Part shown: positions 1 through 64,000 of the stretch, in pieces
Numbering within the stretch: position 1 is the stretch's first letter
Layout: every line of letters begins with the position of its first letter
NCBI GenBank assembly: GCA_950295325.1
Contig: OX485804.1
Location: 65,944,033-66,008,032 of the forward strand
Reading direction: 5' to 3'
DNA from: Polytrichum commune
Taxonomy: Eukaryota > Streptophyta > Polytrichopsida > Polytrichales > Polytrichaceae
DNA length: 64,000 nucleotides
The notes under the pieces: model-generated
The model's database searches: none
Seen by the model: the letters and a program-made list of their open reading frames with translations, nothing else
What the model was told of the DNA's origin: nothing
Translations under genes and position numbers: made by a program

Positions 1-689
1 TATGTGTGGACATTTCAAGTACTAATCTACTTAGGAATCGGTTTCCGTACTCACTATGAGAAACTACCCACAAATCAAGATCACCTCCAAGTGGCACTTT
101 CTCTTTGTGACTCACATGATTAAGTAAATTGATGACTAATAGGAGATTTTTTTGGTTCCGTGTGTAGTGCCTCACATTGGGACCTCTCATTAAAACTTGA
201 CTCATTAGCATTAAGGTATTGCCTACCCCTCTTCCATGCCACAAAGATTCAACAAAAGAAAAAGGAAAAATCTCTTGCCACATGGTTCATGTTCTCTCTT
301 CTGTATGTGTTCTCTTATCTATGATCACCTTCCATTTTCTCAAGCAATAGGTGTTGTGGTAACTAGGTAACATGCTTCACACCAACCTTCCATTCTCAAG
401 TATCTAAGTGTTGGTGACAACAAACCTACTTGGTAGTCATTTTCCCTTCTTTCTAAAGGTAACTATCCACATGTTGGTTCATATTTACATGGTATCCAAT
501 AGAGTTCCCAAGCATTTAAACATTATTTAAAAAGATCCACTAATATCTATTTTTTGATGTTAAATATAAATAAATAAATGTTGAATAGTGAAAATACAAT
601 CAAAACAACTGCTATGATATAATCATAATCAATTTTTCTTATTGCAGTGGAGGATCTTACCATAAAATCCTATCTTAGGATCCTTTGAA
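1..689. other. AT-rich intergenic sequence, nothing recognised
   Basis: No coding potential, RNA gene or terminal repeats were recognised here. The stretch is AT-rich with stops in all frames. Confidence 0.5.
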
Positions 690-1215
690 TACGTGTTATA
701 ATTCTAGATGTGGACTTAGTCCAATTTTACATAAATATCAATTAAGGGACCTATATGACCATTTGATAAGTCAGAGAATCTTCACCTTGACAATGAATAG
801 GATATTCATAAAAGCTCCAATTTTTTGAGTAAAGTGGCTAGAAACTAACATTTAAGTATATTGAGACAAACCACTTGTCCAAAAATAATAAGCAATGTGC
901 AACTATGGGGACAAAAGCATCAAGTGACCATAGCAAAAACAACAAGTTCACAATAACCACAACTTCAAATGCTTGTATTCCATGTTCGCCAATCACCATA
1001 TTTGTGTAGTTTTACGATGTAGTGTACGTCATATTGGCAGTTGTAATTGTCCAAAATTCATGCATAAATCCAAATATGCTTATATCCTAGTTCTATAGAC
1101 CCAAATTAGATTTGCTAATCATCTTGCAGTAATTGTCTGGTGCATACCTAACGACGAGTGGGTGTGAAGAGAAAAATACAATCCGTTTAAGATTAGCTTA
1201 CCTTATGTTTAATTG
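690..1215 (+). repeat. Family A miniature element, long divergent variant
   Basis: Two blocks match the family A consensus. One, around 727-830, reads like 'gacctatatgaccatttgat' followed by 'aatcttcac.ttgacaatga'. The other, around 1088-1210, has the 'gatttgctaatcatcttgca' motif and ends near 'cttacctta'. About 250 bp of unrelated sequence separates them, so this is an old or interrupted copy. Confidence 0.45.
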
Positions 1216-1439
1216 CAATGAAACAAATCATCCCATTTGTCAATAAGAAAAGTACTAGGTAATGGGCATGGGAGTGCTATTATAGATGTTTGCATGATAA
1301 ATGCCATCACTGATGCTCAATACCTCATGTGATTGGATTTTGCGAGTTTCTCATCCCTGTGGTAATGGTTTCATCCTCTGCATCAATGGAATTTCAGGAG
1401 GAAATGTATTGCGGGATGTAAGAAATGCATAATAAACGG

Positions 1440-1540
1440 TTGGAGTTCAAGACTTCAGAAATAAAACTGATCATTTAAGAGGAATCTATGGAATGTACCT
1501 GAAATTAATGAAAGAAAATACCGAAAGATCACAACATGTA
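1440..1540 (+). repeat. Family C repeat, first segment of an interrupted copy
   Basis: The segment matches the copies at 47090-47290 and 21530-21800 ('ttcaagact', 'ccgaaagatcacaacatgta'). It stops inside the motif that elsewhere continues 'acatgtaaccggttgg'. The missing continuation resumes at 2308 and again at 2687. The copy was therefore split by the two insertions annotated at 1541-2307 and 2349-2686. Confidence 0.6.
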
Positions 1541-2307
1541 TAGTCTAACCTCGTTAATACGACACTCGTTTATACAACACCCTTGTCATTATGACACATT
1601 TTTGCGAGACCAAACTTTTTAGTTCAAAACTCCCTCTTTTATACGATTACGACACTCGATAATGTGACATTTAGAATCTCCGTTTGTCATATTAAAGAGG
1701 TAGTTAATGCTGAAATTCCTTTCATCTATGTTATGTACATCTAAAATAAATCCATTTTCACTTGGGAACTACTTGGGAACTTCACTTATCATTGGGAACT
1801 TCATGATAATTAGGGTTACTAGTGTAGAATATATATGATTAGGGTTAGAGTGGCCTCCTGCCTAGTATGTTGCCTTGTATAAGGATGATATAATATCACC
1901 AGTATCTTGATGCTAAATGTCATGCATCATTATTGTCTAGTTTCTTATTAGAGAACTCTTTATATTTTGGTGTTAATGAAATTAATAGGTTTCAAAAGTT
2001 AGTAGGGAATTTAGATAAGATGACAGTTGCTAACTTGGGTAGGCAACACCAAAGATCTTTGGACTCTTATTTCAAGAGTTCTTGAGAGTATTTGTATTTG
2101 TTTGGAGTTATAAGTTATTATTTCATACGATCTATATTGCTTAAACTTGTTGTATATATATTTTAAGCTCATATTACTTATATCTTCATATTCCCTCAAT
2201 AATACGACAACTTTACGCCATTCATCATATTAATGAGAAGATGACACCTCGATAATACGACTTTTTTGTGTGTTTCCCAAACATGTCATACTAAAGAGGG
2301 AGAATGG
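1541..2307 (+). mobile_element. Non-autonomous DNA element with pogo/mariner-like ends
   Basis: The left end reads CCTCGTTAATACGACA and the inverted right end reads CCTCTTTAGTATGACA, a 16-bp terminal inverted repeat with three mismatches. The element interrupts a family C repeat next to a TA dinucleotide. Blocks near both ends (1548-1705 and 2190-2307) share the 'taatacgac ... gtcatattaaagagg' theme. The middle (about 1785-2190) is unrelated and may be a further insertion. No transposase is encoded. Assignment to the TA-target Tc1/mariner/pogo group is inference. Confidence 0.5.
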
Positions 2308-2348
2308 TAACCGGTTGCACTTGGAAACACTAGGACCTTAACCGATTA

Positions 2349-2686
2349 CACTAAATAGGTAGATTAGTGTTGGAAACACTAATAGTCGACGAAAACGCTA
2401 AATGTAAATTGTCTCTATAGTGTTAGAACACTAAATGTCAACTCTAACACTATTTGTACCAAGTAGTAACTTTAAATATTTACATGAGCGCATTTAGTGT
2501 TAGATGATATTTTGTAAATCTTGGAATGAAGAATTGAAGGAAGAAGAATATGAGAACCTCGTAAAAGGTATAATTTGTTCAAACCCTATTCAAACACTAA
2601 TTGTAATATCAGTTGAAAATTAGTGTTTTAGGTAACTATTGCATCTAACACTAATCTTCATCTAACACTAATCTACCTATTTAGTG
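2349..2686. mobile_element. CACTA-type miniature inverted-repeat element
   Basis: The 338-bp element begins CACTAAATAGGTAGATTAGT and ends with the exact inverse (ACTAATCTACCTATTTAGTG), so its termini are CACTA...TAGTG as in the En/Spm superfamily. Inside both ends and through the body there are many short copies of AACACTAAT or its complement, which resemble the subterminal transposase-binding repeats of CACTA elements. It carries no coding capacity. It sits inside a family C repeat, about 770 bp upstream of the LIR1 start codon. The 3-bp target duplication is not clean. Confidence 0.75.
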
Positions 2687-3454
2687 TAGTGCCCAAAAAT
2701 AGACCCAGACACTGCCTAAAATTGAGCAGGATCCAACATTGAAATGAGAGGAAAAACTCGTGGCCACCTGTCAGGGGGTGCCAGGTGGCAGCCATGTGTG
2801 TTCGTCTCTCTCATCTCCTCATCCACCCCCTCCCTGTTCCCTGTGAACCGCAGAGCCCAAGAGCACCAGCTTTGCTTTGTCTCCCAAATCTCTGGATTCG
2901 TTTGAGAGCTCCTGCAATTTCAAAATCATCAAGGTACGAATTACTGTTCTCGTCGAGGTGCAGGACTAATTTGTGAATTCTGGCTTCTTCCTCATACAGA
3001 GCAGCTCCCTCTTATCTGCATTTGCATTTGTTTTCCTTGCAATGTCGACACGGAAACTTTTCGACATGGCATGTCTCCCTTCTCCAGGTGAGAATTTGTT
3101 CGTGTATATAACTGTACATTAGTTCCAACCCTTGAAATTCTTAGAAACTTTTGTAGCTTGGAACTCTTGAATTCTTGTATTGAGCAGCTCGTCTTTGCGA
3201 CCTCTGATGTCAGGGGTTTTGAACCGCAAGCGGCGTTACATTGTCCTTATCACATCGTTCTTCAACTTTTGAAGATTTGAGCCAAATTTTGCAGTGCATT
3301 CCGAGCTTCGAATTGCACGCTCTTGCATTTTACTCCAATTTCTTCGAACTTCGTCTCTGCATTGAATGGATGAAGTTTCTCTTTTCGCATCACTGACTCG
3401 GACGTCATTGAAATTTGTGTCGAACAGAGGTGCGGATAGTTCAGCGGAGACGAC
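2687..3454 (+). promoter_or_regulatory. Upstream region and 5' leader of LIR1
   Basis: After a short tail of family C (to about 2760), the sequence becomes less AT-rich and non-repetitive. Short paired motifs occur at 2760-2795: the palindrome GTGGCCAC, then CCACCTGTCA and GCCAGGTGGCA. A possible leader splice donor (aag|gtacga) lies at about 2933, and acceptor-like CAG/AG sites lie before 3455. No convincing TATA box or evening element was identified, so the transcription start is not placed. Confidence 0.3.
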
Positions 3455-3898
3455 ATGCAGACAGCTATGGCGATGGCTGTCAATATGGCCACAAGCTCCG
3501 TAGTAATCAATGCACCATCACGAGCAACATTCTCTAAGAACTGCACAACCTCCTCTTCGTCCTCTCTTAGCATCCCCAGGCGGTCCATGAGGGTTCAATC
3601 ACAGCCTACTAACCAAGAGTACGTCAACTATGCCGGCAAGAACTCCGTCTTCCCTGCGGAGGCATGCGATGAAGTTGGAGGAGATGCGTGCAATGTGGAC
3701 GGGGTTGGTCCAGAGGTGAAGCCCAAGGCGGCGGAGGCCGCACCACCGGCACCGAAAGCAGAGACCGATGGAACAAACCGAGTGTATGTGAATTATGCCG
3801 GGAAGAAGAGCGTGTTGGCAGGCGAGGCGTGCGATGACCTAGGAGGGGAGTTCTGCGAACCCGAGTACCAAGAAGGCGTGGGACCTGAGATGAAATGA
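3455..3898 (+). CDS. LIR1: Light-regulated protein 1 (LIR1), chloroplast precursor
   Basis: This is a 147-residue, single-exon reading frame. Residues 1 to about 45 are rich in Ser, Thr, Ala and Arg with almost no acidic residues, as in a chloroplast transit peptide. The mature part has two copies of the LIR1 repeat: residues 56-88 (YVNYAGKNSVFPAEACDEVG, then GDACN and a GPE end) and residues 111-146 (YVNYAGKKSVLAGEACDDLG, then GEFC and a GPE end). A Lys/Ala/Pro-rich linker joins them. Each repeat keeps its cysteine pair (C71/C79, C127/C134). In rice and Arabidopsis, LIR1 binds leaf-type ferredoxin-NADP(+) reductase, strengthens its attachment to thylakoid tethers such as TROL, and is light- and clock-controlled. 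That role is family knowledge, not read from this sequence. The length is close to the family norm. The ATG at 3455 is preferred because it gives the transit peptide. A tandem array starts about 60 bp after the stop. Confidence 0.93.
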   Translation: MQTAMAMAVNMATSSVVINAPSRATFSKNCTTSSSSSLSIPRRSMRVQSQPTNQEYVNYAGKNSVFPAEACDEVGGDACNVDGVGPEVKPKAAEAAPPAPKAETDGTNRVYVNYAGKKSVLAGEACDDLGGEFCEPEYQEGVGPEMK

Positions 3899-3956
3899 GA
3901 CTGGAGCTCACATCTGAGATATGCCATGGACGCTCCAGAAGGTAATGAACCTCTTC

Positions 3957-4757
3957 TTGTAGAATGCAGAGGTGAAGGGCGCCTAGTCGGTATTTGATTT
4001 ATGAAGAACGTGATTACCTTGTTGTATTTGTAGCATTGGAGGCATTTGTTGAGAATTCCGTAGAGATGCAATGGGGATGCAATAGGCACTTGTACGTATG
4101 AAGATGGTCGACGATTGTCTGTGATTTGTAAAAGACGTGACTAGTTGTATTTCTGTAGTATTGGAGACATTTGTTGATAATCCTGTAGAGATGCAATGGG
4201 GAAGCAGGCACTTGTGTGCATGAAGATCGTGGATGGTTGTCTGTATGTAATATATTGGTGTCAGATTTGTGAATGATGTGACTAGTATTTGTAGCATTGG
4301 AGGCATTTGTTGAGAATTCTGTAGAGATGCAATGAACTGCAATCGGCACTTGTGTGTACGAAGATGGTGGATGATTGTTTGTATGTTAGACAAGAACGTG
4401 TCCACAGTTTCTTGCTATTTAGAATGCAGAGGTTATGCATCTGAAGGGGGCCTATTTGATGTGCAGTTCTGAAAGATGTGTAGTATGGGGAGATAATGTG
4501 TACATTGGAGACGTTTGTTGAGAATTCTATAGAAATGCAATGGGGATGCAATCGGCACATGTGTGTGAAGATCGTGGATGGTTGTCTGTACGTAATATAT
4601 TGGTTTGAAGTTTGTGAATGATGTGACTAGTTGTATTGGAGGCATTTGTTGAAGAATCTGTAGAGATGCAATGTGACACAATGTGATGCAATTGGCACTT
4701 GTGTGTATGAAGATGGAGGATGATTGTCTGTATGTTGTCTGCAAGTCAAGAATGTTT
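3957..4757. repeat. Tandem repeat array directly downstream of LIR1
   Basis: Five degenerate copies of a roughly 75-bp core ('ttggaggcatttgttgagaa', then 'gtagagatgcaatggggatg', then 'ggcacttgtgtgtatgaaga') begin at about 4031, 4155, 4291, 4498 and 4631. A larger period is also visible: 'tagaatgcagagg' with 'tgaaggg.gcct' occurs at 3958 and again at 4420. The array probably lies in, or just past, the LIR1 3' untranslated region. Long minus-strand open frames across it come from the repetition and are not called as genes. Confidence 0.85.
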
Positions 4758-4759
4758 CC

Positions 4760-6019
4760 ACATTTTCTTGCTTTGTCCAAATTTCAAAAATCTTAAAAAA
4801 TTTCGTTTATTGTTTCTGTCTGTTGCTTCATCATCTAACTCAATAGGCTTCCATGTCCTTTGGCAGACGGGGGTAGGGCATGTTGGTTAGCTTTTCTTTT
4901 TGGTAGTTCTGACAGGGCTCGTATTTTTTTTTAAATTTTTTTTTAACTGCAGGATGTGTGATTTCGGTGGCTGTTGAGAATCAAATGAAGTTTGCAATGT
5001 GAACTGTAGGGTTACTCCACATCTTCTAAGAAGCTTTGGCAGGGGTTTGAAGTCAATTGTGAAATGTGAGGTAATTTGTACCAGGGAAGATTTGTTGCCA
5101 TCTTCCATTGTATACTGTGTAGAGTTATGTTATTCGAATCCAGACCTTTGGACACTATACCCCATGACAATGTGGAGTAAATCTATCTTTGTACATATCT
5201 TATATGTTTATGCATGCTGTTTACTTGGCTGGATGGTGTTGTTGTGCAATTCTAAACCTGTCATTCCCTGATCACACCAAAATTTCCGTCCGGTTCCAGT
5301 CGTGAAATTGTTGGAGATTATGTTGAGAAACAGATGCTGGCCCACCACTTTCCACACTATTACAGCCGGAGATGCCGATGGATGGTGTCTGAACTGGCTG
5401 GTGTGATCAGCCTCTCAGTCAACACCAGTAATTATCTGTATTCTCATCGATGTATCTCAAAAGTGCTTATTTTTATTTTGTCATACTGTATGACCATGTA
5501 TTGGTTGTTCACAACGGATACATGACATAGGCAGCACATGCAAGTCAATTTGGTCTGGTCCTAGTTGGTTCTGTGCACAATTTGAGATTAATCATAATTT
5601 GCGTATGTTCTCAAAAGTAATTAGAGTAATTGCACCTCAAATTGCTTTATAGATGCCCGTAATTCTGTAGAATGTGGACCATGGAGCCTTGCTGCTCAAC
5701 ACTTTTTGGCAATGTTTCCTTATACCCCTTTGGGGACAAGACAGTTTTGGTGGGTGGGTCATCTTCAATAGTGTTAGCTTGGCTTTATGTACCAAATTTG
5801 TGACCTGGCTTTGTAGACTGTCAAGACTGACCTCAATGGAACCATCAGTGAAGCTCACAAACCTTTCTAGTCTTGTTAATCTATGAATTATTGGACTGGG
5901 AGACTTGAATTTACAGTATGAATGGAGGAAGATTATGTTCTGTGTGAATGGTCAATAGATTTACTTGTAAAGTTCCTCGAAGAAGAGAGGGATGAAATCG
6001 CAGGTTTGAAGAGCTCATT
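4760..6019. other. Intergenic sequence, nothing recognised
   Basis: The region holds T-rich runs (4915-4945) and several short open frames of 60-90 codons that lack recognisable domains. No repeats shared with the rest of the window were noticed. Confidence 0.4.
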
Positions 6020-6440
6020 AGTTTGTTGTGTGTTGGAGCCTATTTTGAAAGTCGGTTGAAACTTCTTGGATCTCCTCTTGCCATCACAAAAACTTTGAGA
6101 GAACTTTAGGATGTACTATAGGGTTTACCCATGGGCTTTGCCACCTTAAATCTTGGACAGCTTCTACAAGGCTAACTTGGCCCAACCTAGTATGCCACAC
6201 TAGAGAGCTAGTTTTAGAAGCCTTAGGGTTAGTTTCCACATAGGGCGTTCGTCCACCAAATTTTAGTGGGCGAGCACCCTACATGGAAACGAACTCTTAC
6301 ACTACTCTACGAGCATGATAAAAAATTGCCTTCATAAAACTTGGGTGACTTTATGCATAATCTCTCAGACTCATGTTTTAGCCAACTCACTTGGAGATTG
6401 ATGCCAAGACTTTATGCATAACTCTAATGTGTGATATGTT
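6020..6440 (+). repeat. Family E repeat, copy 1
   Basis: The copy shares 'attttgaaagt', 'aacttcttgga.ctcctct', 'aaggctaacttggccca' and the 3' block 'acttgggtgactttatgc ... caactcacttggagattgat' with copies at 6500-7385, 10640-10920 (inverted) and 11150-11480. No coding sequence or clear termini were identified. Confidence 0.6.
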
Positions 6441-6605
6441 TTTTGCTTGTGTTTGCAATTCACTTTGACCACAATAGAGTTGTCCACAAAGTTTCCCAAA
6501 GAGGGACCAAACAAGGAGTTTGAATTCGTGGCGGAGCTTTATTTTGAAACATGGGTGAAACTCCTTGGACCTTCTCCTTCAAGGGAAGTTCAGAATATAA
6601 AATAA

Positions 6606-6781
6606 GGTCATAACATTATTTAGTAGTGTGCGTTTGTTCATGTGGGCCCAAAGAACTAAACTATGGATGGCATAGTTAGTACAAATTTAGTCTGAATTTG
6701 CACTAGCTGCGACATCCATAGTTTAATTCTCGGGGCCCACACGAATGAACGCACATTGCTTAATAATGTTATGGTTTGACC
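6606..6781. mobile_element. Family D fold-back MITE, copy 1
   Basis: The 176-bp element is one long imperfect palindrome. The left arm GGTCATAACATTATTTAGTA ... ttgttcatgtgggccc is mirrored by the right arm gggcccacacgaatgaacg ... taatgttatggtttgacc, around a small loop near 6690-6705. It is inserted in a family E repeat. A second copy lies at 13995-14169. Confidence 0.8.
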
Positions 6782-6840
6782 ATGGTATTTGTAACCCTAA
6801 ATCGTGGTTGGCTTATGCAAGGAGCTTGGTTCACCAATCC

Positions 6841-7190
6841 TAGTTACTCTAATCTCCCTAATATCATGCCTTTGGCAACCATAGCGCACATGGTATTAAG
6901 GGGGTCTGCAATGTTAACATGGATGTGTGATAATAGAGAATCAATGTAGCATGTGACATTATGGAATAACCCAAAGTCAACATTGCAATAATGACAATGT
7001 TGACAACATAATGCGTGCGAGCACGTGGTTTGAATTCTTTGGTGGATTATTTTAATGTCAAAACTTGTGATATATGAGAGAGAAATGTGATAACAAGGAG
7101 GAAGTTTTAAACTAAGTACATCCGTTCCCTACGGTTTGGGATATAAGAGAGGGAGTGACATTACAAAGGGAGACATTATGGAGGTTAGGG
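6841..7190 (+). repeat. Family F repeat or element, copy 1
   Basis: The copy shares, in opposite orientation to 10280-10620, 'ctccctaatatcatgc', 'aagtcaacattgcaataatg' followed by acaatgttgacaac, and 'atataagagaggg...gtgac'. It lies inside a family E copy, and at the 10-kb locus F sequence also abuts E sequence. E and F may therefore be parts of one composite element. Confidence 0.5.
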
Positions 7191-7385
7191 TTTTGGGCAA
7201 GTTAGAAAGTTGGTTTCTTTATAGTAGTCTTGGCCCCACTCCCTTAGCATGTTAATTTATTCTCTAATTAAGATGTGGGTCGCTTTATGCATGAGCTCTC
7301 AAACCCACCTTTTGATCAACTCATTTGGAGTTTGATCTAGAGACTTTAAAGAAAAACTTGAATGTGCACTTGAGGTATGCATTGG

Positions 7386-8749
7386 TTTACGTATGTTTTC
7401 CCTATTCTTGGTGATGGCTCCTTTGATGAAGTGAATGTACATGGAATGAGACTAGAATGGTCACAACTATGGATTGGATAACCATTGAGAGGAGAGTGGA
7501 TGACGAACTGTGGAAGTGTTAAGTCATCCACTTCCTCGAGTTGGTTATTGGTCATAACTGGTCTACTCATGGATGTAAATTATAGGTTATCAATGAAATG
7601 TTTTAATGTTGTATGCATGGATAGAAAACACAAGAGAGTTGTTGGATTTGCCCTCCACTTGGATGAGCAATTGGCTATGGAAGAAAATTGCATGGGGAGC
7701 TTGTGCCCTTGATGGGTAATTACATGTGATACGGTATCCAAGCAACGTAATTGTTCACAATTACACCTACCAATAGGGAGGATAAAGGGGTGATTACCAT
7801 GTAGATCCTACCTAGAATGGGGGGACTGAGGTAGAATGGGTAGGAAAGGGTCAAGTTTGGCGTTGGGGTCGATGCTTGGGTTGGCATGATTAGGGACTCT
7901 AAAACATATTGGGCCGTGTGACAACATTGGAATCCATTGGGTGTGGTAATATCAAGGCTTTTTTATGGCCCTTCTCATTCCAACATTAATGCCAAGTTTC
8001 CTATGACCTATATACCTTAACATCTCTTGGTCCTAGGTCAAATTTCCAGGTGCCGGCCATTTTGGTGAAGTATAATAGACTTCGACAATATCAGTGAGTC
8101 TTCAATTAATATCTCCAGGCATCTTGTTGGTTGAGCACTTCCATGTGAAGTAAGGGTGCCAACATATGAGAGAGTATATTTGCCTTGTTGTCAAACATGC
8201 AAGTTGGAATGTGGTTGCCATTGCTTGAAGTTATATGTTTATGTTAAAAAATTTAAATATGTTTATTGCTAATATGAAATTATGATTTTGAATTAGAGAG
8301 GTGGTCAAGTCCGCCTCCTCAAACTCCAACTACCCTCTACAATTTTGTTGGGTGGTCATTCTTGTTCTTCATGGAAAATTAACGAATACTTCAATGTGGG
8401 GGGGGGGGGGGGAGGGTGTGTTAGATTTTTGTCATCTAGTGATTTTCGCCGATTTGGCTAACACATGGAAGTGTGCCATTGGTCAATTTTGGTAAATTAA
8501 TTGAATGAGGATATGTGGCCAACTCTTTATGAAAAAAAATGTTGTAACCTTGACTTTGATTTTGTAATCCCCTGATATTAATCACATGTTTAGTGTCCAA
8601 ATAGAAGTGTCCATGATACCAGGCCCAAATTCTTTATTGATTTGGTGGCCGTGGTCCTTACAGTCATGACAGTCACCTCTTAACTTATCCATGCAAGGCT
8701 TGATGCGTAAAGGCCACAACCACACAAAGCTTGAGCTCATGGGGCTGCC
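7386..8749. other. Intergenic sequence with a G homopolymer
   Basis: Nothing coding was recognised. A run of 15 G residues lies at 8398-8412. Short open frames around 7485-7712 and 8301-8495 have no recognisable domains. Confidence 0.4.
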
Positions 8750-9020
8750 TTCTTTTGGGTATAGAAATGTTTGTTTTCAACTTTGATCCAAGACAAACAT
8801 ATTGTAAGATTTTAAATATGTCGATACTGAGTGGAGTCAAAAACAAACATTTTTACGGAAAGAAAAAAAAAGATGGACCAAATTGGAACCCAAGTTCCCC
8901 AAGGTTAGGCACATGTCATGGCCAAAACATCTCAACCTTGGCCCACCAATTTCTATTTTGAGAACTAGAACCTTCGCCCCTCCCTCAACTCTCCAACTAT
9001 GTGTGGCTACCTCTCCAAGC
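8750..9020 (+). repeat. Family K repeat, copy 1
   Basis: The copy matches 55960-56190 in the same orientation. Shared blocks include 'tttcaactttgatccaagac', 'gatggac.', 'agctccccaaggttgagcac' followed by atgtcaaggcc, and 'catgtgtggc'. It is non-coding. Confidence 0.55.
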
Positions 9021-10029
9021 TCATGGGGGATGCCACACACAACTTGAGCTCAAACTTGCAAGTTTGGTGGCCCAAGGTAGAAGAAGTTGGACCCATAAAC
9101 CTAAAATCAATGGAGCTTTGATTCCTTCCTTTTGGATTGCAGCTCAAGTTTGAATTCGGACATGAGAAAATCAAGGCTTAAAATTTTTCAAGTTTCAACT
9201 CACGCTAGTTTGAACTTGGATAATCAATAAACTAGAAACACGGACCAACTTTAGACCACAACTCCACCCTCTTCTTAGGCACATGTAGAGGCTCATATTC
9301 CTTTTCCTTGGCCCACCAAACTTGCTAGCTCAAGCTTGAGCTCGAGCTCAACTTTGTGCAAGGCAAGGGCATGCGTGCCAAATCATTTTTGACCAACAAA
9401 TGGCAAGACTCCCACCCTTGGAGTTTGGAGTTGGAGAATTCTTGTTCCAATCGCATTTAAATTTGGAAAGTCTCCATTGCAACTTGGCGTCTTCTACGGT
9501 TGTGAGGACTTTGTCATCCGGATAGACCTATTGAAATGCCGTTCACGCTTTCTTTGTTCAATGACGACTATATTTGGAACTTGGTTTTCTTGTTGACAAT
9601 AATAATCACGTTGTGTGTATTGGACCAACTACTTGGTGTTTCTTTCACACATCCTTTCAAAAGGGCTGCCGCCTTCGTGTTTGGTTTCCTTTGGATGACT
9701 ATACATGTGAACTATCTTCGATACCCAAGCGCCGGCGGTGGAGTGGCGGACTTGGGGATCATGTAACTAGGCTTAACCCTTGGTTTCCCTAAAACTAAAG
9801 AAATTGTGGGCTGCATATGCGGCCTAGACTAGCCAACTTTCAAGTTCATTTGTGCACTCTATTCAATAGATTCCATGCAACTTGCGCATGACACTTGAGA
9901 TGCCATTGAATTGGAAGAGCTCATTTTCACACCGGTAAGCTATGCATGCCCCCGAAAAGAGGGTGGTCAACATTTGCTTATAGATTCATGATTAGAGCTA
10001 TTCGTAAAGTGAAGTACACTTTAACCTCC
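9021..10029. other. Intergenic sequence, nothing recognised
   Basis: The region is rich in 'agcttgagctcaagcttg'-like palindromic words (about 9045-9355). No gene, RNA or element boundaries were recognised. Confidence 0.35.
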
Positions 10030-10630
10030 GTAATATCACCTTCCTTAATGTGACTCCCTCTCATACATCCCAGAACCCCTCGGGGGGTTCACTGGTGAAA
10101 ATCGTAGAACAACGTGCGATAAAAAAATAGGGTCCAATATATTCATTGTAGATAAATTTTGTAAAAAATGTACATGTAAAATAGGGGATTTTAAAATAGT
10201 GAAACATGTTTACATGTAAAATACCATCACCTTATAATCTTTTCTGCAAGGTAAATAACCCCCCCAATAAATAAGTCCCGAACGCACGTGTATGCAAAAT
10301 ATAAGAGGGAGTGACCCCCCCGAGCAGAACCCTAGGGAACGCATGTCCTCAATTCAAATATCCCTCCTCGTTATCACGTTTCCTTCTCACATGTCACGTA
10401 TTTTGACATTAAGGTTATCCACCAAAGAATCTAAACTACAAGCTCGCATACATCACGTTGTCATCATTGTCATTATTGCAATGTTGACTTTGTGTTATTC
10501 CGTACTGTCACACACTATGTTGATTCTTTATTAACATGCCTCCATGTTCACATTGCATACCCCCCAATATCACGTGCACGTTGGTTGCCACATGCATGAT
10601 ATTAGGGAGGTTAGGGCGTAGATAATACCA
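10030..10630 (-). repeat. Family F repeat or element, copy 2 (inverted)
   Basis: Positions 10280-10620 match 6841-7190 in inverse orientation, including 'cattattgcaatgttgactt' and the end 'gatattagggaggttaggg'. A related end fragment ('cctccgtaatatcacc', 'gactccctctcatacatccc') lies at 10024-10072. Confidence 0.5.
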
Positions 10631-10639
10631 TGGGTTTGG

Positions 10640-10920
10640 TCCCAAATTCTAAGTTTATGAGAATTAACACAAAGTCACCCAAGTTTTCTTGATGCTTAAA
10701 TTACCTGACACAAAGGGTGTTGTCAAGCTTCTAAAAACAAACTTTCTAGCTTTGTCCTACTAGGATGGGTGGGCCAAGCTAGCCTTTCATAGGCCAATCT
10801 GGAATTTAGGACAGTGGGTCATGTATGCATACTCTATCAAAGTTTGAGAGGTGGAAAGAGGAGGTCTCAAAAGTTTCACCTAACTTTTAGAATGGGCTTC
10901 AAAACACGACAACCTAATGA
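10640..10920 (-). repeat. Family E repeat, copy 3 (inverted)
   Basis: The reverse complement carries the family E blocks 'gttttgaagcccattc', 'cctcctctttcc', 'aaaggctagcttggcccacc' and 'aaaacttgggtgacttt', in the same order as at 6020-6440. Confidence 0.5.
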
Positions 10921-10933
10921 GCTTCTACCTAAT

Positions 10934-11019
10934 ACATTTTTTTTTCCTCAAAAAAGAATCAAACCCATGGTTTTGTCCCTCTTCGAGAGGGACTGTAAGG
11001 ATAACTCTATTGAGCTATA
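10934..11019 (-). repeat. tRNA-like SINE head or tRNA pseudogene with A-rich tail
   Basis: On the minus strand the sequence starts CTATAGCTCAATAGAG, which resembles a pol III A box (TAGCTCAGTTGGTAGAG in many tRNAs). After about 45 bp comes GGGTTTGATTC, a B-box-like T-arm, and then GAGGAAAAAAAAA. No complete cloverleaf was confirmed, so it is not called a functional tRNA. Confidence 0.4.
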
Positions 11020-11149
11020 GAATATGAAGAAGTGGCTAGTTAGAATTCAAGTAAATCTAGAGAATTTTTTGGTCCAAATTAATGAATACTAGAAGCAAAT
11101 GATGAGAATCATAATCATACAAAACTTGAAAGGCAATAGAGCTATTTCA

Positions 11150-11480
11150 ATTAAGTGCTCATTAGAGTGTCTTGTATTGGAGTTTCATTTTGAAAGTTGT
11201 GTGGAACTCTTGAACCTCCTCTTTAATCCAATTTTTTTGAGAGAAATTTAAATTATTAAATAGGGCATGACCCATGGGACCCACCACCCTAAATCACGGC
11301 TTGGCCTATGCAAGGTTAGCTTGGCCCACTGATCTTAGTATGACAAGCTAAAAATTTGGGCCCACTCCTTTAACATGTTAAAAACTAAGTCTTTAAAAAT
11401 CTTGGGTGGCTTTTTAGATACAATCTTAAACTAACCATTTAGTCAACTCACCCGAAGATTGATCTAGAGGCTTTACACGT
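11150..11480 (+). repeat. Family E repeat, copy 4 (uninterrupted)
   Basis: The copy carries 'ttggagtttcattttgaaagt', 'ctcctct', 'catgacccatggg', 'caaggttagcttggcccac' and 'gatctagaggcttta' in family E order. It has neither the family D nor the family F insertion seen at 6500-7385. Confidence 0.55.
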
Positions 11481-11810
11481 GACTCCAATGTTGGTTGGAA
11501 AAACACTCTAAATGCGTATCTTTACAAAGAAGAAAAAGAAGAAAAACTTCGGTCTCCGGAGGAGACCGACGTGAATGAAGTGTCTGTTCGATCCTCCTCC
11601 AATCCGATGCCCACAGGACAAAGGTATGGAGGTAAAGATCTACTCCTCCCTTTCGAGAGTAGACACTATAGTCACCAATCACTAGTAACAAGAACCAAAA
11701 TGGTTAGTTTTTAGGGGGGATTGTTAGTATGGTTTGGGTCGCCAAGTCTCTAGTGCATTTGTTAGTGGATGGAGTAGAGTGGCTTAGTTACTAAAGTTTT
11801 ATGGCTTTAT

Positions 11811-12600
11811 CTATGGGGGGTCTAGTGTTTGGGGCAGGGGTTGGTGGTTTTCTATTCTTCTTTTGTGTAGGAGGATAGACATGGCATATTTAATAGCGAT
11901 AGTATTGATGTTTTTAAAAGTATTTTTAATGATAGGCATAGGTATTTTAAATTTATTTTCGAGTGATTTCATTGAAGGAATGTGTGTAGTGGCTCTAGCG
12001 CCTGCGGTGATTATAATAAGGGGGTCAACTTTCCATCCTCTAGCAGCAATACTATCGATTAATGGTTTATATTTGTTATTTTTTGCTTCGAGTGTTTCTG
12101 GAGAGAATCTATCATTACAGTATGTGAATTCGATGAATTGTATGGTGAGGTTGGGGTCCATGTCTGTGGGGGGGTCATTTTGGTACGGTAATCCTCTAAC
12201 ACAAAGGATGTCAGGTCTAAATCTGGAGTTACAATGACATCTTTGTGTACTGCATGTGCAAGGGAGTAGCCAATTGGGAACGGTGTTTTCCTGGGATGTA
12301 TTATTGAAGGTGCCAGCGTTCATGAGAATATAACATCGAGATTTTTCAGATGAGATTAGTAATTTCCTAATTTCCCATACAGCTTTGTTGTGTCTTTTGA
12401 CGTGAAGTGAATGTATATGTTGTTGTTTACACGTAAGTAGTACATGTAACCACGTGTCCGGTTCGTATGAGTTGCAAATGGGGCATGTAATAGAGGGATA
12501 TGATTGTCTACCGAAGAACAATTGTTTTCGAGCATTGCCCATATAGGTTCCGCGTATCTTTACAATTAACACAATGTACATGCAACAACAAGAGATGTGG
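11811..12600 (-). pseudogene. LINE ORF 3' fragment: R2-type zinc finger plus restriction-like endonuclease
   Basis: A frame open for 256 codons from 12581 encodes the C-terminal part of a non-LTR retrotransposon protein. It has a CCHC finger (C33-x2-C36, H46, C51) followed by the H..RH..V stretch that marks R2-type elements. After this come R122-P-D and E151 in IEFTY, which fit the (K/R)PD...E core of restriction-enzyme-like (PD-(D/E)XK) LINE endonucleases. A Lys/Tyr pair (K170, Y171) follows. No reverse transcriptase lies upstream: the homology ends near 12600 and an in-frame stop follows, as expected for 5' truncation at insertion. Residues 181-240 are conserved in the broken copy at 42200-42625, which supports this being real coding sequence. 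The exact clade is not determined. Confidence 0.72.
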
Positions 12601-13580
12601 TTCTTGTTTAAGAAACTTAGATTCTACCATCATGTCTATGATTCATAAGACTAGCTGGCAGAATTTTACACACACTTAGAAGTAGATGATGTCACAAAAA
12701 TTATGTATAGGTTTAGATTTATTTTATACTTAGTTTCAATGACATTCCATGAGAAGTTCTATTTAACTTACACGTTTGATCCAAATTAGACTAATTCTAC
12801 GTTAGTGTAAGATGAGCATTGAGGAGATTGCAACCTTATCCATTTACCTATCTCTGGATAAGGTTGCGTCATTTACTATCATCTATGTATCCATTGCTAT
12901 CATTTACTTTCCACACCTTTTACCAGCTCAAAGTGAGCCCATGCAATGCCTTTCAATTGTCCCTAGTTTGGGACAAAGCTTGTAAGTATTGATCTCAATG
13001 ATAGAATATGTGCAGTTTATTCAATACTATTGTAATGCTTTGAAAAGCCGATTTACATAACAATATTCAGTTGTTAGTAATCATTTCATTCTAATAATAT
13101 CAGTAAATTTTTTCACCCGAGTTTTTCAGCTTAAATTTGTCAATGCAGTGTTCTGTTGTGAGAACAAACAAAGTATTATTCCAAATAGAATCTAGCTTAT
13201 TTGCAGCCCCACCCAACATACGGCCTCAATTGAATAATGTATGTACCTGATAATATGCAATTTGAATATACATTAATGTGTTGACTTGATTATGTGCAAT
13301 ATGTTGAATCGTTGATATTGAAATGAATCATGATCTTTATAATACCATAAGTTGATAGCGAGTCTTGCCAATAAATCCCCAAAATTAGACGTTTTTCAAA
13401 TATGAAAATTGGGCATGTTGTGCGAAATATGTTTTAATCTCACACGTAGTTGCCAAAACGTCCACATCAAGACTTTGTACAGTTGCTCGTTTGCCCACAC
13501 ACCTCAAGTGTAATAGGTGTGTTATTTAGTGTTCACATTTGCTTGCAATGAGTTTATTGGCTTTGCCCTGTGATAAGAGA
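12601..13580. other. Intergenic sequence, nothing recognised
   Basis: AT-rich, with no coding signature and no repeats matched to other parts of the window. Confidence 0.4.
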
Positions 13581-13587
13581 CCTAGCC

Positions 13588-13810
13588 TAGGTGGTCTCTA
13601 AAACGGGCCACAGTTTGGCAGCCAACCAGATATGGCCACATATGATGTAAGTGATATAACTCGCTCTTCAAGTGTAGCCACTTGCAAGTGATTGTTGATG
13701 TAAAGTGGTTTCTAAAATGAGCCATGGTTTGATCTTGGTTGGACAACCAACCAAACCTGACCACATGTGCACGATAATACTAGACATTGTACTCTTGTGT
13801 TGAGCCACTT
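13588..13810. repeat. Degenerate tandem duplication, unit about 110-130 bp
   Basis: The block 'ggt.tctaaaa.gggcca.agtttg ... caaccaga.atggccacat ... agccacttg' occurs at about 13590-13685 and again at about 13700-13812, with roughly three quarters identity. Confidence 0.55.
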
Positions 13811-13994
13811 GTTACAAAAAGTAGGAGAAATTATGATTTGCACGTGAATTCACATCAACCCACAACAAATTGGAATTAAGATTTCTTTCAAAACATAACT
13901 TCTTTGCTTTCTCTTTAGAGGTGTCACGTTTTAGTCTGGGGACAGAATATTAAGAAGAGAGCTACTACATATCTGCTTACTTAAAACTTGACTA

Positions 13995-14169
13995 AGGACC
14001 ATAACATTATTAAGCAGTGTGCGTTTGTTCATGTGGACCCCGAGAACATAACCATGGATGCCGCAACTAGTGCAAACTCAACAATGAATGTGCACTAGTT
14101 GCGGCATCCCATGGTTATATTCTCGGGGTCCACATGAACGAACACACACTGCTTAATAATGTTATAACC
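13995..14169. mobile_element. Family D fold-back MITE, copy 2
   Basis: The 175-bp near-perfect palindrome has left arm ggaccataacattattaagc and right arm gcttaataatgttataacc, with the inner arms ccatggatgccgcaactagtg / cactagttgcggcatccc. The loop is about 16 nt around 14075. The arms are better preserved than in the copy at 6606-6781. Confidence 0.85.
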
Positions 14170-14213
14170 ATTACACCCATCATTCTCAATTACAACAATT
14201 GACACTATAAGTG

Positions 14214-14395
14214 GTCCGAGATGACCTTAAACTACCGGATGATGGTGGAGAGATACCCAAACCTCAAGGAAGAGGTTGGCGGTTCGAACCCCGACTGTGA
14301 AATCTCCTCTCTACTTGACGGAAAAACTTGCCAGGTGGTGAATTGACTCCTGTGCTTTGGCGCTGGCCTGTCGGCCTTCTGTCTCAAAAAAAAAA
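14214..14395 (+). mobile_element. tRNA-derived SINE with target-site duplication
   Basis: The 182-bp element is flanked by an exact 12-bp direct repeat ACACTATAAGTG (14202-14213 and 14396-14407). Its head carries a pol III B box (GGTTCGAACCCC at 14281-14292), preceded by an A-box-like tggtggagagata about 35 bp upstream. The element ends in an A run that merges with the second duplication. These are the standard hallmarks of a SINE retrotransposed by LINE machinery. Confidence 0.87.
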
Positions 14396-14419
14396 ACACT
14401 ATAAGTGTGCACTTTTCAC

Positions 14420-14690
14420 CCATCCACCAACGTCCAGAAAGATTTCCGAACATAAATCAATCAATATCCTAGTGTTTCCAAATGCAACTTGTTACGTGTT
14501 TGATGAGATCTTTCGGTTTTTCTTCACTAATCTGAGGTATATTCCATAGATTCCTCTAAAACAATGGATAATTTTCGTGAAGTCTTCAACTTCGAACCGG
14601 TTTTTTCTCCAACTCAACCAGTTCATCTGTAAGTTAAGTAGCGGCCAATCTCTTCGTTCATTGCCTTCAACCTTGCACTCAAAAAGTTTG
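14420..14690 (-). repeat. Family C repeat (inverted copy)
   Basis: The reverse complement of 'atcctagtgtttccaaatgc', 'gatctttcggtttttcttca' and 'aaccagttcatct' matches the family C order seen at 21530-21800 and 47090-47290. Confidence 0.6.
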
Positions 14691-14694
14691 CTAC

Positions 14695-14990
14695 TATTGT
14701 AATGTCTTATTTAAGGAATAAAAAGCTGTTTTTCTTACGCGACAGCTTGGACCAATGCACATTATAGTGAGCATTTGTGACATTTATGGGGGGGACCCGT
14801 AGTGGCTTAGGAGTCCTTGACTCTAAAATTAACTTACCCCTCGAGGCTTGAATTATGAGGCATTCATTTACGGGAATTTATGTGCTTCCTCCAATCGCCT
14901 TCTGATTGGGTGTGTGGTTTCAGTCACGCATGATGGCCTTTTTATGGACCCTCACCGTCCCCTCAATAAGACCCCTTTGTACTTTCTGGA
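14695..14990 (+). repeat. Family J repeat, copy 1
   Basis: It is an inverted match to 35080-35340. Shared blocks are 'gaccaatgcacattatagtg', 'gaggcattcat', 'ctgattgggtg' and 'cctttttatggaccctc'. Each copy lies within about 600 bp of a family A element. Confidence 0.65.
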
Positions 14991-15041
14991 CACCAATTTA
15001 AAGGTCGGGCCTCAGCTGTATTAAGCCCCCCCATGCTAGAT

Positions 15042-15424
15042 TAGGGTAGACAATCCTTATTCAGTTACATGCTTTCCTTATTAGGATGCCTGTATTTGAG
15101 TGGTATATGGTTTGATCTGGCTTCAAGAACGGGTACTAGAAAGACATGTGTTCAAAAGAGATTGGATCGTATGTTCAAAATATGGTAACCATTCTAAGAT
15201 CAATAGTCAATGTAACTAAGGGGGGTATGTATGAGTATTCAATGAGTATGAGAAGCTTTACTTTGAGAGCGATTAAGAGATTCATGTTAGCTCTGAAAAT
15301 GATGAGGAAAGTGGCTACGGCCTTGATTTGGATTTGCTAACCATCTTGTACTAATCGTATGTTTCATATTCTAGGAGAAGTGGGCTATTTGGAAAAAGGA
15401 ACCATTCAAGACCCATCTGCCTTA
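15042..15424 (+). mobile_element. Family A MITE
   Basis: About 383 bp running from 'agggtagacaatccttatt' to 'agacccatctgccttat', the family A ends. The body contains 'tcaaaagagattgga', 'aactaaggggggtatg' and 'tttgctaaccatcttgtact'. Short open frames in it recur in other copies and are not genes. Confidence 0.7.
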
Positions 15425-16490
15425 TGTGAAGTGAGAGAAGGATTGGAAACTTGATTTCACAAATTTATGCCACCATTAGATTAGTTTCAATTGAACCAGT
15501 TCAATAAGTTCCTCCGACACAACATTATGAAGGGCCGGTTCACATGGGGTCCCAAGTCTCACTCATGTTAGCAAGTCCCAACATGAAGGCAAAGTCCCCA
15601 CTTTTGAGCCTCCAAAAACCATTTGAGTATGGTTTATATCCATTAAAGCGGATCTTGATTAATTTATGCAAAAACATTCTTAGGACTTGTTATAATATTA
15701 CTCATCTGTATGATTGAGTTTCGTTTCTACATGAGCATCTGACAAGGCCTCCATTGTCTTACCTTCATGGGAAGAAACTAACATAATAGGAAGAAACTGA
15801 TGCCAATATGAATAATATTCTCAGCGAAGAGTGTCAGGATGAACAATGCAGCTTCTTGTGAATAGTGTTGGGAATATAACTCCACCCAAATTTCCAAGTG
15901 TCAGCTTGAATGTGTGAACAACCTAGGGATGTCACTTCCGCTTAGAATAAGTATACATGTGTGATAATGTAACATTTTCACACATGCTACATTTGAGTTT
16001 GGGGTTTAGAGTTTAGGTTTACGGGGGATTTTTGAGTTTCTTATTTCTTATTTTTTCTAAATTTTTTAATAGCTTTTCCTATAAGTCGATTGCTCCTAGT
16101 CAATTGCTCTTGTCCACTACAACAATTGACATAGAGTAGTCGACCAACTCATTGACTACTAAACCAAAAAAAACCAATAATTTCAAAAATATTTATGCAC
16201 CATTAGATCTCGTAGTTAACAAGATCTAGTGGTCCAAAAGTTTTTTCTTTTTTCTTTTCTTTTTCTTTTACTTTTACTTTTGCAGTCAACTACCATGTTG
16301 ACTTCAAAGTAGCAGTCGACTAGACCGTTGGATAAGGGGTTGACCACATCAATTTACCCCTATCAGATACAATGTCAGATTCCCCCCCACCAAAGTGATA
16401 TTTTTGGTTCAAGTGTCACGTTGTCATTATAGGACATGACGTGATGTGGACATGAAATCCCTATTATGGATGCACATGAGTTCATCAATT
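15425..16490. other. Intergenic sequence, nothing recognised
   Basis: A pyrimidine/TTTTC-rich tract lies at about 16240-16285. 'gtcgactac'-type words are repeated at 16120-16330. No gene was recognised. Confidence 0.4.
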
Positions 16491-16494
16491 ATAG

Positions 16495-18220
16495 ATTGGA
16501 GTTTGATCTAAATAATTCCTACATACCTATTGTGGAGGAAACTACACGTATGCTTGATGAAAGAGATGATGTAGTTGATATTGAAACCCATTGAAGAACC
16601 TGACAATTTGCAAATCGGTGGTATAGTGGTAGATAGAATAGGATTCAAAGATGTTGAGAGTGCATTGGTGATCTTGAAACAATTTTTGGAACAAATACCT
16701 ACTAATGTTACACCTTGCATTCAAAGCAATTGACCACTTTAAAAGGAAATAAGATTTTGGCGTGCACAAGAATTTCATCAACCTACTTTAGATTTGTTAT
16801 TTCATTTCGCTTAGATGTATGATGACATTCATATCTTGTTTATTTTCATCTTGGGGGTGGACTCTTCATACCACGTATGCATACATAAGTCCTACAAGTG
16901 TTGGAAATGGGCATAAAGCCCCAAATCAACCCACATTTAAACCAAATTATCAACAAGGACCTCAAATGCATTCATAAGTGCCTCAAGAACCAAATCAACC
17001 TGCATTTTGGCCCAAACTCATGCATCGGACACATCAACTTATATCCAAGGACCTCAAATGCATTCATGAGTGCCTCAAGTGTTGGAAATGGGCATAAATT
17101 TCCGAATCAACCCACATTGAACACATTACCAAAAATTGGACCTCACATGCAAGAACATGAGCCGTTTGGGTGGGTTGGCATGAAGAACATGATTCGGGTG
17201 GGAATGTGAAAGGCACCTCAATGCTTGAGCACGAAGCCCTCCAAAGCTAGAACAACACCTTGCAACAAAAACCCCAGATTGTGAGCCAAATTGAGTGTTC
17301 TCAAGGACCTCAACACTAGCAACAATGAGCATTGAGCTACCAATACACCTGCAACAATAAGCCACCAATATACCCACAAAGACACAATGAAGATCCTCAA
17401 AAAAATTAACGTGAATTTGTAACCTAGTTTCAAATGCGATCCTCCATGTCGTCCTCCAAGGCGGAATGATGCTCTCTCCCTTAACCCACATTACAACACC
17501 ACCACTCCAAATCTACTTACAATGGCAGTGCCATGATTCTAAAAAGAAGCCATTATGGCAACAAGGACAAAGGAGACTAGTTAGAGCTTGAGCGATGACG
17601 TCAAAAAGAGGGAAGCAACTAATGGCCTTGGAGGTCATTCCAAGGATGTGATGAGTGGCAATGCAAATGGCTAGGATGCAACCTCTAGCTACATCAACGG
17701 TCGAGCAGGGGAAAGGTGGCTAAACCCAAGCCAAGGCGGGTGATAGGTTGGGCCGCCAAGCTGGTTGTGTGCCTCCAAGCTGTTGGGGCCATATGGCACC
17801 GGCTAGCCATGGAGGTTGGGCAAGCTGGCCACAAGGATGCCTAAACCCCAAGGCTTACTATTGCTATTGTTCAAGGTCGGGAGCGTTTGAGCTATATATA
17901 GCCCCCCAAAAAAGGGTTGTCACTCATCCTTGTTTTTATGACTCATTTCTTAACAACCCAAGGCCTTTGTGTCAATTGAACCTAAGATGTGTAGCCTTAA
18001 TATCGGCACTTTCAACTCCACATACACTTTTGATCGTTGGGTTGAATAGAGAATATTCTCATTTGCACTCTTATTATTATATCACTAATTTGCACATTGT
18101 CAGTTTCTTCAATGGGTTTCATTATCAACTGCATCATCTCTTTCATCAAGCATACCTTTAATTTCCTTCACAATAGGTATGTAGGATTTGTTTAGATCAA
18201 ATTTCAATTCATAATGAATA
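16495..18220. mobile_element. Decayed retroelement region bounded by an inverted repeat
   Basis: The segment 16495-16670 is inverted at about 18047-18220 with roughly 80% identity ('cttcaatgggtttcaatatc', 'atcatctctttcatcaagca', 'cacaataggtatgtagga'). Between them, 16890-17200 in one frame gives a Pro/Gln/Asn-rich, gag-like peptide (words such as NQPTFKPNYQQGPQ) broken by stops, with an internal duplication of 'caaggacctcaaatgcattc'. At 17898-17915 a TATA-like 'gctatatatagcccc' could mark an old LTR promoter. No intact LTR pair or polymerase was found, so the class is uncertain. Confidence 0.4.
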
Positions 18221-18943
18221 AAATCATGTGCATTCATAGTGGGTCTAGTCTCACTTTCTATGGAAGTCAAATAGATGGTGGACCTACTTCAATTTCATCC
18301 AAGTTATTAAATTTCATAGCCTCATTTTCATCCAAACTTACACTTATCAAGGTGAATTCGTTGAAGAGGGGAATATAATTTGTATAAATTCTCTTAACGA
18401 CTAACAATTTTCACTTACTAGTTCATTTTAACACATAGGCGATGTTAACAATGTTCAAAATAACACATAACGAGAGTGGATTGTACAAGAACTGAAAGTG
18501 AAGATTCTCTCTCTCTTGAAGTGATTACATTCTTCCTCCCGGTTGTGAACTTAGAGTGGGTAATCCTTCAACATCGAATAAAACAAAATTCGGTGTTGAT
18601 AACTTCGATTTAAGCCAATTCTTTAAAGAATGACCCTTCTTGAAATAAGTCTTTATATTTCATGATATTCTTTGATTGAAGAGATAGGTCTAAATTAGAG
18701 TGCAAATATGGTCAAGTATGTAAAGGAATACATGTATCTAGTGAATTCCAACATCAGCACATGATTGAATATTTCTGTTCTTTCAAACCATGTTGCTCAT
18801 AAGTTTTTTGGGTTTTAGGATGTTCTTTTAGCAAATACTGCCTTGCTTTGAATTTCTTATTAGTATTTGCAATCATAATACATGGTCTTTTGACATGTCA
18901 AACTGCTAAATCTAGTTTTTTGCCATATGGATACAGTCTGTAA
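18221..18943. other. Intergenic sequence, nothing recognised
   Basis: AT-rich, without a recognisable gene or shared repeat. Confidence 0.35.
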
Positions 18944-19715
18944 GTGATGTCTAACATTGTTGGCATCATTAACTTTATGAAAGCTCACTTCAATGTAAAG
19001 GACTTGGGAGAGCCTTTCATTGGTACCATGGGATTTTTGGCAAGAAGATCCCGGCTTTTCTTAGCACGTACTCGAAAATTTGGCTCTTTCTTGGAGGCAT
19101 TACATTGTGGACCATTTGGATGGAGAGGAATGATCTTACCTTCAACAAGATTAGATGGGAAGGTACGTTAATTATCCCATTTAGTGTGCTATTTTATCAT
19201 ACATTTCAAGAAAAATAATGAGTGCTCTGAGGTGCATTGAAGCTTGAGGTCGCAACTTTGAGAATCATTCTTGATGGTGCAATGGCAAAAACAACTTTAA
19301 GCATTAGAAAATGGTATGGTAGCATTGCTACTTATCAAAACCTGGCAAAAATCTTTGCAAAAAGACTTTGGGCTCCAAAACCCCTAGATCTTATGGTGGC
19401 ATTGATTTCATAGTGTAAAGAACTTTAGCATTACTCTCACTAATTTTCCACACATATTATTAACCAACCCTCACAAAATGGGATATTTAATGTAGCAAGG
19501 TGAAGCAAATGGTTTGGCAAGGTCTTCTTGACTATGCTAGAATTGCTTGGGAAAGGAATTCTTGAAGACTCAAAGAGGGAGGTCATTTATGACGATGTCC
19601 TTGTTGACTTTGATGTAATGTGGGCCAACAACAACCTCCTCTTTTATAGGCCAGATGTTGCAATCATGTGGAACAATCGAGCACCCGAAGTTGGCTTAGG
19701 TAATCATGCTTAGGA
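18944..19715 (+). pseudogene. Decayed retroelement coding remnants, including an L1-like LINE tail
   Basis: Frame-shifted pieces read in order along the plus strand. At 18944-19010 a peptide ending FMKAHFNVKDLGE resembles the Ty1/copia reverse transcriptase F.MKDLGE region. At 19080-19165 comes GGITLWTIWMERNDLTFNK, the W..W.ER....F.. pattern typical after the zinc-finger part of plant L1-like LINE proteins. At 19505-19700, W-Q-G-L-L-D-Y-A-R-I-A-W-E-R and FDVMWANNNLLFYR resemble the extreme C-terminus of such LINEs. Stops and frameshifts separate the pieces. The copia assignment is the weaker of the two. Confidence 0.5.
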
Positions 19716-20051
19716 TGTAACTTCACCCTTTGTGGGGTTTTGTGGATCTACCAGTTGCATTCAAGAGAGTTTCTTTGCTCTTTTTTGGGATCATGTGGCC
19801 TTTTGTGGTTTATGGCAATATTTTTTTTTAATAAATTTTAATGAAGAAAAATGAAGAAAAATGAAGAAAAAAAGTGACTTGTGGGAACTTTTTTTTTTCA
19901 ACATAATCAACATTTGAACATTGAAAGTCAACTTTCTTCTTAATGGGTTCTTAAGTGTGCCTATTGTATGTAGAATGGTGAATACATATCCTATACATAT
20001 ATATGGCATATACATAGGGACCTACATGATCTTACCCTTTAGGTAACAACT

Positions 20052-20425
20052 ACTTTGGGCATGTGTTGTTCTAGCCCGTTGCACCCATGCATTATGCCTT
20101 GGGCCATCTTTGCAACATCCACTCATTTTGCCACCGCGAATGGCTGCTCATTTTGGAACTACAAAATGTTGAATATGTCAACACCCAAGCGTCCTAGTTG
20201 TTTCAAAGTTCCAATGTATAGTCAATAGTTTGGACCCATGCCCACTTGCCCCATTGCACCCATGCATGTGAAAATAATGTCGTGGACCATCCTTGTATTG
20301 TCTGCTCAATGTTCCTTTATTGACAGCCGACTGATTTGGAACTTTGAGACAATGACTGTGTCAACGGCAAATGCCCATGCGCCCTACCCTTGCCAAACCC
20401 TTGTTGTTCCAAAGTTTCACAACCT
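20052..20425. repeat. Degenerate tandem duplication, unit about 185 bp
   Basis: The block 'gttgcacccatgcat ... ggaccatc.ttg ... ctgctca ... tttggaact ... gtcaac ... ttgtt.caaagtt' occurs at 20078-20225 and again at 20255-20425. Confidence 0.5.
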
Positions 20426-20519
20426 ATATATGATAGATTGGGAAAGTGTATATGATCAACTACTAGTAAGAAAAAATAATCGTCACATTAACCTCCTACA
20501 ACTTTTGCATCTTAACTCT

Positions 20520-20745
20520 GATATGAAACAATGTCCAGGGAGATTTTGGACACAATCAATTGAGATTCTAGTGTTTCCAAGTCCAACCGGTTACATGTTG
20601 GCATCCTTTGGCTAACTTTATTGTTTTGAGGTATATTCTCTAAGTTCCTCTAAAATGATCAGTAATTTTTCTGAAGTCTTGAAATTTAACCAGTTCATCT
20701 ATAACGAGTAGCCGGTTCTCCCAGTTCAATGTTCTGAAACTTAAA
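20520..20745 (-). repeat. Family C repeat (inverted copy)
   Basis: The copy carries the family C words in inverse order: 'attctagtgtttccaagtcc', 'aaccggttacatgtt', 'gaggtatattctctaagttc' and 'aaccagttcatct'. Confidence 0.6.
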
Positions 20746-21529
20746 TTGATAATTTGCACATTGTGCAATTGCTGATCAGATGAGACAACTCCTAATTCTA
20801 TCCAATGGTCAAAATTGTGTTTGAAGTTGGAAGTGCCCACAATAGGACCACATGCATTATATTTCGTAAGGAATTGGAACGGGGTTTTGCCAATTGAAGG
20901 GTTTGTTCTTCCAAAACAGGTGAGGAGCACGTGAGCTTGTACAAAATTATTCACCACTAATGAGTGTATCATTAGACGGGGATGGGCAATGGACCCTATT
21001 TATTTTGTACTGCCCCTTGTGGAGCTTTCTTCCTTCCATGATTGCTACATTGCAATTTGTAGCTCATCCAGTTCATGAGAGGAATGGCTCTAGAGGCAAT
21101 GAACGGTAAGAACCGACCGCTAGGGTAGAAATACCATAACCCGTGAAAATAAGGTGATTCGCATTGAAGATATGGTCTGATAATCATGAGATAATTTTCC
21201 AAGATAGACAAGAAGGATTCATGAAGAATGCAAGGTGTTTCATATTTTTCTGCCTTATACAAAAAATGCTACAATTTTTCAAAGTGGAAAGTTGTCCAAA
21301 CCCCTACTTGTTCACTAGATTCTTCCTACACCGAACATAGTAATCCGCATTTCCATACAGAAGATCGCCTAAATCGGTTACCTCATGAGCACATTAACAC
21401 TTGACTCCCATTGGCTACACTAAGTGTACACGCATTGAAGTTGTTGCCGAGTCATGATCGGTTTTAGAAATGGCACTTCACCATTATGACAACGGTCTAG
21501 TGCACAGCTAGAGGGTGGTTAACGGATTA
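20746..21529. other. Intergenic sequence, nothing recognised
   Basis: Short open frames on the minus strand (20640-20972, 20996-21262) show no domain and overlap repeat sequence. No gene is called. Confidence 0.35.
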
Positions 21530-21800
21530 TGGTATTTCTACCTTAGTTATAGATGAACCGGTTGAGTTTTAGAAACAACCGGTTCAAGTTCAAGACTTTT
21601 GGAAACTTATCGATCCATTCTTAGAGAAATTTACAGAATGTTTTTCACTTTAATATAGAAAATCCAAAAGATGTCAACATATAACCGGTTGGTGTTGTTA
21701 ACACTAGGACTTCGACGAATTATGCCCGAAATCGTCCCCGCAAACTGTCCTAGAGTTTCTAATTTCTTTTGGAATTTTTTTAATAACTGGTGGGGCATAG
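21530..21800 (+). repeat. Family C repeat
   Basis: The copy carries 'gaaacaaccggttcaagttc', 'aaaagatgtcaacatataac' followed by cggttgg, and 'aacactaggacttcgac'. Confidence 0.6.
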
Positions 21801-22127
21801 AGAGCGACATGCACTTGGAAAAGCCACCGGTTGCAAAGTCATGTATTCATATATTGAGTAAGGTCGATCATGGATTGGTCCAACTATGATAAGATGTAGC
21901 ACTAAGGACTAATAGAAAGGAGTCTTTACATTTTCATAAGGACTCAAGTTTGAGGCATCATGATCGATCAAAGTCACAAATCAATAATTCAATAGTGATG
22001 ACGATATGTTTAAGTGTGCTAAGTCTTGACTATAACCTTAACTAAAGCTTAAAATAAATGCATGATAACTATTTGAAGGAGTGCCAAGGACTGTGGAAAA
22101 ATGGTGACACGTGACAAAATATTGGTA

Positions 22128-22518
22128 CACCTTATCGTGGTTTGACACAAGTCTTAAAGGGTTACTTTTCTTGAGTGACCCGCTTCTCCTGGGATACGGA
22201 ACACACAATCAGGATAAGATGGTTAGCAAATCCAAATCGAGTCCGTAGCCACTATTCTCATGAAATTTGAACTTCATGTAAATATCTTACACATTACCAA
22301 GTTGAAGATTCTTGTGCTCAACAAAGGATCATGTAGATCCCCTCAATTATGTTGACTATCGAACCTAGAATGTTTGTTATATTTTAAGCACGCAATCCAA
22401 TATGTTTTATACACATGTCTTCTCGATATCTGTTCTTGGAGCCATGCCTAATCACATACCACTCAGAAATAGGTGGACTTGATTAAGAAAAGCAACCAAA
22501 TTAGGCACATCTACCTCA
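22128..22518 (-). mobile_element. Family A MITE (inverted)
   Basis: The reverse complement runs from 'aggtagatgtgcctaatt' (22517 leftward) through 'tttggatttgctaaccatct' to 'aagtaaccctttaagac' near 22150. It lies in opposite orientation to the copies at 15042 and 34070. Confidence 0.65.
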
Positions 22519-23300
22519 GATTGTGTACTAGACTCTGTTGAAATATTTGGAATTTTGATGGAAATTTTGGATTAGTTGGTGAGTAGGTAGACAAGCCTTA
22601 TCATCAAGTCCACTGCTTTTAAATGGTTACTAACACCAGTGTGCAATGTGTGTAATGAAAAGTGGTCCAAGAAAAGTGTTCTGAGTGTTGATGGAATCAC
22701 ATAAATGTAGAGGATTACATAAATTTGTTCCGAATCAACTAAGTAGTGCTTGTAGTGTTATTGCTATTGGAAATCTCAATTAAAAAACAAAATGAGACAT
22801 CATTTCTCTACATACCCTCAATCTCTTTCATGGTCATCAAATCGATACATTCTAGCAATATTTAGTTTATTGTGGATACATTGTAGAGATGACATAATAT
22901 TATTTAGCTACTATCCACTGTTTCATTCTAATAACATTCAGTGATGGTGCTTCACCTGAATCTCACTCATTTTTCGAGTTGAATCTACATATTGACAACC
23001 ATCCATGAGATGTAATTCTAGCACCTTACTTGACGTATTCCTGGTCCCACCTAGCATGATCACTTAGCTGAATAATGTTATGAATTCAGTCACCATTGGT
23101 TTTTGTCAACAGAGTGGACCATGAGAAATTTAGTGACCGTTTGTCATGCCATCATCTCTTCAAGTTTAGATGTCATTAAGAGGTAAGGGGTGACTTAGTG
23201 ACCAACTTATCATTGTTGTGGACACAAGTTAGTGGCGGTCATAAATTTCCAACCATTTGTTGATTTTCTTTCCTGGGATATTTTTCTTTAAGTCCAGGCT
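22519..23300. other. Intergenic sequence, nothing recognised
   Basis: No gene, RNA or shared repeat was identified. Confidence 0.35.
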
Positions 23301-23314
23301 GACATTTGTCAATG

Positions 23315-23522
23315 TTGTACACCTATATGTGTAATTAGGTTACCCCATGCTAATATGTGAATATCCCATGCTATTTTGGATATTTGTAATCATAGTTCAA
23401 CAAAACACATAAATTATGCTTAAATTATATTGTGATTTATGTACAAATGAATGAACTAACTTGTTATAAGTTTTTGCAATTTGATTTTGACCTAAAGTAA
23501 TTTGCATGGTAAAGAGACAACC
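23315..23522 (+). repeat. Family H repeat, copy 1
   Basis: The copy begins 'tgtgtaattaggttacccca' and ends 'gtaatttgcatggtaaagag', the two ends shared by four copies in the window. Confidence 0.6.
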
Positions 23523-23682
23523 TATTCACAAATGCAACGTAATTGCACATGCCAAGGTGGTTAGAATATGGAAGAGTTCCCACCTCCAACATGTGACTAT
23601 CTCATTGGTACATATCTGAGCTTCGAGAGAAATTGAAGACTTACAAGTTAACTCACATTGAGTGCCACTTTTCTCACAACAT

Positions 23683-23878
23683 CTACACTAATATGTGCAA
23701 ATAGGTTGCTCCATGCTAATTTAACGACATTTCATGATTTTTTAAAACCTTTTATTACCACAATAACAAAACACATGAATTTGTTTTACTGTGGTTTTAT
23801 ACAGACAAATAATCAAAGTTATGAGTTTTTTTTCACGGGTTTTGACCCAAGGTAATTTGCATGGGTAAAGAGGCAGCC
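23683..23878 (+). repeat. Family H repeat, copy 2
   Basis: The copy begins 'acactaatatgtgcaaatag' and ends 'aaggtaatttgcatgggtaa'. It lies in direct orientation with copy 1, 160 bp away. Confidence 0.6.
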
Positions 23879-24123
23879 GTGATTTGTGAATCTAATAGCA
23901 CATACCAGTGTAGATATGACATACCAAGTATCCTCCTAACTCATCATATGACTTATGAACTGATATTGGACTTGATCATGCTTAATTTATAACTCGCAAA
24001 AATCTTTTTGAGGTTTTATAACTTCTATCTATTCTTGGTGTTTATCTAGTATTCAATACCTTAATCTAGTATGTTATATATGGTAACATCATTGAAGATG
24101 ACTCCAAAACTAGTAACACTCAA

Positions 24124-24345
24124 ATGTGCAATTAGGTTGCTGTCACGAATACGGTGCCATGCAAATTACCTTGTGTCAAAACCCAAACACAACAAGTTAT
24201 GACTTTGTTTATTCGTCTGTATAGAAACCACAGTAATTTTTTCTTGCTATATTCTAGTAACATGGTAGTACATATTCAAAATAGTGTGGAATGTCAACAT
24301 ATTAGTGTGGGGAAACCTAATTACACATTGGTGTACAGTACGCTG
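24124..24345 (-). repeat. Family H repeat, copy 3 (inverted)
   Basis: It starts 'catgcaaattaccttgtgtc' and ends 'gtggggaaacctaattacac', which is family H read backwards. Confidence 0.6.
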
Positions 24346-24383
24346 AAGTGTAACAGGGAGTAGTAGTGGGTTGTTGCAGTTGA

Positions 24384-24490
24384 GGGCCATCTGGATCAAC
24401 ACTTTGAATTCTGAAACCCAATTTCCACGTGGGAGTCTATAGGGCTCCAACCAATGTGATGATGACACGTGGGAAAAGTTCAAAGAATTG
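24384..24490. repeat. Family L, diverged copy
   Basis: The copy shares 'tcaacactttga', 'aatttccac', 'accaatgtg' and 'gatgacacgtgg' with the complete MITE at 32845-32991. The terminal repeats are degraded. Confidence 0.45.
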
Positions 24491-26454
24491 TATGTTACTA
24501 TAAAACCAGTACAATTATAACTTGGCTGTCATGAGGAAATTGTAACCCCATAACTTCTTACACTGATTGCCTATTGTTTCAGTCGACTCTGAATGTCATG
24601 TCAGCCGACATGGAACTGAATTGAAGATCGATCAGATGCACCTGCTATTGTGAGAGAACTGTTAATATTCACCATTTGAAGCTGATGGATTTTGTAAGCC
24701 TGGAATGAAACGGATAATATATAAGTCTACTTGCAGGCTGGACTTTATGTTTCTTAAGCAGGTGATGATGCAAGGGTACATTGGTAAATAATGCTATGCA
24801 GTTGCAACGGTGGTTTGGAAATTTATGAATACAGTAAGTAGCATGCTGGTTGTCACATGGCCAGATTACACTGGCACAGGGATACTGTCAAGCATGCATA
24901 GAATTATTACCATGAGAAATTTACATCAACGCCCAGTACTACCCCCCAGTCATCTCATAATCGTCAATTCTACCTGGTTAATGCCATTTGCTCCGAAGAA
25001 TGATTTACACAGATCCAAAAAGATTTTCATGGGGCCCTACCTTACAAGAGCAGAGCTTGCACAACACTACCTAATGTGAAGTAATCAGCCTAATTACTTC
25101 ATGATACACCTAGTAAATTCACCCAGTTACACCTACAGTACAGTACAGCACCAGGGTTGGTGCCAGGGTAGAAACAGTGGACTCGGTGAAATTTAGCTAG
25201 GCTTATGTGAATGCTTACACGGTGGCTGCTACAAGGTACTTCATGACTCTTTTTTATTACTGGAGTGTTAACCCTCTCCATATGTTCGATGCTTGTCCCA
25301 ATTGCCGGATATTATGAACTTTCTACAGGCTAGGGTGTGTGTCAATGCATAGTATCCTCATCAGGATGATATTTAAGTGTTTAAAACCAAAAGCCATGAA
25401 CTTGCAGCATTTTGCACATGGTTATCTGTTGTGATTAATTGTGACTCACCGTATCCCTTGGAAGGCATTCCAGTAACAGACAGACGAACGATAAAATAAA
25501 AAGTGGCAACTTGCAAGAGGACAACGGGTTAGTGACTCAGAATCAATTAAGTTACATCACAAGACTCCAGATTCTTCCGAGGAATCAGCAGGCCGGTGAT
25601 TCATCACACTTTCAGTTTTGAGCTGGAGATCAGGGGGTGCACTTTCTTCTTTAACATAATCATCGATTGCAAAAAGGACGGAAGCAGTTTTCACGTGCAC
25701 GCCTCCATGGTGGCCTCCTAGTGGTGGATTCAGTTACTAGAAGTCGCCCAAACATGAGGGTTAGGGTTTAGATAGTTACAAGGCAAGTCAGTGAGAGTTG
25801 ATCGGCAGCCTTGTCAAGTTATGGCTACTCATCATGTATTGCTAGTATGTAAGAGTCTAGTGTAGCCATATTATCAACAATATTATCTGTGGAGTCGTAA
25901 TTACTAATGATGATCCTATTATTCTTGGCACTGGAATTTCTCTAACTACATGCTGGAATCTACTGCCACAAAATAAGACGATCCTTGCTCCCAGCAGCTA
26001 GCTACGTCAAACAGTCAGCCTAGAGTGTTGTACATATTATCAGTCTTCATATCGGTTGTGTGTCTGCAAGTAGTCCTGAATCGGCCAGCAAAAAATAACA
26101 TCATGATGCATGATAAGCAGCTAGTCCAGGAAGAAATATATAAGATGCAATGAAGAGTCTTCATCACTTCATGATCCGATCCCTGTGATGCAGGTTAATC
26201 ATCACAAGTCCCGAGGTGATGGTGGTGGTGACTTCTACTGCGATTCTCGACAGATTTGAAACATGGTGAATCCAGTAACTTAGTTGTGCAGAGCTCCAGT
26301 AACTCAGAATTGGATTGCAGGATGAGAACTGGTGGGAGTATTTGGGTGCCGATGGAAGGTGTCCGGTGTCAGGTAATGGATCATGTCTAGGTAGTAGTCA
26401 GTCTTTGGATTGTTGAATCAGGAAATTATAAGCTGTTGCTGGTGATGATGATGA
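24491..26454. other. Mostly unique sequence downstream of the HD-Zip gene
   Basis: Few repeats are shared with the rest of the window, in contrast to the flanks. It should include the 3' untranslated region of the HD-Zip gene (transcribed leftward), but no polyadenylation site can be fixed. An 89-codon frame at 24810-25079 has no recognisable domain. Confidence 0.35.
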
Positions 26455-28267
26455 TCAGCTGCGCCCTTTTTTGCAAGAGCTACAGAGAGCCAGCTGCAGC
26501 TGCAAGGGGGAGGCGCTGTTGCTCATCAGGTGGCGGCTGTCGAATCCCATCCTCTCAGTCTGCGGTGGTGTACCAAATTCACATAAATTAATTACAACCA
26601 CCTCCAATCCAAAAAAAATCAAACCTTCAGACATGAACCTGATCACAACAAAGATGACCCCTCCGGAGTCTCAAGCACCAATTTGCACGACAGCATCAAT
26701 ACTCTAAACAAGAAACCATAGCAACAGAGTTGAAGAGATAATGGTTTCGGTGCCTTGTGATGGCCTGAAACCAGCATCCACAAGGGCCCTGAATTGCATC
26801 TGAACCTAGAGGGTGAAAGTGGTGGATCTACCAAAATCCTAGATTAGAATGACCAGCATGCAAGACTATTAATTCCTTGGCAGGTCCAAGATCTATTCCA
26901 CCCACACAAAATATTTCGAGACTGGCTCCGTTTATGCTCTTACATTTTTGACATGACATGCACACAATTACTGCAAGAGGTTTGTATTTTTTTATAAATA
27001 ATCTGCGGTTAATTTGTAAAGTAGATCTTGTACGTTTGACTTTATGAGGAAAATTCAGAACTGTTGCTGAGCGATGAGACCACCCACTTGAATGAGATAG
27101 TTGAGGTGATGATTCTCAACGACAAGGTCCTGGCAGCGTTGCCGCAACACCTCACAATTGGATTCGGAGCGCTTCGCTTTCCCTCTGGCTCTGCGGTTCT
27201 GGAACCAAACCTCCACCTGCCTGGGCTGCACTCCCAGCTCCATCGCCAGTGTGCTCTTCTGATGGGCATTGGGCCGTGGCAGCCTCTCAAAGGTGTCTTC
27301 CAGGAACCTCAACTGTGCCTTGGTGAATCTCAACTTCCTGCTTGACCCTGATCAATGCCCATCAGAAGAAAGGGGTATGTTAAATCCCGTTCTAATAATT
27401 TCCAGCTCCATTCATACTTGCTAAGAATGATTCTGAGTAACAACCTAGTAACTTTCTAGTGTCAAGCATCCACTGGAATACAATAGTGATGAAACACTTG
27501 AAACTTGGCGTCAAGAGCAGGTATAAATAGGTTATTTGCGTTTCTAATTGTTCGCTTAGACTCTGTCAGATGACGGGACTTATTACTATCCTACATATAT
27601 GGATGGGTCTTCTTCTCTCTTGCCTAGCAATGATCCGCTCATTGATCAGGAACTAGCTTGCAGGTATCCACCGCTTCCAGGTCTTCTATCCAGTCCAACT
27701 TGTAGGCTACTACCGCACTCACGTATACAAACATCTCGCATTTTGCAATCTGCATATTCTTGACAGCAGTTACACTGAAAGATTCCTACGTCTTGTTTGA
27801 ATGGAGGTGTCAAAGTGAATCCAGGGGTCATATTGGACACACATCCTAAGTCACATTAAGAGACATTCTTAACAAAGTGGACATGACTCACCCTATTGTG
27901 ATGATAGAGACGTGATTTTAGTCTTGCAAGGTAACTTGTATACATTCCGCTACTGAGTTCTTGTGTATTTCAAATACATGATTGAGAACAAAAGAAGAAT
28001 CAGTTCCTTCTTGACGAGCTGAGGGTACTACGTAGATAGGGCGTAGATACGAAAGAAGAGATGGGAGGGGCGAGAGAGAAAACGATCATATATTATACCT
28101 TCATCATCATCTTCGTACTCGAGGCTAGCGTCACTCGAACCGCCAGGAAACACTGATCGGAACATGTCGTGCTGGTCTTGAAGCTGGGGCAGGGGTTGGG
28201 CCGGTGACGACTCTTGGCATGCACAACTGCCCATGTTTTCGGAGGAGTGATCCTGCACAAAGCTCAT
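26455..28267 (-). CDS. HD-Zip class II homeodomain-leucine zipper protein, short variant
   Basis: The gene has three exons with GT-AG introns: 28099-28267, 27088-27347 and 26455-26559, giving 177 residues. Intron 1 is in phase 1 (gaag|gtataat ... gatcag|gg) and intron 2 in phase 0 (caa|gtgggt ... ccgcag|act). Residues 1-57 hold CAC at 15-17 and an acidic EYEDDDE. Residues 59-117 form the homeodomain, with PRQVEVWFQNRRAR as helix 3 (98-111), the class II form. The leucine zipper has heptad leucines at L124, L131 and L138 and begins with the class II C-E of 'NCEVL'. Exon 3 ends LQLQLAL (162-168), then C169-S-S-C172-K, a variant of the class II CPSCE redox motif. Class II proteins usually bind CAAT(C/G)ATTG-type sites as repressors and act in shade and auxin responses. 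If intron 2 is retained, the frame stops after ten more codons. Exons 1-2 are secure and exon 3 is slightly less so. Most relatives are longer (roughly 200-350 residues). Confidence 0.85.
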
Positions 28268-31200
28268 CACTACTCAGCTTACAAGAGTCGGTGGAGGAGC
28301 AGATGTAACGGTGATGAAGGCAAGACAAAAAGATGAGAAGCAGACTTGTGCCTTACGCTTTTCAGCTACACCTACCGAGACATCCGTGCCGTCAGTAACA
28401 TGTCTATTGATAAAAATAAAAAATAAACCACTTTCACTGGGACCGAGGCATCAACTCAAGGAAACATCTGCACAGTGTCATGCTAAGAATCTTTCCTCCT
28501 GCTACAAAATAATTTTTACCACAGGGATGGGAGAGTAGAGTAGAGTAGAGTAGGTTAATGCACTTACTGTTGTAACAGTGTCAAAATCTAGTAGAGTAGT
28601 TTTGACAAGTTTGATCCACTTTCGGCTATCCTGAATCCTAGCTAATATTCCACCTTGATCTACTAGCCTTTCGAAAGAATGCACCTATCAGACTAGTGCA
28701 GTCTGTATATTGTTGAGACACTTCCGAACTTGCATTGTGATGATTGGAAAGAAGGTTTCATATACTGCTGCATGAATTGATCCACACATAAGTCTCCTAG
28801 TATGACTTTAGACCTACTGTAGTTACTGTTCTCATAACCGCTGAGAAGCCTTCTCTGCAATCGGAGTTGACGGTGGATTTCCTAAGTAGTTGAACACATT
28901 TCTAAGCTCTAAACATAAGTACTTGATCTGAGCTGGGCTGAAAGTGTGGGTAAGTAAGTAATTCAGTTTCAAATTGCAGTAAGTATAATAGATCAGCAGC
29001 AGCAGCTAGCCCTCAAGGTTAGGAAGACTCTGCAATCCCAGCCCACGTGCTGGCAAAGCAAAGGAAGACTTGTCCTTTGCCTTTTCCATGCTGCAACTTG
29101 TGTGTTGGGGCTACGGACTCCTCACCATTCGTGTAGTCGCTTATTACTTCATTAATTACCAACTTAACACCCGCCAGCTCGTAGTATTCTACTGTTTTAG
29201 TCTAAGCGGTTGTCGACAGGCGTTGAATGGCTGACATGCCTTCATTGCACGTGTTATTCTTCTGAAGAACCATTAACTGTATCTGAAGTGGCAGACGTAA
29301 GTTACCCCGCATCAATATATACTTATTACTTTTCTTACCTCTGCTGCTGCTGTATATATATTTATCTCCTGAGGCTAAGCGTATGATTGATGGTCCATAC
29401 GAAATTCTTGTGGCAATTTAACTCCGAACCCCGGCCCCAACGCAAGGCAGGCAGGCAGGCACGCATGAATGAATGAATTAATGTACGTCCTCAAGAATGT
29501 AAATATATTCCGACCCCCTTGAAAAGCTCCTCCTCCTCCTGCCAGATTTGATTAAAGGACCGTGTACCTCATGCATATGATTTGCCTGTCTGTAATGAGC
29601 GTGACAGAAGTATACTAGCTTTATATTAGATTCAGAAAAGGTGTGACTTCAATCGCAACTTTGCAGGATGAGGAGTGACTCAGCTGCTCCTCCTCACCAT
29701 TTGTGGTCATAGGAGGTTTGATGAATAAGGTGGGATTCAACGTCAGTCTAAGAAGAAAAAGCCCTCACTTCTTGATCTTGCAGGTTCCGAATTGAGTTGT
29801 AACCAGGTTAATTAGCTATAAGACATCACGGCATTTACAAGAAGGTGGTGATGTACTTATTATATCAGACTTTGAAACCTTTTTAAAAAAATTGTCAGAC
29901 TTAGGGAGTAGCTTGGCTTACCGTCACGTATTTGTACCCTAGCAACACTTGGGTGCAAGAGCGGTAACTGGAAGCCATCAAATCTGAGAAGCCACCCACT
30001 TTCTTATTTCTGCCAGACCGCCGACAATCCTGCTGAAGATTTGGTAAATTCGACTGCTATGTCAAAGACCTGCAAACAGCGACTAGGGTACGTCAACACA
30101 CCTCAATACCGACAAACAAGCATGAACTACTAATTCATCCTCGCAGACACATAGCATTGAATATATATCACAGGTTAATTTGCTCCCTCACAAAAGTCAC
30201 TCTTCTTGATGCTGCCTCTAGTCCCATTTCCGAAGGATCCCTACCTTGCCCCTAATCAAAGTAACGCCGGCACAACTTTGATTCCGGACTCTATATCCTA
30301 TCAGAAATTCTTTATAAGAACCAACCTAAGCACCAGGCTTTTCACTAGAATAGGGTTTGTAACTTCTTGATGATCTTGAGTGATTGTTGCCCCTTTTCTG
30401 TGAGTCTCAGCGAGTATCGGATTTCCAGGCCTAGTCCTCCTAGGCATGAAACTTAGGAAGACATTATATCGTTTGCGTGTCGAAGTAGTCGACAGACACC
30501 ACTGTTGTGACTGGGGCTCCACTTCGAATCATTCAATCCATTAATAAGCTCAGCAAACTAGGTTCAGGCCCACATATCTGTTAGTCACTATGCAGCTGGA
30601 GAGCTTGAACGGAGGAAATCGTCAGCCTAGTGCAGAAATTTCAGGAGGTTTTCAGACGAAATGGAAAGGTCGGAAATGTAAACTTAGTTCACGGCTCTAT
30701 AAAGTGTTTGGCTTGCATGCAAAGTCGGAAGCTCTGAAGTGCACTTCTTGAAGCTGGGTCGCTCCGGTCGACGAAGCTATTGACATTAGATTTATGAAAA
30801 AGCGCCGAGTTAAGCGATTTGCGGAACAAAAGCTATTATAACTACAAATAAGCCAACAAAAATCCATCATGTAGTCATTCCCGCATCATAATTACAGGCA
30901 AACATTGTATAGTATTGGCTTCCGCCTCCATAGGCGGGCAGCCTGGGCTAACCCGCAGTAGTCGACACGGTGAGCAAGAACTTACTAGTCCGGCGAAGTA
31001 GTTTGGAGGGATGAAGAGGCAGCAGCTAGCGATTGCAGAGAAAACAAGCACTAGAAGAGATCATTGGCACAACATCGTCCGGTACATGATAAGAAGAAGA
31101 GGAAGACGAAGAAGACGAAGATGCTGGCCCTGCTTTCACAGCTAGAGGTACTAGTAGGACCACCTCCAGGGAACACCGAATCCAGAACCACAGGGTTTAA

Positions 31201-31433
31201 AGCTACGTACAAAAGCTACCTTCTTCACAGATCAAACAAATCTCCGTTTTCTGACAACACACGCCATAATCCATGTTTTCATGAAACAAACCAACCCATC
31301 ACTAACCAAACTCCCTCACTAACTCAGTAGTCAATGACTGAAGCTCATCACAAACCCAACAGTTTATACTGATCCAACTTAGCTCATGTTGACATGCAAA
31401 TTATCATCACTAGTCAAGATACAGGACCTAACT

Positions 31434-31436
<3 letters not shown>
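28268..31436 (-). promoter_or_regulatory. Upstream region of the HD-Zip gene, with two CACGTG boxes
   Basis: Mostly unique sequence. CACGTG occurs at 29044-29049 and 29248-29253, about 780 and 980 bp upstream of the start codon. These G-box cores are the usual sites for PIF and other bHLH/bZIP factors, and HD-Zip II genes are commonly light-regulated, but function here is inference. In-frame stops lie directly upstream of the ATG at 28267. No second gene is supported in this stretch. Confidence 0.35.

Positions 31437-31466
<30 letters not shown>
31437..31466. repeat. (TC)15 microsatellite
   Basis: A perfect TC dinucleotide run of about 30 bp. Confidence 0.95.
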
Positions 31467-31468
<2 letters not shown>

Positions 31469-32844
31469 GCTAAGTTGCCCATATCATCACATTGACCCAA
31501 TTTCAAGCTTATAACTGACCATGGATATTGTCAATCACTGGCCATGTTAAGCTGGCATCACCACAACATCAGAACTTGAACATGTGTGATCATCATCATC
31601 ATCATCATGACTTTTGCATCACCACCAAAAGGGAACCCGGCCTAGCAAGCCAATTACCAGAACAGCACGCACAGCAAGAATCGATTGGATGCAAGCCGAG
31701 CAAGCCGAGCAAGCCGGTGGGCCGCCGTAGCCAGCTGCAGGCAGGGAAGGCGAAGAAGGGGGGCGCCGCTATGGGTGTAATTAACTGACTTATTAACAAA
31801 GGGGAGGGTGGGTGGGGGGATGATGAACTTTTTTTCCCCTGCTGCCCCAGCTGCCCCGGACCATAAAGGCAGTAATCAGTGAGGGCTATAATGGGCTCAT
31901 CATTTTTGGGTATAGGAGGTGTGATACATGGCTCCCTATGGGCTCTCATTATGTGTATAAGTATATAGAACTTACTTAAATCTATTTATACTATCATCGA
32001 TATCGGACTTGCTTCAAACTCGACTTCTCCTATATATGTAGCTAGTCCGGTGGTGCGCTCTTCTTTGTAGATTGCACCATGACTTTATTAACCCCACCAC
32101 ACACTGAGTGGACTGTGGGCCTATGTTTGAGTCACACTATGTCTAATAAGTGGGAAACTATAATTTCTTTTTTCTCAGGCTCCCTCAGAGTTAAATGTAG
32201 GTACACATGTCACAGATAGATTAGGTTTGGCGAGTGTGAGTGACTACGAAGATCCGACCCGACCCAACCCGACCCGGACCAACCCACACTAACTCCTGAG
32301 GTTTCAACTGTGGTGTACACTACTTTCACAATTCCCCAGCTACCATGGCCCGCATTAAATTCAGATGCACTTTACTTGCCGAAAAAGCAGAAGGCTTTTG
32401 CCGAGGGGCAAAAAGAGCCAACCATGGCACAACTCTCACTCATCAGAAGCCTGTTTGGGCAATCCTCCATTCGATAGAGTAGATAGTATGGGCCGACCTT
32501 ATAAAAAGGATGTTCTTCATGAATTCCTGTAGTTAATGCCTTAAAATCACAATGGGATTTGTGTGTCTTCTTACCAGTGGTTATCTTCCACTGTATGGTT
32601 AAAATGGAATTGATATAAAAATGTGGAAATCTACTATCATTGTATAGTACCACAAAACCATCTAGAGAAAATAAAGAAAATTATAGATAAAACTACACAA
32701 AATGTGGGTTCTTTTTGGTCTGGTGTACAAAAACATCCGCCTGAATGCATTTCTGATCATAAGTGGCTGCAAGAAAACCTAACAACAGGGCCTGAGTCAA
32801 TTTGAAACCTTGGGTTTGCAAATAAATTACAATGACCGAGGTAC
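31467..32844. other. Intergenic sequence with short simple repeats
   Basis: It contains a (CAT)n-like run at 31588-31608 and three copies of the 9-mer 'gagcaagcc' at about 31690-31715. At 32255-32285 there is a 'gacccgacccaacccgaccc' tract. The 86-codon frame spanning these repeats is not supported as a gene. Confidence 0.4.
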
Positions 32845-32991
32845 ATAGGGTGTTGTCCAATTCAACACTTTGAGTGTCAAAAGCTAATTTCCACATCATA
32901 TTGAACATGGTCTTGACCAATGTGGATATGACACGTGGCACTTTTCTTCCAAAAAATAAGTATTCTGTGTTGAACTAGGCAACACCCTACA
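32845..32991. mobile_element. Family L MITE, complete
   Basis: About 147 bp with terminal inverted repeats: left TAGGGTGTTGTCCAATTCAA and inverted right TAGGGTGTTGCCTAGTTCAA. The outermost TA on each side fits a TA target duplication, as for Tc1/mariner-type MITEs. A diverged copy lies at 24384-24490. Confidence 0.75.
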
Positions 32992-34069
32992 GTAGTCCCC
33001 TTCCTCTAATGTCGCAACCAGGTGGTCACCTACATAATACCAAACAAACTACACTGCAAATAACTTGACATCCTCCAGGTTGCACTTAATTTTGAAATAT
33101 GACTATATATTCTGGAGTGGAATAATATATAGGTCACTATAGACTACTTTAAGTGAAAACCGGGGCAGTTCAGATCCTCCAGGGGACTATTTTCAACAAA
33201 GTTCCCAACCAATACACTCATCTATTAATCAAAAACACAATTGGGCAGTTAAGCTGCCAGTTGCAACTTTTAACCCTTGTCAACAACAGATAAATGGGAG
33301 ATGAATGTCCCGACCACTGGGTTATTTCAAAAAACATTGATGTGCCAGACGCAAGCCTGTGTGATCAGGGTGTAATTGCAACTGTTATAAAAATTAGGAT
33401 TCATCAGCACACAACGCCATGCATCATCATATGAAGATGTGACTAGTGAAGGAGCTAATAATAATATTACTGTTTTGCAACAAATTATCCAAATGATGTG
33501 GCCACTCTGGAGAATGATGTTTCCTTCTTGATATGGTTATTTTCATGCGTGTACAGTTATAATAATTTTCTATCAAGAAATTTAGCTAGCCACCCTACTC
33601 CTCCCCCTGACTAGATTACCTACAATGTAGCAATCATGCAAGGAAAGCTCCACAAGGGGAAGTACAAATTAATAGGGTCTACTGTCCATCCCTGTCTAAT
33701 GATATGTTCATTACTGATGAATACCACTTGAGAAGGTGATTTTGTACACACTCACCTGCTCCTCACCTGTTCTGGAAGAAACTCTTGTTTGGCAATCCGG
33801 TCACTTACAAAATGTACACGCATCAATGACACACTGATGTATGTGTATGGGTGTGGTACCAACTCTATGAATGGCACGGTGGACAAAATATAGTGTGTGT
33901 GTCTCTTTAGGGCTCCTAGCTGGCTCATGATAAAAATTTGCACCGACCCAATCTGCAGGGACGCTTGAGCCCTTGAATTGAATAATACCTGATTATTTAA
34001 TTACCCTAACAATGTACTATCCATACGTCTTGAACTCGAAATGTTGTCTTGAGCTTCCAGGAGCTTTGA
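32992..34069. other. Intergenic sequence, nothing recognised
   Basis: No gene or shared repeat was identified. Confidence 0.35.
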
Positions 34070-34460
34070 CTTTAAAGTAGACATGCCCTAATTTGGTTAT
34101 TTATCTTAATCGAACATCTGTATTGGAGTGGTATGTGGTTTGGTGTGGCTCTAAAAGTAGTATCTACAAAGAAAACTTGTGTATGAAATGGATTGGAGTG
34201 TGTGCTCAAAATATGATAACTAATTTTAGATTTGGTAGTCGACATAATTGAGATGGACTTATGTTCAACCACTTAGTGAGCAAGAGAGTCTTCGCTTTGA
34301 CAATGACCGTGATATTCATATGAGCTCTGAATAATATGAGGAAAGTGGCTATGACTTCAGCTCGGATTTGCTAACCACCTTGTACTGATCACAGTTTCAT
34401 ATCCTTAGAGGAGAAGTGGGCTAGTTGGGAAAAGTGACCATTTAAGACCCATCTACCTCA
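34070..34460 (+). mobile_element. Family A MITE
   Basis: It runs from 'aaagtagacatgcccta' to 'aagacccatctacctca'. The body has 'tggattggagtgtgtgctca' and 'ggatttgctaaccaccttgt'. Confidence 0.7.
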
Positions 34461-35079
34461 CATTGCTTAGTGGCTGTTGGCAACCTTCCACAAGTGTCTT
34501 TGGCTAAGAGCCAAGCTCTGCAGATTTCAACATGGAGAAGTTTCACAGGAGACAGTCACTAATTGAGGTTCATCAGTTGACATCAAGTATGATCTGGGCT
34601 GTTAGAATGTCAAGTCATAAACAAGGGTGAGAAATTATTATGTTATCTACTTGTCTGCGTTGATGCATAACTATCTCTTAATATAACGAGCACTGATAAT
34701 GAGTGATCAATTGTTCCAAGCCGAGCATGCAGTGGCTAAAGGTTTGGAGGAAATGAGCTGGTTTAATTGAAACTTATAGTTTAATGGTGGCATTGGTGAG
34801 GTCAGACAGCTCTTTCATGAAAATTTCTGCACCAACTGATCTGCAGGGTGCCACATCATGTAATATCAGACGGCCATTCAATTCAAGCAGCATGATCCGT
34901 TTGAACGAATAGCTTTGATCAAGATGATTTTGTGCTCATCATGATGATTCAATCTCGAGATGAATTTGTGACTACTTCGGATTTCCAACCTTTCCCTCAC
35001 TTCATCACATATTCAGCTAGCATCCGGAGCTTATTACAGCTGAAGCCTGACCTTTAAATTGTTGTCCAGAGAGTACAAG
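34461..35079. other. Intergenic sequence, nothing recognised
   Basis: No gene or shared repeat was identified. Confidence 0.35.
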
Positions 35080-35340
35080 GGGTCTTATTGAGGGATGGAG
35101 GGTCCATAAAAATGCCATCATGCACGACTGAAACCTCGCACCCAATCAGAAGCCGATAGGAGGAACCACATAATTCCCATACATGAATGCCTCATAATTC
35201 AAGCCTCGTAGCCCTCAGGGGTAGAGTCAAGGACTCTAAGCTATGGGGTCCCCATAAATGTCACAAATGCGCACTATAATGTGCATTGGTCCAAGCGTAA
35301 GAAAACAACTTTGAATACTTAAATAAGAGATGACAACAGT
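35080..35340 (-). repeat. Family J repeat, copy 2 (inverted)
   Basis: It matches 14695-14990 inverted: 'gagggtccataaaaatgcca', 'cacccaatcagaagccgat', 'gcctcataattcaagcctcg' and 'cactataatgtgcattggtc'. Confidence 0.65.
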
Positions 35341-35815
35341 ATCAAAACCTTTGAGTGCAACGTTGAAGGTGCATGTAACGTAGGCACACTTGCAGTGTCG
35401 AGGATTGACCCAGGCCTCTCAATAATTCTAATTATTGTAATTCAGAATGATGAGGGTAATGAAGGTCATTAAGTGAAATTTAAGGAAGCAGATATCTTAT
35501 CTCTCCTCCTCGCTTATACTGCCTCCATGAACATTAAACACGCCTCTAAAGAGATGACAAAATAAGGTATTCATGCCTTCTCGATAAATCTCACCGCCTT
35601 GCAGTGTCGATATCTTACTTATTAATTGGATTTTCTAGACAACTAGGTAGACGAATGCTAAATCTTGTCACTTAAGTTTATCCATCAGCAGTGCGTGCAC
35701 CTTCCCAACAGGTTGCGTTTGCTTTTTGCCATTTTTCGTCTGTGTGCAATAAATTGTCATTTGTTGCCATGTGGGACCTGCAGATTGGAAGCTAGTGATA
35801 GGGCCTTTTGTACTA
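35341..35815. other. Intergenic sequence, nothing recognised
   Basis: No gene or shared repeat was identified. Confidence 0.35.
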
Positions 35816-36110
35816 TAAGGTAGACGTGCCTAAATTCAACATAGTAATAATTTGGACATTTATATATTTGAGTAACTTAGTATGTGGTTAGGTGTGGGTG
35901 TAAGGATTGACACCGAAAATTCATGTGCTTGTAATAGATTAGATTACATGCTCAAGACTTGCTAACCATTTTAAGTTCAATAGCCAATATTATTGGGAGG
36001 GCCCTGTATTATGATCATTTGATGAGTACTTGAATCTTCATTTTTGTAATGAATACAATATTCATATGAGCCACGAATATTGTAAGGCAAATGGTTACAT
36101 GATTTCAAAG
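35816..36110 (+). mobile_element. Family A MITE, 3'-truncated
   Basis: It starts with the canonical 'taaggtagacgtgcctaa' and follows the consensus to about 'gaatattgtaaggcaaatgg'. The 3' third and its inverted end are missing. Confidence 0.65.
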
Positions 36111-36214
36111 GTCGGCATGACAAATCCCTTTTTCAATGCAACATTTTGTCTTTTTTGGAGGTCAACGGGTTAACTACAAAATTCCCATTTTGTGCCAAAT
36201 TTTCTCCGCATCAT

Positions 36215-36980
36215 TTAAGCCCGCCCACTCCACCATGTACCATTGTCAACTCCTTGGAAAATTGAAGTTGAGGTGTTGTTCTTGGGCGGTCTCCTTGTAC
36301 TACATTTTTTGGTAGCTTTAACTTTTGAAGAAATTCTAGTTGAATGTCTAGACACAACAAGGATGCCCACATCAAATCCCAATCCAACCAACATGGAAGT
36401 GGGCGAGGAGGAGGTGTTGAGGTAATCATCATTGTTATTAAAGTAAATTGAATTTTTAACTTGCATAAGCCTATCCTTGGACAAAAACAGGTTGGCATTA
36501 AATTGAGGAACCAAAGTGTCCTTGAAGATTTGATGTCCATGGTCATGCTCCACCATTGGCGTAACTTTCACAACTACAACATTGGATTCTCCAAACACTT
36601 CCTCACAATCCAACATGTTGGAATTAACTTGTCATGTTTCATCCTCAAAAATGGGTAGAGGAAGCACAATCTCTTCCACAACTTTGTCCTCCAAAAAACC
36701 CTTAGAGTTTCCATTCCCTTCTTCCATTTCAACCCTCAAAACTTCAACATCGCCATCATCCACCTCCGTAGGGTTATTACTCAATTTGTCAACCAGATGA
36801 GTTGCATCGGCTTTTTCTACAGTCCACGGAGTGTGGAACCATGCTTGCCGTGAAGAGGGGGTTGCGACTTGTGTCTCAAACTTGGTTAACCTTATGTAGA
36901 ACTTGCAGATTTGCTTGCGAGATCCAAAGTTGTGGGTCACATGAAACCCCTTCTCAGTCCAAAACACATCTTCCAATAAC
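36215..36980 (-). pseudogene. Unidentified 254-codon frame broken by one stop
   Basis: On the minus strand a single frame is open from 36976 to 36215 except for one TGA at about 36632-36634. The peptide upstream of the stop starts EDVFWTEKGFHVTHNFGSR and is acidic toward its end (EVDDGDVEVLRVEMEEG). The part downstream includes a Lys/Arg-rich stretch. No known domain was recognised. Its upstream end coincides with the edge of a family B element at 36998. It may be a remnant of a transposon-encoded or host gene, or a chance frame. Confidence 0.25.
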
Positions 36981-36997
36981 CCTAAACTTCCTCAAAA

Positions 36998-37472
36998 TCA
37001 CACACAAGAGTCAAGGCTCGTAACCATTGCACTTTAAGCACTCTCATGGGTGGGAGAGGTGGAGCCAGTTCAAGTTCACTTCACACTATGCTTGAGGGAC
37101 CAATGGAGTAAGTGAATGCAAGATTAATGTAAAGTGAACATGGATTTGTACACGGTATCAAATGGATCATGTTTCATGGCCGACTGGATTATTTTCCAAA
37201 ACCACATGTTGGAGGTAGGCCTACCACAAAACCAGAAACCATGGCATTTTGAAATCTCACAACTATTCATTTATCATATTCAATTATGTGTGAGGACCCC
37301 ACATGAATCGTAATTCCTTGAAATAGCATTTTACATATAATTTCACAATACACTTGAGAGCATGTGACCACATTACATGATTTTGGAAGTGTCTTGGGAT
37401 GGTCTTTGGACACTTCTTTTGGGCTCTCAGAATTTCATGGTCACGGCTCTTGGCTTGTGTGTGAAGTGGCCT
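36998..37472. mobile_element. Family B element, expanded copy
   Basis: The right end 'ggctcttggcttgtgtgtgaa' followed by gtggcc is the inverted counterpart of the left end 'cacacacaagagtcaaggctc'. The outermost 'ggtcactt' is lost on the left. The body has 'gcttgagggaccaatggagt' and 'aaaccacatgttggagg'. Confidence 0.65.
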
Positions 37473-38479
37473 TAAAGCAAGATATCCAATGCCAACTTCT
37501 AAATTGGAGAACTTTTGGTCAATTCAAGTAATTTTTCATCCAATCCAAATACATTCATTGAACCTCACATAAATTCTTTGTTCATCCAAATATTACATAC
37601 CCTACTTAAATTAGTAAAAAATAAATACCAGTCTGCATTTCACCTACCCTACTTTGAATATGGTATTTTATGGGTCATTTATCCAAGCTATAGTAATTCC
37701 AAATTAAGTAGGACTCTAAAGAGAACTACTTAATTTATAGTTCTCTATTGAATTGAAGGTACCCTATAATCTTTCTAACATGCTTTAATAAAATTTTGAT
37801 AGTGACCTCCCCGTGAACTTATTCCTATATGTTTGCCAACACTAACATAAGTCATGGAGAGTTGTTTGACATGTAAGTTATTGTCTCAGTTATGAGATGG
37901 ACCGTGGGTACAATCTTTGTAACAATTGTGACTAGGTCAACTTGATTGCCATTGTTCTCCCCTACTAGGTTAGGTGGGTCCCATAGTCTCCACATCTTTT
38001 GATTTAGTTGATTGACCTAATGACCCCCTTATAATGATTGGGTGGATCATAGCAAAGTTAAAAGTCTAGCATGGCTCAGTGGAGAATGAAACTCACACTA
38101 CTTACAAGGTGGAGATGAATTTCAAGCACTCAAGTGGTTGGCTCCATTTGTAATGAATGGCATCCCCCCCCCCCTAGTGGGTACCCAAGAAAATATGATG
38201 ATTCAACATCAATGGTCACATATTTCAAATGCATATACCCTCCACTTTTTGAAAACTAATTTAGTTTTATATATACAAAGGTTGAAGCATCATTATCCTT
38301 GTGCAAATTGTTGGGAAAGTCAAAAACAACCCTAGAAGGTCAATCAACATGGTCCTCACTCACTATAGCCATGTATGAAACCTCCTCCCCACCCCACCCC
38401 CCCTCCCACAAAAAAAGAACCATGACATGTTGAAACCTAACCAATGAAGAGGGACAACCGATGCTACTCACATATCAAC
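37473..38479. other. Intergenic sequence, nothing recognised
   Basis: C-rich runs lie at 38166-38174 and 38385-38405. No gene was recognised. Confidence 0.35.
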
Positions 38480-38677
38480 TAGTAGTTTATGAGAAATAAC
38501 CGGTTCAAATTCAAAACTCCAAGAAAATTACCAATCCATTTATAGGAATTTACATAATATTCTCAATGTTATAAAGAAAAACCGAAAGATGTTAACATGT
38601 AACTGGTTGGTCTTGGAAATGCTAGGATCTCAACCGACTATGTCCAAAACTCTCCCTAGGCACTAAACCGAACACTA
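38480..38677 (+). repeat. Family C repeat
   Basis: The copy carries 'ataaccggttcaaattcaaa', 'accgaaagatgttaacatgt' and 'tctcaaccgactatgtcc'. It is cut at its 3' end by the element starting at 38678. Confidence 0.6.
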
Positions 38678-39259
38678 GGCCAAAGCATGGTAAAATGAAC
38701 AAAAAAATTATCATGTCTATTTAGAGGCGCAAATAACCACACTTCCTAGTTATATAGCTCAAAATAATGATAATGATTCATATTTAAGTTATTAATAAGG
38801 TGGGTCATGACTTTTCTATAAATATATTTGCAAACATTTACATCCATAGAAGTAGATTCTAAAGCTTGTGAAATCTACTTCCATAATTGTCAATTTTTAG
38901 AAAGTGAGGGTGAAGTAGATCTTAAGAAAATGTACTTTGCTTCAAAACTTGTGGTGCACTAACATACAATATAATCTTGCTAAATGTTTTAACTTTACAC
39001 ACAAATCATAACAAATTTTGAAATGAAATAGGTTTTAGCTCAAAACCACCACTTAGTTTAGGATCTACTTCATACGTATCTCCATAATACTAATGAGGCA
39101 AAATATTTGTATTATGTTTGGTTCAAATCCATTGGAGGGTTTCATGATCTTGACATGACAATTCGTACAGAATTGAACCTACTTTCCATACTATATATGA
39201 AAATATATCACAATGAAAGGGCATACCACTTTTCTTGTTCACTTTACCATGCTTTGGCC
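38678..39259. mobile_element. DNA element with about 40-bp terminal inverted repeats
   Basis: The left end reads GGCCAAAGCATGGTAAAATG, and the inverted right end reads GGCCAAAGCATGGTAAAGTG. The similarity continues for about another 20 bp. The 582-bp body is AT-rich and contains several 'gtagat' words (38860-38935) but no coding sequence. It is inserted at the edge of a family C repeat. No clear target duplication was seen. Confidence 0.75.
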
Positions 39260-39265
39260 CAATAT

Positions 39266-39506
39266 ATTGATTATTGTATTTAGTGTCATATGACTTTTTA
39301 TGTCATTGTGGTAACTTTTCTAATGATATTTCTTATGAATAAGTTTACAAATAATGTCACCTTAACTTATGTTTAGTTCATCCACTTTTGGTATGTTTTG
39401 CATCCCAACATTTCTATAATGAAACATTGTCATGGATGATCAAAATTTGGATGAAAAATCACCTGGCAGGTGACAGTAATTGCCAATAAGTGACACTAAA
39501 TACCCA
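39266..39506 (-). mobile_element. Family G MITE (inverted)
   Basis: Its right end 'aagtgacactaaataccc' is the inverse of the family's left end 'gggtatttagtgtcactt', and 'tcacctggcaggtgacagta' is shared with 52956-53201. Confidence 0.7.
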
Positions 39507-40489
39507 CCTAATAACTATCCAATACCTCACACTAGTCATGCTCAATAAACAAAAACTCAAAAACTATCAGCCACCAATACTTCCCACCTAAACAAATACA
39601 AACAACAAATCCCAAGAATGAACCTCACAACATGCTACCCCAAACCCACTCAAATAGCTTAGCTAAAGGGATAAACTAACCCCAGGAGTCACCCTCGCAA
39701 ATTGAATCCAACATAAGTTGCAATTAGCCAAGACTACATGCCCTTGTAACACCCACCCTTGGGATACACAACATTAACAAACAAAACATATACCCCCCCC
39801 CCCAAAAACCCCCAGCAAGCCGATAATGCCCCTTTCACCACGTCCAAGAGGAGGTAGTAGCACGTATCCCATTGCCCTACTTTATGGACTTGCTCCAAGG
39901 TTCATATATGAGCTCACTACTATAATCAAGGTGAAGCGTCCCTCACTCACTCCAGCACTAGTGGTTGGCATCATTTCTCTCTCTTCTCAGAGGACATCAG
40001 AGGGCATCTTCTGCATCTTCTATCACAGAATCTACCAATAGAATTCTTGGAGGAATCAACCTTTGCATTTTCTAGGAGACCACATGCAAAAACGGGGTGT
40101 ATAATAGGGGGTAACTATATCCATTTTTTCTTTTCTTTTATGGTACCTAATTCTACATAGTTTTGTAAATTTTTGTAGTTTGTTGGAAGCTAATTTCTAA
40201 AAGGTACAGTACTACTAGAAAATACTCATTGACATTATATTTTGATTTGAGATACAAGAAACCACCTGGATAAATAACTTGCAGTAAACCCAAAAAAATA
40301 AAATAAAAATAAAAAATAAAAAATCCCAATTGTTCATACTAGAGACAATGAACTCTTTTAGAGTTCATGTGACTACATCTATCAAAAGGACAACTTCTGC
40401 ATCTTCTATCATAGGATCCCCCAATGAAATCACATGCATAAAATTTCATCATTTCCAATTTTTTTGCTTAAGTCTTGATTTACTAAATA
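39507..40489. other. Intergenic sequence, nothing recognised
   Basis: A C run lies at 39792-39802, and an A-rich tract lies at 40297-40325. Nothing coding was recognised. Confidence 0.4.
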
Positions 40490-41460
40490 CCCAATTAATA
40501 TGACTACTTATTGAATACCTATTTTTGAATGGTATGTGGTTAGATGTGGCTACAAGAACGGATACCAATAAAACATGTGTTTAAAAGAGACTAGATTTAG
40601 GTTTTCAAAACATGATAACCATTCTAAGCTCAACACTCAACATAATTGAAGGACACATATATGATCATTTGATGAGCCCGAGAATCCTCACTTTGATAAT
40701 GTGTAAGATATTCGTATGAGCACAAGGAATTGTGAGGAAAGTGGCTATGGCCTCGATTTAGATTTTGCTAACGATCTCATAACAATCATCTCATCCTCAT
40801 TGCATGTCACTTGTCGTAGGAGGAATGGGCTAGTCGTAAAAAGTAACCATTTTAGACCCATCCACCTGACGTCGGATGGTGGATGATGACACTTTCAAAA
40901 CACGCTAACCATTCTAAGCTCAACACTCAACATAATTAGAGGAAACCTATATGACCATTTGATGAGCCCAAGAATCCTCACTTCGATAATGTGCAAGATA
41001 TTCGTATGAGCTCGAGAAATTACGAGGAAAGTGGCTACAACCTATATTTAGATTTTGCTACCCATCTCATACTCATTGCATGCTTCTTGTTCTAGGAGGA
41101 ATGGGCTAGTCGTAGAAAGTAACCATTTTAGACCCATCCACCTGATGTCGGACAGTGGATGATGACACTTTCAAAAACATGATAACCATTCTAAACTCCA
41201 CAATCAACATAATTGAAGGACACCTACATGACCATTTGATGAGCACACAATCCTCACTTTGATAATGTGTAAGATATTCGTATGAACACGAGAAATTGTG
41301 AGGAAAGTGTTACTGCCTCAATTTAGATTTTGCTAACGATTTCATAACAATCATCTCATCCTCATTGCATGTCTCTTGTCCTAGGAGAAATGGGCTAGTC
41401 ATAAAAAGTAACCATTTTAGGCCCATCCAAGCAACGTTGGATGGTGGATGATAACACTTT
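40490..41460 (+). mobile_element. Family A MITE with its 3' part amplified in three tandem units
   Basis: The element starts at about 40490. From 'aaaacatgataaccattcta' onward, a unit of about 285 bp occurs three times (about 40605-40888, 40889-41170, 41171-41460). Each unit ends 'gacccatcca ... gatggtggatgatgacactt'. The units are roughly 85-90% alike. Confidence 0.75.
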
Positions 41461-42199
41461 CACACCCCCCCCCCCAAAAAAAAGTCCCTTCCCTCACACA
41501 TTGTACATGACAAGCAACCTTTGGCTTTACCCTTCATGTGCATAACTCCATTTATACCACCCCTTCAAAAGGGCTCAAGATTTCCTGACAGCAATCAAGC
41601 CATCCAAACTGGATGATGTGCATTATTTTGCCAAGAACTAATCACCTTTCCCTTCAATATGATTGATTACGCTTGCCGGATTGTTTACAATTTTTATGGC
41701 ACTAATTTGGGACCCTTGACTTTGAATCTAACATAAAATATCACTATATTCGGTAATTGGAGATTTTTTCATGATTTTGAGACTACTTAAGGACATGGTT
41801 TTCAAATAAAGAACAAGGAAAACACAAATATATATTCAATGTGACTTAACAAACCGGTTCACATGGGCAACACTAATCAATTTGACACAAATATATGTCA
41901 TCAGAATAAGAAATTGGACCAAATGTTAAACCATTTGCATTTATTTTGAGACTTTCCAAAGTCTTTGATTAACGAATACAGTGATAAATTATGTGGGCCT
42001 TACCTGGTCCCTTGTCTTAACTCTCATTCGCATGCACTTATAGTTAAGTGAGATATTTTAGGGCATTACAAAAACTTCTTATATCAAATACACATCAAGA
42101 TACTACACACTTATGGATGTAGGAATTTATGATGGACTACTTCAAGAAAACACAGTATTAATATAGCTATCACGGTGTACATGTGGCGCCCAAAAATGC
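41461..42199. other. Intergenic sequence, nothing recognised
   Basis: A C run followed by an A run lies at 41465-41485. No gene was recognised. Confidence 0.4.
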
Positions 42200-42625
42200 C
42201 ATTGCGATGCTAGGTTTAAGCCCGACATACCATATGTCGGAGGACATCCATACAACTACCCCCCACCAAAAGCTCCTACATCATAATCATAATACGCTTC
42301 ATAAAAATTTACATATTGCAATAATAGATTTGTTGCATAATCCTTTGGTAGGAAAACCGCAAAATGTCAACCACTTGTCAACAACATCATAACATGAGGA
42401 TGGGACATAGCCCCACTTATAGTCTTAGTTGCAGGTGCAAGAGCCACCACACACATCTCATTAATGAAAAGTTTGGGAGCAAAACTAAAACTCCTTGTCA
42501 CAAAAATCAAGAGTGCATTTAAACAAATCAACACAATCGGCACACAATATGCACACTCCATATTGGTTCATCAACAAAGACTAGAAAACCGGCAATTTGT
42601 CGAAGACCTCCAAGACGTGCCCTAG
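42200..42625 (+). pseudogene. Second, frame-broken copy of the R2-type LINE endonuclease tail
   Basis: Translated in pieces, the plus strand gives R-F-K-P-D-I near 42208-42225, matching the R-F-R-P-D-I of the copy at 11811-12600. After stops and frame changes it then gives VAGARATTHISLMKSLGAKL and FKQINTIGTQYAHSILVHQQ (about 42428-42585), each about 60% identical to the other copy. The zinc finger and any reverse transcriptase are absent. The finger-endonuclease core is dead here. Confidence 0.7.
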
Positions 42626-44211
42626 ATCAACAAATAAAAAAGGAAATACTAGTGGCGCAAACCAAATGATGCCAAACCTGCATTGCACCTAGATTCAACT
42701 AAACAATCCATCACGAACCTCCAAGTCCCCCCATAAACCAACACCACAATAACAAGTTTGGTGGTAGCATAAAGCACTATCTTAGCTTAGTTAAGAATTG
42801 CTCAGGGATAGGCTGTTGGCTGATATCACATTTCATGCCCATCTTCACATAGGAGTGACAAGTCAAATTACACACACATCCACTCAAACAAGCTCCACAT
42901 GAATCGAACTCAGACCAGATGATACAAAATAAACACTCACTCCCAGCCAACATGGAGCTAAATGACTTGGTACCCACGCATCACCAAAAACCCACCCTTA
43001 TATCCTACTTTGTAAATGGTTCTATGCCTTCGAACAACACCCAATAACTACAATTATAAGTTATTGGTTTTACTGATGATAACTAGCTACTCATGTAGTG
43101 TCTCCAGCTTGTAAAGGGTGAAGTAGTTATTTCTACATCTAACATGGAAGGCCGGAGTTCTTCTTCTTGTAAGTGAGATATGGCAACTTGGTGTGTAGTT
43201 AGGAATGGACACTAAAAAGACATGGGTTGCGATGGGGTTATGATGTGATTGGATTATAATTATGTATTTTTTCATATTTTGGAATGGTGCTTATTTTTAA
43301 AGTGAAGGAACCTTTTCTATCCAATGTATGGATGAAATCTGATATTCTTCAATACGCTTGTCTTATAATAGTATGTTTTGACAACTTCATTTAAAATTTT
43401 AAATGCAGTGAAGAAATTTGACATACTTATCCATTTCAAGTATTGTGTTTACAATAGAATGCTATCTTTACAATTTAGCTCATCAACTGGGGTCGAAGTA
43501 GCAATTTTTCACCAATATAATCTACATTAGATTGAACTTGGACTAGGTTTGTGCTCAAATATATACACACACTATTATAGGTTCAAAATTGAACACAATT
43601 GAGAGGACCTGTTTAATTGTGAATCGAGAAGACCGATCTTATTTTGTTCTCTTGACCTTTTGCATCTCAACTATAATCTAAAACTTGAAATGATCATTTT
43701 CATGATGCATAATTCCTGATTGGATGAGACAATTCCCAATTTGAAGTAAAGGCCAAATTTATTTATGGAAGTCACAGTCCCCACTGTAAAGGCCATATGT
43801 CACCATACTAAAATCAAGACTTTCCAATATGTGTGTCACGGCATTACAATAATCTCATATTTAACTCGCTCTTGCATATTGCCTTACAAACCAACATACG
43901 GAGCCCACCACAAGTGATGCATTTCTAAAGCAGTCAAGTAGACAAATCATCCTTTTCAAACACCCACTTTTGGATGCCAAATGGTTCAATAGTCTCCTAG
44001 AACAAACACTTCCACTTCTCATATCATTCTACATATTAATATGACAACTCATTGGTTGATATCATAAAATTAAAAATTAAAAAAAAAATCATCCGTTTTG
44101 GCCTTTAGGGGTTATTAGATGTGAGTAGCTAAGCACCTATTTACAAGTTGTACTTCATCCTGATCAATGAACGAGGAGAACCGGCCGCTAGTTATTGATG
44201 AACCAATTGAG
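42626..44211. other. Intergenic sequence, nothing recognised
   Basis: Short open frames only. No domain or shared repeat was identified. Confidence 0.35.
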
Positions 44212-44622
44212 GGCCACTTCACACACGAGACTGAGAGCCCATGACCATTCCACTTCAAGCACTCTCATTGGTGGAAAAAGGCGGAGCCGTTCCAAGCTCG
44301 CTTCACACTACGCTTGAGGGACCAACAGAGTAAGTGAATGCAAGATGGATGTAAGGTCTACATGGATTCCCACATGGCATCCAATGAATCATGTTTCATG
44401 GTCACTTGGACTATTTTCAAAAACGACCTCTTGGAGGGAGGCCTAACACAAAACCAGGAGACCATGGCACTCTAAACGCTCACAACCGTTGGATTTATTC
44501 TATTTAATCATGCATGACGACCCCGCATGAATAAAAATTCATTGAAATAGCATGTGGTTGAGGGACCGGTCACGTATGACTTCACACTACACTTGAGGGT
44601 CCGTGACCACACTGCATGGAAA
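44212..44622. mobile_element. Family B element, right end missing
   Basis: The left terminal repeat 'ggccacttcacacacgagac' is intact. The body carries 'ctctcattggtggaaaaagg', 'cttgagggaccaacagagta' and 'catttggttgaggg'-like sequence. Homology fades at about 44622 without the inverted end. Confidence 0.65.
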
Positions 44623-45142
44623 TGAAACAAAAATTTAACATTGCTTGCAGGACATTACCATAACTGCCTTGCATATTATGAGGATCCGAAGGAGTCACTT
44701 CAGCAACAAATACATAATGAGCAATAATCTGCATACTGATGGCCCAAGTCAACACTTATGTTTAAGAAAACATGTATGTACAAATTAATGATTGTAATTT
44801 TTTAATTAGTAATTCACCATACCTTTCTTTAAGTTGGGTTCTAATGAGAGAGAGGGAGTTATTGCATACAAGCATACCTTATCATCCATCCAACGTAAAA
44901 GCTTGAGCTTATTGGGTTATGGCTGATTCATCTCAAATGACTTGGACTGGAGGAATTCAAGGTTTTTAGAGCTGAAGCTTGAGTCAAATCAATTAGAAAC
45001 GATAATTTTCAAGGTGCACACTATTTTAGGGTTTTTATGTTGGATGAACGAGAGGTATGTTTGTATGTGACAATTCCCTCTCTCCGTCCATCATTAAGCT
45101 GACGTGTCCATCAATGTTGGACCGGTATACATGTCAATGTAT
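44623..45142. other. Intergenic sequence, nothing recognised
   Basis: No gene or shared repeat was identified. Confidence 0.35.
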
Positions 45143-45963
45143 GGCTCCCAAGGAAGGCACCTCTATAGAAAATTGGCATACACGTGTGGGATCCAAGTAC
45201 TTGTTACGAGGCAATTTTTACCTTAGCCTTTGAATTTTGTGGACCCTATATTTATTAAACATCCTATTAATCATTATTTTGTCCACCCTATACATGGTTT
45301 TAAATTGCAAAATTGTGCAATAAATTGCACCTTATTTTAAAATTTTAAAATGTAGGGACTCAACTTTTTTGTCCTTGTGGTATTGAAGTGGAGGTCCTTG
45401 CTTGTTGTCGTTTTGTCCTGTAAGGAAACATTGAAAAATGAATAAAAGTCAAAGCAATATGAAGATGCCGTGACCGTGTGGTTCAAGGAGTTGTGCAAAA
45501 TGACAATGGAAAGGGAAAACTACCTCAACGTGCTTCTAACGCTAAAAACAACCCTCATTTTTCTTGTCTAATCCGTAGTGAACCAAAGGCCGTCCACATT
45601 GGACCAAAGTTCATCCACAATGAACTGAACCTCATCCATATTGATTGAAATTTCATTCTCATTTCTGACAAACCCTCACTATCTTTTAACATAACTTAAG
45701 CTTCCCGCTAAACACACTCACTCAAATTTATCCTACAAAAGAAATTCATTCCAATTTTTGTTAGGCTATTTTACAAACTAGAAAAAAGTAAAGTAGCACA
45801 ATTTAAAGTACTACATCTTATATATAAATCACTTATGGATATATTATGAAGCCTAATGTAGATCTAAACAATATAAAAGAATTTTGTCTTACAAATATAT
45901 TCCACCCTACCTTTTCTCAGACGTCGTTTCTATGTAAATCACTAGTGAACGCCCCTAGTGCAT
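45143..45963 (+). mobile_element. Family I element, copy 1 (about 810 bp)
   Basis: It matches 50418-51228 in inverse orientation over its full length. Blocks include 'ggcacctctatagaaaattg', 'aattgcaccttattttaaaa', 'actacctcaacgtgcttcta', 'atatattccaccctaccttt' and 'cactagtgaacgcccctagt'. It encodes no long frame. Confidence 0.65.
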
Positions 45964-46585
45964 GGTATCGATAATCAACATCAATAATAGTATTAGAAAC
46001 CCTACTCATGGGTATCAAAATTGAGATACCAGTTCAATATTGATATTTGGTGGGTATGTCAATGTTAGAGACTTGTTAGAGGCTTGAGTTGTTATTTGGT
46101 TCAAAGCCACTCTAAACCACATTAAAACTCAGACTTACAAAGATAACTCTTGCATGTTGTATAGATCCGAATGACATTACAAACAAAAATTCCTTCAAAT
46201 ATTTATACCACACGGTTTGTTTGTTTGTTTTAAAAAATATGTGAAATCTTCATTATAGATTCCTGAATGGTATTAAAAAAAATACCAATCCAACATTGAT
46301 GACAACCTTGTTCCACACCTAAGTTACATCTTACTTGTGTCATGTTGAGCTCTACATCACAAATAATGATAATTTCAGTCCTATGGGAGCCCAAACCGTG
46401 TTAGTGAGGCGTTGTGAATGCCTCCTATGTGGTCGGGGGCTAGGAAGATCTTGGCCATCAATTTTGATCTGACAAATCTAAAGGCTCCTATGCAGCCCCC
46501 ACTTATGGCTTCTCTTCCCCTCATGTAGAGCTTGAAAAACTTCACGTTGGTGAAATCTCCACATCCATCCACTCACAAATCTTGG
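45964..46585. other. Intergenic sequence, nothing recognised
   Basis: No gene or shared repeat was identified. A 'gtttgtttgtttgttt' run lies at about 46217-46230. Confidence 0.35.
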
Positions 46586-46712
46586 ATGATTTTTTTTCAA
46601 ACTAAGTCCTTTATTAAAATGACTTGCGGAGGAGATGGTTCAAACTCCTACCTCTTCCTTCTAAAAGGTACAACCAAGGGTATTAGCCATCAACTCCAAG
46701 CCCCTTTTGATG
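46586..46712 (-). mobile_element. tRNA-derived SINE (minus strand)
   Basis: On the minus strand 'gttgatggctaataccctt' (A-box-like) is followed about 45 bp later by the B-box-like 'ggagtttgaaccatc', and the unit ends 'ttagtttgaaaaaaaa'. The layout matches the SINE at 14214-14395, but no clear target duplication was found. Confidence 0.55.
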
Positions 46713-47089
46713 ACCAACATTGAAATGAAATGAAATTTAACCAGTTGTATGAGAGCATTTAGGAACCCTCTGGGAACTTTCAAAATCCCACACAAATGCT
46801 CTCATACGATGGGATGAATAATCAACCCTTTTATCTTGCAAACATTGAATTTTCATCCGCCAAAATGTCATCCGTTAGAAGTATTTTTTAGGTTGCTCAA
46901 GCAATTTCGTAGACCGTAGGATGAGGCTCTATGAATGGATGGCTTGGATGTGGTTTGCCCACAAACCACACACACTTCATTCACAGCGCCATAGTGACAT
47001 GGGAGCCCAAATGGACATCATTAGTAAGTGGCTCAAATGGTTACCAATGCACAACATCACTCATGAATTTTAGAATATTTTAGCTCAAT
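46713..47089. other. Intergenic sequence, nothing recognised
   Basis: A short 'gaaatgaaatgaaattt' run lies at 46721-46738. Nothing else was seen. Confidence 0.35.
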
Positions 47090-47290
47090 GAACTCGGAGA
47101 AACGCTTGCTAGTTACAGATGAACCTATTGAATTTGAGAAATAACCAATTGAAGTTCAAGACTCCATGAAAACTACTGCTAAATTTAGAGGAATTATATG
47201 GAATTGACCTCAAATTAGTAAAGAAAAACCGAAAGATCACAACATGTAACCAGTTGGACTTGGGAACACTAGGATCGGTGTTCAAGACTG
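47090..47290 (+). repeat. Family C repeat
   Basis: The copy carries 'ttgaagttcaagactccatg', 'gaggaattatatggaattga', 'accgaaagatcacaacatgt' and 'aaccagttgg'. It is the best match to the interrupted copy at 1440-2760. Confidence 0.6.
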
Positions 47291-49501
47291 AAGTCCTCAT
47301 ATGAATTTCATTTTGAAGGGCTCTCATATTTCAGCCTTTCAGTTGAAGAGTTGGTTCAAATCCAAGACGTATAAAAATGAAATACAAGACTCATATTAAA
47401 CTAGCACATGAATTACATGGTACATGTTTCTAGTACAATGTGAAGAACTAAGAATCAACCATCTAACTCCACTACTCGTAGTGACAATACCCTACGCTTG
47501 TTGGTTCTTGTGGTGGGCAGATTATATTGAGGACTTCAAGTGACTTCTTCATTTTCAATTTGAGGTTGCATTTTGAAGGGTTGTTTTGAGAGAGGAGGTA
47601 TATTTTGAAGGGCCAAATCACATTCAAAGGGCATCGAAGACCTCAATCTCGAACATTGACTAGGATCTCAACCGATATCGCCCATAAATCTCTCCGGACA
47701 TTCATTTTGACCAATTTGCCCAAAACTCTCCCCGGACACGGTTTCGACCACTCTACACTCGGTGTCCGATTTAGGCTTCACACGTCTTTTATGTGCACAA
47801 ATCGTCTCGGGAACCGCCTACTTCGAACATCGAATGCAAGTAGCTAGCTAGCTAGGCCCACACATTTTTTTCTCTTTGAGTTCGAGCGAAACTCGGAAAA
47901 AGTCGGGCAATCACGTAAGATACATACACGACTTTTTAAGCAAAGGCCATTAAGTTAAGCTCCACCGACGCACCTGAAGTAGGCTAACACATATAGGGCA
48001 CTTAAAGAACTAATAGAAAGCCAAAGCCAATGATTGAATGGGGCCTAGCAACGATATGAAGAGGGGTTGCGTCAAACCACAAACGACCACATGATTTCCG
48101 GGTGTCGACAATTGGTTGGATTCTCCCCTCTAAATATAGGCATGCATAAAGGGAAAGGGGGGGGGGTGGGGGGAAGAGTCTAGATGGATTGATGAGTCTA
48201 AAGTTAGTAAGAGGACATCTAGTGTTCCGGGCTGACGTAAAATCATATAAACGCCATATAAGACGCATTGTGTCTATATTTATTTTATACATAAGTCCGG
48301 GAGTCCGAGGGAGGAAGACTTTAAGAGATTGTGTGATTGGAACACGAATGATCCCACACAATCCCTTGCTTGTATACTTATTAATAAAAGGATATGACGA
48401 CGTCTTTGAGCAAATTCCACTTTAGGGTTTGGTCTTTTGGGCAAAAGGGTGGCCGCTCGTTGGTCAAAAATGACATGGCCAAGGTCGAGTTCCGTTCACA
48501 CTAGAGGGGGAGTTGGTGGGCCTTGCCGGCCTATATCATGCACCAAAAGTGTGACATGGATAAGGTACGTGCAGAGCATGTGTAATAAAGAGTTAGTTGA
48601 GTCGCCATTGCCGATTGTGGGCACCTATTTTTGCATACAAAGGAATTTGAATTGCATTTAATTTGAAAAGTGATAGTTAATTACATTCAATCACACTTTA
48701 TTAGTTTGAATGTGTATGAGTGCTTGTGGAAATAGAAGGCATTAACTAAATATACTATAAAATACACATGCTAAAATAAAGCATTAATTTTAGTTTCGTT
48801 TTAGAATGACAAAGATCCTTTCAATGGTAAGTTACACAAAGTACAGTCTTAGTGCTAATGAGGGTTTTGTCTTCCAAGTTTGCTTTATTGACGGATTCAC
48901 TTTGAAAATGAAATTCCAGTCAATTGCTTATTTAGTGAATGGAAGTGAAATTGTGATCTTGGACCTTGAGGATGAAGTGCACTCAATATGAGTTACATGG
49001 ACAAGCGGCCTTCAAGAATACAAGGGCAATTTTATTTTTCAAAGTCGGGCGGAGCGGGCAGCAGTTTTCGGCCGAAATTTGGAATTTCTATATTTGTTTT
49101 GTGGGGGCCGCCTGGAGGTGCCGGATTGCGGGTCCGGGCCCCTATCCACCTCACCCTAAAAGTTCGTAGGGGGAGGTCTAGCATCTGCCTTACCATTTGT
49201 GGCCACCTATTTTAGCATACCAAGAATTTGCATTCCTCACAAATATTAAGCCTTAATTAGACCTGTTCATGGTCTCGTTTGGGTGTGATTTGCCTTCAGG
49301 TTCGCCCACGCCACCTAGTTAAGAGAATTAGCTAACTTATGAGTTTACTGAAGATTAGTTAATTAAAATGTTATATTAATTATGATGATTAGCGTCACCA
49401 ATTCTATTTGTCTTGCTCAATATTAATTGTAGTCCATGGTATAGTGTCACTAAAACTAGATGTTAACCCACCATTATTTGTCATTCCTTTAAATTTTTGG
49501 G
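47291..49501. other. Intergenic sequence with a GC-rich patch
   Basis: A G-rich run lies at 48157-48175. A short direct repeat ('ccacctattttagcata.caa.gaattt') occurs at about 48620-48650 and 49201-49235. A GC-rich patch lies between them at 49035-49175. The layout could be the remains of an LTR element, but no LTR pair or coding sequence was confirmed. Confidence 0.3.
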
Positions 49502-49745
49502 GGGTATTACAGATTGACAGTGTTGCAATTACTGTCACTTACAAAGTGATTTACTATCCAAATTTCAATCATCCATGACAATATTTCATCACAAGTTGTT
49601 GACAAGAGAAGGTAGGGTTTTGGTCGATGGATGAACTCATCCATCATCCATGACAACATTTGTTCACTTATTCATAAGAAGTGTCATCCGAAAAGTTTCC
49701 ATAGCGACATAAAATACCACGTGACACTAAATACCATATTTAGTG
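49502..49745 (+). mobile_element. Family G MITE
   Basis: It is about 90% identical to 52956-53201 in its central part ('catcacaagttgttgacaag', 'gatgaactcatccatcatcc'). It ends 'gacactaaataccatattta'. Confidence 0.7.
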
Positions 49746-50417
49746 GAGTGGACTAAAATCATGGTTAAATTGTCCACACCACCTAGTAGTTAAGAGAATT
49801 AGCTGACAATGTGAGTTAGTGAGGATCAGCTTGTTAACATGCTAGCTAACCAATTGTGCACTCACACATCCTGGTTACGACTCACCAAAGATTGACCAAT
49901 TTCATAGAGGAGTTAAGGTTGACCGACCAAAGTCAACACTCAACTTGCCCAAGTTTTGAAGATGACATGAAGTATGATACGATGTAATTTTTGTGGCCCA
50001 CATCGATTAGGTCTCATTACTATCATAACTAAAACTAAACATTATAATTGTAGATTTTTTGAAAATATGTATCTAAATTTGAATATTGAAAATGATATTA
50101 TAATATTAATTTATCATAAAATGTTTTTTATGATTTTGAAATGTAGAGTGATTTAGGATGATACACATGGGAAAAAGTGTGGTCCACCTTGTAGTGGAAC
50201 AAAGATGGGGGAAAATGAGGGGTGGCAATTCAAGGAAAATAAATGGGCTAATCATTTGGTACAAAGTCAATTAGCACAGAGGGTATGAACAAAATTGGAT
50301 GAGTTAAGATCTCTTCACAAAAACAAGGTCCAAACAGTTAGCTAACTTCTAGTTTGATAAGTTTTATTTGAACCTTAATTTTATCTAGTTGTTGCGGCCA
50401 TTAGATTGACTAACTCT
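49746..50417. other. Intergenic sequence, nothing recognised
   Basis: AT-rich. No gene or shared repeat was identified. Confidence 0.35.
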
Positions 50418-51228
50418 CATACTAGGGGAGTTCATTGGCGATGTACATAGAAACAACATGCGAGGAAAGGTAGGGTGGAAAATATTTGTAAGACTATATT
50501 TTTTTATTTTTTTTTGATCTACATTAGGCTCTATTAAATCTCCATAAGTAATTTATATATAACGTACCATACTATAAATTTTCTATTTTTATTTATTATA
50601 TAAAAAAATATAACAAAATTTGGATTTGACAAATTTTTGGAGAATGAGTTTCATTAGAGAGCAAGTTAAATTATGTTAGAAAAATAGCGGGACTTCATTG
50701 GAAACATGACTAGAATTTCAATCATTGTGGATGTGACTCTATTCATTATGGATGAACTTTGGTCCGATGTGTATGAAATTTGGTTCATTGTGGATGAACA
50801 CAACAACAAAAATTATTTTTTAAGGGTTAGAAGCACATTGAGGTAGTTTTCTCTTTCCATTGTCATTTTGCACAACTCGCTCAACTACATGATCATGCCA
50901 TCTTTGGATTGTTCAAACATTTTGTCATTTTGCTATGTGTCCTTATGTGACGTCCATCAACGAAAAAAGAATTGGTCCACTCCGATACGACGAGGAAGAA
51001 AAATGAATTCCTACCTCTAAAGAGTAAAATAGAGGGCAATTTATTGCACATTTCTAGAATGTGTAAGCACCTATAGGGTAGATGGAAACAGTGATAAGGT
51101 TTTTAAATACTATAGGGTCCAAAAAATCCAAAGACTAAGATGAATCACCCAAAACAATTTCTTGATTCTCACACGTGTATGCCAATTTTCTATACAGGTG
51201 CCTTCTTGGGCTCTCATATAGGTCAGCT
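50418..51228 (-). mobile_element. Family I element, copy 2 (inverted)
   Basis: It is the inverse of 45143-45963, running from 'tactaggggagttcattggc' to 'tatacaggtgccttcttggg'. The pair forms an inverted repeat with a spacer of about 4.5 kb. Confidence 0.65.
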
Positions 51229-52277
51229 AATTCTCTTTATCGGTCAGTTTGGATACAACATAACTAATTTAAGTGGTTTACCAACTCAATGCATTATTGT
51301 GCAACAAGCATACTAACCTAATCATGCCACTCTTCACTATGTATGGTATTGAGTGTCACTTACCCTATTTTAAGGCATATCCTAGGTTACACTTATGACA
51401 AACACCTTCACCATTAGTGTCACATCATGACACTTGGCTGTCAAGTGCACTTACTAATATCTTGGCATGAGTATCTTCAATAGTGGTATGAGGTGAATGT
51501 CTATGTTCCACAATGGTCTACAAGTTGCATTAAATGTACACAAATGACATTTGGCATAAAAATCCTTCTATTTGCATACTAAAATATAAACACATGACAC
51601 TTACCATGAACAGTAGTACGCTCGATAACATCTTCCTCTTGTATACTAAAACCCAAAACTACCATCTCAAGTATCCCAATGTGCTGTGCTAAATGTCCTT
51701 ATAAATAAATAACTTTTCATTAAAAAAAAAATCTTCTTCTTATGTTGATGAATAGTATCATATCGACAATAAGCTGACGTGACACTTTGAGTCCTCAAGG
51801 CATCTAGTTTAGGCGCTTTGCAAGTAGCGTACTTAACACTAAACACCATAAACAATGTAGTACCTACAACCGTCCAATATTAATCGAAAGAATTTGAGGT
51901 TGCTTAAATGGATGTGACTCTTAAGTATGTCGTGTGATTGATGTGACAAACTCACACCTTTTGTTGTCATAAATCAACCCCATAGCTATTAATTTGTGTA
52001 CAATAACGGCCGTTGTTACAACTTACACTCAAGTCAAATTGGTTCGTGACATCACTAGATTCAGTGCAATCAAAAGAGCAAGCATAGTAACTTAGCTATC
52101 ATTTGTAACCCCCTCCTTTCACTTAAACCCTTAGCACTAAGGTAGACATGGTTCTTAAATGGTCAACACAAAAATGATAATGATAATTATACTTATAATT
52201 GTAAGGGAAATCATTTTGTCTAACAGTGACATGAAGGAGGGCCTGAGGTGGGCTATGGGCTATGAAACAACACTATG
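51229..52277. other. Intergenic sequence, nothing recognised
   Basis: No gene or shared repeat was identified. Confidence 0.35.
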
Positions 52278-52636
52278 GGCCACTTCACACACACGAGACT
52301 GAGAGCCCGTGACCATTACACTTCAAACGCTCTCATTGGTGGAAAAGGCAAAGTTGGTCCAAGTTTGATTCACACTACGCTTGAGGGACCAACGGAGTAT
52401 ATATGTGAATGCAAGGTGGATGTAAAGTCTACATGGATTCTTACATGGCATCGAATGGATCATGTTTTGTGGTCACTTGGATTATTTTCAAAAACCACCT
52501 CTTGGAGGTAGGCCTAACACAAAACCGGGAGACCATGACACTCCAAACACTCAAAACTGTTGATTTATTTTATTTTATCATGTGTGAGAACCCACATGAA
52601 TAGAAATTTATTGAAATAGCATTTGGTTGAGGGCCC
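52278..52636. mobile_element. Family B element, right end replaced
   Basis: The left end 'ggccacttcacacacacgag' is present. The right end is missing because the sequence passes directly into family A sequence at about 52637 ('gagggccctatatgac'). Confidence 0.65.
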
Positions 52637-52860
52637 TATATGACAACTTAATGAAGATGAGAATCTTCACTTTGATAATGAACAAGATATCAATATGGGC
52701 TCTGCAAATTTTGAGGCATACAACTATAAGCACAACTTGGAATTGCTAATCATCTCGCACTAATTGCATTTTTCATATAATACAAGAAGTGGGTGTAGAG
52801 AGAAAAATATTCGAATAACACATGTCTATCTTAATATCAAGAAACAAAATTTACCCCAAA
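52637..52860 (+). mobile_element. Family A element, 5'-truncated variant
   Basis: The copy carries 'tatgacaacttaatgaagat', 'cttcactttgataatgaaca' and 'attgctaatcatctcgcact' in family A order. It resembles the long variants at 690-1215 and 53920-54340. Confidence 0.55.
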
Positions 52861-52955
52861 TTTCTTGTGATGACACATAATGATGAGAATTCTCAACTAA
52901 TGAATGATTCATTCAAGATTGTTTGCAATATTCTCCACCCATACTATAATGTTTA

Positions 52956-53201
52956 GGGTATTTAGTGTCACTTATTGGCAATTACTGTCACCTGCCAGGT
53001 GATTTTTCATCCAAATTTCAATCATCCATGACAATGTTTCATCACAAGTTACTGACAAGAGAAGGTAGGGTTTTGGCCAATGGATGAACTCATCCATCAT
53101 CCATGACAATATTTGCTCACTTATTCATAAAAAGTGTCATCCGAAAAGTTACCATAGTGACATAAAATACCATATGACATAAAATACCATATTTATTGTA
53201 G
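52956..53201 (+). mobile_element. Family G MITE
   Basis: It starts 'gggtatttagtgtcacttat' and ends 'gacataaaataccatattta', which is inversely related to the start. About 246 bp. Confidence 0.7.
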
Positions 53202-53333
53202 TAATCCCAACCTCAGTTCACAAGATTAACCATTTTTCCAACTTAGCTCACAAATCTTGACATGCATTGTCACTTTACTAATGAGTTCACTTTAGACCCA
53301 TTACAACTTCATCTACTGTATTTACCAACTTAA

Positions 53334-53645
53334 GGTCACTTCACACACAAGACTGAGAGCCCATGACCGTTACACTTCAAGCACTCTCATTGGTGGAAAA
53401 GGCGGAGCCGGTCCAAGTTTGCTTCACACTACACTTGAGGGACCAACGGAGTATGTGAATGTAAGATGAATGTAAAGTCTACATGGATGCCTACATGGCA
53501 TCAAGTGGATCATGTGAGCATCATAGTTGAAGGCCAATGACCACACTTCATGATTTTGGAGGTGCGTGGGGACAACATTTGGACACTTTCTTTTGGGCTT
53601 TCATAATTTCACAGTCAGGGCTCTTGGCTCGTGTGTGAAGTGACC
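53334..53645. mobile_element. Family B MITE, complete
   Basis: The 312-bp element is bounded by GGTCACTTCACACACAAGAC ... and the inverted right end GGTCACTTCACACACGAGCC. The terminal inverted repeats extend for about 30 bp and include 'agagccc'. Flanking 'taa' occurs on both sides, offset by one base on the right, so a 3-bp TAA/TTA target duplication is possible but not proven. Confidence 0.8.
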
Positions 53646-53685
53646 CTAAGGTACACTTATGTGCATGTAGGTTGTCATTACAATT

Positions 53686-53890
53686 AGGCCTCTCCTCTTT
53701 TCCCATGCAAATTACCTTGGGTCAAAATCAAATTACAATTTTTTTAACTTTGTTTATCCGTTTGTAGAGTAACCACAATGAAAATATATCATGTATTTTT
53801 TTAATTGTGGTAACAAATATTCAAATTAGTGTGGAATGTTAAATAATTAGTGTGGGGCAACCTAATTGCACATATTGGTGCAAACTTGTG
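53686..53890 (-). repeat. Family H repeat, copy 4
   Basis: It runs from 'catgcaaattaccttgggtc' to 'gtgtggggcaacctaattgc', in the same orientation as 24124-24345. Confidence 0.6.
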
Positions 53891-53919
53891 TTAAATTTAA
53901 CATAGCAAAAATGTAGACA

Positions 53920-54340
53920 CCTATATTTGAGTGGCGTGTCTTAGGTGCAGATCCCAAATATGCTAACCGTTCTAGGCTCAAAAGTCAACATGATTGAGGG
54001 GACCTATATGGGCATTTACTAAATGAACACAAGAAATCTCCACTTTGAGATTGAATATGATGTTCAAATGAGCTATGAAATCAATAAGGCACATGGTTGT
54101 GGGCACATTTTGGATTTGCTAATCATCGCACACTAATTAATTGTGTGTTTCCATAACCTACGAGAACCGGGTGCAAATGGAAAAATAGCTTAGCAACATA
54201 CATATCTACATTCTTAACAAATCATAAATATTAAAATGGGGTGTGAAATGGAGTGCGGAAATAGGTCGTTAGATTTTGAAGTGTCAGAACCCCAAGTTTG
54301 GGTTAAAGTAGACATGTGTTATTCAAACACCCACTTTTGG
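53920..54340 (+). mobile_element. Family A element, long divergent variant
   Basis: The copy carries 'cacctatatttgagtggcgt', 'gcacattttggatttgctaa' and 'cacccacttttgggtgg'. It is closer to 690-1215 than to the standard copies. Confidence 0.5.
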
Positions 54341-55556
54341 GTGGAAAGTGGTTGAATGTTCTCCTAAAACAAACATGTCTAGTTTTAATCTCAAAATGAT
54401 ACCACAATTCATTAGTTGGGTTACCCAAAAACTCAATGCTCAACACTAACCACTTTAGGCACATTTATGTGACCACTTATTAACATTCATGTTTACTTTG
54501 AAAATTTGCCATAAATGAAGGTCTAGTCATCTTAATCTCATCCTAGTGACAAAGGATTGTACTAGACTTGCTACCTGATGGAATTGGTTATTTTCCTTCC
54601 TAACTACCTCAAAGAGGCCAAATCTCCCAGGTTTAACCGTAATAGGCTCGACTACACTGTTTTATCTAATTAGTATGGGCCGCAATAATTCCTGATTACC
54701 CACATTACTTTTTTGATTATAATTTGAAGTGGCCCACTGTAATTTCCAGTGTGAAAAATTAGTGTTGATTTTTTCATCTGCATATTTGGATGAAAATTGA
54801 AGGCAAGGCAAGTATTATAGAATTACTAATGTTAACCAAGGCAATTAGTATCAACTTCACATGGGCCACACTATATTCCAACCCACACTAATTAAACAAA
54901 ACAGTGTACCTTTGACCCACCTCTTTGAGATGGACGTCAAGCAAAATCCTGGTAGACCATTCAACATTCACAATTGCATGTCATGTAGAGCTCCATGTAG
55001 GTTTTCCATTCATTCAAACTTCCTTGGTCCCGTCCGCCCTCGAGCACCAGTGTAAAGTGAACAAGGGCCGGTCTCGGCACTCTTTACCAATGAGAGATTA
55101 TAAATTTCAATGGTCACAGGCCCTCACACTCCACTGTAAAGTATCCCTAATGTTGTGCAATTGTCACATTGAAATGAAGAACAAACACAACCTCCAGTCT
55201 ACAGCCCACATCGTTTCATGCTATTTACATGTGTTTCCTGTAGCTACAGTTGCTGTAATAATTACAACCTCCACCTCAAAACACACATGCCTTTCAAACT
55301 CATGTACAAACTAACCTTAATCTGACAACGGCATGTACGGATAAAAATGTTTTACCAAAGCATTTGGTCAGATATTCACATGCAAGCCTGTAGCGTTGGT
55401 TGGTTTCCCTCTTGATGATGAACTGTTGACAGTCTTGTGTGTGGTGGTGGTGGTGGGGGGGGGGTGATGTACATTTTGGGGCCTAATCAGTACTAAATAA
55501 TACAATCTGTACATTTACAGATTATGCAAGACAAATCAATTTAAAAATTGAGCAAT
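54341..55556. other. Region downstream of NOT1, nothing further recognised
   Basis: It contains a GT/G-rich run at 55436-55466 and presumably the NOT1 3' untranslated region just left of 55557. No polyadenylation signal was fixed. A 129-codon frame at 54925-55314 has no recognisable domain. Confidence 0.35.
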
Positions 55557-58500
55557 TTAGCCATCAGATGTATTGCCACCCGGCAGATCGTCGTCGCTTG
55601 ACTTCAGGGTCCCAGGCGGTGCCATACACGAGCGCGCAACCGATTCGAAGAGCTTGTCGATTTCAGGTGCACAGTGTGTGAAGCTGTGCTTCCAGAAACT
55701 GTAACGTGGATTCTGAACGCCAATACATCATAATCCAATTAGACATTGAGAAAAGAAGAGTCGCCACAATGGAGTTGTTCTTGAAGACTGTCAGTGACGT
55801 GTGTTTTGGCAGGGAGTTTCAACCTACTTTCGACATGTGGAGGCTACACACGTTTGAAAATGCCGGTTTCGAAACAGAGTTCAATGGCCCAGGTAAAAGA
55901 ATTTGGTCTTGACATGTGTGTAACCTTTAGGAGCTTGGTTTCAGGGTTGGTCCCTCTTTTATTGGGTATAAACGTCCATTTTCAACTCCAATCCAAGACG
56001 GCTGTTTTGTCAGGTTCAAATCCAAGATTCCGATCTTGCTTGGAATTAGACGGTTTTGATTAGAAAACAGATGGACTGACCTTAAAACTAAGCTCCCCAA
56101 GGTTGAGCACATGTCAAGGCCAAAATTCTCTTACCTTGGTCCATCAACCTCTGTTTCAAAGCTGGTGCTTTCAAACATGTGTGGCCTTCCTTCAGCCCAC
56201 TTTTGACAGTTCATAATGTTCAAGGTTCATGTGGTGTTGGAATCCGCACTTTTGGTGAATCAAAGAGGAGGTGTTCAACTTGGCCAAGTGACAGTTACAT
56301 TAAAATAAACCCCTTGTCAAACTTTCGAGAGCACCAATCTTGAAGTTTGACATGTAATTCATTATTGTAAAGCCGTCTTTTGGCCAAAGTCAAACACCTC
56401 CACTTCAATTTGCCAAAATTTGGGTTCCGACACCACTTTGAACACTTCTTGAACATTATAGATCGTCAAAAGGGAGCAAATAACCGTACTAGCTTAAATG
56501 CTTGTAGAGAATCTAACCCTGTGTTGACAAAAGTTTTACATTCTCTTTCTTTCTTAGTTTTGTCTAGAAATTATTTCTTCTGGATCAACCACTGGTTCAC
56601 GATGGTCCCCTACAACTATGAGGCAAGAGCTTGCAAAATGTATAAATTACAAGAGAAAAAATCAGTACCTTGATGAGCTCAATGAATGTTATCAGAAGGC
56701 CCCAAGGATGTGGACGATTAACGATTAATCTTTCCAGCAACACCCGAGTGATCTGCTCTTGAATAATTTCCTGAACACAATCAAAAAATTGTAAATTTCT
56801 CGACCCATAAATTGATACTATATGTGCCTCTCCGTACCAAAGATGCTACATGAAGAAGATGATTACAAATCAAAGATAGAGTTTTAAGAAATCCCAGATA
56901 ATGATGATGTACATGAATGTCTGGGATAGTTTACGTGCCCTTTTTTGGTAATGTTTTGACTACAAAAGAAGTCCCAACTAAAAACACAATGGTAAAAACA
57001 ACATACTGTAGAGGCCTCCGCGAAGAGGAAGAGAAGGACACACGAGAAGTAAAATGTATGATTGTTGGGGTATCGAAGCTGATTTGCTATTGCATTCAGA
57101 AAAAGGTATCTCCCTTCCGTGTCCAATTCATTCACGAGCCGTTGGAAAATATCCATAGGAGCACTATGAGTGATGGCACCTGTTTGCGTTGCCACCTGTT
57201 GAGATGTCTTACTGTGAAGCGGCTGCACCGCCTGGTTCATCAAAAAAATTCACTCCAAGATTCAGGCACTAAGGTAAGTGGGTCTTAAACGGTCACTTTT
57301 CTCTCTGCACCAACTTCTCGTAGGATATGAGACACACAGTTAGTGCGAGATCCAAATCCAAATCCAAATTGTTCCAGTAGCCACTTTCCTCATAATGTTT
57401 GGAGCTCGTATGAATACCTTAGAATATGGTACCTTAGCCAGGAACACCTCAGAGCTCCCGTGGGACCAGGGTTAGGGCCTTGGGTTTAAGGCACCCTTGA
57501 CTAGGACAAATATTACAGGTGATATGAGATGCCATATCATGCACAAACTTCTTAGGGTCAACTTCCATGGAAGGGGGTGGCCACCAATTCTTTTTGCCTA
57601 CAAATACTCCCCTCCATGGTAGGGCCCCTCCTCCCATGGCCTCACAAGCTCTTGGAGTACTTCCATGTCATATGTATTTTTTCACTCACATCGTAGGGCC
57701 CATAGCCTTTTTATTTAACCTCTAAGCTATCCTCCAATCAAGACTCCCCATTTCATGAGTAAGTTTGACCACACCAGTGGCATGGTCAAAGGACCTCTTA
57801 GTTTGGGATCTTCTTATCAAGGGAGGGGGAGGGGTGAAGTCAATTTTCAAGGCTTTAAGCCTTTATTGAGCCTTCATGAGTATGCCCTCACCCATGGAGT
57901 CAAAAGAAAAATTTGGAGATGGTGCCCCGGTTCGCTCCACGGAAGTTGACCCTAAGGTTTTCAGGTGTAATAAAACGAAGGACAACTCCAATACCTATTG
58001 TAATACTTCTTCCCATTAATTTCAGCTAACTTCAGTGCAGACAGGGAAATAAGTCTTGGAGGGAACCATCAAAACAAACCATACGGGGATGAGAAATAGA
58101 GGACAAAATGTACAAAAGCATCAATTTGTGCCAGATTTTAGCTCTGGTAATGATCATTGCAACTGTAAATGCCATAGATAATAACATCAAGATGAAAAAC
58201 CCCAAGGCAATAACTGAAGAAAAGGAAAATAAGAATTGCTGGCTAACCTGCATTCCAACGTACAGCACCAACGCATTTAAAAGCGGCACATTGTAGGACG
58301 ATCCAGAAATGAGGGCCTCTTGGGGTGAACAACTCAACCTCCCTTTCAAGTCCATGGAAATGAGGTCTGATACGTTTCGATTCTGGTCCAAAAGAAATTC
58401 ATGTCAGATAGATTCAACAACTACACTCTCTGATGAGTGACAATCACGTCCAATTGAAAAAGTCAAGGTGAACAACACACTACTGCTATGATTGAATCAG

Positions 58501-61500
58501 TTTTCACCTTTATGTGGTATCTTATTGTTTCTTTTAGACCATTGCGAGGAGGGTTTTGATATGACAATCATCTGTGAAGGACACAAGAATAGTGGAAATA
58601 AAAATAGAAAACAAACCTTGATATAATCATCAATTTCAGCTTTGAACTGCTTAGTCTTCAAGGCTGCTTCTACATCTGATAAAATGCGTGGAGATTGTGA
58701 TATTTCTGGTAACAAGTCCACCTGATCATAACAACATTCACAACAAATTATTTTCTTCTCACAATGTCCATAAAGTTAGTTACTGATCTCAAACAATCCT
58801 GAGTTTGACACAATTGTGAAGAGGTAGAATTCAAAGGAACATTCACTAAATAATCAACAGACCTCAGATATGAAAGATCTGCACCTATCTAGGAATTATT
58901 TGTGGTGTAAAAAGCGTCTTTTTCATACAATCCATGCAAAAACAGCGGTGTGTTGAATACAAAATACTCTAGAGTTGAGCAGTGTATTACCTTAAGATTT
59001 GGGGTGAATGGATCAGGTAGACGCATATTTCGTGGAAATGCACTTAGAATGAGATTGCGCATTTGAATGCATGAAGGCGGAATAACATCGCAGAAGCTAA
59101 AATGATGCTCACATAAAAACTCCGGAAAATCATGGAGTAGGACAAGGAGTACTCTTAGAGTCCCCTTATACAATAATCGTACCTGGAAAATTGAAGATGA
59201 AGGATTAAAGATTATGCAGTCATCCATACCTTGAAGTTGATGAAAGGAATCAGGAAAATAAATTAAAAATTAAAAAATGGAATGAGTGTTAGCCATGTTT
59301 CTTAGATAAAGAAAGAAAGTGTATAAACATTCTAGCAATCATATGGCTAGACTAGAGCATAAAAAAGTGGAGAGTACAAAATATAGCATCAAGTTAAAAG
59401 TTGTGTGACCCCAAAATATGAGTAGAACACAAGTCAACCTACCATGCAAAGAAACTTACCGGTTCACTTAATTCAGCTTTTCTAAGGTACGGCTCCATAA
59501 ACTTAAATAGAGCAACTAGCAAACGCTGAAACAATGGCCACCCCTTCTGTGGGTTGGTTAACAACAACTTCGGCATGAATGTCCGGTGACTGATGAGCTC
59601 CAACCATGAAAAGCTGCACAGTTTATTTAACAGTAATGATCAGAAATGTCCTATTTACAACACTGGAAACAAAAAGCAACAGTTTGTAGGTTAATCTTAA
59701 TTGGTTGGGGTGGCTTAAACACAAGGCATTAACCCGGATCCCATGGAAACTGCAAGCTTGAGTGGCCTAAGGCCGGAATGGTACTTGGATGGATGACCTT
59801 CCCAACACTTGATCTCCAGTGCACCCTACCACTTATGGTCCACCCAATCATAGTGGGGGTATCTGAATGAAACGGAAATTTTCAACCAACCATGTGGGAA
59901 CCAAGGGGCTTGTCCTCGGAAGAGAGAGGTGCTGGCCAGCTTGCCCGCGCCTGTTCAAGGTGTTTACCTTCAAAAGTAGGCAGTAGTCTTCAAGGGCCCT
60001 CTATTTCTCGAAAATTTCGTTTCGAGATTACATATGAACTTATACCAACTTGAAAAAGAAGCAACGCCATAATACATGCCGGTGGCAACAATGAAGTTGG
60101 CTTTCTTTCTTTTTTTTCTAATCAATTGTCCACAAATTAGAAGAAAACTCAGGCTTTGCATGGGGAACAAGTAGTCTCACCTCCATCCTGGCACGTCCAA
60201 GGGTTGCAAAAGCCAAAATGCATTTGCGAAGGCACTCAGAACCTGCAAAGTGTATTAGACCTCAAACCATCAGTGCACAATAAAGAGCAGCTACCCCAAA
60301 AACTACTAGAAATTCAACAAATTCCTATGTATTTGATCCAAATCAATGGATTTAGATGCGGTGTACCCTACCTCCCTTTGTTTTCAGCCATCATGCTAAC
60401 AGTCTAGAGTGTTTCCACATGACAAACAAAACATAAAATGGCCACTACTTAATCTTTCAGGGCATAATAAGTAAATACAAGGAACAGACAGCAGCCACAA
60501 TTTCCTGTTTTGAATACCTGAAAATTACTAAAATCCAAGGTGGGGTCTGGCGAACTGAAGTCCATAAGCCATGTCACAAAGAGCCGGAAATATGGAAGAG
60601 GGTGGAATCCCGACTTCCGGTCTTGATCCCTCTTGATCACGCGTACTGTCACACTCAAAACCTGAATACACGTGCATAATAAGGTGATTGCACCTCTTCA
60701 AAGTGGATTTGGAAGCCATGCACTTAAACATTTGATTCATATCTCAATTTCTTTCAAAAATTCCAAGTCAAAATATTCCCAAACCCACTGTGGTCATATA
60801 AGGGCATTTGTTTGTGCTACCCAATGTTGTCATGCCCCACCTCTTGCATGGGATATTATGTTCCTTGAAGAACCTATTATGACCTTTGCTTAACACCTCA
60901 CGATTGTGAGAATGTGGGACAATAAGTGACACGCCCACTTGCTTCCAATTCCAAATACATATTTCATTGAATTGTAAAATTGGCAAATCTATGGCTTTAC
61001 CTATGTCGGAGCCTCCACTCATTTATGTCCCAGTGGACTTGCTGTGTGTGCACACGAGACAAGCTATCCCTCCACTTGGTTTTCATTTTTTGGGGGACCA
61101 TGCAATATAATGCTTTATATCCATTATACCCTTATATTTTAGGTCTCTGAAATGGGTCACAAATCAAAATAGGCGCACCTCCCTTATCCAAAAGGGGTTC
61201 AAGGTTTAAGGTTTAGGATTTAGGGTTCTGGACTAAAAAAGGTGGATGATTGATTGTGTTACTTGGGACATTAGATACAAGAGTGGAATCATTTGTACTA
61301 ATTTGGTCACAGTGATCAAAGAATTGCTAATTTAAGATCTTGAATTGATTACATATATAGAAGGTTCGTTTACTGTTTCCAGTGGAATAGAATGAGATAT
61401 CTGGAAAGTGACCACAGTCCAGGTTGCAGAATTAGACTCAAATAACTTGTGAAGAAAGGAAATAATACCTTTGTGAGAAGGTTGACCCTGTTCATAGAGG

Positions 61501-64000
61501 GATCAGCAGGGTACTGTAGTCAGGCCACAAACAGTTAGTAAGCTTTGAAATTAAACAATGGCTATTTTTAACAAGCTTCGATAACTTAAATGAGCACAAC
61601 AAAAAATATAACATAATTCTTGCTGAGAAATTAATGACCTTCACTTGCCGTACCTTCACCAGCAAAACAACAAGCTTTGCAAGCATGTCAATAGCTGTAT
61701 ATGATAAACTTGACCCCTCTTGCTGCCTGAGTTCTCCCACGGAATTTTTGGGCTGTAGGGTTTCAGAATTCACACAATGATTCTCCGCCAATTCCTGTAC
61801 AAAAAATGAAGATGTAAACAAGACTATACACCACAAGTTTTCGAAGGACAGACATATAAAAAAGAATTTTTATGTTATGATTATACCTAGTGGTGTATAA
61901 TATAATTATCTTCTAAGATGTGTGTTATTCCTTAAAACAATTTCCTTTGTAGTAGCATAATGTGGCACATGTTAGAAGAAAATAGGAAAATCACGCAATT
62001 ATGGCCCATTGATCAGGAATGTACAATGATGTTATTTCAACATTTTATTGTTTCTACATCAGAATTTTGGCTCCAAAAGTTTGTGATGCATGTCCAAATG
62101 TACAAATAGGACATACTATAAGAATGCGGAAGAAGCGATCTGACATATCGTCTTTAAGCATGCCAGAGCTCTGCAGCTGTGAGATGAACAAAGGATACGC
62201 TTTGTCATTTGTTCCTGGCATACTGCAGATTCGCGCCCACTCTTGGAAGAATTGCATAACCTATATGCATGAAAGAAAACACAAAATTATCAGCTTTAAG
62301 AATTTGCAACCACAAATCACGTTCTTGTACACTGAATTTATCATATGGTAGTTAGAATATAAAAAATACATGGAAGTGTCTGTCGGCCAACCATGTGGTA
62401 CTCTATACTTATATTTGCCTCCGTTCAAAAATACATAAAAACATTAAGGACTTACTTTCTCCCGAAGTCCTACTGGATCACCAGCAGCTAAATCACGGCT
62501 TCCAGTCTTCCCTTCCTCTCTCACCCCAGCACTGCGACCTGGCACAAACTGCTATCACAATTTTACAGCAAAATAAGGTGTTAGCACCTTACATTTGAAC
62601 AATTAAACAAAATTCCACAGCAGCTTAATATGCATTGTGTTAGCTACTGGTTCCACACAAAAATGAAGCACAATCAATACACGTTTCATATTCACTTGAT
62701 TTCGGTCTATTACCTATGCTAAGGTAGACAACCCTTACTATGTTGCTTTCCTTATAAGGATACCTATATTTAAGTGGTATATGATTTAGTCTGGCTCCAA
62801 GAACGGTCACCAAAAAGAAGTGTTTAGAAGTGATTGGACTGCGTGCTCAAAATATGATGACCATTCTAGGTTCATTGGTCATAACTGGGGAGACCTTTAT
62901 GAGCATTTGAGTGAGCATGACAATCTTCACTTTGACAATTAAGAGGATATTCATACGAGCTCCGAAAAATATAAGAAAAGTGGCTACAGATTCAATTTGG
63001 AATTGCTGACCATTTTGTACTAACTGCATGATTCATATGCTGGGAGAAGTGGGCTAGTCAGAAAAGGCAACCATTTAAATCCCCTCTACCTTATTTTCTG
63101 TCTACTTTCTGAACGATTTTACACAAGATATCAAAAGTGCAAACTTTCAATTAGCTGATCACATTGAGATTGTGGTTTACACTTGAGGTTTAGTTGTGGT
63201 TGTTTTTGTGGTTAGGGCCCACCTTCCAATCACAATTACAGTACTTGATCTCTATTACACTCAAACTAGAAAACTTGTAATGGTCATCTGCTTTCTTTGA
63301 CCAAGAAGAAATATTTTTCCAGGAAATATCCCTTAATTGCGACGTACCCACCTTGAAAGTGCTCAAGAATTACTTAAATGTAAAGCACAAAATACTGACA
63401 CTTATCATAAATGGCTCTGTTATGAATCTAAACTAAGATGAAACCAACCTGTACAAAAAATAGATAAGGTAGACGTGCCTAATTGGGTTTCTAATCTAAT
63501 TTGGACACTTATATTTGAGTGGTATGCGGATAGGTGTAATTTTAAAAACGGACACCAAAAAAACATGTGTTCAAAAGAGATTGGACTATGTGCTCAATAT
63601 ACCATTCTAGTCTCAATAGTCAACATAACGGGGGGGGGGGGGCTATATGACCATTTAATGAGCACAAGAATCTTCACTTTGACAATAAATAAATTATTCA
63701 TTCTGAGCTCTGAAAATTATGAGGAAAGCGGCTATGGCCTTGATTTGGATTTGCTAACCATCTCGTACTAATCACGTATTCTGAATCCTAGGAGAAGAGG
63801 GCTAGTCAGAGAAAGTAACCATTTAAGACCCATCCACCTTAAACCAAGGGAAAGATAAAATTCGTATAGGATACATATCTTGGAGTGAAAATTGATTCTG
63901 ATATGTGCAATAATTCAAAGTAGTACCTTTTTGTCCTTCAACAACTTGACTTTCTCATCCTTGTATAAAGTAGTGCTCCCCCTTGCATCCTCCACCAACT
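55557..64000 (-). CDS. NOT1: CCR4-NOT complex subunit NOT1, C-terminal 590 residues (5' part beyond window)
   Basis: Fourteen minus-strand exons can be read: 63927-64000 (partial), 62456-62551, 62117-62260, 61654-61794, 61469-61513, 60518-60661, 60181-60242, 59460-59613, 58991-59182, 58617-58721, 58248-58382, 57007-57231, 56669-56770 and 55557-55712 (stop). All introns are GT-AG and the phases join without a break. The product is the C-terminal NOT1 homology domain, which in known complexes docks the NOT2-NOT3/5 module on the deadenylase scaffold. Diagnostic stretches are [40 protein letters not shown] (59 kb), [20 protein letters not shown] (57.1 kb) and [20 protein letters not shown] (56.7 kb). 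The last exon carries [17 protein letters not shown] and a short acidic tail (SSDDDLPGG). Full-length plant NOT1 is about 2,400 residues, so about three quarters lies to the right. The exon at 61469-61513 is only 45 nt. The exon at 62551 has a tandem TAG-CAG acceptor. Confidence 0.95.
55960..56190 (+). repeat. Family K repeat, copy 2, in the last NOT1 intron
   Basis: It matches 8750-9020 in direct orientation. It lies within intron 55713-56668, antisense to the gene. Confidence 0.55.
57270..57420 (-). mobile_element. Family A MITE fragment in a NOT1 intron
   Basis: It begins 'actaaggtaagtgggtctta' and continues 'aggatatgagac ... gatccaaatccaaatcc ... agtagccactttcctcat', family A read backwards, then ends. 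It lies in intron 57232-58247. Confidence 0.6.
59707..59826 (+). repeat. 5S rRNA-derived sequence (SINE-like) in a NOT1 intron
   Basis: The 120-bp segment lines up end to end with plant 5S rRNA: a GGGTG.. start, 'aacccggatcccat' (5S: accggatcccat), an A-box-like 'aagcttgagtggcc', 'tggtacttggatggatgacc' (5S: agtactaggatgggtgacc, the C box) and a terminal 'gtgcaccc' (5S: ttgcacccc). It is too diverged in the stems to be a working 5S gene. A further stretch of about 130 bp follows, as in 5S-headed SINEs, but no tail or target duplication was confirmed. It lies antisense in intron 59614-60180. Confidence 0.7.
62720..63093 (+). mobile_element. Family A MITE, complete, in a NOT1 intron
   Basis: The 374-bp element is bounded by TA-AGGTAGA ... 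TCTACCT-TA, so the terminal inverted repeat and the TA duplication are both visible. It lies in intron 62552-63926. Confidence 0.8.
63465..63841 (+). mobile_element. Family A MITE, complete, with a G tract
   Basis: The 377-bp element runs from 'taaggtagacgtgcctaatt' to 'aagacccatccacctta', in the same NOT1 intron and orientation as the copy at 62720. It holds 13 consecutive G at 63630-63642, where the copy at 15042 has six G. Confidence 0.8.

Follow-up and report, generated by a model that had tools for sequence, protein, structure and literature searches.

What kind of mobile element does the long open frame at this locus come from? Across the window, by which we mean the whole stretch of 64,000 nucleotides analysed, only one closed frame with an ATG, GTG, or TTG start has 150 residues or more: a frame of 256 codons at 11811-12581 on the reverse strand. 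The original prediction took it for a fragment of a plant LINE with a C-terminal CCHC finger and an R2-type restriction-like endonuclease, assigned it to the R2/NeSL/HERO group, and assumed that this nuclease stands in place of the apurinic-like one. The frame is present, and so are all the residues named for it, i.e., C-x2-C-x9-H-x4-C, RHN, RPD, the E of IEFTY, and K..KY. With a probability of about 0.83, we read the fragment as the 3′ end of a land-plant non-LTR retrotransposon that is autonomous, has been active recently, and has a dual-endonuclease architecture like that of Dualen/RandI. Elsewhere in the window, an intact gene for the light-regulated protein Lir1 lies at 3455-3895 on the forward strand (Pfam, E 8e-27).

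An exact 14-bp duplication, at 11514-11527 and 12552-12565, brackets the element and delimits a copy that is truncated at its 5′ end. Because the duplication puts the 5′ limit of the element at 12551, residues 1-10 of the 256-codon frame are not part of it. At the other end, the element extends past the frame, via the 3′ UTR, to 11528. The features referred to below are, in window coordinates:

11528-12551, reverse strand: 5′-truncated LINE copy of 1024 bp, with bounds given by the target-site duplication
12552-12565, no strand: target-site duplication flanking the element on its 5′ side, which reads TTGTAAAGATACGC on the reverse strand, exact 14-bp match
11514-11527, no strand: target-site duplication at the 3′ end of the element, exact 14-bp match
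12552-12581, reverse strand: codons 1-10 of the 256-codon frame, made up of flanking DNA and the duplication
11811-12551, reverse strand: the C-terminal 246 codons of ORF2, and the stop codon
12429-12485, reverse strand: CCHC finger, C-x2-C-x9-H-x4-C, invariant in the copy alignments and in the same order as in solved R2 proteins
12387-12395, reverse strand: RHN motif, invariant in the copies and in three R2 sequences
12231-12260, reverse strand: additional cysteine cluster, CTC..RCxC, between RHN and PD, with invariant cysteines
12072-12218, reverse strand: predicted core of the restriction-like nuclease, with RPD, the E of IEFTY, and K..KY; PD, E, and both K invariant
11549-11569, reverse strand: predicted 3′-terminal RNA hairpin, with the fold kept through compensatory changes in five copies
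11528-11547, reverse strand: pyrimidine (CTT-rich) 3′ tail

Outside the 5′ end of the element, a short inverted repeat without mismatches (GCAACCTTATCCA / TGGATAAGGTTGC, around a loop of 12 bases) was noted by eye at 12830-12867.

The 256-codon protein alone matched no Pfam family and no solved structure, no relative was found in the viral contigs scanned, and a fold predicted from the single sequence gave a model of no use (pLDDT 35). Relatives were found in the host genome, a land plant, which was searched in six frames (407.8 Mb in 64 contigs, of which C1-C7, at 42-78 Mb each, make up nearly all). From 5449 first-look candidates, at least 148 scored copies were obtained, the window's own included, all with E <1e-145, with 82-100% amino acid identity, and with open frames of up to 2625 residues. 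The window copy is 97.3% identical to copy L037 over 1026 aligned columns, and 98.9% identical to copy L002 across 737 nt of coding sequence. The prediction of a fairly recent insertion is supported, and so is that of intact, near-identical relatives elsewhere in the genome. In the same genome, 41 Dirigent matches exceed the curated cut-off, of 42 matches among 54 scored candidates; dirigent proteins are characteristic of land plants.

Three full copies were read in their entirety: copy A on contig C1, copy B on C5, and copy C on C2, with lengths of 12,702, 12,490, and 11,965 bp, respectively. In each, the two flanks have 12 bp in common; the 3′ flank of copy B finds another 12-base match at 368, and that of copy C another at 6673, within the element, and the matches nearer the element start were taken. 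Over long aligned stretches (10.3-12.0 kb), the three copies are 99.0-99.6% identical. One comparison gives 99.3% for A-B and A-C over 10,254 bp, and 99.6% for B-C over 11,869 bp; a second gives 99.0% for A-B over 10,731 bp, and 99.1% for C-B over 12,014 bp. Copies B and C have most of the 5′ UTR in common. The 5′ boundary of copy A is less sure because its first 2.0 kb barely match B and C (over 113 bp only, at 74%); either 5′ UTRs have been exchanged within the family, or the 5′ match of copy A is due to chance. In all three copies, ORF1 is a frame of 747 codons and ORF2 one of 2625 codons, the open stretch of which starts 22 nt ahead of the end of ORF1; in copy A, no ATG occurs in ORF2 before codon 50, which is one. 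ORF1 of copy A matched no Pfam or NCBIfam family, and a RING-finger match (E 0.049) was under the cut-off. A reverse transcriptase (RT) is encoded in the open ORF2 of all three, upstream of the region preserved in the window, and the identification as a plant LINE fragment is borne out by this genomic family. The full element measures about 12-12.7 kb, and consists of a 5′ UTR with tandem repeats, ORF1, a multi-domain ORF2, and a 3′ UTR that closes with a hairpin followed by a short tail of repeats.

The 5′ UTR repeats were located at 3888-4070 and 4579-4677 of L040, and at 4492-4702 of L039; copy B has units of 18 and 48 bp, and copy A has units of 98 bp, and a repeat-type promoter that differs between copies is possible. 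The host genome also contains families of this LINE clade that have diverged further, approximately 27-80% identical to copy A depending on region, at C1:40948585 (L046, L047) and at other places with a PF12237 match. On C3, L014 and L015 (10.66 and 10.74 Mb) have the same 3′ flank at a distance of about 84 kb, which suggests a segmental duplication or an assembly repeat. L018 (C4:37223688-37225481) comprises two insertions of different subfamilies, arranged tail to tail on opposite strands with their coding ends about 290 bp apart. One repeat, 99% identical between L002 (1-1078), L036 (2754-3829, oriented), and B (1-866, other strand), borders on truncated copies from each of the two subfamilies and is also found upstream of copy B; it is perhaps another mobile element inserted into LINE copies.

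From the N- to the C-terminus, ORF2 is composed of a leader, a 2A motif, an apurinic-type endonuclease, RT, a PCIF1-like domain, RNase H, the CCHC finger, and the restriction-like endonuclease. The leader is the most variable part, with 27% identity between copy A and L047. The canonical 2A core is D(V/I)ExNPGP in the available text of a StopGo survey (PMC12846837), and both DIEPNPGP in copies A, B, and C and DIETNPGP in L047 agree with it, so that skipping is predicted for these copies from sequence; L048 reads DIKPNPGP and departs from the core. The apurinic-type domain precedes RT. In L047, Exo_endo_phos is over the curated cut-off (E 1.2e-5, 25.7 vs. 24.5 bits); in a fragment of copy A, Exo_endo_phos_2 is matched over profile positions 2-116 of 117, under the curated cut-off (E 2.3e-4). 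Scans of the whole ORF2 of copies A and L048 gave no Pfam match for this domain, and the L048 region was identified by alignment (93% identical to A). The region further matches an exonuclease III model in NCBIfam (E 0.0048), and its three best matches in the PDB, at E 0.28-0.34, are exonuclease III chains. RNase H (PF00075) is found in copy A (E 4.6e-13), L047 (E 1.3e-14), and L048 (E 2.9e-12). An AP endonuclease in place of the restriction-like one would have spoken against the original prediction; full-length copies encode an AP endonuclease in addition.

For the C-terminal region, the evidence consists of motif order and a modest similarity to R2. Across the aligned copies (n=7 and n=6), the named motif residues are invariant but for one, since L047 has K in place of the R of RPD; L045, a degraded copy outside the alignments, has LD in place of PD. 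A finger followed by RH[ND] did not arise in any of 20,000 shuffles of the window protein. For comparison, the corresponding stretches were drawn from solved R2 proteins in the PDB. Residues invariant among three of these R2 sequences include, in the finger, a C, the H, and the final C, and beyond it RHN, PD, D, EK, and Y. The LINE copies have their finger, RHN, PD, E, and K..KY in the same order, and the CTC..RCxC cluster has no counterpart in the three R2 sequences. Local alignments of the window protein and L047 with these sequences gave z values of 2.7-6.0 over shuffles, with scores equalled by 0 to 20 of 1000 shuffles depending on the comparison; hhalign gave a probability of 13% (P 0.0021) for a match covering the finger and RHN only. 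Pfam and PDB searches of the nuclease returned nothing but chance matches (DUF6242, E 0.23, and NusA, E 0.25, respectively), and the NCBIfam scan contained no family for it. Profile searches of the peptide name no family; the order of the finger and nuclease motifs, as in R2, and the modest similarity make an R2-type restriction-like nuclease likely, as originally predicted.

Selection was assessed by NG86 codon comparison (dN/dS) in seven pairs of copies. Between copy A and L048 (dS 0.40-0.61), dN/dS is 0.076 for the apurinic domain, 0.060 for RT, 0.102 for the PCIF1-like domain, 0.053 for RNase H, and 0.099 for the finger and restriction-like endonuclease (RLE). The corresponding values between copy A and L047 are 0.148, 0.079, 0.125, 0.167, and 0.105, at a dS of 1.4-2.1 in the recognised domains, which is near saturation. 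Over all seven pairs, the recognised domains lie at 0.05-0.22, where RNase H is saturated and without a value for L035 vs. L047, and the apurinic domain is comparable in two pairs only. Constraint is weaker outside the domains, with 0.52 for the leader, 0.34 for the 2A region, and 0.31 for the stretch between RT and the PCIF1-like domain (A vs. L047). The recognised ORF2 domains are under purifying selection, and both nucleases and the PCIF1-like domain look to have given no sign of dispensability over the history of the families. A chance open frame is ruled out, since genomic copies exist and selection on them is seen.

Target-site duplications were found in seven of 12 copies tested, with lengths of 9, 11, 12, 12, 12, 14, and 14 bp. 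The other five (L002, L004, L010, L024, and L036) show no duplication with the boundaries used; for L002 and L036, which are broken off against the common repeat, we take this as later damage. L034 lies outside this result, its 5′ end being beyond the stretch compared. The junction set comprised 33 distinct junctions (L011 is the same as L038; L015, a duplicate of L014, and L037, a duplicate of L007, were left out; and L026 and L035 are without the motif used). The seven duplicated sites are unrelated in sequence and have nothing in common but a T at the start, which may be an overlap with the tail; a target-site preference, raised together with the R2/NeSL/HERO placement, is not seen among them.

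These results bear directly on that placement, in which the C-terminal endonuclease would be the only one of the element. The finger and nuclease motifs occur in R2 order, and the RT is R2-like: the RT domain (Pfam, E 2.6e-29) matches three R2 chains among solved structures (9nl3, 9dou, and 9nl2) at 4e-31 to 1e-30. The chains 8gh6 and 8ibw, which we take to be R2 as well, score 9e-20 and 2e-18, close to LINE-1 ORF2 at 3e-17. These figures are from the search with RT only, as LINE-1 was absent from the structure search with the whole ORF2 (E up to 1). Against the R2/NeSL/HERO assignment, the frame includes, ahead of RT, an apurinic-type endonuclease (identified with Pfam in A and L047, by alignment in L048) that is under purifying selection, RNase H is encoded, and no target is common to the seven copies, of 12 tested, in which duplications were found. 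Because the parent carries both the apurinic-type endonuclease and RNase H, we reject the assignment, and consider it very improbable. A plant L1 is likewise rejected on the RT scores, since a control L1 RT from the same genome behaves in the opposite way: it matches LINE-1 (about 1e-45) better than the three R2 chains (4e-17 to 7e-17). An ordinary plant L1 of this genome (L051, C1:47506800-47511300) has a 1476-codon frame with apurinic endonuclease, RT, and zf-RVT, and at least 141 zf-RVT matches were obtained from 150 scored of 322 candidates.

The PCIF1-like domain between RT and RNase H is recognised by PCIF1_WW (PF12237) with E values of 3e-10 (copy A), 2.3e-11 (fragment), 2.5e-12 (L047), and 1.2e-10 (L048). 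Of 697 candidates in the host genome, 150 were scored for PF12237; every one of these 150 places exceeds the curated cut-off, and many of them lie outside the copies found with the window protein. A profile of the domain compared with the solved PCIF1 structure 6irx gave a match of only 52 residues (E 0.78), ranked below one to a viral polymerase chain of no relation (0.57), and the PCIF1 match falls on the same stretch as that of PF12237. The catalytic motif of PCIF1 is NPPF. In the equivalent place, aligned by eye, the LINE copies have HPHN, HPNN, or HPPN, and the aromatic residue is missing. Because of the changed catalytic motif, we favour a predicted role in RNA or cap binding over methyl transfer. 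An active cap-adenosine N6-methyltransferase that marks the RNA of the element itself would agree with the scores over the cut-off at every scored PF12237 place and with the purifying selection on the domain, but the altered motif and the lost aromatic side chain speak against it, and we regard it as improbable.

The 3′ end differs between subfamilies, with a (TATC)n tail in that of copies A, B, and C, and a mostly CTT- or CT-rich tail in that of the window copy. Just upstream, the candidate hairpin compared in the window copy, A, L047, L048, and L035 has 92.5% of its cells paired, and three of the eight pairs are changed on both sides. This pairing was reached in 5 of 500 shuffles and the number of changed pairs in 22 of 500; the pair types show no excess (380 of 500 shuffles), and an alignment slid by one column still pairs at 67.5%. 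For five sequences, we consider this supportive of a conserved 3′ hairpin rather than strong. The usual model of LINE insertion, target-primed reverse transcription, fits this element. One nuclease would make the first nick, most likely the apurinic type, because the insertion sites have no long sequence in common, and the hairpin and tail would form the end of the template. The finger and restriction-like nuclease could then bind the target or a branched intermediate and cut the second strand. The 2A motif is predicted to release the leader peptide, and the PCIF1-like domain, with its changed catalytic motif, would bind the capped RNA of the element without methylating it.

In the available text of a review, the LINEs of land plants are L1 and RTE only (PMC9033089). 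No case of Dualen/RandI in a land plant was found in the open-access literature as far as its accessible text goes, a Repbase entry being possible, and none of a dual-endonuclease LINE in that on mosses and bryophytes, among the matches listed. Nor did the accessible open-access texts on PCIF1 with retrotransposons yield a PCIF1-like domain inside a LINE, or those on 2A in LINEs a land-plant case. The presence of 2A in a LINE is in itself not new, since apurinic-type LINEs of multicellular organisms with 2A are the subject of a paper cited in the accessible part of PMC12846837. The same text surveys StopGo and gives no natural use by plant viruses, though StopGo works in plants; a plant LINE with a canonical 2A core would, given none in plant viruses, be a natural plant case. 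The combination of two endonucleases, 2A, and a PCIF1-like domain appears undescribed for land plants in the literature searched. Most likely, the element is a dual-endonuclease LINE that belongs to the Dualen/RandI kind or stands close to it and has two more parts that are unusual; in its land-plant host, it is abundant and has been active recently. A wider proposal is that of an undescribed, thriving LINE clade of land plants, in which each endonuclease is under selection for its own strand or step, a captured cap-methyltransferase fold binds the cap and so keeps the protein with the RNA that encodes it, and StopGo sets the N-terminus; we put this forward as tentative, at clearly less than even odds. 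Dual-endonuclease LINEs bear on the origin of apurinic-type from restriction-type LINEs, a matter taken up in the available portion of PMC4640811, and open copies that are nearly identical allow asking what each nuclease does.

How the element relates to Dualen/RandI is a matter of descent as well as of architecture. True membership, by vertical descent from a green-algal ancestor of plants, is in our view slightly better than an even bet. The same pair of nucleases together with RNase H is described for Dualen in the accessible text of PMC4640811 and PMC3636483, and Dualen is known from green algae in that of PMC4438587 and PMC8226300. However, the likeness is one of described architecture, 2A and PCIF1-like domains go unmentioned for Dualen in the available parts of these four papers, and horizontal arrival would fit equally well. 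The alternative of a separate lineage, in which an R2-like element independently gained an apurinic endonuclease and a PCIF1-like domain, would account for an RT that scores higher with R2 than with L1, the unusual PCIF1-like domain, and the extra cysteine cluster in the nuclease, but the rare architecture would then need a second origin, and we find it rather unlikely.

Compared with known systems, this LINE, which we read as Dualen/RandI-like, has the apurinic-type and restriction-like endonucleases in common with Dualen/RandI as described in the accessible text of PMC4640811 and PMC3636483, and RNase H in common with Dualen as given in PMC4640811. The former nuclease lies N-terminal and the latter, by motifs and R2 similarity, likely C-terminal to RT. 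Compared by these partial descriptions, it differs in its land-plant host, in its 2A motif, and in the PCIF1-like domain between RT and RNase H; the hosts of Dualen/RandI named in the available texts are green algae (PMC4438587), relatives of Chlamydomonas (PMC8226300), and cryptophytes (PMC12747079).

As for R2, its chains are the best RT matches among solved structures, and finger, RHN, PD, and K..Y come in the same order in both. To our knowledge, R2 has no apurinic endonuclease and no RNase H. R2 is mostly target-specific according to the accessible part of PMC4640811, whereas the copies of this LINE that were examined have no common target. The plant L1 (L051) also has an apurinic endonuclease ahead of RT, but ends in zf-RVT, and its RT favours LINE-1 over R2, the reverse of what is seen here. 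With the cap-adenosine N6-methyltransferase PCIF1/CAPAM, the LINE shares the PF12237 domain, at E values down to that of L047; unlike the enzyme, the LINE domain carries an altered catalytic motif and is embedded in a retrotransposon.
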